Assembly: GCF_017163755.1 (NCBI RefSeq)
Contig: NZ_JAFIWC010000004.1
Location: 62,001 to 126,000, forward strand
Direction: 5' to 3'
Origin: Xanthomonas sp.
GTDB lineage: Bacteria > Pseudomonadota > Gammaproteobacteria > Xanthomonadales > Xanthomonadaceae
DNA length: 64,000 bases
Position 1 is the stretch's first letter; every line of letters starts with the position of its first letter. A program made the translations under genes and the position numbers. Of the stretch, positions 1-64,000 are shown one piece after another. The notes beneath the pieces are model-generated. The model ran no database searches. It was given only the letters and a program-made list of their open reading frames with translations, and was not told the origin of the DNA.

Positions 1-1
1 C

Positions 2-334
2 ATGAGCGAGGCCTGGACCTTCGTCTGCGCCGACGGCGAACTGCTGCCCGGCGAGATGAAGACGGTGTGGGACGAGGTCACCGCCACGCCGATCGTGGTG
101 TTCAACTTCGACGGCACGTTCTACGCGCTGGAGGACCGCTGCAGCCACGAGGACTACGAACTGTCGCCGGGCAGCTTCGACCCCGCCGAGGGCAGCATCG
201 AATGCGTGCTGCACGGCGCGCGCTTCGACATCCGCGACGGGCGCCCGCTGTGCGCCCCGGCCTACAGCCCGGTGCCCAAGTTCCCGGTCAAGTCCGAACA
301 TGGCGGGATCTGGACCCGCGACGACCGCGGCTGA
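2..334 (+). CDS. Rieske-type [2Fe-2S] ferredoxin (non-heme iron oxygenase ferredoxin subunit)
   Basis: Small cytoplasmic electron carrier of 110 aa. The Rieske ligands are visible: C47-x-H49 and C68-x2-H71, within CSH and CVLHG. The length matches stand-alone Rieske ferredoxins rather than oxygenase large subunits. The ATG lies one base from the window edge, so the operon upstream cannot be seen. In xanthomonads this gene usually closes the suf Fe-S assembly cluster, which would suit the iron-related genes that follow; that placement is inference. The physiological electron acceptor is unknown. Confidence 0.88.
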   Translation: MSEAWTFVCADGELLPGEMKTVWDEVTATPIVVFNFDGTFYALEDRCSHEDYELSPGSFDPAEGSIECVLHGARFDIRDGRPLCAPAYSPVPKFPVKSEHGGIWTRDDRG

Positions 335-454
335 CAGCCTGCGCAGCGGATTGATCCAGCGCTTCCCATCCTTTCGGGACCTGAAGAGCAGCTTTTTGCG
401 CGCCGTTCGATGACGGGAATTGCCGTCGTGTGACGCAATGTTACGAAAGGTATT

Positions 455-473
455 GCAAATAATTCGCATTTGC
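455..473. promoter_or_regulatory. Fur-box-like operator upstream of the siderophore receptor
   Basis: A 19-bp AT-rich inverted repeat with half-sites GCAAAT and ATTTGC around AATTCGC. It lies about 150 bp before the receptor start in otherwise GC-rich DNA. Composition and symmetry resemble Fur boxes of the AATGATAATnATTATC type. A related AATTCTCAT site precedes the PepSY gene at 3775-3793. Fur binding is inferred. Confidence 0.5.
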
Positions 474-624
474 GTCGAAATAGGCGGGATGACCGCATTC
501 CGCGGCCAGAGGCAGCCAGTTCGTCTGGCGCCCGTTCGATCCAGCGGCGGCCCTGCCCTCTCACGAGCGGGTGTCCCTGGTCGCGCGGCAGTCCTCCCTC
601 CTTTCCCGCATGGCCGAACCGTCA

Positions 625-2931
625 ATGACCACCCCGATCAAGAGCCGCAAGCACGCCGCTTCCCGCCAGGTGTCCGCGCAGACCCTCACCGCCGCCGCGC
701 TGCTGGGCGGCCTGAGCCTGCTCTCCTCCCCCGCGCTCGCCGCCGATGCCGCGGCCGCCGACCAGCCGACCACGCTCGACAAGGTCGACGTGGAGGCCCA
801 GCGCGCCAAGCGCTACCTGGTGGAAGCGCCGGCCTCGCCGAAGTTCACCCAGCCGTTGCTCGACACGCCGCAGACGATCACCGTGATCAGCAAGGACCTG
901 TTCACCGAACAGGGCGCCACCACGCTCACCGAGGCGCTGCGCAACAGCCCGGGCGTGGGCACCTTCTACGTCGGCGAGAACGGCAACACCACCACCGGCG
1001 ATGCGATCTACATGCGCGGCTTCGACAGCTCCAGCAGCATCTTCGTCGACGGCGTGCGCGACCTCGGCTCGATCTCGCGCGACGTCTTCAACATCGAGCA
1101 GATCGAGGTCGAGAAGGGCCCGGCCGGCACCGACAACGGCCGCAGCGCGCCGACCGGCGCGATCAACCTGGTGACCAAGCAGGCGTACACCACCGACGCG
1201 GTGAGCGCGGCGCTGTCCGGCGGCACCGACGACCAGCGCCGGGTGACCGCGGACTGGAACCAGACCCTCGGCGCCAGCAGCGCGCTGCGGGTGAACGTCA
1301 TGGGCCAGGACAGCGATGCGATCGGCCGCGACCACGTCAACAACAAGCGCTGGGGCGTGGCCTCGTCGCTGGGCTTCGGGCTCGACAGCGACACCCGCTA
1401 TTTCCTCGACCTGCTGTACGTGAAGCAGGACAACGTGCCCGACGGCGGCGTGCCGACCCTCGGCCTGCCCGGCTACTCCTCGCCCGACCCCGCGCGTCCG
1501 TGGCTGTCCACCGCCCCGCGCGTGGACAGCGAGAACTTCTACGGCACCCGCTACGACCACGACGACGTGACCGCGAAGATGGCCACGTTCCGCTTCGAGC
1601 ACGACTTCTCCGAGACGGTCAAGCTGACCAACACCGCGCGCTGGGGCCGCAACGAGCAGGACTACCTGCTGTTCGCGTTCATGCCCAACACCGCCAACCT
1701 GCGCACGCCCAACCCCGGCGACACCTCGACCTGGACCGTGGCGCGCAGCCTGCCCACGTTCAAGGACCAGCAGTACACCATCGCCACCGACCAGTTGAAC
1801 CTGCGCGTGGACTTCGCCACCGGCGCGGTGCGGCACAACCTCAGCACCGGCGTGGAAGTCGCGCGCGAGGAACTGGAGAGCTGGGGCCACAACATCGTCG
1901 GCCGCGCCGCCTGGCTGGCCGCCAACCCGGCCAACGTCTACGCCCCGGACTGGAACACCACGCCGCTGGCGACCGCGCGCAACGGCGCCCACAGCAAGGG
2001 CACCACCACCACGTTCTCGGCCTACGCCTTCGACACGCTGAAGTTCGGTGAGAGTTTCCTGCTGACCGCCGGCGTGCGCGTGGACCGCTACGAGACCGAC
2101 TTCGAGAGCCTGACCTGCACCACCGCCACGGCCACCGCCGTGCCCTGCACCACCGCGGTCGGCGTGGACACCGAGGTCTCCGACACGTTGTTCAGCTGGA
2201 AGCTCGGCGCGGTCTACAAGGCGGCCGACAACATCAGCCTGTACGCCAACTACGCGACCTCGCAGCAGCCGCCCGGCGGCAGTTCGCTGGAGCTGAGCGC
2301 ATCGGCCAACAACGCCAACAACCCCACCTTCGACCCGCAGAAGGCCAAGACCGCCGAGGTCGGCACCAAGTGGAACTTCCTCGGCGACGACCTGTTCGTG
2401 ACCATGGCGCTGTTCCGCACCGACGTCACCAATGAGATCGCGCAGGGCAGCGACGGGCTCTTCTACCAGAGCGGCGAGAAGCGGGTGCAGGGCGTGGAGC
2501 TGTCAGCGGTGGGCAAGCTCAGCGACAACTGGTCGGTCTCCGCCGGCTACACCAAGCTGGACGCGCAGGTGAAGGAAGGCGCCAACGTGTCGCAGGATGG
2601 CAGCCGGGATCTGGCCTATACGCCGGACAGCGCGTTCACCGCGTGGAGCACCTACACCCTGCCGTTCGGCCTGACCGTCGGCGGCGGCGCACGCTACTCC
2701 GGCGAAATGAAGCGCGGCACCGACGGCGCGGTGGGCACGCCGGCGTTCGTGAAGTCGTATACCGTATGGGACGCGGTGCTGAGCTATCCCATCAACGACC
2801 ACTTCGATCTGCGCCTGAACGTGTACAACGTGTTCGACAAGGACTACGTCGCCGGTATCAACAAGAGCGGCTTCCGCTACACGCCCGGCGCCCCGCGCTC
2901 GGCGCTGCTGACCGCCAACCTCAAGTTCTGA
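625..2931 (+). CDS. fiu: TonB-dependent catecholate siderophore receptor, Fiu-like
   Basis: Outer-membrane ferric-siderophore receptor of 768 aa from the ATG at 625. A signal peptide ends near ALA/AD at about residue 40, followed by a TonB-box-like TTLDKVDV. The plug domain contains the features [19 protein letters not shown] and [12 protein letters not shown]. The long beta-barrel ends in an aromatic residue (NLKF), as expected for BAM substrates. In-frame starts also exist at 571 (GTG) and 610 (ATG), and no ribosome site clearly decides; 625 gives the most compact signal peptide. The next gene encodes a PiuC-type dioxygenase, the usual partner of Fiu/PiuA receptors. Iron-repressed expression is likely given the Fur-like site upstream. 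Confidence 0.9.
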
Positions 2932-2954
2932 CCGCGGCTTCGCCACCGACGGGC

Positions 2955-2985
2955 ATGGCCGCCTTCCCCGCCGGAAGGCGGCCAT
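2955..2985 (+). terminator. GC-rich hairpin between receptor and dioxygenase genes
   Basis: A perfect 13-bp stem (ATGGCCGCCTTCC and its complement) with a 5-nt loop, CCGCC. It starts 24 bases after the receptor stop codon and ends 14 bases before the piuC start. There is no T-tract, so it is more likely an mRNA-stability or partial-attenuation hairpin than a strong intrinsic terminator. It would also sit close to the piuC ribosome-binding region. Confidence 0.45.
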
Positions 2986-2999
2986 TGCCGGAGCGCCCC

Positions 3000-3692
3000 A
3001 TGCTGCTGCACATCCCCGACATCCTGAGCGCCGACGAAGTGGCGCGCATGCGCCAGGCGCTCGACGGCGCCGACTGGACCGACGGCCGCGAGACGGTCGG
3101 CGCGCAGGGCGCGCAGGTCAAGCGCAACCTGCAGTTGCCCGACGCCTCGCCGCTGAAGCACGAACTCGGTAAGGCGGTGCTCAACGCGCTGGCGCGCAGC
3201 CCGCTGTACTTCGCCGCGGCATTGCCGCTGCGCACGATCCCGCCACGCTTCAACCGCTACGAGGGCGGCGGCGAATACGGCTTCCACGTCGATGGCGCGG
3301 TGATGACCCTGGCGGCCACCGCCACCCAGCCGGCGCTGACCCTGCGCACCGACATCTCCTGCACCCTGTTCCTGTCCGCGCCGCAGGACTACGATGGCGG
3401 CGAACTGGTCGTCAGCGACACCTACGGCGAGCACGAAGTGAAACTGCCGGCCGGCGACCTGATCCTGTATCCGTCCAGCAGCCTGCACCGCGTGCTCCCG
3501 GTCACCCGCGGCGCGCGGCTGGCCTCGTTCTTCTGGGTACAGAGCCTGGTGCGCGACGCCGGCCGCCGGCAGCTGCTGTTGGAACTGGACACCTCGATCC
3601 AGGCGCTGACCGCGACCAGCGCCGACAGCGCATCGCTGCTGCGGCTGACCAACGTCTACCACAACCTGCTGCGCGACTGGTCCGAGACCTGA
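3000..3692 (+). CDS. piuC: Fe(II)/2-oxoglutarate-dependent PKHD-type dioxygenase, PiuC-like
   Basis: 230-aa cytoplasmic dioxygenase. The facial triad is visible: H96-x-D98 in YGFHVDG and distal H163, with R173 placed to hold 2-oxoglutarate ([11 protein letters not shown]). The C-terminal helical region resembles the YbiX/PiuC family. The ATG at 3000 gives the normal family length; the reading frame stays open upstream but has no support as coding. In Pseudomonas and E. coli the homologue sits beside Fiu/PiuA catecholate receptors; its exact substrate is not settled. Probably co-transcribed with the receptor gene. Confidence 0.9.
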
Positions 3693-3774
3693 CCCGCCGC
3701 GGCGGCGTATCCGGCGCCGGGGCGTTTCCGACCGCAACGGCGCGCAGGCCGCCTGCCGCAGCGCCCGGCCGCAA

Positions 3775-3793
3775 TTGCGACTAATTCTCATCT
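3775..3793. promoter_or_regulatory. Fur-like site immediately before the PepSY gene
   Basis: TTGCGACTAATTCTCATCT shares the AATTC-CAT core with the site at 455-473 and sits only 7 bases before the ATG at 3801. A TAGAAT hexamer overlaps that ATG (3797-3802). Either the transcript is almost leaderless or the true start is farther in. Iron control is inferred. Confidence 0.45.
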
Positions 3794-3800
3794 ATGTAGA

Positions 3801-4475
3801 ATGCAAACCGCCCTCGCCCACTCGACTGCCGCGTTGTCCGACTCCTCCTCTCCCGATCCGGCCACGGCGCAGCAGCGCCGCGGCTTCTGGCTGCGCACGC
3901 TGCACCAGTGGCACTGGATCAGTTCGGCGGTGTGCCTGGTCGGCATGCTGGCGTTCGCCGCCACCGGGCTCACCCTCAACCACGCCGCACGCATCGAGGC
4001 CAGCCCGCAGGTGCTCAACCGCACCGCGCAACTGCCGGCCTCGCTGCTGCCGCGGCTCGGCGCGCGCGCCGACGGCCAGGCGCCGTTGCCGCGCCCGGTG
4101 TCGGCATGGCTGGAACGCGAGCTGGGGCTGGGCATCGGCCGGCGCGAGGCGGAATGGTCAGCCGAGGAGGTCTACCTGGCGATGCCCGGCCCCGGCACCG
4201 ACGCATGGCTGAGCATCGACCGCGGCAGCGGCGCGGTGGAATACGAGCGCACCGAGCGCGGCTGGATCTCCTATTTCAACGACCTGCACAAGGGCCGCAA
4301 CGCCGGCCCGGCCTGGGGCTGGTTCATCGACGTGTTCGCGGTGGCCTGCACCGTGTTCTGCATCACCGGCCTGTTCCTGCTGCAGCTGCACGCGCGGCAG
4401 CGGCGGCTGACCTGGCCGCTGGTCGGACTGGGGCTGCTGATCCCGCTGCTGATCGCCCTGCTGCTGATCCATTGA
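3801..4475 (+). CDS. PepSY-associated transmembrane protein (putative iron-siderophore reductase component)
   Basis: 224-aa inner-membrane protein. The first TM helix is at about residues 37-57 (after [12 protein letters not shown]). A periplasmic domain with PepSY-like features follows, then two TM segments near residues 170-190 and 200-222. It is preceded by a Fur-like site and followed by DUF2271 and DUF4198 genes. PepSY-type membrane proteins often pair with siderophore uptake to pass electrons or release iron; this role is inferred from context. The start is uncertain: the ATG overlaps a -10-like TAGAAT, and a TTG at 3834 would be an alternative. Confidence 0.75.
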
Positions 4476-4503
4476 CCCTTCCTGCCCACCCACGGAGACC
4501 CGC

Positions 4504-5016
4504 ATGCGCGCCACCTTGACCATCGCCCTGAGCGGCCTGCTGACGATGCCGGCCTACGCGGCCACGCTGGAGCTAGAGGTAGAGATCCCCAAGCTCAACG
4601 TCGCCGAATACCACCGCCCCTATGTCGCGATCTGGGTGGAAGGCGCCGACCAGCAGGTCGCGCGCAACCTGGCGGTCTGGTACCAGTCCAAGGACAGCGC
4701 AGAAGGCCACGGCACCAAGTGGCTGCCGGACCTGCGACAGTGGTGGCGGCGCAGCGGGCGCACGCTGCAGATGCCGGTGGACGGCGTCAGCGGCCCGACC
4801 CGCCCGGCCGGCAAGCACGCGCTGGCGTTCACCGACGCGCAGCAGCTCAAGGGCCTGGCGCCGGGCCAGTACACGCTGGTGGTCGAGGCCGCGCGCGAAG
4901 TCGGCGGCCGCGAACTGCTGAAGATCCCCTTCGCCTGGCCGGCCAGGACCGCGCAGTCGGGCAAGGCCCAGGGCAGCAGCGAACTCGGCGCGGTCAGCCT
5001 GACCGCCAAGCCGTGA
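4504..5016 (+). CDS. DUF2271 periplasmic protein, candidate flavinylated electron carrier
   Basis: 170 aa with a signal peptide ending near AYAA (about residue 20). The central motif D93-G-V-S-G-P-T99-R resembles the D-x-x-S/T-G-A-T sequence that ApbE modifies by attaching FMN to the Thr. Here the usual Ala is Pro. An apbE gene lies 1 kb downstream in the same strand run, and DUF2271 proteins have been linked to ApbE systems. The likely role is a periplasmic redox carrier between the membrane protein encoded upstream and ferric siderophore; this is inference. A purine-rich GGAGA sits at 4494-4498, 5 bases before the ATG. Confidence 0.75.
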
Positions 5017-5042
5017 AACCCCCATTCCCCAGGAGCACCCGG

Positions 5043-5852
5043 ATGATGAAGCGTTCCCTCGTACTGGCCGTGGCGATCGCCGCCGCGCTGCCGTTCTCCG
5101 CCCTCGCCCACAAGCTGTGGCTGCTGCCGTCGCAGACCGTCGTCGCCGGCACCCAGCCGTGGATCACCGTGGACGCGGCGGTCTCCAACGACCTGTTCTA
5201 CTTCAACCACGTGCCGCTGCGCCTGGACAACCTGGCCATCACCGCGCCCGACGGCAGCGCCGTGCAGGCGCAGAACCCGGCCACCGGCAAGTTCCGCAGC
5301 GTGTTCGACGTGGAGCTGAAGCAGGCCGGCACCTACCGCCTGGCGCTGGTCAACAACGGGCTGTTCGCCAACTGGACCGAGAACGGCCAGCGCAAGCGCT
5401 GGCGCGGCAACGCCGCCGGCTTCGCCAGCGAAGTGCCGAAGAACGCGCAGGGCCTGGAAGTGACGCAGTCGCTCGGCCGGGTGGAGACCTTCGTCACCAA
5501 CGGCGCGCCGAACCAGACCGCGCTCACCCCCAGCGGCCAGGGCCTGGAACTGGTGCCGGTGACCCACCCCAACGACCTGTTCGCCGGCGAGAAGGCCTCG
5601 TTCAAGCTGCAGATCGACGGCAAGCCGGCGGCCGGGCTGGCGGTGGAGATCGTGCGCGGCGGCACGCGCTATCGCAACGGCCAGGACGAGATCAAGCTCA
5701 CCACCGATGCGCAGGGCGGTTTCAGCGTGACCTGGCCGGAAGCGGGCATGTACTGGCTGGAAACCGCCAGCGAGGATGCCAAGACCTCGCTGCCGCAGGC
5801 CAAGCAGCGCCGGCTCAGCTACGTGGCGACGCTGGAAGTGCTGCCGCAGTGA
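5043..5852 (+). CDS. DUF4198 domain-containing periplasmic protein
   Basis: 269 aa with a signal peptide ending at ALAHK (about residue 22). The mature protein begins HKLWLLPS, typical of DUF4198, in which the N-terminal His may bind metal. Two beta-sandwich regions follow: residues about 30-100, and a second Ig/carboxypeptidase-regulatory-like part from about 180 ([14 protein letters not shown]). Genes of this family occur with TonB receptors and metal uptake. Start: AGGAGCACCCGG gives a ribosome site before the ATG at 5043. It is co-directional and closely spaced with DUF2271, suggesting one operon. The precise function is unknown. Confidence 0.8.
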
Positions 5853-6031
5853 CGCCGGCGCGGGCCAGCGGCGGACCGCGCGCCACCGCCGGATACGCGG
5901 CGATGGCGGCGAGTGCCGCCGCGCGCGCGGCCGGCGTGCGGCGGCGCGCCGATGCGCGCTGGATGATCGTGCTGGCTGGCGGCGTGGCCGTGCATCCGCT
6001 GCGCATCGGGCGTGGCGTGGAGCGGCGATGA
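5849..6031 (+). CDS. Possible 60-aa small protein coupled between DUF4198 and apbE
   Basis: This frame starts with a GTG that overlaps the DUF4198 stop (GTGA, 5849-5852). It ends in a TGA that overlaps the apbE start (ATGA, 6028-6031), so it fills the intergenic space exactly. The product is Ala/Arg-rich with a short hydrophobic stretch, [15 protein letters not shown] recognise no family. The two 4-bp couplings argue for translation; the composition and the weak start argue against it. An ATG at 5903 is an alternative start. Confidence 0.35.
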
Positions 6032-7020
6032 CGCCTGCGTCCACCCCCGTCGCGGCCGACGCCGATACCGAGATCGCCACACTCGGCGGGCAGACCATGG
6101 GCACCACCTGGAGCGCCAGGCTGGTCGTGCGCCGGCGGCGCGACCTGCACCCGCTGCATGCGGCGGTCCAGGCGCAGCTGGACCGGGTGGTCGCGCAGAT
6201 GAGTACCTGGGAACCGGACTCGGACATCAGCCGCTACAACCGCGCCGCGCCCGGCAGCGCGCAGCCGCTGCCGGGCGAGTTCGGCGATGTGCTGCGCTGC
6301 GCGCTGGACGTGGCCCGGCGCAGCGACGGCGCGTTCGACCCGACGGTCGGCCGCTTGGTGGCGCTGTGGGGGTTCGGCGCCGGTGCCGCCGCGCAGCGCG
6401 TGCCGCAGGCCGAAGAAACCAGCCGGGCCCGCGCCACCGCCGGCTGGCGGCGGCTGCACTGGGAGGCCGGCGAGGCAATGCTGCGCCAGCCCGGCGGCCT
6501 GCAGCTCGACCTGTCGGCGATCGCCAAGGGCTATGGCGTGGACCGTGCCGCCGCCGCGCTGCGCGAACACGGCGTCGCCGGCGCGCTGGTCGAGGTCGGC
6601 GGCGAACTGTTCGGCTACGGGCGCAAGCCCGACGGCGAGCCGTGGCGGGTACTGGTCGAATCGGCGCCGGACGAGGACGCACGGGCGCCGACGCCGCCCA
6701 GGGTGATCGCGCTCGACGGCCTGGCGGTCGCCACCTCGGGCGACCGCTGGCACCGCTTCGAGCAGGACGGCAGGCGCTACAGCCATACCCTGGATCCGCG
6801 CACCGGCGCGCCGGTCGCCGCGGCGCCCGCTGCGGTCAGCGTCGTCGCCGGAGATGCCATGCATGCCGATGCATGGGCGACCGCACTGACCGTTCTCGGC
6901 GCGGACGCCGGCCTGGCCTGCGCCGAGCGCGAGCAGCTGGCGGTGCGTTTCCTGCTGCGCGAGGACGGCGGCGTGCAGGAACGGATGAGCGCGGCCTTCG
7001 CGCGCCTGCTCGACGCATGA
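6028..7020 (+). CDS. apbE: FAD:protein FMN transferase
   Basis: 330-aa ApbE-family enzyme that transfers FMN from FAD onto Thr/Ser of target proteins on the outer face of the membrane. Visible signatures are GGQTMGTTWSA near the N-terminus, SAIAKGYGVDRAA in the FAD-binding region, VEVGGELFGYG, and the metal-binding C-terminal DAMHADAWATALTVLG. No obvious signal peptide or lipobox is visible from this start, which is odd for an enzyme acting in the periplasm. It is translationally coupled (ATGA) to the reductase gene downstream. DUF2271 is the obvious local substrate candidate. Confidence 0.9.
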   Translation: MTPASTPVAADADTEIATLGGQTMGTTWSARLVVRRRRDLHPLHAAVQAQLDRVVAQMSTWEPDSDISRYNRAAPGSAQPLPGEFGDVLRCALDVARRSDGAFDPTVGRLVALWGFGAGAAAQRVPQAEETSRARATAGWRRLHWEAGEAMLRQPGGLQLDLSAIAKGYGVDRAAAALREHGVAGALVEVGGELFGYGRKPDGEPWRVLVESAPDEDARAPTPPRVIALDGLAVATSGDRWHRFEQDGRRYSHTLDPRTGAPVAAAPAAVSVVAGDAMHADAWATALTVLGADAGLACAEREQLAVRFLLREDGGVQERMSAAFARLLDA

Positions 7021-8654
7021 ACCGGCCGGCCTCGCCACGCCCGCGCCGCGGCTGGAACGCGCTCGGGCAGTTCGCGGTGATCGTCCTGCTTGCGGCGATC
7101 GCCTACGCGCTGTTGCGGCTGCATCCGCAACCGTGGTGGAACGGCGCGCCGCCGCGGCAGCGCAGCGTGCTGGCCGCGCTGGCGCTGGCGCTCTACGCCG
7201 CCGGCTGCCTGGGCCTGTGGTGGCGCACACGCGAGCGCCGGCACGGCGCGGATCGCGCGGGCGGCACCCCGCTGCTGCTGGCCTGGGCCAGCCAGACCGG
7301 CTTCGCCCAGCAGATCGCCCTGCGCAGCGCCGACGCGCTGCGCGCGGCCGGCCAGGCGGTGCGGGTGCTGCCGTTGCACAAGGTCGGTAGCGGCGATCTG
7401 GCCGACGCCACCCAGGCCCTGTTCGTGGTCAGCACCACCGGCGAAGGCGATGCGCCCGACCACGCGCTGCCGTTCGTGCGCCAGGTGATGGCGCACGAAC
7501 TGGCGCTGCCGCAGCTGCGCTATGCGGTGCTGGCGTTGGGCGACCGCAGCTACGACCGCTACGCCGCGTTCGGCCGGCGCCTGGACACATGGCTGCGCCA
7601 GCAGGACGCGCATCCGCTGTTCGACCGCGTCGAGGTGGACAACGCCGACGACGCCGCGCTGCGCCACTGGCAACAGTTGCTCGGACAGCTTGCCGGCGGC
7701 AGCGAACAACCGGACTGGAGCCCGCCGGTCTACCAGCACTGGCGCCTGCTGCAGCGCCGCCAGCTCAATCCGGGCAGCGTCGGCGCGGCGGTGTTCCAGC
7801 TCGCGCTGGCCCCGGCCGACGGCGCGTTGCCGGCATGGGAGGCCGGAGACCTGGTCGAGATCGGCCCCTGCCACGGCGCCGCCGACGTCGACGCATGGTT
7901 GCGGGCCGCCGGCCTGGACGGCGAAACCCCGCTGCAGCGCGCAGGGCAAGCGCCGGACACGCTGGCGGCGTCGCTCGCGCGCAGCCATCTGCCCGATCCG
8001 GCGCAGGCGCGCGGCCTCGCGCCCGACGCGCTGCGCGCGCAGTTGCACCCGCTGCCCCATCGCGAATATTCGATCGCCTCGATGCCGAGCGACGGTGCGC
8101 TGCAGCTGCTGGTGCGCCGCACCGTCCGCAGCGACGGCGCGCCGGGCCTGGCCAGCGGCTGGCTGTGCGATGCGGCGCCGATCGGCGGCCCGATCGCGCT
8201 GCGCCTGCGCAGCAATCCGAATTTCCACGCGCCCGAACCCGCGCGGCCGTTGATCCTGATCGGCAACGGCACCGGCGTGGCCGGCCTGCGCGCGCACCTG
8301 CGCGCGCGCATCGATGCCGGCGCCACGCGCAACTGGCTGCTCTACGGCGAACGCCACGCCGCGCACGACGACCACTACGGCGAGGAACTGCGCCGCTGGC
8401 ATGCGCAAGGCGCGCTGCAACGGCTGGACGCGGTGTTCTCGCGCGACGGCGGCGCGCATCGCTACGTGCAGGACGCGCTGCGTGCCGCCGCGCCGGCACT
8501 GCAGGACTGGGTCGCGCAAGGCGCGGCGATCTACGTGTGCGGCAGCCTGCGCGGCATGGCGCCCGGCGTGGACGCGGTCCTGGAGGACGTGCTCGGCCGC
8601 CTGGGCAAGGAAGCGCTGCTGCTGGAAGGCCGCTACCGGCGCGACGTGTACTGA
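7017..8654 (+). CDS. Membrane-anchored flavodoxin/FNR diflavin reductase (sulfite-reductase flavoprotein-like)
   Basis: 545 aa. Two N-terminal TM helices (about residues 17-34 and 50-69) precede a flavodoxin-like domain (about 85-225) with WASQTGFA and STTGEGD phosphate-loop signatures. A ferredoxin-NADP reductase module follows, with FAD-binding REYSIAS, IGNGTGVAGL for NADPH and a C-terminal VCGSLRGMAPGV. It should carry electrons from NADPH via FAD and FMN to a membrane or periplasmic acceptor. It is coupled to apbE by ATGA and ends the cluster, so it probably feeds the PepSY/DUF2271 components in ferric-siderophore reduction. That link is inferred. Confidence 0.85.
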   Translation: MNRPASPRPRRGWNALGQFAVIVLLAAIAYALLRLHPQPWWNGAPPRQRSVLAALALALYAAGCLGLWWRTRERRHGADRAGGTPLLLAWASQTGFAQQIALRSADALRAAGQAVRVLPLHKVGSGDLADATQALFVVSTTGEGDAPDHALPFVRQVMAHELALPQLRYAVLALGDRSYDRYAAFGRRLDTWLRQQDAHPLFDRVEVDNADDAALRHWQQLLGQLAGGSEQPDWSPPVYQHWRLLQRRQLNPGSVGAAVFQLALAPADGALPAWEAGDLVEIGPCHGAADVDAWLRAAGLDGETPLQRAGQAPDTLAASLARSHLPDPAQARGLAPDALRAQLHPLPHREYSIASMPSDGALQLLVRRTVRSDGAPGLASGWLCDAAPIGGPIALRLRSNPNFHAPEPARPLILIGNGTGVAGLRAHLRARIDAGATRNWLLYGERHAAHDDHYGEELRRWHAQGALQRLDAVFSRDGGAHRYVQDALRAAAPALQDWVAQGAAIYVCGSLRGMAPGVDAVLEDVLGRLGKEALLLEGRYRRDVY

Positions 8655-9440
8655 AGGCCGGCGGGCGGCAAGGCCGGTATATCCCCGCGCCCGCGCGAGC
8701 CGGTCCTGCATCGAGCGCAAACCCGACATCCGGCCGGGCAGACCTTCGACGCAACGCGCGGATGCATGGAGAGCCTTCAGTCCCCACGGCTCGTACCGCC
8801 CGTCGGGGCTGAAGTCCCTCCCACCCATGCCAGGAAAGCACGATCGCGGCAATCCATCGGTCCGGAACAGCGGCGCCGCCGCTGCCTGCTGCGCGCCTGG
8901 CGAAACATTCCCGGTGGTCGCTGCGGCACTGGCCCAGCGCAACTTCGCCAGCAACGCACGCCGGCTGCGTGCCGTTATGACGGCTTGAACTGGACGTTCG
9001 AACTGGAACCGTCCGCCTGCGGCCACCACGGTGCCCGAAGCACCGAACCTGCCACCACGCCCGCAAGCGGCACGCAAGATTCACCAGCAGCGGTCCGCGA
9101 GCTCCGGCGGGTAGGCGCCGACCACGTGCCAGCGCCTGCCATTCGAAGCGCGCCAGCCCGCCATAGTCGCCATCGACAGCGCCCGGCGCGCTTGATGCAC
9201 TCACTGCAATGCGTGCGCCTTGCGCGCATGGAGGCGGCGGCGAGAAGCCATGAACTCAGTGGCCGGCGGCTCCACTCGCCAGCGCGCCGTCTGGCCGCAG
9301 CGGCATGCGCGCGTCGGCACGGAAATGGTCGACCGCGCGCGGGATCCGTCCCATCGCCATCGCCTGCGACAGGGATGGCACGCCCGCGCGGAACGCAGCT
9401 GCAACCGCTCGCGATGCCGGTGGCACCCGCGTCCAGGCGC
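8655..9440. other. 786-bp intergenic stretch, no supported gene
   Basis: Open frames here are Arg/Ala-rich and none shows a domain or a ribosome site. At 8805-8823 there is a GGGGCTGAAGTCCCTCCC motif. It matches the repeat-like GGGACTGAAGCCCCTCCC at 40209 and is also close to a GATGCATGGA word. The stretch may be a decayed gene plus dispersed repeats. Confidence 0.5.
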
Positions 9441-10199
9441 TCAATGACCCTGCGGCGCCTGGCGCTGCGGCTCGAACAGGTAGCCCTTGCCGCGGACCGT
9501 GCGTATCCATTGCGGCACCAGCGGATCGTCGCCCAGCTTCTGCCGCAGCCGCGACACCTGCAGGTCGATGCCGCGCCCGCCGTTGCCGGCGGTGCCGGCA
9601 TTGCCGCCGGCGCTGTCGCCCTCGCCGATCGCCGCGCGCAGGTCCTGCCGGCTGAGCACGTTGCCGGGCTGCTCCAGGAACACCGCCATCAGGCGCAACT
9701 CACTCGGCGACAACGGGATGGCCCGGCCGTCCGGCGCCACGGCCTGATGCCGGTAGGCGTCGACCTGCCAGCGGCCGTCGCCGGCGTCCGGCACCGCGGC
9801 CGCGGCCGCGGCGGCGCGGGTGCGCCGCAGCACCGCGTGCAGGCGCGCGACCAGTTCGCGCAGATCCAGCGGCCGGCTCAGATAGTCGTCCGCGCCCAGG
9901 TCCAGGCCGACGACGCGATCCACCGGCTCGGCATGGTCGGACATCATCACGATCGCGATGCCGCCGCGGTCGCGCAGCTGCCGGCACAGGGTCAGTCCTT
10001 CGCCGCCGCCCAGGCTCGCCTGCAGCAGCACCGCGTCGTAGCGTTCGCCCGCCAGCCGCGCATACATCTGCACGCCGTCGTCGGCGGCGTGCGCCTGCAA
10101 GTTGAAACGGGCCAGATATTCGCCGATCCGGTCGCGCAAGGCCGCGTCGTCGTCCACTACCAGGACTTTCGCCAACCACCTGCTGTTGTCAGAGGCCAC
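9441..10199 (-). CDS. OmpR/PhoB-type response regulator with degenerate (pseudo-)receiver
   Basis: 252 aa: receiver at about residues 10-125 and winged-helix DNA-binding domain at about 145-243 (LSPSELRLMAVFLEQPGNVLSRQDL, then RTVRGKGYLFEP). The acidic pocket D16-D18 is kept, but the phospho-acceptor position is Gln60 (AVLLQASLGG), and the conserved Lys before the Pro at 110 is Arg109 (LSRPLDL). It therefore probably does not respond to phosphorylation and may bind DNA constitutively or sense by another route. An alanine-rich linker (residues 128-136) joins the domains. No histidine kinase gene is adjacent. Confidence 0.85.
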   Translation of the reverse strand: MASDNSRWLAKVLVVDDDAALRDRIGEYLARFNLQAHAADDGVQMYARLAGERYDAVLLQASLGGGEGLTLCRQLRDRGGIAIVMMSDHAEPVDRVVGLDLGADDYLSRPLDLRELVARLHAVLRRTRAAAAAAAVPDAGDGRWQVDAYRHQAVAPDGRAIPLSPSELRLMAVFLEQPGNVLSRQDLRAAIGEGDSAGGNAGTAGNGGRGIDLQVSRLRQKLGDDPLVPQWIRTVRGKGYLFEPQRQAPQGH

Positions 10200-10296
10200 C
10201 TGTGTCGTTCCGATCCACGGCTCCGGGATGGCCGCATTGGCGCATTGGACGCGGTAGGCGCCGACGCCGCAAGCGTTTCGCTACCAGTCCCTCGGG

Positions 10297-10905
10297 TCAG
10301 TCGGAAGGCGCGAGTTGCTGCTCGATCCGGATCGCCAGCAGCTCACCGCCACCGCTCAAAGCGAAGCGCCGCCGGGCCGGCGCGGCCAACCAGGCGCTGT
10401 CGCCGGCCGCCAGCGGCGGCAATCCGGACCCCACGTCGAAGCTCGCCTGCCCTGCCAGAAGATGAACGGCCCAACAGACGTCCGGGTCGGCGAAGAACAG
10501 CATCGGCCCGACCAGCGGCCGATGCAGCAGTTCCGCGCGCAGGCGGTCGCGGCGCCACATCAGGTTGAAATCGTGGGTCGGGCCGTCGACCAGTTCGCCG
10601 ACCAGCGCGCGTTCGCCAGCGAAGCGGAACCGGTCGTGGGGCGGTTCGAGCAGCTGGGTCTGGCCATCGTCGAAACGCAGCCGGAGACCGGCGCCGCGAA
10701 GCAGCACCAGCTCGCGTTCTATTCCGGGGAACGCCGAAAACGCCGCATCCTGCTCGATCTCGGCGATCGACAGCCGCAACAGCCAGTCCTCGCCCTGCGC
10801 CGGCAGCCGCAGGATCTCGCGGGTCCAGCCCAGGCCGTTGCGCCAGCGTTCGCGGCGGTAGTCGTTGGCGGGAATCACCCGCGAAGGCACGTGGCTCAGG
10901 TCCAT
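10297..10905 (-). CDS. HutD-family protein
   Basis: 202-aa cupin-like protein. The N-terminal VIPANDYRRERWRNGLGWTREI is typical of HutD/Ves, with a bicupin body ending LLAIRIEQQLA. HutD is associated with histidine-utilisation operons, where it is thought to limit Hut activity, but no hut gene lies nearby. It may be a Ves-type or repurposed copy. The start chosen is MDLSHVPSR, the ATG nearest the conserved region; the frame stays open upstream to 11043 without support. Confidence 0.75.
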   Translation of the reverse strand: MDLSHVPSRVIPANDYRRERWRNGLGWTREILRLPAQGEDWLLRLSIAEIEQDAAFSAFPGIERELVLLRGAGLRLRFDDGQTQLLEPPHDRFRFAGERALVGELVDGPTHDFNLMWRRDRLRAELLHRPLVGPMLFFADPDVCWAVHLLAGQASFDVGSGLPPLAAGDSAWLAAPARRRFALSGGGELLAIRIEQQLAPSD

Positions 10906-11392
10906 CGATGCATTTTTGCATGATCGCGGGCAGGCGCACCGGCAACGCATGCGGCGATCGATGGTGCGGAGGGCGCTGGCCAATCGCCGGCCAACGACGA
11001 GGCGGATCCCGTGAGATCCCATGCAGACGGCGCGATGTCGCATCCCGCCGGCACCGAAGCCTCGCCCCCCGAATCCGAAGTTCCGCCCCGGCTACGCCAG
11101 GCAGGTACCGGGTCGCTGTCCGGCGACTGCTACTGCGCTCGGCCGTGCCGAACGCGGTCAGAGGCGATGGCGTCACGCCTTGCGCGATGGACGCTGGCGT
11201 ACAGGCCGAAGCGCCCATCCCGAATCCCCACTCCCGAATCCCTGCCCCACAAAAGACATCGCCCGGCTGCACGTCAATGTGCAACACCGGGCGACGATGT
11301 ACCTCCTTGTCGGCTTCCTGCCTTCCCCCTGTGCGTCCTGGCTCAGTGAGGTCGCGACCGCGCATCCAGCGCCAGCCGTATCCCTTGTCCCT
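10906..11392. other. 487-bp intergenic stretch with a repeat remnant
   Basis: No gene with a recognisable domain on either strand. Near 11219-11246 there is a degenerate CCGAATCC/CACTCCCGAATCCC sequence related to the GAGTCCC heptad repeats seen elsewhere in the window. Confidence 0.5.
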
Positions 11393-11725
11393 TCAACGCC
11401 TTTCCACCGGCTTGGCGGCTGCCGTCCTGGCGGCCGTCTGCGTGGGTGCCTTCGTGGCGCCCACTTCGATCCGGTCATGGTTCCGTTCGACCGTCTTGAG
11501 CCCGATTCCCTTCACCAGCGCCAGGTCCTCGACGCTCTTGAAAGGTCCGTGTGCCTGTCGGTAATCGACGATCGCCTGGGCCTTGGAGGCCCCCACATTC
11601 ATCAACACCCGGTCCAGCTCCGCTGCGCTAGCGGAATTGATGTTGACCTTGTCGGCGGCGAACGCCGAGCCGGTCAGCAGCAACATCAGGACCAGAGACT
11701 TCAGGGTCACGATAAAAGACTGCAT
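11393..11725 (-). CDS. ComEA-like helix-hairpin-helix protein
   Basis: 110 aa with an N-terminal signal peptide (LVLMLLLTGSAFAA, about residues 12-24). The mature part begins KVNINSASAAEL and carries two helix-hairpin-helix motifs (LMNVGASKAQAIVDYR and LALVKGIGLKTVERN). These bind DNA non-specifically; ComEA relatives capture DNA in the periplasm during uptake. The start is fixed by AAGGAG seven bases before the ATG. The C-terminal tail is Ala/Thr/Lys-rich. Whether it serves competence or another periplasmic role cannot be told. Confidence 0.85.
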   Translation of the reverse strand: MQSFIVTLKSLVLMLLLTGSAFAADKVNINSASAAELDRVLMNVGASKAQAIVDYRQAHGPFKSVEDLALVKGIGLKTVERNHDRIEVGATKAPTQTAARTAAAKPVERR

Positions 11726-11856
11726 TGCAACACTCCTTGTGGCTGGGATGAGATCTTCACCGGCGACTCCTGCCGGCGTAGAAAGCATCGCTCGCCACAT
11801 GGGTACAGCCTATCGCCGGGCTGCCGGCAAAACAGCAGGTAAACAGCGCGCAGCCG

Positions 11857-11874
11857 TGTAGGAAAAATCCTACA
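11857..11874. promoter_or_regulatory. Perfect 18-bp inverted repeat, likely operator
   Basis: TGTAGGA and TCCTACA half-sites around AAAA form a perfect palindrome between the divergent HhH and M20 genes. It lies just upstream of a TAGAAT -10-like hexamer (11889-11894) for the M20 gene. It probably binds a dimeric regulator that I cannot name. Confidence 0.5.
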
Positions 11875-11930
11875 AAGCCCCTGCGGCGTAGAATGGGCGC
11901 ATCCACTTTATGCATGCATCGGAGCAGCCC

Positions 11931-13421
<1,491 letters not shown>

Positions 13422-13479
13422 GCGGGCGACGGCGGTGGCCGCGCCCGCTTCGCGCTTCGATGTCGGACTAGGGCCTGTG

Positions 13480-13615
13480 AACGCTATCGGATAGGCCACG
13501 CCGTGCTTGGGCGCGTGCGGTGCAAGCAAGAGCGAGGGAGCTTATGCAGATAAGACCCGAGCGATGACGCCGCACCGGGCGCGCCCAAGCGCAGCGTGGC
13601 CTATCCGATCGCGTT
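13480..13615. repeat. Long imperfect inverted repeat, 44-bp arms (MITE-like element)
   Basis: Left arm 13480-13523 and right arm 13572-13615 are complementary except at about five positions and share the core ATCGGATAGGCCACGC. The 48-bp centre includes GAGCGAGGGAGCTTATG. The element lies between two genes and encodes nothing. It could be a non-autonomous mobile element or an extended REP; I cannot name the family. Confidence 0.65.
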
Positions 13616-13747
13616 ATAGCCGCCCCGCGCGGGGTCGGCCGCGCCTGCACGGGCGCTTAAGCGCGTCGCCGGCGGCGCCTGCCTGCACGCCGCGCCGCGT
13701 CCGGATCTGGCACGATCCGCTTCACCTTCCGCGTTCGGTACGCCTCC

Positions 13748-14017
13748 ATGCACAACCTGTTCGGCAGCGACAGCTGGCTGTACGTCATCCTGGTCGGATT
13801 CGTGGTCGGCCTGCTGGCGCGCTTCCTGGGCCCGAGCGGCGGCCGCTCCGGCTGCCTGTTCACCGTATTGCTCGGCATCGCCGGCGCGCTGGTGGCTGGC
13901 TGGTTCGGCCACTACATGGGCTGGTACAGCCGCGGCGAACCGGCTGGCTTCCTCGGCGCGCTGCTCGGCGCCATCGCCCTGCTGGCGGTGCTGCGGCTGT
14001 TCCTCGGCAAGCGCTGA
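13748..14017 (+). CDS. GlsB/YeaQ/YmgE-family membrane protein
   Basis: 89-aa inner-membrane protein with three hydrophobic helices (about residues 10-27, 36-55 and 66-86). Glycine-rich turns such as GLLARFLGP and GALLGAIALL are typical of the transglycosylase-associated or stress-response GlsB/YeaQ family. It is monocistronic between a repeat element and amgK. Function in the family is poorly defined (general stress, acid tolerance). Confidence 0.8.
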   Translation: MHNLFGSDSWLYVILVGFVVGLLARFLGPSGGRSGCLFTVLLGIAGALVAGWFGHYMGWYSRGEPAGFLGALLGAIALLAVLRLFLGKR

Positions 14018-14085
14018 GCGCGGCGGCTCGCCACGCCGCGGCCGCGCGTTTACGCTGTGCGGCCCGTTCCACCGCCGGCTTCCCG

Positions 14086-15105
14086 ATGAGTGCCACTCCC
14101 GACGTCACCGACTCCCGCGCCGACCTGCGCCTGGCCTGGGCGCGCAGCGTGCTGGGCGACGCCGGCGCGACGCTGCACCGCGCCTCGGTCGACGCCGGCT
14201 TCCGCAGCTACTGGCGCAGCCAGGGCGGCGGCTCCAGCCGGATACTGATGGATTCGCCGCCGGACCTGGAGGACGTGCGCCCATGGCTGCGCATGCACGC
14301 GCTGTTGCGGCAAGGCGGCGTGCGCGTGCCGGCGATACTGGCCGCCGATCCGGACGCCGGCCTGCTGCTGCTCGAAGACCTGGGCGGCCCGACGCTGGCG
14401 CAGGTGCTCGACGACGCCTCGGCCGACGTTCACTTCGACGCGGCGCTGGGGCAATTGCTGCGGCTGCAGGCGATCGCGCCGCCGCCGGAGCTGGGCGTGT
14501 TCGGCGAGGCGCTGCTGCAACGCGACGCGGGGCTGTTCGAGGAATGGTTCCTGCGCCGGCATCTGGGCCTGCAGCTGGACTGCGCCGAACTGGACGCGCT
14601 GGAGCTGGTCCAGCGCCGGCTGATGGACAACGCGCTGGCGCAGCCGCGCGTGCTGGTGCATCGCGACTTCATGCCGCGCAACCTGATGCCGGTCGCCGAC
14701 GGCCCGGCGGTGCTGGATTTCCAGGACTGCGTGCTCGGGCCGGTGGCCTACGATCCGATCAGCCTGTTCAAGGACACCACGGTCAGCTGGCCGCTGGCGC
14801 GCGTGGACGCCTGGCTCGCCGGCTACCACGCGCGCGCCGCGCAGGCCGGGATACCGCTGCCGCCGTTGCCGCGCTTCCTGCGCGACGCGGACTGGATGGG
14901 CGTGCAGCGCCAGCTGAAGAACCTGGGCATCTTCTCGCGCCTGAACCACCGCGACGGCAAGGCCTGGTACATGGCCAACGTGCCGCGCTTCATCGGCTAC
15001 CTGGACGAGGTGCTGCCGCGCCATCCCGAACTGCAGCCGCTGGCGTGGCTGCTGGACGCGCGGATCAAGCCGGCCCTGGCGCAGCGCGCGGCGGCGCAGG
15101 CATGA
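14086..15105 (+). CDS. amgK: Anomeric N-acetylmuramate/N-acetylglucosamine kinase
   Basis: 339-aa APH-fold sugar kinase with catalytic LVHRDFMPRNLM and metal-binding LDFQDCVLGPVAYD. It phosphorylates the C1 of MurNAc in the cell-wall recycling shortcut that bypasses fosfomycin-sensitive de novo UDP-MurNAc synthesis. Its stop overlaps the start of the nucleotidyltransferase murU (ATGA), the canonical amgK-murU pair of Pseudomonas and xanthomonads. The ATG at 14086 follows a non-coding gap; the frame is open upstream but unsupported. Confidence 0.9.
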   Translation: MSATPDVTDSRADLRLAWARSVLGDAGATLHRASVDAGFRSYWRSQGGGSSRILMDSPPDLEDVRPWLRMHALLRQGGVRVPAILAADPDAGLLLLEDLGGPTLAQVLDDASADVHFDAALGQLLRLQAIAPPPELGVFGEALLQRDAGLFEEWFLRRHLGLQLDCAELDALELVQRRLMDNALAQPRVLVHRDFMPRNLMPVADGPAVLDFQDCVLGPVAYDPISLFKDTTVSWPLARVDAWLAGYHARAAQAGIPLPPLPRFLRDADWMGVQRQLKNLGIFSRLNHRDGKAWYMANVPRFIGYLDEVLPRHPELQPLAWLLDARIKPALAQRAAAQA

Positions 15106-15848
15106 AGGCGCTGATCTTCGCCGCCGGTTTCGGCGAACGCATGCGCCCGCTGACCGAACGCACGCCCAAGCCGCTGCTGGCGGTGGGCGGCACGCCGCTG
15201 ATCGTCTGGCACCTGCGCAAGCTGGCCGCGCTGGGCGTGCGCGAGGTGGTGATCAACACCTCGTGGCTGGCCGCGCAGTTCCCGCAGGCGCTCGGCGACG
15301 GCGCCGCGTTCGGCCTGCGCATCGCCTATTCGTACGAAGGCGCCACGCCGCTGGAAACCGGCGGCGGCATGCTGCACGCGCTGCCGCTGCTCGGCGACGA
15401 GGCGCCATTCCTGCTGGTCAACGGCGACATCTGGACCGACTTCGATTTCGCGCGGCTGTCGCCGGCGCCGGACGGCCTGGCGCAGCTGGCGATGGTCGAT
15501 CCGCCGGCCTACGCCAGCCACGGCGATTTCGCGCTGCACGCCGACGGCACGCTACGCAGCGACGGCGCGCCGCTGCTGACCTATGCCGGCATCGGCGTGT
15601 ACCGGCCGGCGCTGCTGCGCGACTGGCCGGCGGCGTTCGACGTGCCGCCCGCCGAGCACGGCACGCCGCCGCGTTTCGCGCTGGCGCCGATCCTGCGCGC
15701 GCGCATGGCCGACGGCCTGATCCGGGGCCTGCATCATCGCGGCCGCTGGACCGACGTCGGCACGCCGCAGCGGCTGGCGGAATTGGAAGGGGAGCTGGGG
15801 GGGGAGCCGGGACTCGGGACTCGGGACTCGGGACTCGGGAAAAGCTGA
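15102..15848 (+). CDS. murU: N-acetylmuramate-1-phosphate uridylyltransferase
   Basis: 248-aa nucleotidyltransferase. The N-terminal signature is AAGFGERMRPLTERTPKPLL, the Mg-binding site is LVNGDIWTDFDF, and GRWTDVGTPQRLAEL closes the core. It makes UDP-MurNAc from MurNAc-1-P made by AmgK. The last 12 residues, GLGTRDSGLGKS, are encoded by four GACTCGG heptads plus the flanking bases, so the natural C-terminus has been replaced or extended by an intergenic repeat. The convergent hda gene ends in the same peptide. Confidence 0.9.
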   Translation: MKALIFAAGFGERMRPLTERTPKPLLAVGGTPLIVWHLRKLAALGVREVVINTSWLAAQFPQALGDGAAFGLRIAYSYEGATPLETGGGMLHALPLLGDEAPFLLVNGDIWTDFDFARLSPAPDGLAQLAMVDPPAYASHGDFALHADGTLRSDGAPLLTYAGIGVYRPALLRDWPAAFDVPPAEHGTPPRFALAPILRARMADGLIRGLHHRGRWTDVGTPQRLAELEGELGGEPGLGTRDSGLGKS

Positions 15849-15975
15849 GCGTACAGGCGAAGCCATGCCGCGGCTGGGGGGCTTTTCCAGAACCGAATTC
15901 GATCGTCGACCTCGCGCTGACGTGAGCCCGATGGGATTCAGCTTTTGCCGAGTCCCGAGTCCCGAGTCCCGAGTC
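15811..15975. repeat. Inverted pair of GGGACTC heptad repeats spanning murU and hda 3' ends
   Basis: Four copies of GACTCGG (15811-15838) plus a ten-base tail ending at the murU stop codon face four copies of CCGAGTC (15948-15975) preceded by the hda stop. The 38-bp arms (15811-15848 and 15938-15975) differ at one base, with 89 bp between them. The arms would form a strong hairpin in both convergent transcripts. Confidence 0.85.
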
Positions 15976-16669
15976 CCGACCGTTCCAACACCCGCCGCAA
16001 GAAAGGCACCGTGACCCGCCGCTGCGCCGCCAGCGATTCGCGGTCCAGCCGTTCCAGCAGCGCGACCAGGCTGGCCAGGTCGCGCTCGGCGTGGGTCAGC
16101 AGCCAGTCGATCGCCGCGTCCTCCAGCACCAGGCCGCGGCGTTGCGCGCGCTCGCGCAGCACCGCCGCGCGGCCGGCATCGTCCAGCGGCGACAGCGCGA
16201 TGCGCGTGCACTGCGACAGCCGCGAGCGCAGGTCCGGCAGGCTCAGCGCCAGCCCGTCGGGCATCGCCTGCGCGGTGTACAGCACGGTGCCGCCGGCGCT
16301 GCGCGCGCGGTTGTGGAAATCGAACAGCGCCACCTCGTCCTCGCGCTGCCCGGCGATCGCCTCCAGGCCGTCGAGCGCGAGCACCTCGCGCCCTTCCAGC
16401 GCCTCGAGCGCATCGCGCAGACGCCCGGCGGCCGCGTGCAACGGCAGGTACGCCGAACTGCGTCCGGCCTGTTCGGCGGCCGCGCACAGCGCCAGCGCCA
16501 GGTGGGTCTTGCCGGTGCCGCCGGCACCGGCCAGGTACACCCAGTCGCGCGCCTGCCCGCTCGCCAGCGCCTGCAGCTGCGCCAGCAGCCCGTCCGGCGC
16601 GCCGACGTAGCGCTCCAGGCGCTGCTCCGGCGGATAGCGCAAGGCCAGCGGCAGCTGCGGCACGCTCAC
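15938..16669 (-). CDS. hda: DnaA regulatory inactivator Hda
   Basis: 243-aa AAA+ protein related to DnaA domain III, without the DnaA DNA-binding domain. Walker A is GAGGTGKTHLALA and a Walker-B-like region is EVLALDGLEAIAG. With the DNA clamp it stimulates DnaA-ATP hydrolysis after replication starts. The GTG start overlaps the perM stop (GTGA, 16666-16669), and no better start exists. An N-terminal PQLPLAL matches the clamp-binding region of Hda. The last 12 residues, GLGTRDSGLGKS, come from the heptad repeat and are identical to the MurU tail. Confidence 0.88.
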   Translation of the reverse strand: MSVPQLPLALRYPPEQRLERYVGAPDGLLAQLQALASGQARDWVYLAGAGGTGKTHLALALCAAAEQAGRSSAYLPLHAAAGRLRDALEALEGREVLALDGLEAIAGQREDEVALFDFHNRARSAGGTVLYTAQAMPDGLALSLPDLRSRLSQCTRIALSPLDDAGRAAVLRERAQRRGLVLEDAAIDWLLTHAERDLASLVALLERLDRESLAAQRRVTVPFLRRVLERSGLGTRDSGLGKS

Positions 16670-17829
16670 GCCGGATCGGAATCGCGCGGCGGCGATTCGA
16701 TCACCGAGCGATCGCTGGAATCGAGCAGGATCGCCGACGGCTCGCCGGCGTACAGCTCGCTCTGCTTGTAGCGTGCGTGCACGTAGTGCAACAGCACGTT
16801 GGCCACCGCCGCCACCGGCAGCGCCAGCAGCATGCCGAGGAAGCCGAACAGCTGGCCGCCGGCCATCACCGCGAAGATCACCGCCACCGGATGCAGGCCG
16901 ATCTTGTCGCCGACGATGCGCGGGGTCAGCACGTAGCTCTCCAGCAGCTGGCCGACGGTGAACACCACCCCGACCAGGATCATCAGCTGCAGGTCGAAGC
17001 CCTTGGCCTGCACCAGCGCGGCCAGGATCGCCAGCAGGATGCCGGTGGTCGCGCCCAGGTACGGGATGAAGCTGATCAGGCCGGCGACGATGCCGATCAG
17101 CAGGCCCAGCTTCAGCCCGACCAGCGACAGGCCGCCAGCGTAGATCACGCCCAGCGCCAGCATCACCAGGAACTGGCCGCGGATGAACGCGCCGAGCACG
17201 TCGTTGGACTGCTGCGCCAGGCGGCTGACGGTGCCGATGTGGTTGCGCGGGATGGTCGCGGCCACGCGCTCGACCAGCAGGTCCCAGTCGCGCAGGAAGT
17301 AGAACGTCAGGATCGGCAGCAGCACCAGGTTCACCACCCAGGTCACCATCGCGAAACCCGAGCGCGACAGGTAGCCGAAGAAGGTCGCCGCGACGCCGCC
17401 GGCCTGCTGCCAGTGGCCGCGGATCCAGTCGATCAGCCGCTCCGGGTCCAGCCAGGCCATCAGCTGCAGGCCGGTCTTCTGCTCGGCCCACGGGATCGCG
17501 GTGCTGATGAACCAGTCGCGCGCCTGCGGCAGCACGTCGATGAAGGTGACGATCTGCCGCTCGAGCATCGGCACCAGGATCACCAGCGCCAGGGTCAGCA
17601 GCAGCAGCATCAGCACGAACACCAGCGTCACCGCCATGTTGCGCGAGCGCCCGGCGCGTTCCAGCCGGTCGACCAGCGGGTCGCCGAGCCAGCCCAGCAG
17701 CAGCGCCAGCACGAACGGGGTCAGGATCGGCGCCAGCAGCCAGATCACCCACAACACGCCCAGGATCACCGCGGTGACCTTCAGCCGGCGCAGGAACAGC
17801 GCGATTTCCGCTTCCGGTGACAGCATCAT
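16666..17829 (-). CDS. perM: AI-2E family transporter / PerM-like permease
   Basis: 387-aa inner-membrane protein with about eight TM helices. They form an N-terminal pair (residues about 15-75), a central amphipathic segment (80-160) and a C-terminal helical bundle with GLISFIPYLGATTGILLAIL and FTVGQLLESYVLTPRIVG, the AI-2E/PerM signature. Substrate is unknown; the family name comes from TqsA. It overlaps the upstream DUF2066 gene by ATGA and the downstream hda gene by GTGA, so the three are translationally coupled. Confidence 0.88.
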   Translation of the reverse strand: MMLSPEAEIALFLRRLKVTAVILGVLWVIWLLAPILTPFVLALLLGWLGDPLVDRLERAGRSRNMAVTLVFVLMLLLLTLALVILVPMLERQIVTFIDVLPQARDWFISTAIPWAEQKTGLQLMAWLDPERLIDWIRGHWQQAGGVAATFFGYLSRSGFAMVTWVVNLVLLPILTFYFLRDWDLLVERVAATIPRNHIGTVSRLAQQSNDVLGAFIRGQFLVMLALGVIYAGGLSLVGLKLGLLIGIVAGLISFIPYLGATTGILLAILAALVQAKGFDLQLMILVGVVFTVGQLLESYVLTPRIVGDKIGLHPVAVIFAVMAGGQLFGFLGMLLALPVAAVANVLLHYVHARYKQSELYAGEPSAILLDSSDRSVIESPPRDSDPA

Positions 17830-18941
17830 TTGAGGCGGTACTCCGCGCGCTCGCCATTGAGGATCACCGGGCCTTCGGTCGGCACCGACACCGGCTGCAA
17901 CGGGCCATCGCTGCCGAGCATGCGGTTCAGCCCGGAGATGCCGCTGAGCAGGTCCAGGTCCAGCTCCAGGCGGTCGCCGCTGGCCTGGACCGGCACGATG
18001 CGCCGCACCACCGAGGTATTCTGCAGCACCGAGGACAGCCGCAGGTAGTCGTCGGCGCTGCCGATGCCGGTGACGCTGACGCGGTAGACGCCGGCCGGCC
18101 CGGCGCTGGCGGCCTTGGCATAGCGCCGGACCAGCGCATCGGCGGCGCCGTCGGCGCCGGCCGCCATCGCGCGGCGCGCGTCGGGATCACTGATCGACCA
18201 GTTCGCCAGCACCTTGCCGCCGTCGACGAACACCCAGTCCGCGGTCCAGCCGCCGGCCTTGCCGCGGTACAGCTTGCCGACCAGTTGCATCGGCGGGCTG
18301 TAGCGCGCCGAGGCGCTGGCCACCGCCGCCGTGTCCTGGCGCCAGATCGCGCCGACCAGCGCCTGCTCGGCGGCGCTGCCGGTGGGCAGGCCGAGCCGGT
18401 AGCCACGCTCGATCGCCCGGTCCAGCAGGCTGCGCGCGGCGTTGGACTGCTGCACCCCGACCAGCCGCGGGCCGCTGCCGTCGTCGATCGCCAGCCACAC
18501 CACCGGCTTGGGCCGCGGCTGCGGCCAGATCGGCAGGCCGAGCGCGGCGGCCAGCCCGTCGACGTCGTCCTGGCGGAAGCGCGCCACCAGGGTGGTGCGG
18601 AAGGTCGGCGCGCCGCTGGGCGAGGTGCCCTGGTCCTGGCGGTAGTCGTAGCTGTCGACGAAGTTCTTGGCGTTGCGCAGCGCCGGCCCCACGCCGGGGC
18701 GCGACATCACCGAACGGTCGCCGGAGATCTTGCCGAGCACGCTGCCCAGCGCGCGCGCCAGGGCGCCGTTGCGGTCGCCCTCGCTCTGGCTGTTGACCGG
18801 CACCTCGGCATCGTAGGGACCTTGCGCACCGGCAACGTCGCCTTCGGTGCGCAAACCGGCCTGGGCCAGGGCGGCCGCGGCGGGGAGGCACAACGCGAAA
18901 GACAGGAGTAAGGCAAGGCTGCGGCGCATCGAAGTTTCCAT
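17826..18941 (-). CDS. DUF2066 domain-containing exported protein
   Basis: 371 aa with a signal peptide ([21 protein letters not shown]). The mature body is a DUF2066 protein of unknown function ([25 protein letters not shown] region). Possible starts are the ATG at 18941 (METSMRRS) or at 18929 (MRRS). It is divergent from purM and upstream of perM-hda, the order commonly seen in xanthomonads and pseudomonads. Nothing reveals its biochemical role. Confidence 0.82.
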
Positions 18942-19002
18942 TGCTGGGCGTATCCGGGGCGAATTGTTGCCCGAATGCGGCCGTAGCGCCAACGTGGCCT
19001 GT

Positions 19003-19008
19003 TAAAAT
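19003..19008 (+). promoter_or_regulatory. Probable -10 element for purM
   Basis: TAAAAT within GTTAAAATCG, an AT-rich island in the 95-bp DUF2066/purM divergent region, 28 bases before the purM start. No convincing -35 is visible at 17-bp spacing. Confidence 0.35.
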
Positions 19009-19036
19009 CGCCGTCTTTCCGCCACCGCCACCGCCC

Positions 19037-20098
19037 GTGACCACTCCCCAGCCTCCCGCCGCCACTCCGTTGACCTACCGCGACGCGGGCGTCGACATCG
19101 ATGCCGGCAATGCCGTCGTCGAACGCATCAAACCCTTGGTCAAGCGCAGTTTCCGCCCCGAGGTGATGGGCGGGCTGGGCGGTTTCGGCGCGCTGTTCGA
19201 CCTGTCCGGCAAGTACCGCGAGCCGGTGCTGGTGTCCGGTACCGACGGCGTGGGCACCAAGCTGAAGCTGGCGCAACAGCTCGGCCGCCACGACACCATC
19301 GGCATCGATCTGGTCGGCATGTGCGTCAACGACGTGCTGGTGCAGGGCGCCGAGCCGCTGTTCTTCCTCGACTACTTCGCCACCGGCAAGCTCGACGTGG
19401 AGACCACCGTGGCGGTGGTCGGCGGCATCGCCCGCGGCTGCGAACTGGCCGGCTGCGCGCTGATCGGCGGCGAGACCGCGGAAATGCCCGACATGTACCC
19501 GCCGGGCGAGTACGACCTGGCCGGCTTCACCGTCGGCGCGGTGGAGAAGTCGCAGCTGCTCGACGGCGCCAGGGTGCGCCAGGGCGACGTGCTGCTGGGC
19601 ATCGCCTCCAGCGGCCCGCATTCCAACGGCTACTCGCTGATCCGCCGCATCTACGACCGCGCCGGGCGTCCGGCCGAGCTGCAGGTCGGCGGCACGCGCC
19701 TGGCCGACGCGCTGATGGCGCCGACCGCGCTGTACGTCAAGCCGATCCTGTCATTGCTGCGCGGCGAGCATGCCGACGGCATCCACGCCATGGCGCACAT
19801 CACCGGCGGCGGCCTGACCGAGAACATCATCCGCGTGATCCCCGACGGCCTGGGCCTGGACATCCGCGCCAGCGCCTGGACCCCGCCGCCGGTATTCGAG
19901 TGGCTGCAGCGCGAAGGCGCGGTGGCCGACAGCGAGATGTGGCGCACCTTCAACTGCGGCATCGGCTTCGTGCTGGTGGCCGCGCCCGAGCAGGCCGCGG
20001 CGCTGGGCCGCAGCCTGGACGCGCTGGGTCTTGCGCACTGGCCGATCGGCGAGGTGGTCGCCGCCGCCGGCGACGGCGAACGCGTGCATATCGGCTGA
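19037..20098 (+). CDS. purM: Phosphoribosylformylglycinamidine cyclo-ligase
   Basis: 353-aa AIR synthetase of purine biosynthesis, using ATP to close FGAM to AIR. Signatures are [39 protein letters not shown] and [14 protein letters not shown]. The GTG at 19037 gives the normal family length; upstream sequence is proline-repetitive and not conserved-looking. It is followed on the same strand by two small membrane genes and then purN, so purM and purN are probably co-transcribed. Confidence 0.93.
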
Positions 20099-20103
20099 GC
20101 CGC

Positions 20104-20727
20104 ATGGCGGCGAGCAAGCGCGCATGGCTGGCGCTGACGCTGGCGATATTCGCCATGAGCTGGATCCGCCCGCTGTGGCCGGCCGAACAGGCGCTGCACA
20201 GCTCGCTGGCGGTGCTCGGCATCGCCTGGCTGGTCTGGCACGACCGCCGCTGGCCGCTGCGCAGCGTCCAGTTCGCCGCGATCTGCGCGTTCATCAGCGT
20301 GCACAACATCGCCGCGCACTGGCTGTATTCCAACGTGCCGTACGACCAATGGCTGCGCGCGACGATCGGCTGGTCGCCGAACGCGACGTTCGGCTGGCAG
20401 CGCAACCATGCCGACCGGCTGATCCACCTGCTGTTCGGGCTGTGCTTCGCCCCCGCCCTGCGCGACCATGCGCGGCAGCGCTGGCCGGCGCTGTCGCCGC
20501 GCCAGGCGTTCGTGCTGGCGACGATGGCGATCATGTGCGCGAGCCTGGTCTACGAATGGATGGAATGGCTGATCGCGCTGCTGCTGTCGCCCGAGCAGGC
20601 CGAGTCCTACAACGGCCAGCAGGGCGATCCGTGGGATGCGCACATCGACATGCTGCTGGCCACGCTGGGTTGCGCGAGCGCCTGGCCGTGGCGCCGTGCC
20701 GGCCGTCCCCTTCCCTCGCCGCGCTAG
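20104..20727 (+). CDS. DUF2238-like integral membrane protein
   Basis: 207 aa with about five to six TM helices. The conserved-looking polar motifs lie inside the membrane part (NHADRLIHLLFG, SLVYEWMEWLIAL, GDPWDAHIDMLLATLG), which is the YjdF/DUF2238 pattern. It starts 5 bases after purM. Function is unknown. Confidence 0.7.
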   Translation: MAASKRAWLALTLAIFAMSWIRPLWPAEQALHSSLAVLGIAWLVWHDRRWPLRSVQFAAICAFISVHNIAAHWLYSNVPYDQWLRATIGWSPNATFGWQRNHADRLIHLLFGLCFAPALRDHARQRWPALSPRQAFVLATMAIMCASLVYEWMEWLIALLLSPEQAESYNGQQGDPWDAHIDMLLATLGCASAWPWRRAGRPLPSPR

Positions 20728-20737
20728 AGACCCGACG

Positions 20738-21178
20738 ATGTCCCTGCCCCCGCCCCTGCCCGTTTCGGGCATCGACCGCGCAGAATCCCTGCGCGCCGAA
20801 TCCGAGCTGCACACCCTGGCGACCCTGTACACGGTGATGGCCGCGCTGCAGGGCCTGATGCTGCTGCTGGTGGGCGGCTTGCTGGCCTTCGGCGTCCAAC
20901 GCGAGGCCACGCTCAACGCCAGCGGGCAAAGCGCCGACCAGGCCGCCGCCGGCATGTTCGCGATCGGGCTGCTGTCGGTGCTGCTGCTGGTGGGGCTGGT
21001 TTCGCTGGTGCTGAAGACGCTGACCGCGCGCGCGCTGCGCCGGCGCCAGCGGCTGCTGCTGTGCAACGTCACCGCGGTGGTGACCTGCCTGGGCTTCCCG
21101 CTGGGCACGGTGCTGGGCATATGGACGCTGCTGGCGCTGCAACGCCCGGCCACCGCCGCGCTGTTCGGGAAGCCGTAG
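20738..21178 (+). CDS. Hypothetical membrane protein between purM and purN
   Basis: 146 aa with three or four TM helices (about 33-56, 72-93 and 105-131). The polar N-terminus contains a Glu/His-rich ESELHTLATLY stretch resembling small uncharacterised membrane proteins of xanthomonads. It lies 10 bases after the previous gene and 3 bases before purN, consistent with one operon. No function can be assigned. Confidence 0.65.
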   Translation: MSLPPPLPVSGIDRAESLRAESELHTLATLYTVMAALQGLMLLLVGGLLAFGVQREATLNASGQSADQAAAGMFAIGLLSVLLLVGLVSLVLKTLTARALRRRQRLLLCNVTAVVTCLGFPLGTVLGIWTLLALQRPATAALFGKP

Positions 21179-21181
21179 CCG

Positions 21182-21835
21182 ATGGCGATGCGCCTGGCGG
21201 TGCTGGTCTCCGGCCGCGGCTCCAACCTGCAGGCGCTGCTCGATGCGATCGCCGCCGGCGAGCTGGACGCGCAGCCGGTCGGCGTGTTCTCCGACCGCCC
21301 GCAGGCGCCGGCGCTGGCGAAGGTGCCGGCGGCGCTGCGCTGGTCGGCCGCGCCCAGGGCCTTCGCCGACCGCGCGGCGTTCGACCTGGCGCTGGGCGAC
21401 GCCGTCGCCGCTGCGCGTCCGGACTGGGTGGTGTGCGCCGGCTACATGCGCATCCTCGGCGACGGCTTCGTGCAGCGTTTCGCCGGGCGGCTGCTGAACA
21501 TCCATCCCTCGCTGCTGCCTAAGTATCCCGGGCTGCACACGCATGCGCGCGCGCTCGCCGCGGGCGATCGGGAACATGGCGCCAGCGTGCATTTCGTGAC
21601 CCCGGCGCTGGACGCCGGCGAGGTGATCGCGCAGGCGCCGATCCCGGTGCGCCCCGACGACACGCCGGAATCGCTGGCGCAGCGCCTGTTGCCGCAGGAA
21701 CACCGGCTGCTGCGCGAAGTGCTGAAACTGGCCGCCGCCGGGCGCCTGGCTGAACGGGACGGCAGGGCCTGGGTGGACGGTCAGTGCCGGTTTAGTCCCC
21801 TGCGCCTAGATTGCACGGGTAAGCTGACAAGCTGA
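21182..21835 (+). CDS. purN: Phosphoribosylglycinamide formyltransferase
   Basis: 217-aa GART enzyme using 10-formyl-THF. The N-terminal LVSGRGSNLQALL binds phosphate; the catalytic Asn-His-Asp set is seen in LLNIHPSLLPKYPGLHTH and TPALDAGEVI. ATG at 21182 (MAMRLAV) or 21188. Functionally linked to purM upstream, with two membrane genes inserted between them. Confidence 0.93.
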   Translation: MAMRLAVLVSGRGSNLQALLDAIAAGELDAQPVGVFSDRPQAPALAKVPAALRWSAAPRAFADRAAFDLALGDAVAAARPDWVVCAGYMRILGDGFVQRFAGRLLNIHPSLLPKYPGLHTHARALAAGDREHGASVHFVTPALDAGEVIAQAPIPVRPDDTPESLAQRLLPQEHRLLREVLKLAAAGRLAERDGRAWVDGQCRFSPLRLDCTGKLTS

Positions 21836-21903
21836 ATGCGTTGAACCCGTCCGTCACAACAGCACGCCATCCTGTCCGGCCTCCTCCTTTCCCAGCGACC
21901 CCC

Positions 21904-22695
21904 ATGAAGCCCTTCCCGCGCCCGTTCGCCTTCCTCGCCGCGACCGCGCTGTGCGCGCTGCTGCCGGCCGTCGGCGGATCGGCGCAGCAGTTGCCCGCCT
22001 CGGCGCCGGCCGCGCCGGCCGCGGACGCCACGGCGTGGACGCCGCCGCCGCTGCAGCCCTTCGTCGCCACCTACCAGGCCTTCTACAAGGGCAAGCAGGC
22101 CGGCGACGCGCGCATGGAAGTCGCCCACACCGGCGGCGACCAGTGGCGGGTGGACCTGGGCGTGCAGGGGCGTAGCGGCTTCGCCAGCGTGCTCGGGCTC
22201 AACCTGGAGCAGAGCACCGTGTTCAAGGCGCAGGACGGGCGCTACGTGCCGCAGAGCCAGAGCACGGTGAAGAAGGCCATCTTCTTCGGCAAGAAGGTCA
22301 CCGGCGTCTACGACTGGAGCCAGGGCGTGGCGCACTGGGACGGCGACCTGAAGAAGGACCGGCAGCAACCGATCCCGCTGCAGCCCGGCGACCAGAGCGC
22401 GCTGCTGCTCAACCTGTCGATCATGCGCGATGCGCAGCCCGGCAAGACCATGACCTACCGCTACGTCGACGTCGGCCGCGTGCGCGAGCACGTCTACCAC
22501 GCCGCCGAGCAGACCGAGACGGTGCAGGTCGGCGAGCTGAGCTACGACGCGCTGCGCGTGTCGCGCACCAACGGCGGCAGGAATGAGACCATCCTGTGGA
22601 TCGCCAATGGCGTGCCCACGCCGGTGCGCATCCTGCAGCGCGAAGACGGCGAAGACCGCATCGACCTGCGCCTGACCGAATACCAAGGAGTCTGA
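21904..22695 (+). CDS. DUF3108 exported protein, copy 1
   Basis: 263 aa with signal peptide (FAFLAATALCALLPAVGGSA) and a proline/alanine-rich spacer before a DUF3108 beta-rich domain (TYQAFYKGKQAGDARMEV). It is a paralogue of the next gene: both share STVF, YDWS, LQPGD and PVRILQRE motifs in the same order. ATG at 21904 is chosen because the signal peptide starts there. Function unknown; the family may bind lipids or envelope components. Confidence 0.8.
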   Translation: MKPFPRPFAFLAATALCALLPAVGGSAQQLPASAPAAPAADATAWTPPPLQPFVATYQAFYKGKQAGDARMEVAHTGGDQWRVDLGVQGRSGFASVLGLNLEQSTVFKAQDGRYVPQSQSTVKKAIFFGKKVTGVYDWSQGVAHWDGDLKKDRQQPIPLQPGDQSALLLNLSIMRDAQPGKTMTYRYVDVGRVREHVYHAAEQTETVQVGELSYDALRVSRTNGGRNETILWIANGVPTPVRILQREDGEDRIDLRLTEYQGV

Positions 22696-22698
22696 CCC

Positions 22699-23382
22699 AT
22701 GAAACGCATCGCCCGTCCCCTGACCGCGCTGGCCGCCGCGGCGCTGGCCCTGGCCAGCCTGCCGGCCCTGGCGCTGGAACCGTTCAAGGCGGACTACCAG
22801 GCCAACTACATGGGCATGCAGGCCAATGGCGTGATGACCCTGACCAGCGAAGGCGCCAACCGCTGGCGCTACAGCCTGGCGATCAAGAACCAGGTCGCCG
22901 ACCTGAGCCAGAGCACCGTGTTCGAGGAAAAGGGCGGGCAGATGCGGCCGCTGAGCAGCGACGACCGCTCGGTGTTCCTGGTCAAGAAGAAGGCGGTGAC
23001 CGCGAACTACGACTGGAGCACCTCGCAGGCGACCTGGGCCGGCGACGTCAAGCCCGAGCGCCGCGGGCCGGTCAAGCTGCAGCCCGGCGACATGGACGCG
23101 CTGCTGATCAACCTGGCGGTCGCGCGCGACGTCAACGCCGGCAAGACCCCCAGCTACCGCATGGTCGACGAGGGCCGCGCCAAGCCGATGACCTACCGCG
23201 TCGCCGGCAAGGAGAACATCACCGTCAACGGCAAGACCGAGCAGGCCACCAAGGTGACCCGCAGCGACGGCTCCAAGGAGATCGTCGCCTGGATCGTGCC
23301 GGACATGCCGGTGCCGGTGCGCATCCTGCAGCGCGAGAACGGCCAGGACGCGCTGGACCTGACGATCAAGTCGCTGCGCTGA
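22699..23382 (+). CDS. DUF3108 exported protein, copy 2
   Basis: 227 aa with signal peptide ending LPALALE. The DUF3108 body (DYQANYMGMQANGVMTL, LSQSTVFEEKGG, PVRILQRENGQD) is homologous to the upstream gene, from which it is separated by 3 bases. The arrangement indicates a tandem duplication in one operon. A strong palindromic terminator follows. Confidence 0.82.
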   Translation: MKRIARPLTALAAAALALASLPALALEPFKADYQANYMGMQANGVMTLTSEGANRWRYSLAIKNQVADLSQSTVFEEKGGQMRPLSSDDRSVFLVKKKAVTANYDWSTSQATWAGDVKPERRGPVKLQPGDMDALLINLAVARDVNAGKTPSYRMVDEGRAKPMTYRVAGKENITVNGKTEQATKVTRSDGSKEIVAWIVPDMPVPVRILQRENGQDALDLTIKSLR

Positions 23383-23435
23383 GCGGTGCGGCGCGCGGGC
23401 GCCGGCCGCGTATCGCGGGAATTCCACCGAACGCA

Positions 23436-23467
23436 AAAAAGGGCGGACCGATCGGTCCGCCCTTTTT
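23436..23467. terminator. Perfect 32-bp palindromic bidirectional terminator
   Basis: AAAAAGGGCGGACCGA and its exact complement meet without a loop, flanked by A-tract and T-tract. It acts for the DUF3108 genes on the plus strand and, read in reverse, for the murA/EF-hand genes arriving on the minus strand. Confidence 0.9.
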
Positions 23468-23599
23468 GTTGTGCGCTCGGGGGCGCGCCCGGCTTGGCCG
23501 CCATTCGCAGCGTCGACCCCGTGTGCATCGAGGCCAGGTTCCGTGTGCGGCTGACGCCGACGCCCGCCAACGCGCGGGCGGGAGCAGCGCCCGCTGGCC

Positions 23600-25472
<1,873 letters not shown>

Positions 25473-25524
25473 CGGGCTTTCCTAATAAAATGATCGGCCA
25501 TTCTACCCTCCGAGCGGCATCCGC

Positions 25525-26526
25525 ATGGCTGTATCGCCCCTTTCCGCCGACGCCGTCGGCGATGCCAGCCTGGTCGCCAGCGGCCGCCGCGTGGTCGAGA
25601 TCGAACAGGCCGCGCTGGGCGCGGTCGGCGCGCGCATCGGCGCCGAGTTCGCCGCCGCGTGCCGGCTGATCCTGGGCTCGCGCGGACGCGTGGTCGCCAC
25701 CGGCATGGGCAAGTCCGGACATGTGGCGCGCAAGATCGCCGCCACCCTCGCCTCCACCGGCACCCCGGCGTTCTACGTGCATCCGGGCGAGGCCGGGCAC
25801 GGCGACCTGGGCATGATCACCGACGCCGACGTGGTGCTGGCGCTGTCCTATTCCGGCGAATCGGACGAGATCCTGATGCTGCTGCCGGTGCTCAAGCGCC
25901 AGGGCAACGCGGTGATCGCGATGACCGGCCGCGCGCAATCCACGCTGGCGCGCGAGGCCGACCTGCACCTGGACGTCAGCGTGCCCGCCGAGGCCTGTCC
26001 GCTCGACCTGGCGCCGACCTCCAGCACCACCGCCTCGCTGGCGCTGGGCGACGCGCTGGCGGTGGCGCTGCTGGACGCGCGCGGCTTCACCGCCGACGAC
26101 TTCGCCCGCTCGCACCCGGCCGGCAGCCTCGGCCGGCGCCTGCTGCTGCACATCACCGACGTGATGCACGGCGGCGACGAGCTGCCCAAGGTGGGCGAGG
26201 ACGCCAGCCTCAGCGAGGCGCTGGTGGAGATGAGCCGCAAGCGCCTGGGCATGACCGCGATCGTCGACCGCGACGACCGCCTGCTCGGCCTGTTCACCGA
26301 CGGCGACCTGCGCCGCACCCTGGACAGCCCGCTGGACGTGCGCCAGACCCGCATCGCCGACGTGATGACCCGGCAGCCGCGCACCATCGGCGCCGACCAG
26401 CTCGCCGCCGAGGCGGCGCGGCTGATGGAAACCCACAAGATCAACGGCCTGATCGTCGTCGACGGCGACGGCCGCGCGGTCGGCGCCTTGAACATTCACG
26501 ACCTGTTGCGTGCCAGGGTGGTTTAA
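25525..26526 (+). CDS. kdsD: D-arabinose-5-phosphate isomerase
   Basis: 333 aa: SIS domain (about residues 35-180; GMGKSGHVARKIA, ALSYSGESDEI) followed by two CBS domains (about 205-260 and 275-330). It converts ribulose-5-P to arabinose-5-P, the first step to KDO. Next to kdsC and the lpt genes, as in E. coli, supporting the LPS role rather than capsule KpsF. Confidence 0.93.
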   Translation: MAVSPLSADAVGDASLVASGRRVVEIEQAALGAVGARIGAEFAAACRLILGSRGRVVATGMGKSGHVARKIAATLASTGTPAFYVHPGEAGHGDLGMITDADVVLALSYSGESDEILMLLPVLKRQGNAVIAMTGRAQSTLAREADLHLDVSVPAEACPLDLAPTSSTTASLALGDALAVALLDARGFTADDFARSHPAGSLGRRLLLHITDVMHGGDELPKVGEDASLSEALVEMSRKRLGMTAIVDRDDRLLGLFTDGDLRRTLDSPLDVRQTRIADVMTRQPRTIGADQLAAEAARLMETHKINGLIVVDGDGRAVGALNIHDLLRARVV

Positions 26527-26616
26527 CAGCCTGAACCCGTTGCGCCTTTCCGCCCCCGCCGCGCCGTCTGGCCGGCGCCTGGAAAGCCGTCCTCCCCGCC
26601 CCCATCCTGCTGACCG

Positions 26617-27165
26617 ATGCCTTATTCCCCGCTTGCCGACTTCCCTTCCGAACTGATCGCCCGTGCCGAACGGATCCGGCTGGCGTGCTTCGACGTCGAC
26701 GGCACGCTGACCGACGGCCGCCTGTACTACGACCGCGACGGCAACGAGAGCAAGGCCTTCCACGTGCTCGACGGCCAGGGGCTGGTGCAGTTGCGCCGGC
26801 ACGGCATCGAGGTCGCGCTGATCACCGCCCGGCCCAGCCTGGCCGCGGAAAAGCGCGGCCAGGAGCTGGGCCTGCTGGTGCAGATCGGGGTCAAGGACAA
26901 GCTCGCCGGCGTGCGGGCGCTGTGCGACGAGCGCGGGCTGGGCCTGGACCAGGTGTGCTTCATGGGCGACGACCTGCCCGACCTGGCGCCGCTGCGCGCG
27001 GTCGGCCTGGCGGTGGCGCCGTCCAACGCGCACCCGTGGACCGCCGAGCACGTGCACTGGCGCACCCGCGCGCGCGGCGGCGAAGGCGCGGCGCGCGAGC
27101 TGTGCGACGTGCTGCTCGCCGCGCAGGGCCATGTCCCCGCCCTGCTGCAGGAGCACGGCGCATGA
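26617..27165 (+). CDS. kdsC: 3-deoxy-D-manno-octulosonate 8-phosphate phosphatase
   Basis: 182-aa HAD-family phosphatase without a cap domain. Catalytic Asp pair in CFDVDGTLTDG, motif II Thr in LITARPS, motif III Lys/Asp in KDKLAGV and FMGDDLPDLAPL. It makes KDO from KDO-8-P. The stop overlaps the lptC start (ATGA). Confidence 0.93.
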   Translation: MPYSPLADFPSELIARAERIRLACFDVDGTLTDGRLYYDRDGNESKAFHVLDGQGLVQLRRHGIEVALITARPSLAAEKRGQELGLLVQIGVKDKLAGVRALCDERGLGLDQVCFMGDDLPDLAPLRAVGLAVAPSNAHPWTAEHVHWRTRARGGEGAARELCDVLLAAQGHVPALLQEHGA

Positions 27166-27728
27166 ACTGGCGCAGCGTGCTCGGCGGCGTGCTGCTGGTC
27201 GCAGCGGTGGTCAGCGGCTGGTCGGCATGGCGGCAGCGCGCCAAGCCGGTGGCCGAGGCCGGCGAGGAGGCGCGCTCGGACTACGTGGCGCGCGACTTCG
27301 AGATCATCACCCTGGACAAGCAGGGCAAGGAATCGATGACCTTGCGCGCGCCGCAGATGGAGCGCAGCCGCGCCGACCAGACCCTGTCGATCGTGACCCC
27401 GCTGTTCCTGCTGCCCGACGCCAGCGGCCAGCACTGGGAGATGCGCGGCGACACTGGCTGGGTCAGCGCCGATGGCGACGAACTGCGCTTGCGCGGCAAT
27501 GTCGCCGGCGACAGCCCCAAGGTCCCCAGCATTCCGCCCACGACCTTCCGCACCCAGAGCCTGGACGTCTTCCCGCGGACCAACCTGGCGCGCACCGCCG
27601 CGCCGGTGACCATGACCCGACCCGGTATCATGCAGACCGGCGTCGGCTTCGAAGCCAACTTGAAGACCCAGCAGTACAAGCTCCTCTCACAGGTCAAGAC
27701 CCGCTATGAACCGAACGCTGCCCGCTAA
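27162..27728 (+). CDS. lptC: LPS export system protein LptC
   Basis: 188-aa bitopic inner-membrane protein with a TM helix near residues 6-21, then a beta-jellyroll periplasmic domain (FEIITLDKQGKESMTL). It passes LPS from LptBFG to LptA. The end overlaps the start of lptA by 23 bases, indicating tight coupling. Confidence 0.9.
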   Translation: MNWRSVLGGVLLVAAVVSGWSAWRQRAKPVAEAGEEARSDYVARDFEIITLDKQGKESMTLRAPQMERSRADQTLSIVTPLFLLPDASGQHWEMRGDTGWVSADGDELRLRGNVAGDSPKVPSIPPTTFRTQSLDVFPRTNLARTAAPVTMTRPGIMQTGVGFEANLKTQQYKLLSQVKTRYEPNAAR

Positions 27729-28304
27729 GCTCGCGCTGCTCGCCCTGCTGCTGCCCGCAGCGGCCATGGCCAAGACATCGGACCGCAACCAGCCGATGAA
27801 CATCGACGCCAACTCCAACGACTGCAACCTGACCAACGACAACGGCAAGTGCCGCTTCGCCGGCAACGTCGTCATCACCCAGGGCACGCTGGAGATCCAT
27901 GCCGACACCGCCGACATCTTCCAGAGCAACGGCGAGGTCGACCGCGTCGTGCTCAACGGCAAGCAGGCCACGCTGAAGCAGGAACTGGACGACGGCTCGC
28001 CGATGGACGCGGTCGCCGACAACCTGGACTATAAGGTGTCCACCGACACCATCGTGCTGACCGGCAACTACCGCATGACCTCGCCGAAGGGCACCAACGC
28101 CGGCCAGCGCATGGTCTACAACACCAAGACCGGCAACATGCAGGGCGGCGGCGACGGCACCCGCGTGCGCACCGTGATCCAGCCGAAGAACCCGGCGCCG
28201 GCGTCCGGCGCCAAGCCGGCGGCCAAGCCCGCCGCCGCGCCGGCCAAGGCCCCGGCGGGCAAGGCGCCGGCCAAGACCGCCCCGGCATCGCAGGGAGGCC
28301 AGTG

Positions 28305-28305
<1 letters not shown>
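27706..28305 (+). CDS. lptA: LPS transport periplasmic protein LptA
   Basis: 199 aa with signal peptide ending AAAMAKT. The OstA-type beta-jellyroll ([20 protein letters not shown], then [13 protein letters not shown]) forms the LPS bridge across the periplasm. The C-terminal ~45 residues are Ala/Pro/Lys repeats ([17 protein letters not shown]), an extension not needed for the core fold. The stop TGA overlaps the lptB start region. Confidence 0.92.
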
Positions 28306-29024
<719 letters not shown>

Positions 29025-29066
29025 CCGCGCGGCCGTCTCGACACGCTCCCTTCGTTCGGCACAGGC

Positions 29067-30512
29067 ATGAAAGCACGGTTGCAGACATCGCTGGGACAGC
29101 ATCTGGTCATGACGCCGCAGTTGCGGCAGGCGATCAAGCTGTTGCAGATGTCCAGCGCCGAGCTGGAGGTGGAGATCGCCGAGGCGGTGGAAAGCAACCC
29201 GCTGCTGGAATGGGCCGAGGACGCCGCGCCGGGCCTGGACCTCGCCGGCGGCGGCGAGGCCGGGGCCACGCCGGCCGCCGGCGACGCGCCGGAAAGCGAC
29301 GATCCGCGCGACACCACCTCGTCCGACGACTGGCTGCCGGACGAACCGGCGTGGAGCGGCGGCAGCGGCGGCTCCTTCGACGACGACGACGACATGGGCA
29401 GCGCCGCCGAGCGCGTGGCCGAGCCGGACACCCTGATCGACCACCTGCTGTGGCAGCTGCACCTGTCGCACCTGTCGCCGCGCGACCGCAGCATCGGCGC
29501 GGCGCTGATCGACGCGCTGGACGACGACGGCTACCTGCGCGAGCCGCTGAGCGCGATCGCCGAGACGCTGCTGCCGGACATCGTCGCCGACGAGGAGGAG
29601 ATCCTCACCGTGCTGCACCAGATCCAGCGCTTCGATCCGGTCGGGATCGCCGCGCGCAGCCTCGGCGAGTGCCTCAACCTGCAGCTGGACGTGCTGCCCG
29701 AGGACACCCCGGGACGCGAACTGGCGCGCACCATCGCCAACGGCCCGCTGGAAAAGCTGCCGCGCAGCGGCATCGCCGGCATCGCCCACGACCTCAAGCG
29801 CCCGGCCTCGGCGGTGGAAGAGGCGGTGAACCTGCTGCGTTCGCTGGAACCGCGTCCGGGCAAGCAGATCGGCGACCTCGGCGCCGACACCTACGTGGTG
29901 CCCGACTGCGTGGTCTGGCGCCAGCGCGGGGTCTGGCACGCCGCGCTGGCCGGACACGCCCGGCCCAAGGTCACCATCCACCGCGGCTACGAGCAGTTGA
30001 TCCGCCAGTGCGGCGAAAGCGACGCCGGCTACCTGCGCGGCCAGCTGCAGGAGGCGCGCTGGCTGCTCAAGAGCCTGGAGGCGCGCGGCGAGACCCTGCT
30101 CAGGGTGACCCGCTGCCTGCTGCGCCAGCAGGCCGGGTTCCTGGAGTTCGGCGAACAGGCGCTGCGCCCGCTGACCCTGCGCGAGATCGCCGGCGAACTG
30201 GGCCTGCACGAGTCCACCATCTCCCGCGCCATCGCCCGCAAGTACGTGCGCACCCCGCGCGGCACCATCCCGCTGCGCGCCTTCTTCGCCTCCGGCATCG
30301 ACACCGATAGCGGCGGCGAGGCCTCCAGCACGGCTATTCAGGCGATGATTCGGCGCCTGATCGATGCGGAGAACCCGCGCAAGCCGCTTTCTGACGCCAA
30401 GCTGGCCGACCTGCTGAAAAGCGCCGGCGTACCCGTAGCGCGGCGCACGGTTGCGAAGTATCGTGAGGCCATGAACATTTCCGCCTCGCACGAACGCGTC
30501 CGCATCGGTTGA
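29067..30512 (+). CDS. rpoN: RNA polymerase sigma-54 factor
   Basis: 481 aa. The N-terminal Gln/Leu-rich activator-binding region (LGQHLVMTPQLRQAIKLLQM) is followed by an acidic linker, the core-binding domain, the HTH (LGLHESTISRAIARKYV) and the C-terminal RpoN box (ARRTVAKYRE) that reads the -24 element. Followed by hpf and ptsN in the usual rpoN cluster. Confidence 0.95.
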   Translation: MKARLQTSLGQHLVMTPQLRQAIKLLQMSSAELEVEIAEAVESNPLLEWAEDAAPGLDLAGGGEAGATPAAGDAPESDDPRDTTSSDDWLPDEPAWSGGSGGSFDDDDDMGSAAERVAEPDTLIDHLLWQLHLSHLSPRDRSIGAALIDALDDDGYLREPLSAIAETLLPDIVADEEEILTVLHQIQRFDPVGIAARSLGECLNLQLDVLPEDTPGRELARTIANGPLEKLPRSGIAGIAHDLKRPASAVEEAVNLLRSLEPRPGKQIGDLGADTYVVPDCVVWRQRGVWHAALAGHARPKVTIHRGYEQLIRQCGESDAGYLRGQLQEARWLLKSLEARGETLLRVTRCLLRQQAGFLEFGEQALRPLTLREIAGELGLHESTISRAIARKYVRTPRGTIPLRAFFASGIDTDSGGEASSTAIQAMIRRLIDAENPRKPLSDAKLADLLKSAGVPVARRTVAKYREAMNISASHERVRIG

Positions 30513-30580
30513 GTTGGATCGGTCGGGCGTCGCGGTGGCGGCAATGGTTCATAGGTGAATCCCGAACCAAGGAGTATCCG

Positions 30581-30898
30581 ATGCGCATCGAGACCTACGG
30601 CCAGCAGATCGAAGTCACCCCCGCCCTGCGGGAATACGTGGAAACCAAGCTGCAGCGCCTGAAGCGGCATTACGAAGAGACCATCGAGGTCCGTGCCCAG
30701 CTCGCGCTGCGCAAGCCCGACCACCACGTGGAGGCCACCGTCAACGTGCCGGGGCGCACCCTGCACGCCGATGCCAGCGCACAGACCATGTACGCGGCGA
30801 TCGACCTGCTCGCCGACAAGCTCGACCGGCTGATCATCAAGCACAAGGAAAAGAAACAGGACCACCACGCGGCCGAGGTGCGCGACAATATCGTGTGA
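30581..30898 (+). CDS. hpf: Ribosome hibernation-promoting factor, short form
   Basis: 105-aa HPF/RaiA-type protein that binds the 30S decoding region when growth slows. Characteristic MRIETYGQQIEVTPALREYV, with the basic helix LDRLIIKHKEKK. No C-terminal dimerisation domain, so short HPF. The ATG at 30581 has AAGGAG eight bases ahead; the upstream in-frame extension to 30509 has none. Confidence 0.92.
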   Translation: MRIETYGQQIEVTPALREYVETKLQRLKRHYEETIEVRAQLALRKPDHHVEATVNVPGRTLHADASAQTMYAAIDLLADKLDRLIIKHKEKKQDHHAAEVRDNIV

Positions 30899-30919
30899 CC
30901 CTTCACACGTTGGTCTGAC

Positions 30920-31375
30920 ATGCCTTTGACCGATCTGATGGCGGCCGTGCGCACCCAGGTGCTGCCGGCCGCCGATCGCGACACCCTGCTACGCACCGCC
31001 GCCGGCCTGCTGGCCTGTCCTCAGGCCGGTTCCGATGAACTCTTCGCCAGCCTGCGCGAGCGCGAGCAGCTCGGCAGCACCGCCATCGGCCATGGCATCG
31101 CCATCCCGCACGGCCGCGCGCCGCACCTCACCGAACCGCGCGGCGCGCTGCTGCGGCTGGACCAGCCGGTCGACTTCGACGGCGCCGGCACCCAGGTGGA
31201 CCTGGTGTTCGCGATGGCGGTACCGGCCCACTACACCCACCAGCACCTGATGCTGCTGTCGGAACTGGCCGAACAGTTCTCCGACGAAGGCTTCCGCGAC
31301 GCGCTGCGGCGCGCGCCCGACGCCGCCGCGCTGCACGCGCTGCTCGGCGGCTCGCCGCGGGCCAGCGCCGCATGA
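30920..31375 (+). CDS. ptsN: Nitrogen-regulatory PTS EIIA component
   Basis: 151-aa EIIA-Ntr with the phospho-His in [12 protein letters not shown]. It takes phosphate from HPr/NPr and regulates partner proteins rather than sugar transport. The stop overlaps the hprK start (ATGA), in line with the rpoN-hpf-ptsN-hprK-rapZ order. Confidence 0.92.
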
Positions 31376-32322
31376 ATACCAGCATCACCGCACGCGAACT
31401 GTTCGACCAGCAGCGCGACAAGCTGGCGCTGCGCTGGATCGCCGGGCAGAAGGGCGAACACCGCGAACTGGAGGCCGGCAACGCGGTCGCGCGGCGGCCG
31501 TCGCTGGCCGGCTACCTCAACGCCATCTATCCGAACAAGGTGCAGATCCTCGGCACCGAGGAACTGGCCTGGCTGGATTCGCTGGACGCGCGCCAGCGCT
31601 GGGAGACGATCGAGAAGATCGTGCAGGTGCGGCCGCTGGCGCTGGTGATCACCAAGAACCAGTCCTGCCCGGAAGACCTGCGCGCGGCCGCCGACGAATC
31701 GGACACGCCGCTGTGGATCTCGCCCAAGCGCGGCCACGAACTGCTCAACCAGCTCTCCTACCACCTGGCGCGCACGCTGGCGCCGCGGGTCACCCTGCAC
31801 GGGGTGTTCATGGAGATCTACTCGATCGGCGTGCTGATCACCGGCGAAGCCGGCTCGGGCAAGAGCGAGCTGGCGCTGGAGCTGCTCAGCCGCGGCCACC
31901 GCCTGGTCGCCGACGATGCGCCCGAGTTCACCCAGATCGCGCCGGACATGCTCGACGGCACCTGCCCGGAGCTGCTGCAGGACCTGCTGGAGGTGCGCGG
32001 CCTGGGCGTGCTCAACGTGCGCGACATGTTCGGTGACACCGCGGTAAAGAAGAACAAGTACCTTCGCCTGATCGTGCACCTGACCCGGCCCATGACCGAA
32101 CCCACCCCGCATGGCTACGAACGCCTGACCGGCGACTCCGGCACCCGCCACGTGCTGGACCTGGACGTGCCGCTGATCACCCTGCCGGTGATGCCGGGCC
32201 GCAACCTGGCGGTGCTGACCGAGGCCGCCACGCGCCTGCACATCCTGCGCACCAAGGGCATCGACCCGGCGGCGATGTTCATCGCCCGCCACAGCAACCT
32301 GCTGGAGCGGCGCAGCCCATGA
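31372..32322 (+). CDS. hprK: HPr kinase/phosphorylase
   Basis: 316 aa. Walker [16 protein letters not shown] and the HprK signature [16 protein letters not shown] are intact. It phosphorylates and dephosphorylates the regulatory Ser of HPr, whose gene is 1.5 kb downstream and keeps that Ser (AKSIMGVM). Overlaps rapZ by ATGA. Confidence 0.93.
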
Positions 32323-33203
32323 GCAGCGTGGCCAACACCTCGATCCTGATCATCGTCAGCGGCCTGTCCGGCTCGGGCAAGTCGGTGGCGCTGAAGACCT
32401 TCGAGGACCTGGACTACTACTGCGTCGACAACCTGCCGGTGGAACTGCTGCCGGAGTTCGTCAAGAGCCTGCTGCGCGAGGGCAACGGCCCAAGCAAGCT
32501 GGCCGTGGGCATCGACGTGCGCAGCCGCCACAGCGACCTGGCGCAGCTGCCGCGCTGGCGCGAAGCGGTGTCGCAGCTGGGCCTGGACGCGCGACTGCTG
32601 TACTTCGACGCCACCGACGAGGCGCTGATCAAGCGCTACGCCGACACCCGCCGGCGCCATCCGCTGTCGCGGCAGGGCCTGTCCCTGCCCGAGGCGATCG
32701 TGCGCGAACGCGAGATCACCGCGCCGCTGCGCCTGGCCGCCGATGCGGTGATCGACACCAGCGCGCTCAACGTGCACCAGCTGCGCCGCCGGGTCACCAC
32801 CGAGTTCGCGCTGGGCCACGACCAGGACAAGACCCTGTCGCTGCTGTTCGAATCCTTCGCCTACAAGCGCGGGGTGCCGGCCGAGGCCGACTTCGTGTTC
32901 GATGCGCGGGTGTTGCCGAACCCGCACTGGGACCCGGAACTGCGGCCGCTGTCGGGCCGCGACGGCGGCGTGCGCGAATACCTGGACGCGCAGCCGGACG
33001 TGCAGCAGTACGCCGCGCAGATCACCGACCTGCTCGACACCTGGCTGCCGCGGCTGCGCAACGACACCCGCAGCTACGTCACCATCGCCTTCGGCTGCAC
33101 CGGCGGCAAGCACCGCTCGGTGTACCTGGCCGAGCGACTGGCGCAACGCTCGCGCGACCAGGGCTGGCCGGAGGTGGCGACGTTTCATCGGGAGCTGGAC
33201 TGA
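32319..33203 (+). CDS. rapZ: RNase adapter protein RapZ
   Basis: 294 aa. N-terminal P-loop GLSGSGKS and C-terminal [17 protein letters not shown], the RNA/metabolite-binding domain. In E. coli it guides RNase E to the sRNA GlmZ and so controls GlmS; a GlmZ homologue is not expected in xanthomonads, so the target here is open. A GGGACCG repeat begins only a few bases after the stop. Confidence 0.92.
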
Positions 33204-33206
33204 GAG

Positions 33207-33350
33207 CCGGGACCGGGGACCGGGGACCAGGGACCCGGAAAGCCAAAGCGACACTCGAGGCGGGTGATGCGGCAAGAGCGTCTCGGCGCCGCGATTGCTT
33301 GCGCTCGCGATCGGGTCCCCGGTCCCCGGTCCCTGGTCCCTGGTCCCCGC
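33207..33350. repeat. Inverted pair of GGGACCG/A heptad repeats after rapZ
   Basis: Left arm 33207-33239 is GGGACCG-type units on the plus strand. Right arm 33312-33350 is the complementary GGTCCCC/T units. The loop is about 72 bp. The pair fills most of the rapZ to PTS EIIA gap. Confidence 0.75.
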
Positions 33351-33393
33351 TTCACCATTCCCTGCGCCCTGCACGACCTGTTAACGTTCCCCC

Positions 33394-33786
33394 ATGGCCT
33401 GTGGCATTCTCCTGATCACTCACCCCGGTATCGGCGCGGCGTTGTTGAGCGTGGCCACCGGATTGCTGCGGCAGCTGCCGCTGAAGACCGAAGCGTTCGA
33501 GGTCCCGTTCGACAGCGAGCTGGACGCATTGCTGCCGCAGGCGTCCGCGGCGCTGCGCCGGGTCGACGGCGGCGACGGCGTGCTGGTGATCACCGACCTG
33601 TACGGCGCCAGCCCCAGCAACCTGGCCGCGCGGCTGGCGCGGCTGGGCACGCCGGTGCGCCGCGTCTCCGCGCTGAGCCTGCCGATGCTGCTGCGGGTGA
33701 TGAACTATCCCGAACAGGGCCTGGACCAACTGCCTGCGACCGCGGCCGCAGGCTCACGCAATGGAGTGGTGATCGACGATGCTTGA
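33394..33786 (+). CDS. PTS EIIA-Man family protein
   Basis: 130 aa with phospho-His in ITHPGIGAALL and the family motif VLVITDLYGASPSN. There is no EIIB, EIIC or EIID gene nearby, so a regulatory role is more likely than mannose uptake. Its 3' end overlaps the HPr gene by 8 bases. Confidence 0.88.
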   Translation: MACGILLITHPGIGAALLSVATGLLRQLPLKTEAFEVPFDSELDALLPQASAALRRVDGGDGVLVITDLYGASPSNLAARLARLGTPVRRVSALSLPMLLRVMNYPEQGLDQLPATAAAGSRNGVVIDDA

Positions 33787-34048
33787 ACGTGAACTCATCG
33801 TGTCCAACCGCCTGGGCCTGCACGCCCGGGCGACCGCCAAGCTGGTGCAGACGCTGTCCTCGTTCCGCTGCAACGCCACGCTGGCGGCCAAGGGCCGCGA
33901 GGTCAACGCCAAGAGCATCATGGGCGTGATGCTGCTGGCCGCCGCGCAGGGCACGCCGGTGACCGTGCGCGTGGACGGCGCCGACGAGGCGCAGGCGCTG
34001 GACGCGGTGGCCGCGCTGTTCGAACGCCGCTTCGACGAGGACAGCTGA
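33779..34048 (+). CDS. ptsH: Phosphocarrier protein HPr
   Basis: 89 aa. Catalytic His in NRLGLHARATAKLV and regulatory Ser in NAKSIMGVMLLAA, so both EI and HprK control are possible. Overlaps the EIIA gene and precedes the EI gene. Confidence 0.93.
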   Translation: MLERELIVSNRLGLHARATAKLVQTLSSFRCNATLAAKGREVNAKSIMGVMLLAAAQGTPVTVRVDGADEAQALDAVAALFERRFDEDS

Positions 34049-34112
34049 GCATGCGTCGTTGGCGCCCGCTGACGACGGCCGCACCCCGCCGCGGCGGACG
34101 CGCGCGGTGACG

Positions 34113-35819
34113 ATGCTGCGCATCGCCGGCCACGGCGCATCGCGCGGCAATGCGCTCGGCCGCGCCCGCGTGCGCCTGCCGCATGCGCTGGACGTGGCCG
34201 AGCAGCGCATCGACGCGGCGCAGGTCGCCGGGGAGCTGGAGCGGCTGCACCTGGCGGTGAACGCCGCGCGCGAGGAGATGCACGGCCTGCGCCAGCGCCT
34301 GCACGGCGCGCTGGCCAAGGAGGTCGGCGAGTTCCTCGACCTGCACGCGCTGCTGCTCGACGACCCGGAGCTGCTGCACGGCCTGGACGAATTGATCCGC
34401 ACCGGCCGCTACAGCGCCGACTACGCGCTGCGCCTGCAGCGCGACCGGCTGGCGACCGTGTTCGACGACATGGAAGACGCCTACCTGAAGAGCCGCATGG
34501 ACGACCTGGACCATGTGATCGGGCGCATCCATGCCTACCTGCAGAAGCGCCAGCCCGACAGCGCCGGCCTGGCCGGCGAGATCCTGGTGTGCGAGAACGT
34601 GGCCCCGTCGGAACTGGCGCAGTTGCAGGCGCAGGGCGTGGTCGGCATCGTCACCAGCGCCGGCAGCGCGCTGTCGCACAGCGCGATCCTGGCGCGCAGC
34701 CTGCACCTGCCGCTGGTGGTCGGCGTGGCCGACGCCCTGCAGAAGATCAACGACGGCGACGTGCTGATCGTCGACGGCGCGCAGGGCGCGGTGATCGTCG
34801 ACCCGACGCCGGACGATCTGCACGACTACCGCGCCCGCGTGCGCGACCTGGCCAAGGTGCAGCGCGGCCTGGGCCGGCTGCGCTCCAAGCCAAGCCGCAC
34901 CCGCGACGGGGTGGACATCACCCTGCTGGCCAACGCCGAGTCGCGCGAGGACATCGCCCGCGCGCATGCGATGGGCGCCGACGGCCTGGGCCTGTACCGC
35001 ACCGAGTTCCTGTTCCTGCAGCGCGACGCGCTGCCGGACGAGGAAGAGCAGTTCCGTACCTACCGCGACGCGGTGCTGGGCATGAGCGGACGCCCGGTGA
35101 CGATCCGCACGCTGGACCTGGGCGCGGACAAGGCCGACCGCACCGGCCTGACCCTGAGCAACGAACAGAATCCGGCGCTGGGCCTGCGCGGCGTGCGCCT
35201 GTCGCTGGCACGGCCGAAGGTCTCGGACACGCAGCTGCGCGCGATCCTGCGCGCCTCCGGCTACGGCCCGGTGCGGGTGCTGATCCCGATGGTCGGGCTG
35301 CGCGAGGAGATCATGGCGATGCGCCGCCACCTCAAGCGTATCGCCGCGCAGCTGCGCCGCGAGGGCCACGCCATCGCCGAACAGGTGCAGGTCGGCGCGA
35401 TGATCGAGGTGCCGGCCGCGGCGATCGCGCTGGACACCTTCATCGAGGACATCGATTTCCTGTCGATCGGCACCAACGACCTGGTGCAGTACCTGCTCGC
35501 GGTCGATCGCAACAACGAGGCGCTGGGCGAGCTGTATTCGCCGCTGCACCCGGCGGTGCTGCGGCTGATCGCGCAGGTGATCGCGCTCGGCCAGGCGCAC
35601 GGCAAGCCGGTGGCGGTTTGCGGCGAAATCGCCGGCGACCCGCTGCTGACCCCGCTGCTGCTGGCGCTGGGCCTGAGCGAGTTCAGCCTGCACCCGGCGA
35701 CGATGCTGGAAGTGCGCCGCGCGATCCGCGACACCGACCTGCAGGCGCTGCGCGCGCGCGGCGCGAAGCTGCTGCAGGCGCGCGATCGGAAGGGGATCGA
35801 GCGCTGGTTGGCTGGTTGA
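34113..35819 (+). CDS. ptsI: Phosphoenolpyruvate-protein phosphotransferase (Enzyme I)
   Basis: 568 aa. HPr-binding N-domain, active His in SAGSALSHSAILARS, PEP-binding LGLYRTEFLFL and C-terminal AVCGEIAGDPL with the catalytic Cys. No GAF domain, so PtsI rather than PtsP. The start may be the ATG at 34113 or GTG at 34107; the upstream TTG-started extension is unlikely. With HPr and two EIIA proteins but no permease, this is a signalling phosphorelay. Confidence 0.92.
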   Translation: MLRIAGHGASRGNALGRARVRLPHALDVAEQRIDAAQVAGELERLHLAVNAAREEMHGLRQRLHGALAKEVGEFLDLHALLLDDPELLHGLDELIRTGRYSADYALRLQRDRLATVFDDMEDAYLKSRMDDLDHVIGRIHAYLQKRQPDSAGLAGEILVCENVAPSELAQLQAQGVVGIVTSAGSALSHSAILARSLHLPLVVGVADALQKINDGDVLIVDGAQGAVIVDPTPDDLHDYRARVRDLAKVQRGLGRLRSKPSRTRDGVDITLLANAESREDIARAHAMGADGLGLYRTEFLFLQRDALPDEEEQFRTYRDAVLGMSGRPVTIRTLDLGADKADRTGLTLSNEQNPALGLRGVRLSLARPKVSDTQLRAILRASGYGPVRVLIPMVGLREEIMAMRRHLKRIAAQLRREGHAIAEQVQVGAMIEVPAAAIALDTFIEDIDFLSIGTNDLVQYLLAVDRNNEALGELYSPLHPAVLRLIAQVIALGQAHGKPVAVCGEIAGDPLLTPLLLALGLSEFSLHPATMLEVRRAIRDTDLQALRARGAKLLQARDRKGIERWLAG

Positions 35820-35820
35820 G

Positions 35821-36015
35821 CCGGGACCGGGGGACCGGGGACCAGGGACCCGGGGGCTTGATCGCGAGTGCGTGCGTCCTCTGCACTACGACACTATCTC
35901 CGTCATCCACGCGCGCCGCACTGCCAAACGAAACGCCGGTCGCCCAACGCGATCGGCAACTCCGTTTTTGCTTTTGCTCTTCCGGGTCCCCGGTCCCTGG
36001 TCCCCAGTCCCGGCT
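35821..36015. repeat. Inverted pair of GGGACCG/A heptads between ptsI and mgtE
   Basis: Left arm 35821-35854 begins one base after the ptsI stop; right arm 35982-36015 is the complementary GGTCCC form. About 127 bp lie between them. No gene is supported in this 301-bp gap. Confidence 0.75.
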
Positions 36016-36120
36016 CCATCGCCGCTGTGCTTCCCGCAACATGCAGGCGATAATGTCGCGATGAACATCTGACCGACCGCGAGCCTTCGGAGCGCGGCCC
36101 TCTACTTCTGGGAGCAGCGC

Positions 36121-37479
36121 ATGGCCGATGCCGTCCGCCACGACAAGACCGCGCGACAGCTGCGTTTGCTGTCCGACGCGCTGGACAGCGGGCGCCTGGG
36201 CCCGGTGCGGCGCCTGGTCAACACGCTGGCGCCGGCGGAGATCGGCAACCTGCTCGAGTCGCTGCCGCCGGGCAAGCGCGTGGTGGTGTGGGGCCTGGTC
36301 GACCCGGAAGACGACGGCGAGGTGCTGGTCCACGTCGGCGACGAGGTGCGCGAGAGCCTGCTCGCGGACATGGACCCGGACGAGATCATCGCCGCGGTCG
36401 AAGACCTGGACATCGACGACCTGGCCAACCTGGTCGAGGACCTGCCCGACACGGTCATCGACGAGGTGCTGCGGTCGATGGACCGCGAGAACCGCGAACG
36501 CCTGGAGCAGGTGCTGTCCTATCCCGAGGACAGCGCCGGCCGCTTGATGAACCCGGACGTGGTCACCGTGCGCGCCGACGTCAACGTCGACGTGGTGCTG
36601 CGCTACCTGCGCCTGCGCGGCGAGCTGCCCGACCACACCGACCACCTGTTCGTGGTCAGCCGCCGCCACCAGTACCTGGGCCGCGTGTCGCTGGCCGCGC
36701 TGGTGACGCACGAGGATTCCACCCCGATCAACCGGCTGATCGACGACCAGCAGCCGGCCATCGACGTGGGCGAAGGCGCCGACGAAGTGGCGCGCCAGTT
36801 CTCCGACCACGACTGGATCTCCGCGCCGGTGGTGGACGACAACAACATCCTGCTCGGCCGCATCACCATCGACGACGTGGTCGACATCATCCGCGAGCAG
36901 GCCGAGCACCAGGCGTTCAGCGCCGCCGGCCTGGACGAGGACGAGGACATGTTCAGCCCGGTGCGGCGCGCGTTCCGGCGCCGCCTGCTGTGGCTGACCA
37001 TCAACCTGGGCACCGCGTTCATCGCCTCCAGCGTGGTCAGCCAGTTCGAGGGCACCATCTCCAAGCTGGTGGCATTGGCCGCGCTGATGCCGATCGTCGC
37101 CGGCATGGGCGGCAATGCCGGCACCCAGGTGCTGGCGCTGATGGTGCGCGGCCTGGCGTTGGGCCAGATCGGCGCGTCCAACGTCACCGTGCTGCTGCGC
37201 AAGGAACTGGCGGTGGCGCTGATCAATGGCCTGGCGCTGGGCATCGGCCTGGGCCTGATCGTGCTGCTGTGGTTCGGCCAGCCGCTGCTGTCGCTGGTGA
37301 TCGGCTCGGCGCTGACCATCAACCTGCTCACCGCCGCGCTCGGCGGCGTGCTGGTGCCGCTGACCCTGAAGCGGCTCGGGTTCGACCCGGCGCTGGCCGG
37401 CGGGGTGATCCTGACCACGCTGACCGACGTGATGGGCTTCCTCAGCTTCCTCGGGCTGGCCACGCTGGTGCTGCTGTAG
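36121..37479 (+). CDS. mgtE: Magnesium transporter MgtE
   Basis: 452 aa. N-terminal superhelical domain (about 1-130), two CBS domains (about 140-265) that sense Mg, then five TM helices with the selectivity region PIVAGMGGNAGTQVLALMVR. The ATG at 36121 follows a GGGAGCAGCGC ribosome site. Confidence 0.94.
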   Translation: MADAVRHDKTARQLRLLSDALDSGRLGPVRRLVNTLAPAEIGNLLESLPPGKRVVVWGLVDPEDDGEVLVHVGDEVRESLLADMDPDEIIAAVEDLDIDDLANLVEDLPDTVIDEVLRSMDRENRERLEQVLSYPEDSAGRLMNPDVVTVRADVNVDVVLRYLRLRGELPDHTDHLFVVSRRHQYLGRVSLAALVTHEDSTPINRLIDDQQPAIDVGEGADEVARQFSDHDWISAPVVDDNNILLGRITIDDVVDIIREQAEHQAFSAAGLDEDEDMFSPVRRAFRRRLLWLTINLGTAFIASSVVSQFEGTISKLVALAALMPIVAGMGGNAGTQVLALMVRGLALGQIGASNVTVLLRKELAVALINGLALGIGLGLIVLLWFGQPLLSLVIGSALTINLLTAALGGVLVPLTLKRLGFDPALAGGVILTTLTDVMGFLSFLGLATLVLL

Positions 37480-37592
37480 GCGCGCGGCGAGGCTGACTGG
37501 CGCATGTCCGGACCGCGGCCGATCCCGCGCTGCAAGGTGCCGGACCGGCGTGCGCCGGCCGATACTGGGGCCCCCGAGACCGAGGGTCGCCC

Positions 37593-38408
37593 ATGTTCCT
37601 GCGTTCGTTGCTGATGCTGCTGCTCTGCGCATCGATGCTTGGCTGCGCCAGCCTGCCCCGCGATCCGGCCAGCGGCCACTTCGTCGCCCGCCAGCTCATC
37701 CTCGACGGGCGCGTGTACCGCTACCAGGTGTTCGTGCCGGCGCCGGCGCATCGCCAGCGGCCGCTGCCGGTGGTGCTGTTCCTGCACGGTTCGGGCGAAC
37801 GCGGCAGCGACGGCGCGCAGCAGGCCGGCGCCGGGCTGGGGCCGTACCTGCGCCGCCATCTGGCCGACTTCCCGGCGCTGGTGGTGATGCCGCAGGTGCC
37901 GGAGGACCAGGAATGGAACGGCAGCAACGCGACGGTGGCGCTGCAGGCGCTGGACGCGGCCAGCGCCGAATTCGGCGGCGACGCGCAGCGCACCTATCTC
38001 ACCGGCATGTCGATGGGCGGCTACGGCACCTGGGAGATCGCGCTGCTGCAACCGCAGCGCTTCGCCGCGCTGGTGCCGGTGTGCGGCGCGATCCTGTCGC
38101 CGCGCGAGGACCGCGAATACCTGGTGGTGACGCCGGTGGCCGACCTGCCCGACCCCTACGGCGCGCTGGCGCAGCGGCTGCAGCACGTGCCGGTGTGGAT
38201 GTTCCATGGCGCGAAGGACGACGTGGTGCTGCCGCACGACGACCGCAAGATCTACCGCGCGTTCAAGCAACTGCGCGCCGATATCCGCTACACCGAGTAT
38301 CCCGACGGCAACCACAACGCCTGGGACGCCACCTACCGCGACCCGCAGATGTGGCAGTGGCTGTTCGCGCAGAAGCGCGCGCCCGCCGCCGCCTCCGGCC
38401 AGAACTGA
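37593..38408 (+). CDS. Lipoprotein alpha/beta-hydrolase (phospholipase/carboxylesterase family)
   Basis: 271 aa with lipobox LLCASMLGC, so anchored in the envelope after the Cys at about 18. Oxyanion VLFLHGSGERGS, nucleophile GMSMGGYGTW, acid in HGAKDDVV and late His in DGNHNAWDATY form a complete triad. Similar to PHB-depolymerase/phospholipase-like esterases; substrate unknown. Confidence 0.85.
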   Translation: MFLRSLLMLLLCASMLGCASLPRDPASGHFVARQLILDGRVYRYQVFVPAPAHRQRPLPVVLFLHGSGERGSDGAQQAGAGLGPYLRRHLADFPALVVMPQVPEDQEWNGSNATVALQALDAASAEFGGDAQRTYLTGMSMGGYGTWEIALLQPQRFAALVPVCGAILSPREDREYLVVTPVADLPDPYGALAQRLQHVPVWMFHGAKDDVVLPHDDRKIYRAFKQLRADIRYTEYPDGNHNAWDATYRDPQMWQWLFAQKRAPAAASGQN

Positions 38409-38503
38409 GCCGCTTGCGCTGCCGGCGTTCGCCGCGCCCGGCTTGACAGCCCGCCGCCGATCGGCCAAATGATGCGCGCAGGTCGTTGCATCGGGGGAAG
38501 CGC

Positions 38504-39235
38504 ATGCACGGGAATACGCGATGGAAGGCCGCGGCGCGCGTCGGCGCGCTGCTGCTGTCGGGGTTGCTGGCGCAAGCGACCAGCGCGCAGGTGGGCAGCT
38601 ATCTGGCCGGTGCCGCGGCCAAGCGTCCGGGCCACGAGTACCGCAAGGAGCTGGTCGAGCTGCTGGTCCGGCTGGACAAGGGCCAGGGCGACGACGCGCG
38701 GCTGCTGGACCGCGTAACCAGCTACTGCCGCGCGCACCAGCGGCCGGGCCTGCGCGCGGTCAGCGTGGCCGACACCCGGGAGTACGAGGACTATCTTGCC
38801 GCGCATGCCGATGGCCAGCCCACCGAATGGATCGACGTCAGTTGCGTCACCGCGTTGCAGATGCGCGGCTATGCCGCCGCGGCGAAGCAGCAGTGGCCGC
38901 AGGCGCTGGACTGGCTGGAGCAGGCGATCGCGCTGGGGCCGTACTTCGCCCCCGCCTACACCGAGCGCGGCTACGTGCTGGCCAAGCTGGGCCGTACCGA
39001 CGAGGCCATCGCCAGCTATCGGCACGCGCTGCAGCTGAGCGAGACCTATCCGCTCGCGCGAGCGGTGCAGCCCCTGGCGCTGCGCGGCATCGGCTCGATG
39101 CTGATCGACCAGCAGGACCTTGCCGGCGCCCGCGCCAGCTTCCAGCGCTCGCTGCAGCTTGAACCGGGCAACCGCACCGCGCTCCACGAACTGGACTACA
39201 TCGCCCGGCTGGAAGCGCGGGACAAGCAGCCGTGA
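38504..39235 (+). CDS. Exported TPR protein
   Basis: 243 aa with signal peptide (ARVGALLLSGLLAQATSAQ). At least two tetratricopeptide repeats appear in the C-terminal half (WLEQAIALGPYFAPAYTERGY; SFQRSLQLEPGNRTALHEL). A likely protein-interaction scaffold in the periplasm; partner unknown. GGGGGAAG sits just before the ATG at 38504. Confidence 0.78.
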   Translation: MHGNTRWKAAARVGALLLSGLLAQATSAQVGSYLAGAAAKRPGHEYRKELVELLVRLDKGQGDDARLLDRVTSYCRAHQRPGLRAVSVADTREYEDYLAAHADGQPTEWIDVSCVTALQMRGYAAAAKQQWPQALDWLEQAIALGPYFAPAYTERGYVLAKLGRTDEAIASYRHALQLSETYPLARAVQPLALRGIGSMLIDQQDLAGARASFQRSLQLEPGNRTALHELDYIARLEARDKQP

Positions 39236-39350
39236 CCCGGCCGCACGCATCGGCGGCCGACGCGGCGTCCCGCTTGCGCCCGCCTGCATGCCGTCCGCCG
39301 CGCGCCTGCTGCGCAACCTGGGTACAGTCGCGTTTTCGCCAGGCATGCCC

Positions 39351-39809
39351 ATGACCGCTCCTATCGACACGGACCTGATCGCGCGGCTCGAAAGCTGCGA
39401 CGAAACCATCGCCACGCTCGCCGGCAGCGCGCCGGCGTCGTTGCTGAGCCGCGCGTCGGGCGCCGGCGCCGGTGCGCCGCGCGAACTCACCGAAACCGGC
39501 CGCTGGCTGTTGCAGCTGCTCAAGGCCAGGCAGGCGATGCAGCTGGCCGCGCAGGCCACCACGCTGTCCGAAGACGCGCTGCGCCGCGACCAGAAGTTCG
39601 CGCCGCCGGGGCGCCCGTCGCTGCACCTCGTGCAGCTGCGGCAGCGGCAGGCCGCCGCGCAGCAGGCGGCGCGGCGCGCGAAACAGGCCTTGGCGCAGGC
39701 GGCGGCCGGGTTCGTGCGCAGCGCGGGCCTGCCGCTGCCGCCACGCACGACGCCGGCCGCGTTCGTGGAGCGCTGGCTGGCCACGCATGTGCCGAAACAG
39801 CCGGGCTAA
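39351..39809 (+). CDS. Hypothetical protein, coiled-coil-like
   Basis: 152 aa, Ala/Gln/Arg-rich with a long helical segment (LHLVQLRQRQAAAQQAARRA). No signal peptide, no recognised domain. Starts at the ATG at 39351 or two codons earlier at 39345. A GGTACAGT -10-like word is upstream at 39321. Codon pattern resembles neighbours. Confidence 0.55.
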   Translation: MTAPIDTDLIARLESCDETIATLAGSAPASLLSRASGAGAGAPRELTETGRWLLQLLKARQAMQLAAQATTLSEDALRRDQKFAPPGRPSLHLVQLRQRQAAAQQAARRAKQALAQAAAGFVRSAGLPLPPRTTPAAFVERWLATHVPKQPG

Positions 39810-39833
39810 GGCGTCGCCGGGCCGAAGCCCTAC

Positions 39834-39962
39834 GTGCGTTCCCGTCCCCTCTCGCCTGTCGGCCGCCTGTTCGCCGCCGCCGGGGTGGCGTTCCTGGTCT
39901 ACGTGGTCGCCCGTGTGATGGCCGCCGTGCGCCTGCGCTGGCCGTGGTGGGCATGGCTGTAG
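39834..39962 (+). CDS. Possible 42-aa membrane protein
   Basis: A GTG-started frame with one TM helix (LFAAAGVAFLVYVVARVMAAV) and a short Arg/Trp-rich end (RLRWPWWAWL). It sits 24 bases after the previous gene. Tiny size and GTG start make this tentative, but the helix-plus-charged-end layout looks like a real small membrane protein. Confidence 0.4.
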   Translation: MRSRPLSPVGRLFAAAGVAFLVYVVARVMAAVRLRWPWWAWL

Positions 39963-40781
39963 GGCGATAGCGCACGCCGGCCTCGCTGCTTCCTGTAGGA
40001 GCGGCTTCAGCCGCGACCGGCATCCTCGGTAGCGCCGGTCGCGGCTGAAGCCGCTCCTACAGGGGTGGGTCGCGCGCAGCGCCGTCCGATCGCGGCCACG
40101 GCACTGCGGTGCACCCAGCGGTACACCGACGCCGTCCGAAGCGGCTCCTGCGGGAACGGCTTCGGTCGCGACGGGACGCAACGGAATGCTCCATCGCCTC
40201 GCACGCTTCGGGACTGAAGCCCCTCCCGCGATGCATCCAGCCGCATCCCGAAGCGTCTGTGGAAACGACGCATCGATTCGTCCGCGGCCAGCACGCGGAG
40301 AACCGCTCCAGGCCCGGCCGGCCCGGCCTGGCCCGGGCACGTGGCCACGCCCGCCACCGGAGGGATCGGAGCCGAAGCGCACGCCCGGGCGTGCGGCCCT
40401 TCTTGGCAGGCGCAATGACCGGCCGCAGCGCCTGGCCCATCGCCGGCACCGCTCGATGCCGCATGCGGGCCCGGCCTCCGACAGCGCCTCCTCGCGCGTG
40501 CCCGTCGGTGTCTCGCCGGCGCGACCGGCTTGGTATTCTTGCGTCTTTCCAGACGCCGCCGCTGCGCGGACCGCACGCTGCCCATGCACTTCTTTCCTGC
40601 GGCGAGATCACCACGTCCGGCCCGGATCAGCGGCCTGACGGCATGCGGCGCGAGCACCGCGCACGCGCGCGCCGGCGATGGCCGCGGCACCTTCGCGCCG
40701 ACGCTCGAGTTCCATCGCGCGCGTGCAGCGAATGCCGCGCCGCGTGGCGCCGGCGTGCCGCGGCGCGCGGCCACCTAGACG
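39963..40781. other. 819-bp non-coding stretch with clustered REP-like sequences
   Basis: Contains a perfect REP hairpin (39994-40061), a degenerate copy with GCGGCTCCTGCGGGAACGGC near 40142, and GGGACTGAAGCCCCTCCC at 40209. No gene with domain support on either strand; long open frames here are low-complexity Arg/Ala frames. Confidence 0.6.
39994..40061. repeat. REP-type perfect inverted repeat, 27-bp arms
   Basis: Arms 39994-40020 and 40035-40061 (TGTAGGAGCGGCTTCAGCC and its complement) are exact, with a 14-base loop. This sequence type is dispersed widely in Xanthomonadaceae and Pseudomonas genomes. A short TGTAGGAGCGC remnant also lies at 42060 after arsB. Confidence 0.85.
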
Positions 40782-42044
40782 ATGCCAGGCGCGCACGCGG
40801 CGAACCTCGCCATCTGGAGCATCTGCGCGCTGGCCACCGCCGGGGTGATCGCGCGGCCGTTCAAGCTGCCCGAGGCGCTGTGGGCGGTGGCCGGCGCGCT
40901 GCTGCTGATGGCGCTCGGCCTGATGCCGGGCACCGAGGCCTGGCAGGCGGTGCTGAAGGGCCACGACGTCTACCTGTTCCTGATCGGGATGATGCTGCTG
41001 TCGGAGACCGCGCGCGCCGAAGGCCTGTTCGACTGGGTGGCGATGCATGCGGTGAACCTGGCCAAGGGCTCGCCGCGGCGCCTGTTCGCGCTGGTGTTCG
41101 CGGTCGGCGTCGTGGTCACCGCGTTCCTGTCCAACGACGCCACCGCGGTGGTGCTGACCCCGGCGGTCTATGCCGCCGCGCGCAAGGCCCGGGCCAAGCC
41201 GCTGCCGCTGCTGTTCGCCTGCGCGCTGATCGCCAATGCCGCCAGCTTCGTGCTGCCGATCTCCAACCCCGCCAACCTGGTGCTGTACGGCGGCACGATG
41301 CCGACGCTGGGCGCGTGGTTGGCCGCGTTCGCGCTGCCGTCGCTGCTGGCCATCGGCGTCACCTTCGTCATGCTGCGCTGGGCCGAGCGCAAGGACCTGG
41401 CCGGGCGCTGCGCCGAGCGCGTGGACGCGGTACCGCTCGGCCGCGGCGGCGCCTTCGCGCTGGCCGGCATCCTCGCCACCGCGGCGCTGCTGGTCGGCGT
41501 CTCCGCGCTGGGCCTGGACCTGGGCCTGCCCACCTGCCTGGCCGGCCTGGCTACGCTGGCGGCGGTATGCGTGGGCGGCCGGCAATCGCCGCTGCCGTTG
41601 GCCAGGGCGGTGTCGTGGACGGTGCTGCCGCTGGTGGGCGGGCTGTTCGTGCTGGTCGAGGCGCTGGCGCGCACCGGGGTGATCGGCATGCTCGCGCGCT
41701 GGCTGGCCGACGCCGCCGGCCATTCGCCGCAGGCCACCGCCGCCCTCGCCGGCACGCTGCTGGCGTTCGGGACCAACCTGACCAACAACCTGCCGGCCGG
41801 GCTGATCGCCAGCACCACGATCGCCCAGGCGCATCCGCCGCAACTGGTGGTCGACGCGCTGCTGATCGGCGTGGACCTGGGCCCGAACCTGTCGATCACC
41901 GGCTCGCTGGCCACCATCCTGTGGCTGACCGCGATCCGCCGCGAAGGCGAGGACGTGGGCTTCTGGCGTTTCCTGAAGATCGGCCTGGTGGTGATGCCGC
42001 CGGCGCTGCTGGCGGCGCTGGGCGCGCGCCTGCTGCTGGGCTGA
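40782..42044 (+). CDS. ArsB/NhaD-type anion transporter
   Basis: 420 aa with about 11 TM helices. Motifs LSNDATAVVLTPAVYAA and FGTNLTNNLPAGLIAS are the paired half-repeat signatures of the ArsB/ion-transporter superfamily. No arsR, arsC or arsH adjoins, so arsenite export is plausible but not shown. Follows a repeat-rich gap. Confidence 0.82.
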   Translation: MPGAHAANLAIWSICALATAGVIARPFKLPEALWAVAGALLLMALGLMPGTEAWQAVLKGHDVYLFLIGMMLLSETARAEGLFDWVAMHAVNLAKGSPRRLFALVFAVGVVVTAFLSNDATAVVLTPAVYAAARKARAKPLPLLFACALIANAASFVLPISNPANLVLYGGTMPTLGAWLAAFALPSLLAIGVTFVMLRWAERKDLAGRCAERVDAVPLGRGGAFALAGILATAALLVGVSALGLDLGLPTCLAGLATLAAVCVGGRQSPLPLARAVSWTVLPLVGGLFVLVEALARTGVIGMLARWLADAAGHSPQATAALAGTLLAFGTNLTNNLPAGLIASTTIAQAHPPQLVVDALLIGVDLGPNLSITGSLATILWLTAIRREGEDVGFWRFLKIGLVVMPPALLAALGARLLLG

Positions 42045-42082
42045 GCCGCCACCGCGCCTGTGTAGGAGCGCAGCGCCCTGCC

Positions 42083-43462
42083 CTACCCGCGCAGCCGCCG
42101 CGCCACGCCGCTGACCAGCGCGATCGCCGCGGTCAGCGCGGCCATCGACAGGAACTGCGTGCGCGTATCGGCCGAGGACACCAGCAGGCCGAAGATCAGC
42201 ACCAGGATCGCCAGCGCCAGCACGGTCAGCACCGGGTAGCCGCGCATGCGGAACGGCAGCGGCGTGCCGGCGCGATCGGCGCGCGCGCGCAGGATCAGCT
42301 GCGACAACAGCGAGATCGTCCACACCAGCAGGCAGGTGGCGCCGACCACGTTCAGCAGCACCGGCAGCACGCGGCCGGGATAGACCAGCTCCAGCACCGC
42401 GGCGACGAAACCGAACAGCACGCTGGCCAGCACCGCCGGCACCGGCACCTGGCGGCGGTTGGTCAGGCCCAGCGCGCGCGGCGCCTCGCCACGCTGGCCC
42501 AGCGAAAAGATCATCCGCGAGGCGCCGTAGAGATTGGCGTTGAGCGCCGACAACAGCGCGATCACCGCGATCAGGGTGATGCCGGTGGCCGCGCCGGGGA
42601 TGCTGGCCGCCTGCAGCACCGCGGCGAACGGCGAGCTCAGCGCTTGGCTCTGCCACGGCACCACCGCGATGATCACGCTCAGCGAGCCGATGTAGAACAC
42701 CAGGATGCGCCAGGCCACGGTGCGGATCGCGCGCGCGATGCTGCGCTCCGGGTCGGCGGTCTCGGCCGCCGCCACCGCCACGATCTCGGTGCCGCCGAAG
42801 GCGAACACCACCACCAGCAGCGCCGCGCCGATCCCGGCGATGCCCTTGGGCGCGAAACCGCCGTTGCCGGTGAAATTGGACAGCCCCGGCGAGGCCACGC
42901 CCGGCAGCCAGCCGGCCAGCAGCGCCACCCCGATCAGGATGAAGGCGACGATCGCCACCACCTTGAGGATCGCGAACCAGAATTCGAATTCGCCGAAGCT
43001 GCGCACGCCGAGCAGGTTGATCGCGGTGAACGCGGCCATGAACACGACCGCGGTCAGCGGCACCGGCAACGCCGGCCAGACCGTGGCCAGCAGGCCGGCC
43101 GCGCCCACCGCCTCGGCGGCGATCACGACCACCAGTTGCAGCCACCACAGCCATCCCACCGTCGCCCCGGCGGTGGCGCCCATCGCATCGGCGGCGTACA
43201 CCGAGAACGCGCCGCTGGCCGGCTTGGCCGCGGCCATCTCGCCCAGCGCGTTCATCACGATGATCACCAGCGCGCCGGCCACCAGGTAGGAGATCAGCAC
43301 CGCCGGGCCGGCCGCCTGCACCCCCACGCCCGAGCCCAGGAACAGCCCGGCGCCGATCGCGCTGCCCAGGCCCATCATGATCAGCTGGCGCGGCTTGAGC
43401 GCATGCCCCAGCTGCGGCGAGGAGGAACGGCTCACTTCGAGGGGCACGGGCGTTGGCGACAT
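42083..43462 (-). CDS. Amino-acid permease, APC family
   Basis: 459 aa with 12 TM helices. TM1 has the unwound LGSAIGAGLFLGSG, and the GGTEIVAVAAAETADPERSIARAI region matches the AAT/GABA permease group. Substrate cannot be fixed from sequence. Translation starts at the ATG at 43462 (MSPTPVPLEV), giving the usual ~30-aa cytosolic N-terminus. Confidence 0.85.
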   Translation of the reverse strand: MSPTPVPLEVSRSSSPQLGHALKPRQLIMMGLGSAIGAGLFLGSGVGVQAAGPAVLISYLVAGALVIIVMNALGEMAAAKPASGAFSVYAADAMGATAGATVGWLWWLQLVVVIAAEAVGAAGLLATVWPALPVPLTAVVFMAAFTAINLLGVRSFGEFEFWFAILKVVAIVAFILIGVALLAGWLPGVASPGLSNFTGNGGFAPKGIAGIGAALLVVVFAFGGTEIVAVAAAETADPERSIARAIRTVAWRILVFYIGSLSVIIAVVPWQSQALSSPFAAVLQAASIPGAATGITLIAVIALLSALNANLYGASRMIFSLGQRGEAPRALGLTNRRQVPVPAVLASVLFGFVAAVLELVYPGRVLPVLLNVVGATCLLVWTISLLSQLILRARADRAGTPLPFRMRGYPVLTVLALAILVLIFGLLVSSADTRTQFLSMAALTAAIALVSGVARRLRG

Positions 43463-43538
43463 CGGCAGGGTCGGCAGTCGGAGAACGCGACACGATACCG
43501 CGTCGGCGCGCGGCGTGCGCTGCCGGTCCGGCCCGCCG

Positions 43539-44168
43539 CTAGTGCGGGCGGAAGCGCAGCAGCAGCACCCCGAAGCCGACGAAGATCGCCCCGGTGAGGC
43601 GGTCGAACAGCCGCCGCAGCGCCGGACGCGCCAGGTAGACGCGCAGCCGGTGCCCGCCCAGTCCGTACATCGCATACCAGAACAGCTCGCACAGCGCGAA
43701 GGTCGCCACCAGCAGCGCGAACTGCGGCCACTGCGGCAGCGCCGGGTCGACGAACTGCGGCAGGAACGCCGCCGCGAACAGCAGCAGCTTGGGATTGCTC
43801 AGCCCGATCAGCAGCCCGCCGCGAAACAGCCGCGCGCGCGACACCGCCGGCGCCAGCGCCGCCGCGCCCACGTCCAGCGGCGCCTCGTGGTTGCGCCAGG
43901 CCTTGATCCCCAGCCAGATGAGGTAGGCCACGCCCACGTAGCGCAGCGCTTCGAACAGCCGCGGCGAGGTCGCCAGCAACGCACCGAGCCCGGCGGCGGA
44001 CGCGGCCAGCACCAGCACCACGGCGACCAGGCAACCGGCCATCGCCGCCACGCTGCGCCTCACGCCGTAGCTCACGCTGCGCGTCATCACGTGCAGCATG
44101 TTCGGCCCGGGCGTGCCGGAGAGCACGAACACCGTCGCGAAGAACAACCACCAGGTATGCAGGCTCAT
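43539..44168 (-). CDS. LysE/RhtB-family amino-acid exporter
   Basis: 209 aa, six TM helices, with the family start FVLSGTPGPNMLHVMTRSVSYG and LIGLSNPKLLLFAAAFLPQFV. It exports amino acids or homoserine-lactone-like compounds; the exact cargo is unknown. Neighbouring APC permease on the same strand suggests linked amino-acid traffic. Start at 44168, or 6 bases upstream (44174). Confidence 0.86.
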   Translation of the reverse strand: MSLHTWWLFFATVFVLSGTPGPNMLHVMTRSVSYGVRRSVAAMAGCLVAVVLVLAASAAGLGALLATSPRLFEALRYVGVAYLIWLGIKAWRNHEAPLDVGAAALAPAVSRARLFRGGLLIGLSNPKLLLFAAAFLPQFVDPALPQWPQFALLVATFALCELFWYAMYGLGGHRLRVYLARPALRRLFDRLTGAIFVGFGVLLLRFRPH

Positions 44169-44404
44169 GGGCATGCGCCGCCGACGCGCGATGGGACAGA
44201 CCGCCACAGCATAGCGCCGTCGCCGACGGATCCCTGCCCGCCAGCCGGCGGCCGCCGGCCCACTGCGCGGCCTGCGCCGCGCAGCCTCGCCGCGGATGGC
44301 GGACGCGGACGGTCGCATCGCCATGCAGCGACCAACCCCGTGCGTCCGCGCGGACCGGCCCCGGATCCGCCGAGCCTGCCCAGCGGGCGCGTCCAGCCGT
44401 TCGG

Positions 44405-45469
44405 CTACTCCGCCAGATGGGTCCCCGCCCCTGCCGTGGCGATCACCTTGGCCTTGACCTGCGCCGCCGGGATCGCGGTGTACAGGTAGCCGAGCGGTTC
44501 CGGGAACGCCTTCGACGAGATCCAGGTGGTCGCGTTGGCGTAGGGCTTGCTGGTGCTCTCGGGCACGCTCCAGGTGATGCCGCCGCCGACGTGGTTGTTG
44601 ATCAGGTCCCAGTAGCCGATCGCGGTGCTGTCGCGCGAGGTCACCGGGTTTTTTACGTTCTCGAAGTAGTTGGCTTCGATCAGCGCCACGCCGCCCATGC
44701 GCACGTTGATGCCGGAGGTGAGCACGTTGTTGAAGTAGTTGTTGTAGATGTGGCTCAGGCCGCGGCGCTGCAGCGGCAGGCGCGACTCCACGTTCTCGAA
44801 GCGGTTGTGGTGGTACGTGGTGCGGGCGGCGGCGTTCTTGGTGTCGTTGTCGCTGTAGCCGTTGAGCGCCACCTTCTGGTAGTCGTGCACGTAGTTGTAC
44901 GACACGGTGACGTGATGGACGCCCTTCTTCATGTCGATGCCGCCGTCGAACGACGCATCGCCGGCGCCTGCGCACTTGGTCAGCGACGCGAACAGCGTGT
45001 TGTGGTCGACCCAGATGTTCGACGGCTCGCCGGTGGAGTTGCCCTCCAGCGAGATCGAGTCCGCACCCTCGCCGCCGGGAAGCAGGCCGATGGTCATGTT
45101 GCGGATGATGATGTTGTGCGCGTTGCCCACCACCCACAGGCCGAAGTTCGCCGACGAACCGTGGGCGCCCTGGATGGTGATGTTGCTCTTGTTCTTGATC
45201 TGCACGGTCCTGGCCGGCAATTGCCACTGCGCGCAGACATTGCCGATGCTGGCGAAGTTGAACTGGCCGGTGTAGTTCAGCACCAGGCCGCCGGTGCCGG
45301 AGTAGTTGTCGATCGCCGCCTGCATCGCGTCCATCGTGGCGACATTGACCGGGATGGCGTTGCCGCCGCCGGTGGTGGCGGCGCCGTAGCCGACCGGGCC
45401 GGCGATGGCCGGAGCGGCACAGCACAACGCGGCCAAGGCGAGCATGCCTGTAACGGGCTGGATCTTCAT
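44405..45469 (-). CDS. Secreted pectate lyase, polysaccharide lyase family 1
   Basis: 354 aa with signal peptide ending APAIAGP. PL1 beta-helix signatures: NIWVDHNTLFA, Ca-binding DGGIDMKKGVHHVTVSYN, and catalytic RLPLQRRGLSHIYNNYF. It cleaves polygalacturonate by beta-elimination, a plant-tissue maceration factor, which supports a plant-associated Xanthomonas. GGGAGAG precedes the ATG at 45469. Confidence 0.93.
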   Translation of the reverse strand: MKIQPVTGMLALAALCCAAPAIAGPVGYGAATTGGGNAIPVNVATMDAMQAAIDNYSGTGGLVLNYTGQFNFASIGNVCAQWQLPARTVQIKNKSNITIQGAHGSSANFGLWVVGNAHNIIIRNMTIGLLPGGEGADSISLEGNSTGEPSNIWVDHNTLFASLTKCAGAGDASFDGGIDMKKGVHHVTVSYNYVHDYQKVALNGYSDNDTKNAAARTTYHHNRFENVESRLPLQRRGLSHIYNNYFNNVLTSGINVRMGGVALIEANYFENVKNPVTSRDSTAIGYWDLINNHVGGGITWSVPESTSKPYANATTWISSKAFPEPLGYLYTAIPAAQVKAKVIATAGAGTHLAE

Positions 45470-45893
45470 CGGACTCTCCCATCTTGCAGCGAAAGGCGCG
45501 TCGCGCCGCGCGAAAGGCGCTGGCGAACGCACGGGGGCGTGGGGGCCGGGCGCAGTCTTCGCCCGCGCCGTGCGGCGACGCAATCGACGAAATCCGGAAG
45601 CTAGATCCGATCCTACGATCGGCGCGCGGGACACGAAAAACGGACACGAACGGACAGCCGGGGACAGACAACGACAGCCGCAGACAGCCGCGCGCGGGCG
45701 TATCGCTTCGATCGCAGCGCATCGGCCGGACGCGTGCGGCAGCCGTGCCTCGGCCGCCATCGCGCGCGTTGGGCGTGCGTGGCGCAGGCACGGCCGGGAC
45801 AGCCGCGCGTCATTGCCGCCGCAGCGTGCGCGGCGTCGATGCTGCGCGTGCAGCACACCGCAGCGCAGCCACGCACAGGCACTGCACCCGCCG
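45470..45893. other. 424-bp upstream region of the pectate lyase gene
   Basis: No supported gene. It carries two GCGAAAGGCGC copies (45489, 45521) and, at 45630-45690, a run of GACA words, five of them spaced exactly 10 bp. Probably the regulatory region for the pectate lyase gene. Confidence 0.5.
45641..45690. repeat. 10-bp-phased GACA repeat array
   Basis: Five decamers of the form nnGACA(C/G)nnn start at 45641, 45651, 45661, 45671 and 45681, with a sixth GACAC at 45630. On the coding strand of the lyase gene these read TGTC(C). Helical phasing suggests cooperative binding of a regulator about 170-220 bp upstream of the start. Confidence 0.55.
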
Positions 45894-46757
45894 CTACGGG
45901 TCCACCGGCGCCGGCGTGATCCTGCCGTGCTCGCGCGCCGACCACAGCTGGCGCTTCTGCGCCGGGCCGAGCAGGCCGCTGGCGCGGCTGTTGTGCGGCC
46001 GCGCGGTGTACAGGATCCACTTGGGCAAGCCCGGCAGCTGCGCGTCGGCATAGGCGGCGCGGCCACGCTCGAAGCGCAGCATGCGGTAGACCCAGAACAG
46101 GTGCGGCTTGCGGTCGCGGGTCGACGAGGCGTCGCCCCACACCGGCACCAGCTGCAGCAGTCCGCAGCCGGCGCGATGCGGCAGCACGCGGTAATCGTCG
46201 GCGGTGGGCTCGTGCGTCTCCACCTCGATCGAGCGATAGCCGCTGCCATCGGACAGCAGCACCCGGCGCCAGGCATTGCCGCCGGCCAGGCCGACCCCGC
46301 CGCTGCCGAGGGTGACGATGAAGTCCGGCCGCCGGTCGCCGTTGAGGTCCACCGCCTCCACGCCATGGAAGCCCATCTGCGCGCCGCCCAGGGCGACCGG
46401 CGCGGTCAGCGCGCGGTCGTGCGCATCGAACAGCTGCAGCGCCGGCATGTCGGTGAAATCGAGCTGCAGGCGCAAGCCGGCGTGGCGGTACGAGGTGACC
46501 CCATCCCAGGCCCGTTCGCCGCCAGCGGCCGGCTGCAGCGCCGCGACGGTGCATGCCGCGCCCGCAGTACCCGCCCAGGGCGGGTACTGCGGGTGCCAGG
46601 CATCGGCGAGCGGCGCGGCGGCCAACAGGCACAGCGCGAGGGCGCTGTACGCGCCTGCATGCCAGCGCTGCGGCAGGCGTCCGCGCAGGGAGGGGGCCGC
46701 GCGCGCAACGGCGCGGCGCGCGACGCGCAACGGCGTGGCGCTGGCAATGGGTGGCAC
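45894..46757 (-). CDS. Secreted protein of unknown function with FG-GAP-like motif
   Basis: 287 aa. The GTG start at 46757 is chosen because AGGAG lies seven bases ahead and yields a signal peptide (YSALALCLLAAAPLADAW). The body contains VDLNGDRRPDFIVTLGS, a DxNxD loop like FG-GAP/VCBS repeats, and Trp/Tyr-rich segments. It lies behind the pectate lyase gene but shares no recognisable lyase fold. I do not recognise the family. Confidence 0.6.
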   Translation of the reverse strand: MPPIASATPLRVARRAVARAAPSLRGRLPQRWHAGAYSALALCLLAAAPLADAWHPQYPPWAGTAGAACTVAALQPAAGGERAWDGVTSYRHAGLRLQLDFTDMPALQLFDAHDRALTAPVALGGAQMGFHGVEAVDLNGDRRPDFIVTLGSGGVGLAGGNAWRRVLLSDGSGYRSIEVETHEPTADDYRVLPHRAGCGLLQLVPVWGDASSTRDRKPHLFWVYRMLRFERGRAAYADAQLPGLPKWILYTARPHNSRASGLLGPAQKRQLWSAREHGRITPAPVDP

Positions 46758-46989
46758 GATCCTTCTCCTGCATGCGGGCGCACGCGGCGCGGCACTATCG
46801 CCGCGCCTGCACGGGGACGCAAGCGCCTGCACGGCAGGAGCGGCCGGGGCGACGTCGCGCCCGAGCGCACCGCGCCGATGCCGGCGCGACCGTCTTCGGC
46901 GCGATGCGGCCCGGGCTGCCGGATCGCGCGGCGCGGCGCAGGCGATCGATGAGACCGAGCTGGCGCCGGTCCGGTCGGCGCAGCGCGGC

Positions 46990-47937
46990 TCAGCCGAGCA
47001 GCGTCTCCAGCACCGCCATGCGCACCGCCACGCCGTTGGCGACCTGGCGCAGCACGCACGACTGCGGGCCGTCGGCCACTTCGTCGGTGATCTCCACGCC
47101 GCGGTTGATCGGGCCCGGATGCAGCACCACCGCCTCCGGCGCGGCGCGGCGCAGGCGCTCGGCGGTGAGGCCGTACTGCGCGTGGTAGCCCTCCAGCGAC
47201 GCCACCAGGCCCTCTTCCATGCGCTCGCGCTGCAGGCGCAGCATCATCACCGCGTCCACGCCCTCGAGCATGGCGTCGAAGTCGTCGCCGACCACGCACC
47301 CGGCCAGGGTGTCGTCGTCGGGCAGCAGCGCCTGCGGCCCGCACACGCGCACTTCGCCGGCGCCCAGCGTGCGCAGCGCATGCAGGTCCGAACGCGCCAC
47401 GCGCGAGTGCTTGACGTCGCCGACGATGACCAGCTTGAGCTTGGAGAAGTCGCCGCCCTTGGCGTGGCGCAGGGTCAGCATGTCGAGCAGACCCTGGGTG
47501 GGATGCGCGCTGCGGCCGTCGCCGGCGTTGATCAGCGCGGTGCCCTCGCCGGCGGCCTCGGCCAGGCGCTCGACCGCGCCGTCCTCCGGATGGCGCACGA
47601 CGAAGCCGCGCACGCCCATCGCTTCCAGGTTCTTCAGCGTGTCGCGCGCGGTCTCGCCCTTGCGCGTGGACGAGGTCGACGCGTCGAAGTTCAGCACGTC
47701 CGCGCCGAGCCGTTGCGCGGCCAGCTGGAACGAGCTGCGGGTGCGCGTGGACGGCTCGAAGAACAGCGTGCACACCGCGGTGCCGGCCAGCACGTTGCGC
47801 TTGCCGACCCGGCCCACCGCCGCGTCGCGGATCTGCCCGGCGCGGTCCAGCAGTTGCAGCAGGGTCGCGCGCGGCAGGCCTTCCAGGGTCAGCAGGTGGC
47901 GCAGGCGCCCGTTCGAATCGAGTTGCGTGGCGGTCAT
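46990..47937 (-). CDS. pyrB: Aspartate carbamoyltransferase catalytic subunit
   Basis: 315 aa. Carbamoyl-phosphate site FFEPSTRTRSSFQ, second site HPTQGLLDMLTL, and C-terminal HPGPINRGVEI. De novo pyrimidine synthesis. No pyrI or pyrC is adjacent on this strand; it is downstream of ruvX and yqgE, the usual yqgE-ruvX-pyrB order. Confidence 0.94.
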   Translation of the reverse strand: MTATQLDSNGRLRHLLTLEGLPRATLLQLLDRAGQIRDAAVGRVGKRNVLAGTAVCTLFFEPSTRTRSSFQLAAQRLGADVLNFDASTSSTRKGETARDTLKNLEAMGVRGFVVRHPEDGAVERLAEAAGEGTALINAGDGRSAHPTQGLLDMLTLRHAKGGDFSKLKLVIVGDVKHSRVARSDLHALRTLGAGEVRVCGPQALLPDDDTLAGCVVGDDFDAMLEGVDAVMMLRLQRERMEEGLVASLEGYHAQYGLTAERLRRAAPEAVVLHPGPINRGVEITDEVADGPQSCVLRQVANGVAVRMAVLETLLG

Positions 47938-47956
47938 GGCGTGGTCCGGGAGGGAA

Positions 47957-48454
47957 TCAGGAAATCGGGGTGGCGTCGTCGGGCGCGGCCAGCCAGCGCT
48001 CGATGATCACCGCGGCGGCCACCGCGTCCAGCGCGGCGGCGTCGCGGCGGCGCTTGCGGCCTTGGGCGCGGTCCACGGCGAAGCGCTTGGCGGCCTCCAC
48101 CGAGCTGGAACGCTCGTCGACCAGCACCACCGGCAGCTTGTAGCGGGCGCCGAGTTCGCGGGCGAAGGCATGGGCGCGCTTGCGGTTGGGCTGGTCGGCG
48201 CCGTCCAGGGTCAGCGGGTCGCCGACCACCAGGCCGTGCGGGCGCCACTCGGCGTGCAGGCGGTCCAGCGCCGGCCAGTCCGGGCCCTGCGGATGCACGT
48301 CGACCACCGCCAGCGCGCGCGCGCCGCTGCCGAAGCTGCTGCCCACCGCCACGCCGATGCGGCGGTTGCCGACGTCGAAACCGAGCACGGTGCCGTCGCG
48401 GCGGATCGCGCCGGGCGCGTCGGTGCCGGACGCGGGCGCACCGGACTCAGGCAT
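47957..48454 (-). CDS. ruvX: Holliday-junction resolvase-like RuvX (YqgF)
   Basis: 165-aa RNase H-fold protein with [16 protein letters not shown], a middle [11 protein letters not shown], and [16 protein letters not shown]. Probably needed for 16S rRNA 5' maturation rather than recombination. ATG at 48454 overlaps the yqgE end by 8 bases. Confidence 0.9.
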
Positions 48455-49013
48455 GCCCGCTGTAGTCGGTGAGCCGGAACAGGTCCACGCCGATGCGCCC
48501 GGCGGCGGTCTGCCAGCGCCGCTCCAGCGGCAGCTCGAACAGCAGTTCGGCATCGGCCGGCGCGGTCAGCCAGCTGTTCTCGCCCAGTTCGAACTCGAGC
48601 TGGCCGGCGCCCCAGCCGGCGCAGCCCAGGGCGACCACGGCATGGCGCGGGCCGTCGCCGCGCGCCATCGCCTCGAGCACGTCGCGCGAGGTGGTCAGGA
48701 ACAGGCCGTCGCCGAACGCCAGGCTCGAATCCCAGCCGCGGTCGCCGTCGTGGATCACGAAGCCGCGCTCCGGATGCACCGGCCCGCCGCTGAGCACCAC
48801 CTGCTCGCGCAGCGACTCATCGACGGTATCGATGCCCATCTGCGCCAACACTTCGCCCAGCGTGTACTCGGAGGCGCGGTTGACCAGCACCCCCATCGCG
48901 CCGTTCTCGTCGTGCTGGCAGATCAGCGCGACGCTGCGCGCGAAATTGGGATCGGACAGCGCCGGCAGCGCGATCAGGAGTTGGTTGGCCAGGGGCGTGG
49001 GCAGAGCGGACAT
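48447..49013 (-). CDS. algH: YqgE/AlgH family protein
   Basis: 188 aa, UPF0301. Family motifs are [32 protein letters not shown] and [13 protein letters not shown]. Function unclear; linked to alginate regulation in Pseudomonas. Part of the yqgE-ruvX-pyrB operon. Confidence 0.9.
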
Positions 49014-49088
49014 GGCCCCATTCTATCGTCCCTCCCCGGCCCGCGCTGGCGAGCTGCCATAATCGCGCTTTGCCCAAGGACGGATGCC

Positions 49089-50912
49089 ATGACCGCCGAC
49101 TCGCCGCTGCCGCGCCAGACCCGCGCGTTCATCGTCCTGGTGGCCCTGCTGCAGGGCGGGCTGTTGTACCTGGCGCAGCTGGGCGCCGAGCGCCATCTGT
49201 GGCCGTTCGCCGAACTGGGCGGGCGGGTGTGCTGGTACACCCTGGTCATGACCGTGCCGAGCATGCTGCTGTTGAGCGTGCAGCAGCTGCGCGACCGGCG
49301 CCTGTGGCAGCACGTGGCCGCGGTCGGCGCGCTGTTCGCCGCGCTCGCCGCGTGGGCCGCGTGGAGCGCCACCGGCGCGCCGGGCCTGCGCAGCGGCAAG
49401 GTGCTCGGGCCGTTCGGCGTCACCGTGGCGATGGGCCTGTTCGTCGCCCTGCCCTGGCTGCAGCACCGGCAGGCGCAGGGGCGCTGGCGCGCGGCCTATC
49501 GCGCGCTGTTCGAGCACGCCTGGCAGAACGCGCTGACACTGGCGCTGGCGCTGCTGTTCGTCGGCGTGTGCTGGGCGGTGCTGACGCTGTGGGCCAGCCT
49601 GTTCGCGCTGGTCAAGATCATGCTGTTCCGGGAACTGTTCCGCGAGGACGCCTTCGTCTACCTGGCCACCGGCATCATGGTCGGGCTGGGGATCCTGATC
49701 GGGCGCACCCAGCACCGCGCGGTGCAGGTGATGCGGCAGATCCTGTTCGCGATCTGCACCGGCCTGCTGCCGCTGCTGGCCTGCATCGCGCTGCTGTTCC
49801 TGCTGACGCTGCCGTTCACCGGCCTGCAGGCGCTGTGGCAGACGCGTTCGGCGGCAGCGATCCTGCTGAGCGTGGTGTTCCTGCTGGTGGGCTTCGCCAA
49901 CGCGGTGTACCAGGACGGCGGCGCGCTGCCGCCGTATCCGCGCTGGCTGCGGCGCATCGTCGAAGCCGGGCTGCTGAGCCTGCCGTTGTACGCGGGGTTG
50001 GCCGCCTACGCGATGGGATTGCGCGTCGCCCAGTACGGCTGGACCAGCGACCGGTTCTGGGGCGCGCTGCTGGCCGCGCTGGCGCTGGCCTACGCGTTCG
50101 GCTACGCGCTGGCGGTGCTGCGGGCCTCGCGCGCGGACCCGCAGCGCTGGCTGCCGCACCTGGCCGGCAGCAACAAGGCGCTGTCGTGGGCGCTGATCGG
50201 CTTGGCGGTGCTGGTCAACACGCCGCTGCTCGATCCCTACCGCATCGTGGTGAACAGCCAGATGCAGCGGCTGGCCGACGGCACCGTCGCCGCCGACGAG
50301 GCCGACCTGGAGTTCCTGCGCTTCGACAACGGCCGCCGCGGCTACCGCGCCTTGCAGTCGCTGCGCAGCGACCCGGCCTTCGTCGCCGACGCGCAGCGCA
50401 AGCGCAGGCTCGAACGGGTGCTGGCGCTGACCAGCCGCTTCGGCGAACAACGCTCCGACGAGGACCTGCGCCGCAGCCGGCTGCGCGATCCGGCCCGGAT
50501 CCGCGCGCAGGTGCCGCTGGCGAACGGCCATCCCGCACCGGGTCCGGACTGGTGGGCGGCCCTGGCCGCCGGCACGCTCGACGACGAGCGCTGCCTGCAG
50601 CCGGACAGCGAATGCGTGGTCAGCGCCGGCGACCTCGACGCCGACGGCCAGCCCGACGTGCTGCTGTGCGACGTCGGCCAGCGCTACGGCATCGACTGCA
50701 GGCTGTACGCGCGCGATGCCAGGGGCTGGTACTTCGCCGCCACCACGTCCGTGCTGTTAGGTGCCGATCACAGCCAGGACGAGCTGCGCGAAGCGGTGCG
50801 CAACGGCCAGTGGCAGCCGCGGCGGCCGCGCTGGCCGAACCTGCAATTGCCCGGCGCGCTGATGGAAGTGGATCCTGCCTACAGCGACCGCAATCCTTCG
50901 AGACAACCATGA
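49089..50912 (+). CDS. DUF4153 membrane protein with C-terminal soluble part
   Basis: 607 aa with about 10-12 TM helices in the first 390 residues. A soluble C-terminal part holds a DxDxDG loop (GDLDADGQPDVLLCDVG). Family function unknown. Overlaps tag by ATGA and is divergent from the algH operon. Confidence 0.78.
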   Translation: MTADSPLPRQTRAFIVLVALLQGGLLYLAQLGAERHLWPFAELGGRVCWYTLVMTVPSMLLLSVQQLRDRRLWQHVAAVGALFAALAAWAAWSATGAPGLRSGKVLGPFGVTVAMGLFVALPWLQHRQAQGRWRAAYRALFEHAWQNALTLALALLFVGVCWAVLTLWASLFALVKIMLFRELFREDAFVYLATGIMVGLGILIGRTQHRAVQVMRQILFAICTGLLPLLACIALLFLLTLPFTGLQALWQTRSAAAILLSVVFLLVGFANAVYQDGGALPPYPRWLRRIVEAGLLSLPLYAGLAAYAMGLRVAQYGWTSDRFWGALLAALALAYAFGYALAVLRASRADPQRWLPHLAGSNKALSWALIGLAVLVNTPLLDPYRIVVNSQMQRLADGTVAADEADLEFLRFDNGRRGYRALQSLRSDPAFVADAQRKRRLERVLALTSRFGEQRSDEDLRRSRLRDPARIRAQVPLANGHPAPGPDWWAALAAGTLDDERCLQPDSECVVSAGDLDADGQPDVLLCDVGQRYGIDCRLYARDARGWYFAATTSVLLGADHSQDELREAVRNGQWQPRRPRWPNLQLPGALMEVDPAYSDRNPSRQP

Positions 50913-51448
50913 GCGCCTACTGCAGCATCGCCCCGGGGCATCCGGTGCATGGCCACTACCACGACCACGAATACGGGTACCCGCAGCGCGAGGAACGCGA
51001 ACTGTTCGAGCGCCTGGTGCTGGAGATCAACCAGGCCGGGCTGAGCTGGGAGATCATCCTGAAGAAGCGCGATGGCTTCCGCGCCGCCTACTCCGGGTTC
51101 GACGTGGACCGCGTGGCCGCGTACGGCGAGGCCGACGTGCTGCGCCTGCTCGCCGACCCGGGCATCATCCGCAACCGGCTCAAGGTGCACGCGGCGATCC
51201 ACAACGCGCAGGTGATCGGCGGGCTGCGCGAATCGCACGGCGGTTTCGCCGCGTGGCTGGACGCGCACCATCCGCGCGACAAGGCCGACTGGATCAAGCT
51301 GTTCAAGCGCACCTTCCGCTTCACCGGCGGCGAGATCACCGGCGAGTTCCTGATGAGCCTGGGCTACTTGCCCGGTGCGCATCATGCCGATTGCCCGGCG
51401 TACGCGCGCATCGCCCGGCTCGACCCGGCCTGGATGCGCGGCGCATGA
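50909..51448 (+). CDS. tag: DNA-3-methyladenine glycosylase I
   Basis: 179 aa base-excision repair enzyme. Zinc-snap residues C5, early His in HYHDHEYG, and late HHADCPAY. Recognition of 3-methyladenine uses the conserved aromatic pocket. Coupled to the neighbours by overlapping ATGA on both sides. Confidence 0.92.
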   Translation: MSAYCSIAPGHPVHGHYHDHEYGYPQREERELFERLVLEINQAGLSWEIILKKRDGFRAAYSGFDVDRVAAYGEADVLRLLADPGIIRNRLKVHAAIHNAQVIGGLRESHGGFAAWLDAHHPRDKADWIKLFKRTFRFTGGEITGEFLMSLGYLPGAHHADCPAYARIARLDPAWMRGA

Positions 51449-52719
51449 CCGCCGCCGCGCCGCGCCTGCAGCGCATCGCGCCGGCCATCGCCCCCGCAGC
51501 GGGGGTGTCCGGCAGCGTGCGCAGGCGGCCGGCCGCGGCACGATCGCGCGCGGCGGCACTGCTGTGGGTGGCCGCGGCCTGCCTGCCCGCCGCAGCCGCG
51601 CCGGCCGCGACCGGCGCGGACCCGGCGGGCGCCTCGGCGATGGCCCAGGTCCTGGAGCGGCTGCGCAGCGAGATCGCCGCCGAGCCGGCCTCCAATCCCA
51701 CCCCGATCGACACCGTGCTCGAGCGCCACGCCGACCGCACCGGCACGAGTTTCTCCGTCGAATCCGCAGATCGCGACGACGACGCGCCGGCACCCGCGCC
51801 GACCCGGCCGGCCGGCGTCTCCGACGGGGAATGGCGCGCGTTGCAGCGCTACTGGGCCGAACCGGCACGCGCGCAGGACGACCCGCCGGAAAGCGGCAGC
51901 CGCGAACACACCCTGATCGACCTGGACGAGGACGGGCAACGCGACCTGGTCACCGACACCTACGTGGGCGGCACCGGGCTGTTCACCGAGATCGCGGTGT
52001 ACCGGCGCGACCCGGCGCACGGCTTCAGCGCGACGGACGCCGAAGCGCCGGCCGACGCCGGGTTGCCCGGCGTGTTCAGCATCAACGGGCGCGGCGGCGA
52101 CCAGGCGCTGTACTGGCTGCGCATCGACGGGCGCAGTTATGCGGCCTACCGTGACGGCGACTATTTCCAGGATACGTTGACCCTGTCGAGGCCGTTGTCG
52201 GCGATCGCCGCCGAACGCGTCTGGCCGAACGCGCTGCAGGTGCGCTATCGCCATCGGCATACGCTGGCCGATGCGCCGCAGGACGGCAGCCAGGATGAGC
52301 CGCAGGCGCAGGCCGCCGCGCGCCTGCTGGCGCAGGATCCGTCGCTGCGCCAGGCGCTGCAGCAGCAGTTGCAGGCGCTGGAGTTCGATGCGCAGGGCCG
52401 CCAGCGGCGGCCCGACCCGGCTGCGCGCTGCCCGGCGCCGGCCGCCGTCGACGATGCGGAGGAGCGTGAGCGCTGGCCGTGGCGCGATGCCGGGCACTAC
52501 ACCTTCGACTACGTCGCCGACCTGCGCCTGCGCACCCGGCACGGCTGCTACGGCGCCAGCATCGTCGCGTTCCGCAGCAGCTACACCACGTCCTACGACA
52601 CCTGTTGCGTGCTGTGGGCCTACGACGGTCCCGGCCAGCAGGCGTTCGAGCTGCCGCTGCGCTCCAGGCGCGAGCGCGACGGCGTGGCGATCGTCGCCAC
52701 GCCGCCGGCCGAGCAGTGA
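51445..52719 (+). CDS. Secreted-looking hypothetical protein with DxDxDG loop
   Basis: 424 aa, hydrophobic segment at about 37-53 (AAALLWVAAACLPAAAA) that could be a signal peptide after a long Arg-rich N-terminus. LIDLDEDGQRDLVTDTYVGG resembles a VCBS/FG-GAP calcium loop. A region with CYGASIVAFRSSYTTSYDTCC suggests a disulfide. Start fixed by overlap with the tag stop. I do not recognise the family. Confidence 0.55.
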   Translation: MTAAAPRLQRIAPAIAPAAGVSGSVRRRPAAARSRAAALLWVAAACLPAAAAPAATGADPAGASAMAQVLERLRSEIAAEPASNPTPIDTVLERHADRTGTSFSVESADRDDDAPAPAPTRPAGVSDGEWRALQRYWAEPARAQDDPPESGSREHTLIDLDEDGQRDLVTDTYVGGTGLFTEIAVYRRDPAHGFSATDAEAPADAGLPGVFSINGRGGDQALYWLRIDGRSYAAYRDGDYFQDTLTLSRPLSAIAAERVWPNALQVRYRHRHTLADAPQDGSQDEPQAQAAARLLAQDPSLRQALQQQLQALEFDAQGRQRRPDPAARCPAPAAVDDAEERERWPWRDAGHYTFDYVADLRLRTRHGCYGASIVAFRSSYTTSYDTCCVLWAYDGPGQQAFELPLRSRRERDGVAIVATPPAEQ

Positions 52720-53181
52720 CGCCCGGCCCTGGCCCCAGCCTGGGCCGCTGGCGCGCGGTCGCAGCGAGCCGCCGCCACGTCGCGCACGTCCGCGCCGGTT
52801 GGCCCCTCGGCCACCGCAACCAAGCGGGCCGAACGCGGCGCTTCCGGGCATAGGCCCAAGGTGGACGCCTCGATGCCGACCAGCTACGAACTGAGTTGAA
52901 GTCCCTGCTCGCCGACCGGCGCGTGCAACCGGACCTGGCCGCATTCGCATCGAGTGGGACGGCATCCAGGCGACAATGGAGACCTGGCAAAGCAGAGCCA
53001 GGGATCAAGGACCAGCTGCAGGCGGCAGACCCACCGACGGGCGCGCCGATGCGTCAAAGCACTCCAACATCGCAGCCGCGCCTTCGAGTCCCGGGTCCCC
53101 GGTCCCCGGTCCCGAGTCCCTACACCCCGCCTGCGCACGCCCTGCACAACACCACCACGCCGTGGCCGGCATCGTGGCCGC
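52720..53181. other. 462-bp intergenic stretch with a C-rich heptad repeat
   Basis: No domain-bearing gene. At 53083-53119 there is a GAGTCCCGGGTCCCCGG-type repeat with mixed GTCCCGA and GTCCCCG units; a facing G-rich arm is only vaguely present near 53000. Confidence 0.55.
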
Positions 53182-54111
53182 ATGACAGTGCGCATCGGCA
53201 TCTCCGGCTGGCGCTACCCGCGCTGGCGAGGCGAGTTCTACCCGAAGGGCTTGGCGCAGCGGCGCGAGCTGGAATACGCCTCGCGCTGCTTCCGCACGGT
53301 CGAGCTCAACGGCTCGTTCTACTCGCTGCAGCGCCCGGAAAGCTACGCGCAGTGGCACGACGTGACTCCGCGCGGCTTCGTGTTCGCGGTCAAGGGCCCG
53401 CGCTTCATCACCCACCTCAAGCGCCTGCGCGATTGCGAGCAGCCGCTGGCGAACTTCTTCGCCTCCGGCCTGCTCGCGCTCGGCCCCAAGCTCGGTCCGT
53501 TGCTGTGGCAGCTGCCGCCGTCGCTGAAGTTCGACCACGACCTGCTCGACCACTTCCTCGGGCAACTGCCGCACAGCAGCCAGGCGGCGCTGGCGCTGGC
53601 CGAACGCTGCGACGCCGAACGCATGCAAGGCCGCAGCCGGCTGCGGATCGACCGCAACCGGCGCCTGCGCCATGCGCTGGAAGTGCGCCACGACAGCTTC
53701 GCCTCGCCCGAGGCGATCGCGCTGCTGCGCCGCCACCGCGTGGCGCTGGTGCAGGCCGACACCGCGGGCAAGTGGCCCTACCTGGAAGACGTGACGGCCG
53801 ATTTCCTGTACCTGCGCCTGCACGGCGACGCGCAGCTGTACGCCAGCGGCTACGGCGACGCCGCGCTGGACAGCTGGGCCGCACGCATCGATGCCTGGCA
53901 CGCAGGCGGCGAGCCGCGGGCCGCACAGCGCGTGGGCCCGGCCGCGCCGCGGCGCGCGCGGCGCGACGTGTACTGCTATTTCGACAACGACATGAAGGTG
54001 CACGCGCCGTTCGACGCGCGCAGCCTGGCGCACCGGCTCGGCCTGCCGACGCCGTGCCCGCCTCGCGGCCAGGGCGGCGATGCTGGCGCCGGCAGCGGCG
54101 AGGAAGAATGA
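53182..54111 (+). CDS. DUF72 domain-containing protein
   Basis: 309 aa. TIM-barrel-like DUF72 with GISGWRYPRWRGEFYP at the start, ELNGSFYSL and VYCYFDNDMKVHAP near the end. Enzymatic activity unknown. Start at the ATG directly before the motif; the upstream extension runs through repeat sequence. Confidence 0.85.
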   Translation: MTVRIGISGWRYPRWRGEFYPKGLAQRRELEYASRCFRTVELNGSFYSLQRPESYAQWHDVTPRGFVFAVKGPRFITHLKRLRDCEQPLANFFASGLLALGPKLGPLLWQLPPSLKFDHDLLDHFLGQLPHSSQAALALAERCDAERMQGRSRLRIDRNRRLRHALEVRHDSFASPEAIALLRRHRVALVQADTAGKWPYLEDVTADFLYLRLHGDAQLYASGYGDAALDSWAARIDAWHAGGEPRAAQRVGPAAPRRARRDVYCYFDNDMKVHAPFDARSLAHRLGLPTPCPPRGQGGDAGAGSGEEE

Positions 54112-54121
54112 GCGGCGCGGC

Positions 54122-54832
54122 TCACACGCCCATGTAGCGCCCAGAGCGGTGGTTGAACATCAGCACCAGGCTCAGCATCACCGCGCCGATCGCCGAATAC
54201 AGCACCTTCTGCGGCGCCAGCACGAAGCACGCGGCGAGCATCAGCGCGCTGTCGAAGCCCATCTGCACCTTGCCTGCGCTCCAGCCGCGGCTGCGCTGCA
54301 GGTACACCGCCAGGATACCCACGCCGCCGAGGCTGGCGCGGTGGCGGATGAAGAACAGAATCGCCAGCCCCACCAGCGAGCCGCCGACCAGCGCCGAGTA
54401 CAGCGGCGTCATCGACGCGTACTGCGCCCAGCGCGGCAGCAGGTCGGTCAGCACGCCGCAGGCGGCGACCGCGGCGAAGGTCTTCAGGGTGAACTCCCAG
54501 CCCATGCGCCGCACCGACAGCCAGTAGAACGGCAGGTTCACCAGCACGAACATCAGCCCGAAATTCCAGCCCAGCGCGTAGTGCAGCAGGAACGCCACCC
54601 CGGCCATGCCGCCGATCATCAGCCCGCCGTAGGCGAACACCGCCAGGCCCAGCGACGCCACCAGCGTGGCCAGGACCATGCCCTGGACGTCCTCGGCCAC
54701 GGTATGCCGCAGCGCCCGCGCGTCCTGCGCGGTGCCGGCCGAATCCGGTGGCGGCGTCAGCGGCCCGGCGGTGACCACCGAGCCGTCGTCGGCTTCGTTC
54801 TCGTTGTGCAGATCGGCGTCGGGGGCGGTCAC
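54122..54832 (-). CDS. YitT-family membrane protein
   Basis: 236 aa. After a polar acidic N-terminus, five or six TM helices with GLMIGGMAGVAFLLHYALGWNFG and GGVGILAVYLQRSRGWSAG. GTG start at 54832. Function in the family unknown, suspected transporter. Confidence 0.78.
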   Translation of the reverse strand: MTAPDADLHNENEADDGSVVTAGPLTPPPDSAGTAQDARALRHTVAEDVQGMVLATLVASLGLAVFAYGGLMIGGMAGVAFLLHYALGWNFGLMFVLVNLPFYWLSVRRMGWEFTLKTFAAVAACGVLTDLLPRWAQYASMTPLYSALVGGSLVGLAILFFIRHRASLGGVGILAVYLQRSRGWSAGKVQMGFDSALMLAACFVLAPQKVLYSAIGAVMLSLVLMFNHRSGRYMGV

Positions 54833-55029
54833 GGCGGCGGCATCGCAAGCGGGGCGCGGTATTAGACACGATCGCGCCCGCGCGCGCCTGCGATTTCGCC
54901 GATCCGGCGCGGAGCCGGCACGGGTTTCGCCGTCGCCACCGCGCGCACGGCCACCTCGGCGCCTGGGATGTGTTGCCGTTGCTGTGGCTACCGTGGTCGG
55001 CGTTGCAGCGACCGCCGCCCGAGCGCCGG

Positions 55030-55614
55030 CTACCCCTCCAGCATGAGCCCGAACAGGGCGAGCAGGACGATCCCGCCGCCCAGCACGATGGCCAGCCAGT
55101 TGGCCACGCCGAAGCGGTCGTCGCGCTCGTGGTCGGCGCCTTCGGCGCGCCGGAAGTCGCGCACCAGCGAATTGACCGGCAGCAGCGGCATGAACGACAG
55201 GAAGCTCAACAACGCGTACGGCACCGGCGCGCGCGAAACCACGTTGAGCAGGAAGAACGCCAACGCCAGCGTGCCGGGCGAGAACGCCAGCTGGCGCCGG
55301 CGCGTCTGCGCCAGCTCGCGCAGCCGCTTGAAGCAGCTGTATGCCCACAGCGGGGAGAAGAACGCGCGCCAGAACGGCATCAGGTTCGCGCCGTCGGCGA
55401 TCCTGATCGCCTTCCAGTTGCGATAGAACCAGTACACCGCATACAGGTTGAGGGTGCACAGCGACATCACGATGAGCTTCACCCCGGACGGGGCGAACAG
55501 CAGCTCGGCATGCGCGTTGCCGGATACCCGCGCTGCCGCCGGCACCGGCGCCGCGACGCTGTCGGCGATGGCCGCGGCGGGGGCCTGATACGGGTTGTGG
55601 GATTCCATTTCCAT
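55030..55614 (-). CDS. DUF4234-like membrane protein
   Basis: 194 aa with about four TM helices. The KLIVMSLCTLNLYAVYWFYRNW segment resembles DUF4234, and the N-terminus is Ala/Pro-rich. It has AGGAG before the ATG (55614). Function unknown. Confidence 0.62.
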   Translation of the reverse strand: MEMESHNPYQAPAAAIADSVAAPVPAAARVSGNAHAELLFAPSGVKLIVMSLCTLNLYAVYWFYRNWKAIRIADGANLMPFWRAFFSPLWAYSCFKRLRELAQTRRRQLAFSPGTLALAFFLLNVVSRAPVPYALLSFLSFMPLLPVNSLVRDFRRAEGADHERDDRFGVANWLAIVLGGGIVLLALFGLMLEG

Positions 55615-55669
55615 GCATGACTCCTGTCGGTGACGAACGGCGGTGGTGGTGGTAGTGGCGCGGAACTGC

Positions 55670-56800
55670 TCAGCGGACCTCGGCGATCTCCACCCCGTCC
55701 ATGCCCTGCGCCAGGGTGCGCGCGTCGCCGCCCTGGGCCAGCTTGATGCGCAGGCGCACCTCGTTCTGCGAGTCGGCATGGCGCAGCGCGTCCTCGTAGC
55801 TGATCTCGCCGGCCTGGTACAGCTCGAACAGGCTCTGGTCGAAGGTCTTCATGCCCAGGTTGGTGGATTCCTTCATCACGTCCTTGAGCTTGTGGATCTC
55901 GCCTTCGCGGATGTAGTCCTGCACCAGCGGCGTGCCGAGCATGATCTCCATCGCCACGCGCCGGCCCTTGCCGTCGGGCGTGGGGATCAGCTGCTGGGCG
56001 ACCACGCCGCGCAGGTTCAGCGACAGGTCCATCAGCAGCTGGCCGCGGCGGTCCTCGGGGAAGAAGTTGATGATGCGGTCCATCGCCTGGTTGGCGTTGT
56101 TGGCGTGCAGCGTGCACAGCACCAGATGGCCGGTCTCGGCGAAGGAGATGGCGTGGTCCATGCCTTCGCGGGTGCGTACCTCGCCGATCATGATCACGTC
56201 CGGCGCCTGGCGCAGGGTGTTCTTCAGCGCGTTCTCCCAGCTGTCGGTGTCGATGCCGACCTCGCGCTGGGTGATGATGCAGCCCTCGTGCTTGTGCACG
56301 AACTCGATCGGGTCCTCGATGGTGATGATGTGCCCGGTGGAGTTCTGGTTGCGGTAGCCGATCATCGCCGCCAGCGAGGTCGACTTGCCGGTGCCGGTGG
56401 CGCCGACGAAGATGATGATGCCGCGCTTGGTCATCGCCAGGGTCTTGATCACCGGCGGCAGGTTCAGCTCGTCGACGGTGGGGATGCGGGTCTCGATCCG
56501 GCGCAGCACCATGCCGACCTGGTTGCGCTGGTAGAAGCAGCTGACGCGGAAGCGCCCGACCCCGGCCACGCCGATGGCGAAGTTGCACTCGTGGGTCTTC
56601 TCGAACTCCTCGCGCTGCGCCGGGGTCATCACGTTCAGCACCAGGTCGCGGCTCTGCTGCGCGGTCAGCGGCGTCTGCGTGATCGGCGTGATCTTGCCGT
56701 GCACCTTGATCGCCGGCGGCATGCCCGAGGTGATGAACAGGTCCGACGCCTTCTGGTGCGCCATCAGTTTCAGGAACGAGGTGAAGTCGATGGTGCTCAT
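55670..56800 (-). CDS. pilU: Type IV pilus retraction ATPase PilU
   Basis: 376 aa. Walker A GATGTGKSTS, Asp box and Walker B in VIMIGEVRTREGMD, His box HLVLCTLHANNA. Acts with PilT to pull back the pilus. Lies just downstream of pilT with a 163-bp gap filled by repeats. Confidence 0.94.
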   Translation of the reverse strand: MSTIDFTSFLKLMAHQKASDLFITSGMPPAIKVHGKITPITQTPLTAQQSRDLVLNVMTPAQREEFEKTHECNFAIGVAGVGRFRVSCFYQRNQVGMVLRRIETRIPTVDELNLPPVIKTLAMTKRGIIIFVGATGTGKSTSLAAMIGYRNQNSTGHIITIEDPIEFVHKHEGCIITQREVGIDTDSWENALKNTLRQAPDVIMIGEVRTREGMDHAISFAETGHLVLCTLHANNANQAMDRIINFFPEDRRGQLLMDLSLNLRGVVAQQLIPTPDGKGRRVAMEIMLGTPLVQDYIREGEIHKLKDVMKESTNLGMKTFDQSLFELYQAGEISYEDALRHADSQNEVRLRIKLAQGGDARTLAQGMDGVEIAEVR

Positions 56801-56809
56801 TTGCAGGCT

Positions 56810-56963
56810 CCGGGACCGGGGACCGGGGACCGGGGACCGGGATCAGCCACCGCTGACTCCGTTCCCGTTGTCCCAGGCCGTGCGCGGCCCACTCATGTGG
56901 AAAATCACGTAGCGTCGCTGTTGTTCTTCCCGGGTCCCCGGTCCCTGGTCCCCGGTCCCGGCT
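56810..56963. repeat. Inverted pair of GGGACCG heptads between pilT and pilU
   Basis: Left arm 56810-56843 (GGGACCG units) and right arm 56930-56963 (GGTCCC units) fill nearly the whole pilT-pilU gap; the right arm ends directly at the pilT stop codon. They may act as a terminator or mRNA-stability block between the two ATPase genes. Confidence 0.8.
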
Positions 56964-58001
56964 TCACTCGAAGACCCGCTTGTCCTTGGCGTACTCGCGC
57001 GCCTGCTGGCGGGTGATCAGGCTGCGCTTGACCAGGTCTTGCAGGTGCTGGTCCAGGGTCTGCATGCCGTTCTGCTGGCCGGTCTGGATCGCCGAGTACA
57101 TCTGCGCCACCTTGTCCTCGCGGATCAGGTTGCGGATTGCCGGGGTGCCGACCATGATCTCCCACGCCGCGGTGCGGCCGCCGCCGACCTTCTTCAGCAG
57201 CGCCTGCGAGATCACCGCGCGCAGCGATTCGGACAGCATCGAGCGCACCATCGGCTTTTCGCCGGCCGGGAACACGTCGATGATGCGGTCGATGGTCTTG
57301 GCCGCCGAGCTGGTGTGCAGGGTGCCGAACACCAGGTGGCCGGTTTCCGCGGCGGTCAGCGCCAGGCGGATGGTTTCCAGGTCGCGCAACTCGCCGACCA
57401 GGATGATGTCCGGGTCCTCGCGCAGCGCCGAGCGCAGCGCCTCGTTGAAGCCGTGCGTGTCGCGGTGCACTTCGCGCTGGTTGATCAGGCACTTCTGCGA
57501 GGTGTGCACGAATTCGATCGGATCCTCGACGGTGAGGATGTGGCCGTATTCGTTCTTGTTGATGTAGTCGATCATGCCGGCCAGCGTGGTCGACTTGCCC
57601 GAGCCGGTCGGCCCGGTGACCAGGATCAGGCCCTGCGGCTGGTCGATCAGCTGGCGGAAGATCGGCGGGCAGCCCAAGTCTTCCAGCGTCAGCACTTCCG
57701 AGGGGATGGTGCGGAACACCGCGCCGGCGCCGCGGTTCTGGTTGAACGCGTTGACGCGGAAGCGCGCCAGGCTGGGGATTTCGAACGAGAAGTCGACCTC
57801 GAGGAATTCCTCGTAGTCGCGGCGCTGCTTGTCCGACATGATGTCGTACACCAGCGCGTGCACCTGCTTGTGGTCCAGCGCCGGGATGTTGATGCGGCGC
57901 ACGTCGCCATCGACCCGGATCATCGGCGGCAGGCCGGCCGACAGGTGCAGGTCGGACGCCTTGTTCTTGACCGAAAACGCCAATAGTTCAGCGATATCCA
58001 T
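56964..58001 (-). CDS. pilT: Type IV pilus retraction ATPase PilT
   Basis: 345 aa. Walker A GPTGSGKSTT, Walker B IILVGELRDLETI, AIRNLIRE motif near the C-terminus as in PilT. Main retraction motor for twitching motility. Divergent from yggS, a common layout. Confidence 0.95.
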   Translation of the reverse strand: MDIAELLAFSVKNKASDLHLSAGLPPMIRVDGDVRRINIPALDHKQVHALVYDIMSDKQRRDYEEFLEVDFSFEIPSLARFRVNAFNQNRGAGAVFRTIPSEVLTLEDLGCPPIFRQLIDQPQGLILVTGPTGSGKSTTLAGMIDYINKNEYGHILTVEDPIEFVHTSQKCLINQREVHRDTHGFNEALRSALREDPDIILVGELRDLETIRLALTAAETGHLVFGTLHTSSAAKTIDRIIDVFPAGEKPMVRSMLSESLRAVISQALLKKVGGGRTAAWEIMVGTPAIRNLIREDKVAQMYSAIQTGQQNGMQTLDQHLQDLVKRSLITRQQAREYAKDKRVFE

Positions 58002-58087
58002 ACGCTGCTTTTCCCCTTAGGCTGCGACTGGAAGGATGATGCCCCGGGCGGCAGTATAACGCCCTTCCCCCCTGCCAGAAGCCCGCC

Positions 58088-58795
58088 GTGACGCTCTCTC
58101 CGCTGCAACAGATCCGCCTGGACATGGACCGCGCCGCCAGCGCCGCCGGGCGCGCGCCGGCGCAGTTGCTGGCCGTGTCCAAGACCCAGCCGGCGGCGGC
58201 GATCGCCGCGCTGGCCGCGCAGGGGCAGCGCGCGTTCGGCGAGAACTACGTGCAGGAGGCGGCGCCGAAGATCGCCGAACTGGCGGCATTGGGACTGCAA
58301 TGGCATCTGATCGGCCACCTGCAGTCGAACAAGGCCGAGGCGGCGGCGAACCTGTTCGACTGGGTGCAGACCGTGGACCGGCCCAAGCTGGTCGCCGCGC
58401 TGGCGCGCCACCGCGCGCCGCCGCGCCCGCCGCTGAACGTGTTGATCCAAGTGAACATCGACGACGAGGCCAGCAAGCACGGCTGCGCGCCGCAGGACGT
58501 GGACGCGCTGGCCGCGGCCGTCGCCGCGCAGCCGGCGCTGAAGCTGCGCGGGCTGATGGCGATCCCGGCGCCGTTCCCGGACCCGGCGCTTCGCCGCGCC
58601 GCGTTCCAGCGCATGCGCGCACTGCTGGAGCGCCTGGCCGCGCAGCATCCCGGCGCCGACACCCTGTCGATGGGCATGAGCGGAGACTTCGCCGCGGCCA
58701 TCGCCGAGGGCGCGACGATGGTGCGGATCGGTACGGCGTTGTTCGGAAGCCGCGATGCGGCCGGGACTCGGGACTCGGGACTCGGGACTCGGTAA
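58088..58795 (+). CDS. yggS: PLP homeostasis protein YggS
   Basis: 235-aa alanine-racemase-fold PLP-binding protein with Lys32 in VSKTQP, GENYVQEA and HLIGHLQSNK. GTG start at 58088. The last ~10 residues, GTRDSGLGTR, are encoded by GACTCGG repeats (58765-58792) and are not part of the normal fold. Confidence 0.92.
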   Translation: MTLSPLQQIRLDMDRAASAAGRAPAQLLAVSKTQPAAAIAALAAQGQRAFGENYVQEAAPKIAELAALGLQWHLIGHLQSNKAEAAANLFDWVQTVDRPKLVAALARHRAPPRPPLNVLIQVNIDDEASKHGCAPQDVDALAAAVAAQPALKLRGLMAIPAPFPDPALRRAAFQRMRALLERLAAQHPGADTLSMGMSGDFAAAIAEGATMVRIGTALFGSRDAAGTRDSGLGTR

Positions 58796-58942
58796 AAGCG
58801 GGCCTGGGCGTCCGCGACCTGCACAGTTGCTATCTTTACACTTTCCTTCCCCCGCAACGGCCGACCGCCATGACCTCTCCGAGTCCCGAGTCCCGAGTCC
58901 CGAGTCCCGGCCCTCCGAGTCCCGAGTCCCCAGTCCCGAGTC
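58765..58942. repeat. GGGACTC heptad pair inside yggS 3' end and proC 5' end
   Basis: Four GACTCGG units (58765-58792) lie in yggS; two blocks of four CCGAGTC units (58879-58906; 58915-58942, one variant) lie in the proC 5' coding sequence. The two arms face each other across the intergenic gap and are translated at both ends. Confidence 0.85.
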
Positions 58943-59760
58943 CCGGCCTTGCGATCGCCTTCATCGGCGGCGGCAACATGGCGCGCAGCCTGATCGCCGG
59001 GCTGGTCGCCAAGGGCACGCCGCCGGCGTCGATCCGCGTCGCCGAGCCGGTGCCGGCGCTGCGCGAGGCGCTGCAGGCCGAGTACGGCATCAGCGCGTTC
59101 GCCGAGGCGGCGCATGCGGCCCAGGGCGCGGCGGTGTGGGTGTTCGCGGTCAAGCCGCAGGTGATGCGCAGCGTCTGCGCCGACCTGGGCGCGCTGGCGC
59201 AGGCGCGGCCGCCGCTGGTGCTGTCGATCGCCGCCGGCATCACCGTGCCGCAGCTGGACCGCTGGCTCGGCGGGAACTGCGCGGTGATCCGGGCGATGCC
59301 CAACACCCCGGCGCTGCTCGGCGCCGGCGTCACCGGCCTGTTCGCCAGCGCCGGCGCCAGCGCCGCGCAACGCGCCCAGGCCGAGCAGCTGCTGGCCGCC
59401 GCCGGCCGCACCGTCTGGGTCGACGACGAGGGCCTGATCGACGCGGTCACCGCCGTGTCCGGCAGCGGCCCGGCCTACGTGTTCCTGCTCGCCGAGGCGA
59501 TGGAGGCGGCCGGCATCGTCCAGGGCCTGCCCGCCGACACCGCGCGCACCCTGGTGCTGCAGACCGTGCTCGGCGCGGCGCGCATGCTCACCGAGGCCGG
59601 CGAGGCGCCGGCCGAACTGCGCCGCCGGGTGACCTCGCCCAACGGCACCACCCAGGCGGCGATCGAGACCTTCCAGGCGGGAGGCTTCGAAGCGCTGACC
59701 GCGCGCGCCGTCGCCGCGGCGGCGCAGCGCGGCCGCGAACTGTCCGCCGCCAACGACTGA
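58870..59760 (+). CDS. proC: Pyrroline-5-carboxylate reductase
   Basis: 296 aa, about 25 longer than the usual ProC. The first ~26 residues (MTSPSPESRVPSPG and on) are heptad-encoded Ser/Pro/Glu. Then AIAFIGGGNMARSL begins the Rossmann fold, followed by SGSGPAYVFLLAEAME and the C-terminal dimer motif. The next in-frame ATG would cut the fold, so the repeat is very likely translated. Confidence 0.92.
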   Translation: MTSPSPESRVPSPGPPSPESPVPSPGLAIAFIGGGNMARSLIAGLVAKGTPPASIRVAEPVPALREALQAEYGISAFAEAAHAAQGAAVWVFAVKPQVMRSVCADLGALAQARPPLVLSIAAGITVPQLDRWLGGNCAVIRAMPNTPALLGAGVTGLFASAGASAAQRAQAEQLLAAAGRTVWVDDEGLIDAVTAVSGSGPAYVFLLAEAMEAAGIVQGLPADTARTLVLQTVLGAARMLTEAGEAPAELRRRVTSPNGTTQAAIETFQAGGFEALTARAVAAAAQRGRELSAAND

Positions 59761-59774
59761 CTCCGGAGCCGCCG

Positions 59775-60227
59775 ATGCGTCGCCTGCCCACCCTCCTGCT
59801 GTGCCTGGCCCTGGCCGCCTGTTCGGCGCAGGAAGCCCCGCGCCCGGCCGCGCCGCTGGCGCCGGCCCCGGCGCAGGCCGATTTCGGCGCGCTGCGCGTG
59901 CACTACAACGCGCTGCCGACGCTGGCGATGAGCGAGGCGGTGGCGCGCAGCTACGGCATCGAACGTTCCGCCGACACCGCGCTGGTGATGGTCGCGCTGC
60001 GCCGCGTGCAGGCCGGCGACGAACTGCCGGCCAGCGGCCGCGTCGACGCCAGCGCCAGCGACCTCAGCGGCCGCCGCCAGCACATCGCGTTGCGCGACGC
60101 GGTCACCGGCGACTACACCGACCACGTCGGCACGGTGCGCATCAGCGCGCACGACCAGCTGAACTTCGAACTGGCGGTGCGCAGCGCCGACGGCGCCGGC
60201 ACGGTGCGCTTCAGCCGCACCTTCTAG
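59775..60227 (+). CDS. DUF4426 lipoprotein
   Basis: 150 aa with lipobox LALAAC. DUF4426 beta-sandwich body (ALRVHYNALPTLAMSE, DYTDHVGTVRISAHDQLNF). Often follows proC in gammaproteobacteria. Function unknown. Confidence 0.82.
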   Translation: MRRLPTLLLCLALAACSAQEAPRPAAPLAPAPAQADFGALRVHYNALPTLAMSEAVARSYGIERSADTALVMVALRRVQAGDELPASGRVDASASDLSGRRQHIALRDAVTGDYTDHVGTVRISAHDQLNFELAVRSADGAGTVRFSRTF

Positions 60228-60239
60228 CCGGAAAATCCG

Positions 60240-61247
60240 CTAGGCCTGCGCCTGCGGCAGCGGGATCCGGTTCGGCAACGGCTCGCCGCGTTCGAACGCG
60301 CTGATGTTGTCCACGGTGGCGGCCATGATCTGGCCGATCGCCTCTTCGGTGAAGAACGCCTGGTGGCCGGTGACGATGACGTTGGGGAACGACACCAGGC
60401 GCTGGATCACGTCGTCGGTGATGACCGTGGCCGAAAGATCCTGGAAGAACAGGTCCGCTTCCTGTTCGTACACGTCGATCGCCAGCCCGCTCAGGCGCCC
60501 GGACTTGAGCGCGCCGATCGCCGCCTCGGTATCGACCAGGCCGCCGCGGCTGGTGTTGACCAGCAGCGCGCCGGGCTTGATCCGCTGCAACGCGGCCGCG
60601 TCGATCAGGTGCTGGGTGGCGGGCGTGAGCGGGCAATGCAGCGAGACCACGTCGCTTTCGGCCAGCAGCGTCTGCAGGTCCACATAGGCCCCGCCCTGCG
60701 CCTGGAACTCGGCGTGCGGGTACGGATCGTAGCCGAGGATGCGGCAGCCGAAGCCGGCCATGATGCGGCCGAAGATGCGGCCGATCTTGCCGGTGCCGAT
60801 CACCCCGACGCTGCGCCCATGCAGGTCGAAGCCCATCAGCCCGTCCAGTTCGAAGTTGCCGTCGCGGGTGCGCTGGCTGGCGCGCGCGATGCGGCGGTTG
60901 ACCGCGATCAGCAGCCCGACCGCGAATTCGGCCACCGAATACGGCGAATAGTCGCTGACCCGCGTGGCGGCGATGCCGTGGCGCTGCGCGGCGAGCGCGT
61001 CGATGTGGTTGAAGCCGGTGGAACGGGTGGTGACCAGGCCCACGCCCAGCGCGGCGAGCGGCGCGAGCACGTCCTCGTCGACCCGGTCGTTGACGAACAC
61101 GCACACCGCGCCGCAGCCCACGGCCAGCGGTACCGTCGCCGCGCTCAGCGCGTCCTGCACGAACACCAGCTCGTGGCCATGGGCGGCATTGGCCTGCGCC
61201 AGCAGTTTCATGTCGTAGCGCCGCGCGCTGTACACCGCCACCTTCAT
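60240..61247 (-). CDS. D-2-hydroxyacid dehydrogenase, D-lactate dehydrogenase-like
   Basis: 335 aa. NAD-binding VGVIGTGKIGRIFGRI, catalytic Arg in VNTSRGGLVD, Glu in DVYEQEADLF, His in TGHQAFFTEEA. Matches fermentative LdhA family. ATG at 61247 chosen; the frame stays open upstream to 61340 without support. Confidence 0.9.
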   Translation of the reverse strand: MKVAVYSARRYDMKLLAQANAAHGHELVFVQDALSAATVPLAVGCGAVCVFVNDRVDEDVLAPLAALGVGLVTTRSTGFNHIDALAAQRHGIAATRVSDYSPYSVAEFAVGLLIAVNRRIARASQRTRDGNFELDGLMGFDLHGRSVGVIGTGKIGRIFGRIMAGFGCRILGYDPYPHAEFQAQGGAYVDLQTLLAESDVVSLHCPLTPATQHLIDAAALQRIKPGALLVNTSRGGLVDTEAAIGALKSGRLSGLAIDVYEQEADLFFQDLSATVITDDVIQRLVSFPNVIVTGHQAFFTEEAIGQIMAATVDNISAFERGEPLPNRIPLPQAQA

Positions 61248-61290
61248 CGCATCGCTTCCGCCGTCACGTGGCGCCCAGCATCGGCGCCGC

Positions 61291-61728
61291 TCAGGGCGAT
61301 GTCCAGCGCCGCGCTCCTTCGCCTTGCGCGCCCAGCGCATCGGCGGGATTGCTCAGGCGGCAGCGGCGCAGCGACAGGCAGCCGCAGCCGATGCAGTCGG
61401 TGAGCTGGTCGCGCAGTTGGCTCAGCTGGACGATGCGCGCGTCCAGTTCCTCGCGCCAGGCGGCGGACATGCGCGCCCATTCGCCGCGCGTGGGCGTGCG
61501 CGCATCGGGCAACTGCGCGAACGCGGCCTTGACGCTGTCCAGCGGCACGCCCACGCGCTGCGCGACGCGGATCACCGCCAGCCGGCGCAGCACGTCGCGC
61601 GAATAGCGGCGCTGGTTGCCGGCGGTGCGCAGGCTGCGGATCAGGCCCTTCTTCTCGTAGAAATGCAGCGCCGACACCGCCACGCCGCTGCGCTGCGCGA
61701 CCTGGCCCACGCTCAACTCCTCGCGCAT
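61291..61728 (-). CDS. soxR: Redox-sensing transcriptional regulator SoxR
   Basis: 145-aa MerR-family protein: winged HTH ([23 protein letters not shown]), coiled-coil, and the [2Fe-2S] Cys set C112, C115, C117, C123 in [12 protein letters not shown]. Oxidation or nitrosylation of the cluster turns it into an activator. Divergent from the MFS gene across a matching operator. Confidence 0.95.
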
Positions 61729-61731
61729 CGG

Positions 61732-61762
61732 TTGACCTCAACTGTGGTTGAGGTCGAATGCT
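61732..61762 (+). promoter_or_regulatory. SoxR operator within a 19-bp-spaced promoter
   Basis: Half-sites GACCTCAAC and GTTGAGGTC around TGTG make a perfect palindrome at 61734-61755. TTGACC (61732-61737) and AATGCT (61757-61762) serve as -35 and -10 with a 19-bp spacer, the MerR-type geometry. It points to the MFS gene. Confidence 0.8.
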
Positions 61763-61823
61763 GCACCGGCGTCCAGCACCGCGCAAGCCCGCGTCGGCGC
61801 GCGCGTGCACAAAGGTCGATTGG

Positions 61824-63242
61824 ATGAACTACGACGCTTCACCTTCGCCAGACCGCGGCGATGCCACGCTGGCGGCGATGCCATCGCCCGCCGTTGCCCC
61901 CGCTCCCGCCGAATCCGTGCTCGCGCCGCGCTACCGCGCGACCACGCTGGGCATGGTCGCGCTGGTTTCGCTGATCGCCTTCGAGGCGCTGGCGGTGGCC
62001 GCGGCGATGCCGACCGTGGCGCGCGAACTGGACGGGCTGCGGCTGTACGCGCTGGCGTTCGGCGGCACCCTGGCCACCAGCGTGATCGGCATGAGCGTGG
62101 CCGGGCGCTGGAGCGACGCGCGCGGCCCGGCCGCGCCGCTGTGGAGCGGGCTGGCGTGCTTCGTCTGCGGCCTGCTGCTGGCCGGCTGGGCCACCCACAT
62201 GCCGATGCTGCTGGCCGGCCGCCTGGTGCAGGGGCTGGGTGCCGGCGCGATCTCGGTGGCGCTGTACGTGCTGGTCGCGCGGCTGTATCCGGAGCCGATG
62301 CGGCCGCGCATCTTCGCCGCGTTCTCCGCCGGCTGGGTGGTGCCGTCGCTGATCGGGCCGAGCATCAGCGGGCTGATCGTCGAGCACGTGGGCTGGCGCT
62401 GGGTGTTCCTGGCGGTGCCGCTGCTGGCGCTACCGGCGGCGCTGCTGCTGCAACCGGCGCTGCGCAGGCTGCCGCCGCGTCCGGCGCCGGGACGCGGCCG
62501 GCCGGGGCCGGTCCTGTGGTCGGCCGGCGCCGCGGCCGGCGTGTGCCTGCTGTACCTGGGCGGCCAGCAACGCGGCGCGCTGGCGCTGGCCATGGTAGTG
62601 CCCGCGCTGGCGCTGCTGGCGCTGTGCGCGTGGCGGTTGCTGCCGGCCGGCACGCTGCGCGCCGCGCGCGGCCTGCCCAGCGTGATCGCCCTGCGCGGGC
62701 TGGCCGGTTCGGCGTTCTTCGGTTGCGAGGCGTTCCTGCCGCTGCTGCTGTCGCGCGAACGCGGGCTGTCGCCGACCTGGGCCGGCGTGGCGCTGAGCAT
62801 CGGCGCGCTGGGCTGGTTCGCCGGCTCGTGGTACCAGGGCCACTACGGCCAGCGCGGCTCGCGCCTGCGCCGCCTGCGCATCGGCGGCGCGCTGATGCTG
62901 TCGGGCATCGCCGGCACCGCTCTGGCCCTGCATCCGTCGGTGCCGCCGGCGCTGGCGATGCTCGGCTGGACCGCCGCCGGGCTGGGCATGGGCCTGATCT
63001 ACCCCACCTTGTCGGTGCTGACGCTGACCCTGTCGCCGCCGGCGCAGCAGGGCGAGAACAGTTCGGCGCTGCAGCTGAGCGAGGCGATCGCGGTGGCGAC
63101 CACGCTGGCGGTGGGCGGCTCGCTGTTCGCGGCGCTGCTGGCGCGCTCGGCGACGCTGGCCTACCTGTCGACCTTCGCGGTCGCCTCGCTGCTGGCGCTG
63201 CTCGGCCTGGCGATCGCCGGGCGCACGCGTGCGCCGGCGTGA
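61824..63242 (+). CDS. MFS transporter, SoxR-linked
   Basis: 472 aa with about 14 TM helices, drug-export type (EALAVAAAMPTVARELDG; AGRWSDARGP; GRLVQGLGAGAISVALYVL). By position and operator it is activated by SoxR, presumably to export redox-cycling compounds. ATG at 61824 follows AAAGG. Confidence 0.88.
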   Translation: MNYDASPSPDRGDATLAAMPSPAVAPAPAESVLAPRYRATTLGMVALVSLIAFEALAVAAAMPTVARELDGLRLYALAFGGTLATSVIGMSVAGRWSDARGPAAPLWSGLACFVCGLLLAGWATHMPMLLAGRLVQGLGAGAISVALYVLVARLYPEPMRPRIFAAFSAGWVVPSLIGPSISGLIVEHVGWRWVFLAVPLLALPAALLLQPALRRLPPRPAPGRGRPGPVLWSAGAAAGVCLLYLGGQQRGALALAMVVPALALLALCAWRLLPAGTLRAARGLPSVIALRGLAGSAFFGCEAFLPLLLSRERGLSPTWAGVALSIGALGWFAGSWYQGHYGQRGSRLRRLRIGGALMLSGIAGTALALHPSVPPALAMLGWTAAGLGMGLIYPTLSVLTLTLSPPAQQGENSSALQLSEAIAVATTLAVGGSLFAALLARSATLAYLSTFAVASLLALLGLAIAGRTRAPA

Positions 63243-63419
63243 GGCGGCGCGCGGATACGCATGGAGGCGTTCCGGCGAGCGCGCCGGGCCACGGACGTAC
63301 GGGCGCTTCGCAGTCGCACCAGGCCCGTCGGCAACGCCCGTCGCGACCGACGGCCGGCGGCCGCCCGGCGTCGCTCCCGCGCGCGGGCATCCGTTGCCGC
63401 GGGCAGGCGAGAAGCGGCG

Positions 63420-64000
63420 CTAGCCGACGATCGCGTGCGGCACGAAGCGCGAGGTATCGCGGGTGATGACCCCGGCGTCCTCGCGCAGGCCCATGCCGGC
63501 GGCCTGGTCGGCGACCACCCAGCTGCCGACCAGCGGATAATTGCCCTCGAACCGCGGCAGCGGATGGTAGGCCTGGACGATCGCCGGGCCGTCGCCGTAG
63601 GGACCGGGCGACTGGATCAGCTCGCCCTGCGCGGTCAGCACGTCGATGTTCGCGCCCTCGCGCGAGAACAGCGGCTTGCGCACCCAGCCGGGCGCCAGCG
63701 CCTGCCCCGGCGCCTGGAAATGCGCTTCCAGCAGGTTCGGATGGCCGCGGTGGCGCTCCCACAGCAGCGGCAGGATGCCCTTGTTGCTGAGCACCGACTT
63801 CCACGCCGGCTCCAGCAGCTGCATCTTGTTCGACACCAGGTGCGGGCCGAACTCCTCCTGCATCATGAATTCGAGCGGATACAGCTTGAAGATGCTGCGG
63901 ATCACCCGGTCCTGCGCATCGGTGAACCAGCCCTCGGCGCTGATGCCGATGTCCTCGATCGCCACCTCCTCGGTGGCGATGCCCACCTGGTGCGCGCAGT
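63420..64000 (-). CDS. Glutathionylspermidine synthase-like protein (N-terminus outside window)
   Basis: C-terminal ~193 residues of a larger ATP-grasp-type enzyme: YPLEFMMQEEFGPHL, WKSVLSNKGILPLLWERH, WVRKPLFSREGANI. The frame continues past 64000 on the minus strand, so the protein is partial. Family members ligate glutathione and spermidine or act on similar amides; the bacterial role is uncertain. Confidence 0.85.
   Translation of the reverse strand, partial: CAHQVGIATEEVAIEDIGISAEGWFTDAQDRVIRSIFKLYPLEFMMQEEFGPHLVSNKMQLLEPAWKSVLSNKGILPLLWERHRGHPNLLEAHFQAPGQALAPGWVRKPLFSREGANIDVLTAQGELIQSPGPYGDGPAIVQAYHPLPRFEGNYPLVGSWVVADQAAGMGLREDAGVITRDTSRFVPHAIVG

What the first reader, a model, noticed from the sequence alone, without database searches (positions are those of the whole stretch)
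15811..15975. Convergent murU and hda end in the same repeat-encoded peptide
A 38-bp inverted repeat made of four GACTCGG units plus ten bases ends exactly at the stop codons of both convergent genes. As a result two unrelated enzymes both finish with GLGTRDSGLGKS. The repeat seems to have invaded or grown into both 3' ends while keeping the frames open. A shared DNA hairpin thus becomes a shared protein tail, which I cannot recall being described.
Basis: partly seen in the sequence, partly recalled or inferred. Interest (0 to 1): 0.75.

Follow-up and report, generated by a model that had tools for sequence, protein, structure and literature searches.

The report
Invertible repeat gives two enzymes tails
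In a Xanthomonas-like bacterium, two neighbouring unrelated enzymes end in the same peptide because the DNA between their genes is bracketed by mirror-image repeats that run into both genes; in relatives this DNA lies either way round, and the two tails change together or even trade places.

Summary
Confirmed: arms 15808-15848 and 15938-15978 are 98% complementary, end at the murU and hda stop codons, and encode GLGTRDSGLGKS in both. The DNA repeat is known in kind: facing G-rich heptamer arrays, common in Xanthomonas (Rehm 2015, PMC4692102) and in this genome. Open frames are no feat: GGGACTC arrays have no stop in six frames and give one cyclic heptapeptide in every sense frame. What seems new is the evolution. 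Both tails occur in 17 of 19 readable same-genus genomes; residues change wholesale but together, because both arms change heptamer together (15 genomes, 0 of 5000 permutations as high). Spacers between the arms lie in opposite orientations in different species (15 inverted, 23 forward, 193 unrecognisable of 231 comparisons), against 0 inverted, 842 forward, 179 unrecognisable of 1021 in 33 control regions. In two species pairs the arms, hence the tails, have traded places between Hda and MurU. Best reading: a recombining inverted cassette whose matched edges carry both stop codons. Function of the tails, and flipping within a population, are untested.

The parts
15102..15848 (+). murU (N-acetylmuramate alpha-1-phosphate uridylyltransferase), 248 aa; residues after 229 lie beyond the family model
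15808..15848 (+). left arm: heptamer array (GGGACTC)4 plus GGGAAAAGCTGA, whose TGA is the murU stop
15810..15845 (+). codons of the MurU tail GLGTRDSGLGKS
15849..15937 (.). 89-nt spacer; its recognisable homologues lie in either orientation in other species
15938..15978 (-). right arm: (GGGACTC)4 plus GGCAAAAGCTGA on the minus strand, whose TGA is the hda stop
15941..15976 (-). codons of the Hda tail GLGTRDSGLGKS
15938..16669 (-). hda (DnaA regulatory inactivator), 243 aa with the start chosen by a codon-usage script; residues after 229 lie beyond the family model
58763..58945 (.). second arm pair of the same kind in the window, translated at the yggS 3' end and in the open frame at the proC 5' end (gene names recalled)
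33209..33347 (.). arm pair downstream of rapZ (name recalled), GGGACCG/GGGACCA units, non-coding; comparison locus
35831..36011 (.). arm pair downstream of the gene ending at 35819, GGGACCG/GGGACCA units, non-coding
56812..56959 (.). arm pair between pilT and pilU (names recalled), non-coding; comparison locus

Best explanation
The murU/hda junction holds one member of the Xanthomonas family of paired, inward-facing G-rich heptamer arrays. Many such arrays start a few bases outside a gene; here both lie inside the two 3' ends, where relatives without arms have their stop codons, so both proteins are translated through the array and take their stop from its inner edge (GGNAAAAGCTGA). Because the arms are mirror images in the same phase and carry the same edge, the segment can recombine with itself without breaking either gene: crossing over, or template switching in the hairpin, between the arms flips the spacer, lets one arm overwrite the other, or exchanges arms. 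The two C-termini therefore evolve in concert and have sometimes been traded between Hda and MurU. Shown: arms, frames, co-change across species, opposite spacer orientations, two exchanges of arms. Inferred: that recombination or strand switching between the arms is the process, that the tails are tolerated rather than useful, and that the hairpin helps end or protect both mRNAs.
For: Arms and tails. Family in this genome: 65 arrays in an 864-kb sample; 22 facing neighbours within 400 nt, 0 back-to-back, 1 same-strand; arms of one pair share heptamers more than shuffled pairs (0.696 against 0.365; 0 of 5000; nearest other pair 0.377). Between species, both arms of a locus agree within a species: hda/murU 15 genomes 0.607 against 0.270 (0 of 5000), rapZ 11 genomes 0.602 against 0.249 (0 of 5000), pilT 9 genomes 0.685 against 0.329 (10 of 5000). 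As a hairpin (13 distinct sequences), 11 of 38 pairs changed on both sides (21 of 500 shuffles as high), covariation score 0.181 (0 of 500 as high), 89.7% of cells paired against at most 63.0% for slid versions. Spacer orientation at hda/murU: 15 inverted, 23 forward, 193 unrecognisable of 231 comparisons of 22 records, with no inconsistent call; G008 against G010 scores 254 inverted, 27 forward, 27 for the best shuffle. Control without arms: 842 forward, 0 inverted, 179 unrecognisable of 1021; arm-flanked spacers by the same rule 18, 13, 64 of 95. At least 3 orientation changes among ten genomes on the gene tree, plus one between G003 and G019. Exchange: G009 against G011, whole segment 0.89 identical inverted, 0.68 straight; arms 0.96 and 0.84 swapped, 0.68 and 0.65 straight; G003 against G019, odd edges with their stop codons swapped, spacer inverted. 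In-place change of both arms with a recognisable spacer: G007 (GGGACTC) against G013 (mostly GGGATTC).
Against: Most spacers are too diverged to judge: 193 of 231, 64 of 95, 243 of 319. In another set of regions, 16 edges between arm pairs gave 0 inverted, 2 forward (one of these between two neighbouring pairs of the same genome), 11 unrecognisable, 3 too short. Spacer and heptamer type tend to travel together: 58 of 122 same-type comparisons have recognisable spacers, 18 of 197 different-type ones, so replacement of the whole segment by recombination in flanking genes can explain part of the concordance. Arm concordance was not significant in two other genomes with few pairs (strict arrays: G012 3 pairs, 3286 of 5000; G019 5 pairs, 3201 of 5000; looser arrays: 4 pairs, 411; 8 pairs, 106) nor at proC (2 genomes). 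The hairpin count of further pair types was not above shuffles (174 of 500). Arms are discordant in G009, G011 and partly G001. Species comparisons are not independent: few events, related genomes; the named records F10 and X. bonasiae look the same as G019 and G015 (without them one search gives 14 inverted and 18 forward of 190). The three changes rest on a tree with weak forks; well-supported branches alone force two. At rapZ the spacers that gave inverted calls are only 36-38 nt. No population data.
Confidence: 0.78

Rival explanations
1. Selection on a paired RNA: the arms form a bidirectional terminator or mRNA 3'-end hairpin, and the two arms co-change by compensatory mutation; the tails are by-products. 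(It may act together with the best explanation, so the odds overlap.)
For: Very stable predicted hairpin, -126.7 kcal/mol, z -10.3 on one strand and -120.7, z -9.7 on the other; 11 of 38 pairs with changes on both sides; Rehm et al. report that transcripts start or stop more often at the quadruplex-forming repeats than at control repeats (section 15 of PMC4692102).
Against: No terminator-like site found in 15000-17000; 89 nt separate the arms. It does not explain inverted spacers or exchange of whole arms.
Confidence: 0.35
2. Whole-segment replacement: different heptamer types are alleles moved between species by homologous recombination in the flanking murU and hda genes, so both arms arrive together; little happens within a locus. 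(Not exclusive of the best explanation.)
For: Recognisable spacers in 58 of 122 same-type but 18 of 197 different-type comparisons; G011 has one arm of each type, as expected of a recombinant.
Against: Does not by itself turn a spacer round between collinear genes; the G007/G013 comparison at hda and, more weakly, G003/G006 at pilT keep a recognisable spacer while both arms differ.
Confidence: 0.35
3. A site-specific invertible element (inverton) with a dedicated recombinase, used for regulated switching.
For: Inverted repeats flank a short segment found in both orientations in different species.
Against: Arm sequence differs from species to species and locus to locus, unlike a fixed recombinase site; presence of a recombinase was not tested.
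Confidence: 0.07
4. Coincidence of independent slippage: each gene end grew its own heptamer array.
For: Heptamer arrays are abundant, and by my reading 7 of 65 arrays in the sample encode a C-terminal tail.
Against: The array with edge AAAAGCTGA has 5 matches within 2 mismatches in the 5.07-Mb genome, and the two closest (0 and 1 mismatch) are these two arms; arms co-change across species.
Confidence: 0.04

Closest known systems
G-rich GGGNATC heptamer repeats of Xanthomonas (Rehm et al. 2015, PMC4692102; abstract, introduction, sections 10 and 13-16, and passages read)
   Same: Heptamer with GGGA, about four units preferred, dispersed, often as two convergent arrays on opposite strands (70 and 75 cases in the two genomes studied), close to or overlapping stop codons, intergenic rather than intragenic
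   Different: Here the unit is GGGACTC. The paper's main text has no occurrence of 'C-terminal', 'peptide', 'amino acid', 'inversion' or 'gene conversion'. Shared tails, co-change of arms and opposite spacer orientations are additions of this work.
Shufflons and phase-variable hsdS or inverton systems (recalled; papers seen as a search listing only)
   Same: Inversion between inverted repeats exchanges the 3' ends of reading frames
   Different: Here two unrelated convergent housekeeping genes share the inverted segment, the repeat sequence itself turns over, and no recombinase was looked for
Rickettsia palindromic elements (recalled; no paper on them read)
   Same: A dispersed DNA repeat becomes coding sequence inside unrelated proteins
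   Different: Here the repeat is a tandem array at the C-terminus, paired across two genes and evolving in concert

Membership tests
Xanthomonas GGGNATC heptamer repeats (Rehm 2015) | tandem GGG-starting heptamers, at least two units | tested here: met
Xanthomonas GGGNATC heptamer repeats (Rehm 2015) | at least one GGGAATC unit (the paper's inclusion rule) | tested here: not met
   window arms hold GGGACTC and one GGGAGCC only; orthologous arms in G006, G012 and others hold GGGAATC. By the paper's rule a variant, not a member
Xanthomonas GGGNATC heptamer repeats (Rehm 2015) | convergent pair close to stop codons | tested here: met
Xanthomonas GGGNATC heptamer repeats (Rehm 2015) | forms a G-quadruplex in vitro | not testable with these tools
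   no measurement possible
Intrinsic (rho-independent) terminator | short-loop GC hairpin followed by a T run | tested here: not met
   0 sites in 15000-17000; arms 89 nt apart
Inverton (phase-variable invertible DNA) | segment flanked by inverted repeats | tested here: met
Inverton (phase-variable invertible DNA) | both orientations within one population | not testable with these tools
   one assembled genome per species; between species both orientations occur
Inverton (phase-variable invertible DNA) | dedicated recombinase | not tested
   no search made
Rfam RNA families | match at the curated score | tested here: not met
   0 matches in the window
Rickettsia palindromic elements | in-frame palindromic insertion in unrelated genes | not tested
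   recalled only

The most novel reading that the evidence does not exclude
Of the order of a hundred intergenic regions per genome in Xanthomonas (22 facing pairs in 864 kb here) are bracketed by heptamer arms that act as recombinase-free inversion and conversion cassettes; wherever the arms overlap gene ends, unrelated proteins share, co-evolve and trade termini, so that DNA-level homogenisation drives parallel protein change in genes with no functional link.
Probability: 0.5. Interest if true: 0.75.

Novelty: new variant of a known kind. Interest (0 to 1): 0.62.

Why it matters
It is a clear natural case in which identical peptides in two unrelated proteins say nothing about common ancestry or function of the proteins: they come from a DNA inverted repeat. 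It also turns a descriptive repeat family of unknown role into a testable system, because co-change of arms, spacer flipping and tail exchange make predictions for population sequencing, proteomics and simple reporter assays. For annotators, terminal stretches such as GLGTRDSGLG or SPESRVPS in this genus are likely repeat-derived, not domains.

Tried and rejected
Chance and low complexity: rejected. Canonical terminator and known RNA families: nothing found. A mobile element with a conserved interior: whose output was cut, spacers of ordinary pairs showed, by my reading, mainly matches to the opposite arm; only a composite class (six sites in the sample) shares its interior. Strain-specific tail: rejected, 17 of 19 readable genomes. 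Independent growth of two arrays: disfavoured. Arm concordance inside two further genomes: too few pairs, not significant. Ortholog comparison in other regions: 16 edges, 2 forward (one within a single genome), 0 inverted, 11 unrecognisable, 3 too short. A first, simpler control (window against each other genome) gave 147 forward, 0 inverted, 58 unrecognisable without arms, and 23, 3, 14 for whole intergenic regions with arms. The tRNA-like stretch in some spacers is not a tRNA gene by ARAGORN (5 loci). Literature: ten searches listed no paper whose title or abstract start reports shared tails or inversion of these spacers; of the papers listed only Rehm 2015 was opened, and the library lacks most subscription journals, so this is weak evidence of novelty. 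Results that did not fit: discordant arms in G009, G011 and G001 (the first two read as inversion of one mixed segment), and unrecognisable spacers in most comparisons.

Full report
Observation. The window holds two convergent genes, murU (15102-15848, plus) and hda (15938-16669, minus). Their last 41 bases are mirror images with one mismatch, separated by 89 nt. Each arm is four GGGACTC heptamers followed by GG(G/C)AAAAGCTGA, and the TGA is the stop codon of the gene. Both proteins end GLGTRDSGLGKS. NCBIfam identifies the proteins as MurU and Hda, and both family matches end at residue 229, before the tails.

Why the frames are open. A heptamer array has three sense frames that read the same cyclic heptapeptide in different phase, because 7 and 3 share no factor. 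Nine of eleven heptamers tested, GGGACTC among them, have no stop codon in any of six frames; GGGATTA and GGGAATA do. So no selection is needed to keep the array open. The identical end GKS comes from the shared edge AAAAGCTGA. In the 5.07-Mb genome the array with this edge has 5 matches within two mismatches, and the closest two are these two arms. The shared end thus reflects kinship of the two arms, not a genome-wide rule.

The repeat family. A 25-base heptamer pattern with up to two mismatches has 257 plus and 242 minus overlapping matches in the genome, and none for the reversed control. In a sample of 864,000 bases (the window plus 800 kb of four contigs), 65 arrays with at least four GGG were found (64 of the GGGA kind) and none after shuffling; neighbours within 400 nt were 22 facing, 0 back-to-back, 1 same-strand. 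Looser definitions gave 32 facing, 0 back-to-back and 6 same-strand in regions orthologous to the window, and 60 facing, 1 back-to-back and 7 same-strand in other samples. The consensus is roughly GCC-(GGGACTC)n-GGNAAAAGC. This is the class described by Rehm et al. 2015 (PMC4692102; abstract, introduction, sections 10 and 13-16, and passages read), who reported 70 and 75 convergent pairs in two Xanthomonas genomes and a preference for places near or overlapping stop codons. By their inclusion rule (at least one GGGAATC unit) the window arms would not be counted, but orthologous arms in other genomes would.

Relatives. Of 80 named loci fetched with Hda, X. codiaei, X. melonis, X. maliensis, X. 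bonasiae and Xanthomonas sp. F10 have tails on both proteins, each spelled by the heptamers at that locus; X. euvesicatoria, X. axonopodis and X. floridensis show short remnants on one or both; the other Xanthomonas loci whose ends could be read, and the Stenotrophomonas, Pseudoxanthomonas and Lysobacter ones, show no such tail by my reading of the printed ends, though a Lysobacter locus (L103) has a GGGAAAC array beyond its hda stop. In 8 of the 80 loci murU was not found by the search. In the 20 same-genus genomes held by the search tool, one (G005) is cut at the contig end; of the other 19, 17 have array-encoded tails on both Hda and MurU, and two (G002, G016) have none. The Hda tails include GLGTRDSGLGKS, GMGSGESGMGKS, GLGIGDSGFGKS and GPGTGDRGPGKS; in G017 MurU reads on past the array edge. 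The array starts 40 nt before the end of hda in 15 of the 16 genomes with a plus-strand array call, and 61 nt before it in G014, which has three more units, 21 nt, and so keeps the frame. Genomes favour different heptamers: overlapping matches to exact triplets, both strands added, are 322 for GGGACTC in the window's genome and 252 in G007, 51 for GGGAATC in G006, 46 for GGGACCC in G019.

The two arms change together. In the window's genome, arms of one pair share their units more than shuffled pairs (22 pairs, 0.696 against 0.365, 0 of 5000; nearest other pair 0.377), although several heptamer types coexist. Across species at one locus, permuting the right arms among species lowers the similarity from 0.607 to 0.270 at hda/murU (15 genomes, 0 of 5000), from 0.602 to 0.249 at rapZ (11 genomes, 0 of 5000) and from 0.685 to 0.329 at pilT (9 genomes, 10 of 5000); at proC only 2 genomes could be used (2532 of 5000) (gene names other than murU and hda are recalled). 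Written as one hairpin, 13 distinct sequences give 89.7% paired cells and 11 of 38 pairs changed on both sides, against at most 63.0% and 6 when the partner is slid by one to three columns; against shuffles, the covariation score and paired cells are reached by 0 of 500, the 11 pairs by 21 of 500, and the number of further pair types by 174 of 500. The test inside single other genomes was not significant (G012: 3 pairs, 3286 of 5000; G019: 5 pairs, 3201 of 5000; with looser arrays 4 pairs, 411, and 8 pairs, 106). These tests do not remove relatedness of the species.

The segment flips. Comparing the hda/murU spacers of 22 records (17 genomes of the set and 5 named records, of which F10 and X. 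bonasiae look the same as G019 and G015), 38 of 231 comparisons are recognisable: 23 forward and 15 inverted, with no inconsistency around any cycle; without the two doubles, 18 and 14 of 190. G008 and G010 are the clearest: score 254 inverted, 27 forward, 27 for the best shuffle; the alignment runs from AAAAGCTGA at one end to TCAGCTTTT at the other, so in the other orientation each gene takes the stop codon that its neighbour had. On a tree of four genes this needs at least three changes among ten genomes, of which well-supported branches alone force two, plus one between G003 and G019; the orientation is not clustered on the tree (500 of 500 shuffles as low). Inverted spacers were also called at rapZ, where those spacers are short, and weakly at pilT. 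As a control, 33 intergenic regions (40-500 nt) that have no arm pair in the window were compared among the window and orthologous regions of up to ten other genomes: 842 forward, 0 inverted and 179 unrecognisable of 1021 comparisons; arm-flanked spacers scored by the same rule gave 18, 13 and 64 of 95. The comparisons are many views of few events. In other sampled regions no inversion was seen (16 edges: 2 forward, 11 unrecognisable, 3 too short).

Tails have traded places. In G011 the hda arm is of the GGGAATG type and the murU arm of the GGGATTC type; in G009 the hda arm is of the GGGATTG/GGGATTC type and the murU arm of the GGGAATC type. The whole arm-spacer-arm segment of G009 is 0.89 identical to the inverted G011 segment and 0.68 to the straight one; arms match 0.96 and 0.84 when swapped, 0.68 and 0.65 when not. 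G003 and G019 show the same with two unusual edges that carry different stop codons (spacer inverted). So the Hda tail of one species corresponds to the MurU tail of another.

Mechanism. I commit to recombination or strand switching between the two arms as the process, at about 0.78, because among the readings considered it alone accounts for inversion, exchange and homogenisation. Steps shown: arms, phase, co-change, opposite orientations, exchange. Steps inferred: the enzymology, the direction of each change, and that tails are tolerated passengers. Whole-segment replacement between species probably contributes: with a slightly looser rule, recognisable spacers are found in 58 of 122 comparisons of the same heptamer type but 18 of 197 of different type. 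But G007 and G013, which group together on the tree (support 94/94), keep a recognisable spacer while both arms differ (GGGACTC against mostly GGGATTC), which looks like in-place change of both arms. A role of the hairpin in ending transcripts is plausible (predicted -126.7 kcal/mol, z -10.3) but no terminator-like site was found.

Known and new. The repeat class is known. In the ten searches made (open-access library, listings only except Rehm 2015) I saw no report of shared tails, co-changing arms, or inversion of these spacers; the Rehm main text has no occurrence of 'inversion', 'gene conversion', 'peptide', 'amino acid' or 'C-terminal'. I therefore file it as a new variant of a known kind.

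Noticed in passing
window 58763-58948: A second arm pair is translated on both sides: yggS (name recalled) ends GTRDSGLGTR with a stop at the array edge, and the open frame of proC (name recalled) begins MTSPSPESRVPSPGPPSPESPVPSPG, the antisense reading of the arms. Similar stretches before ProC are open in G007, G009 and G013, so in 4 of 20 genomes.
   Followed up: partly
L114:17092-17394 (G000 C11:77092-77394), also C11:7, 87347, 255992, C1:88964, C5:224: A composite class of heptamer arrays, some long, with a shared interior; in L114 the interior holds two inner hairpins, one around a run of T and A.
   Followed up: partly
L225, L222, L226, L220, downstream of the hda stop: The hda/murU spacer of G008, G010, G012 and G018 holds a stretch resembling a tRNA 3' end (GGTTCAAATCCTGCCCCCGCTACCA in G010); ARAGORN finds no tRNA gene in these loci.
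   Followed up: partly
G034 C1, from 326879: A very long pure GGGAATC array in a same-family genome: 204 overlapping reverse-strand matches in the genome, and the listed ones all lie in this array.
   Followed up: no
G057 (same order): The reversed, not complemented, control patterns match here (2 and 8, 5 and 13), so another heptamer array family may exist in this genome.
   Followed up: no
L079 (JAHREJ010000005.1): A record titled Bacillus subtilis encodes an Hda like those of Stenotrophomonas, probably contamination or mislabelling.
   Followed up: no
window 56812-56959: Arm pair between pilT and pilU (names recalled); the arm next to pilT starts 2-4 nt after its stop in the genomes where it was called.
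   Followed up: partly
G000 C1:135225: A GGGATTA-type array supplies a stop codon (TAG) to the gene that runs into it, a few residues in.
   Followed up: no
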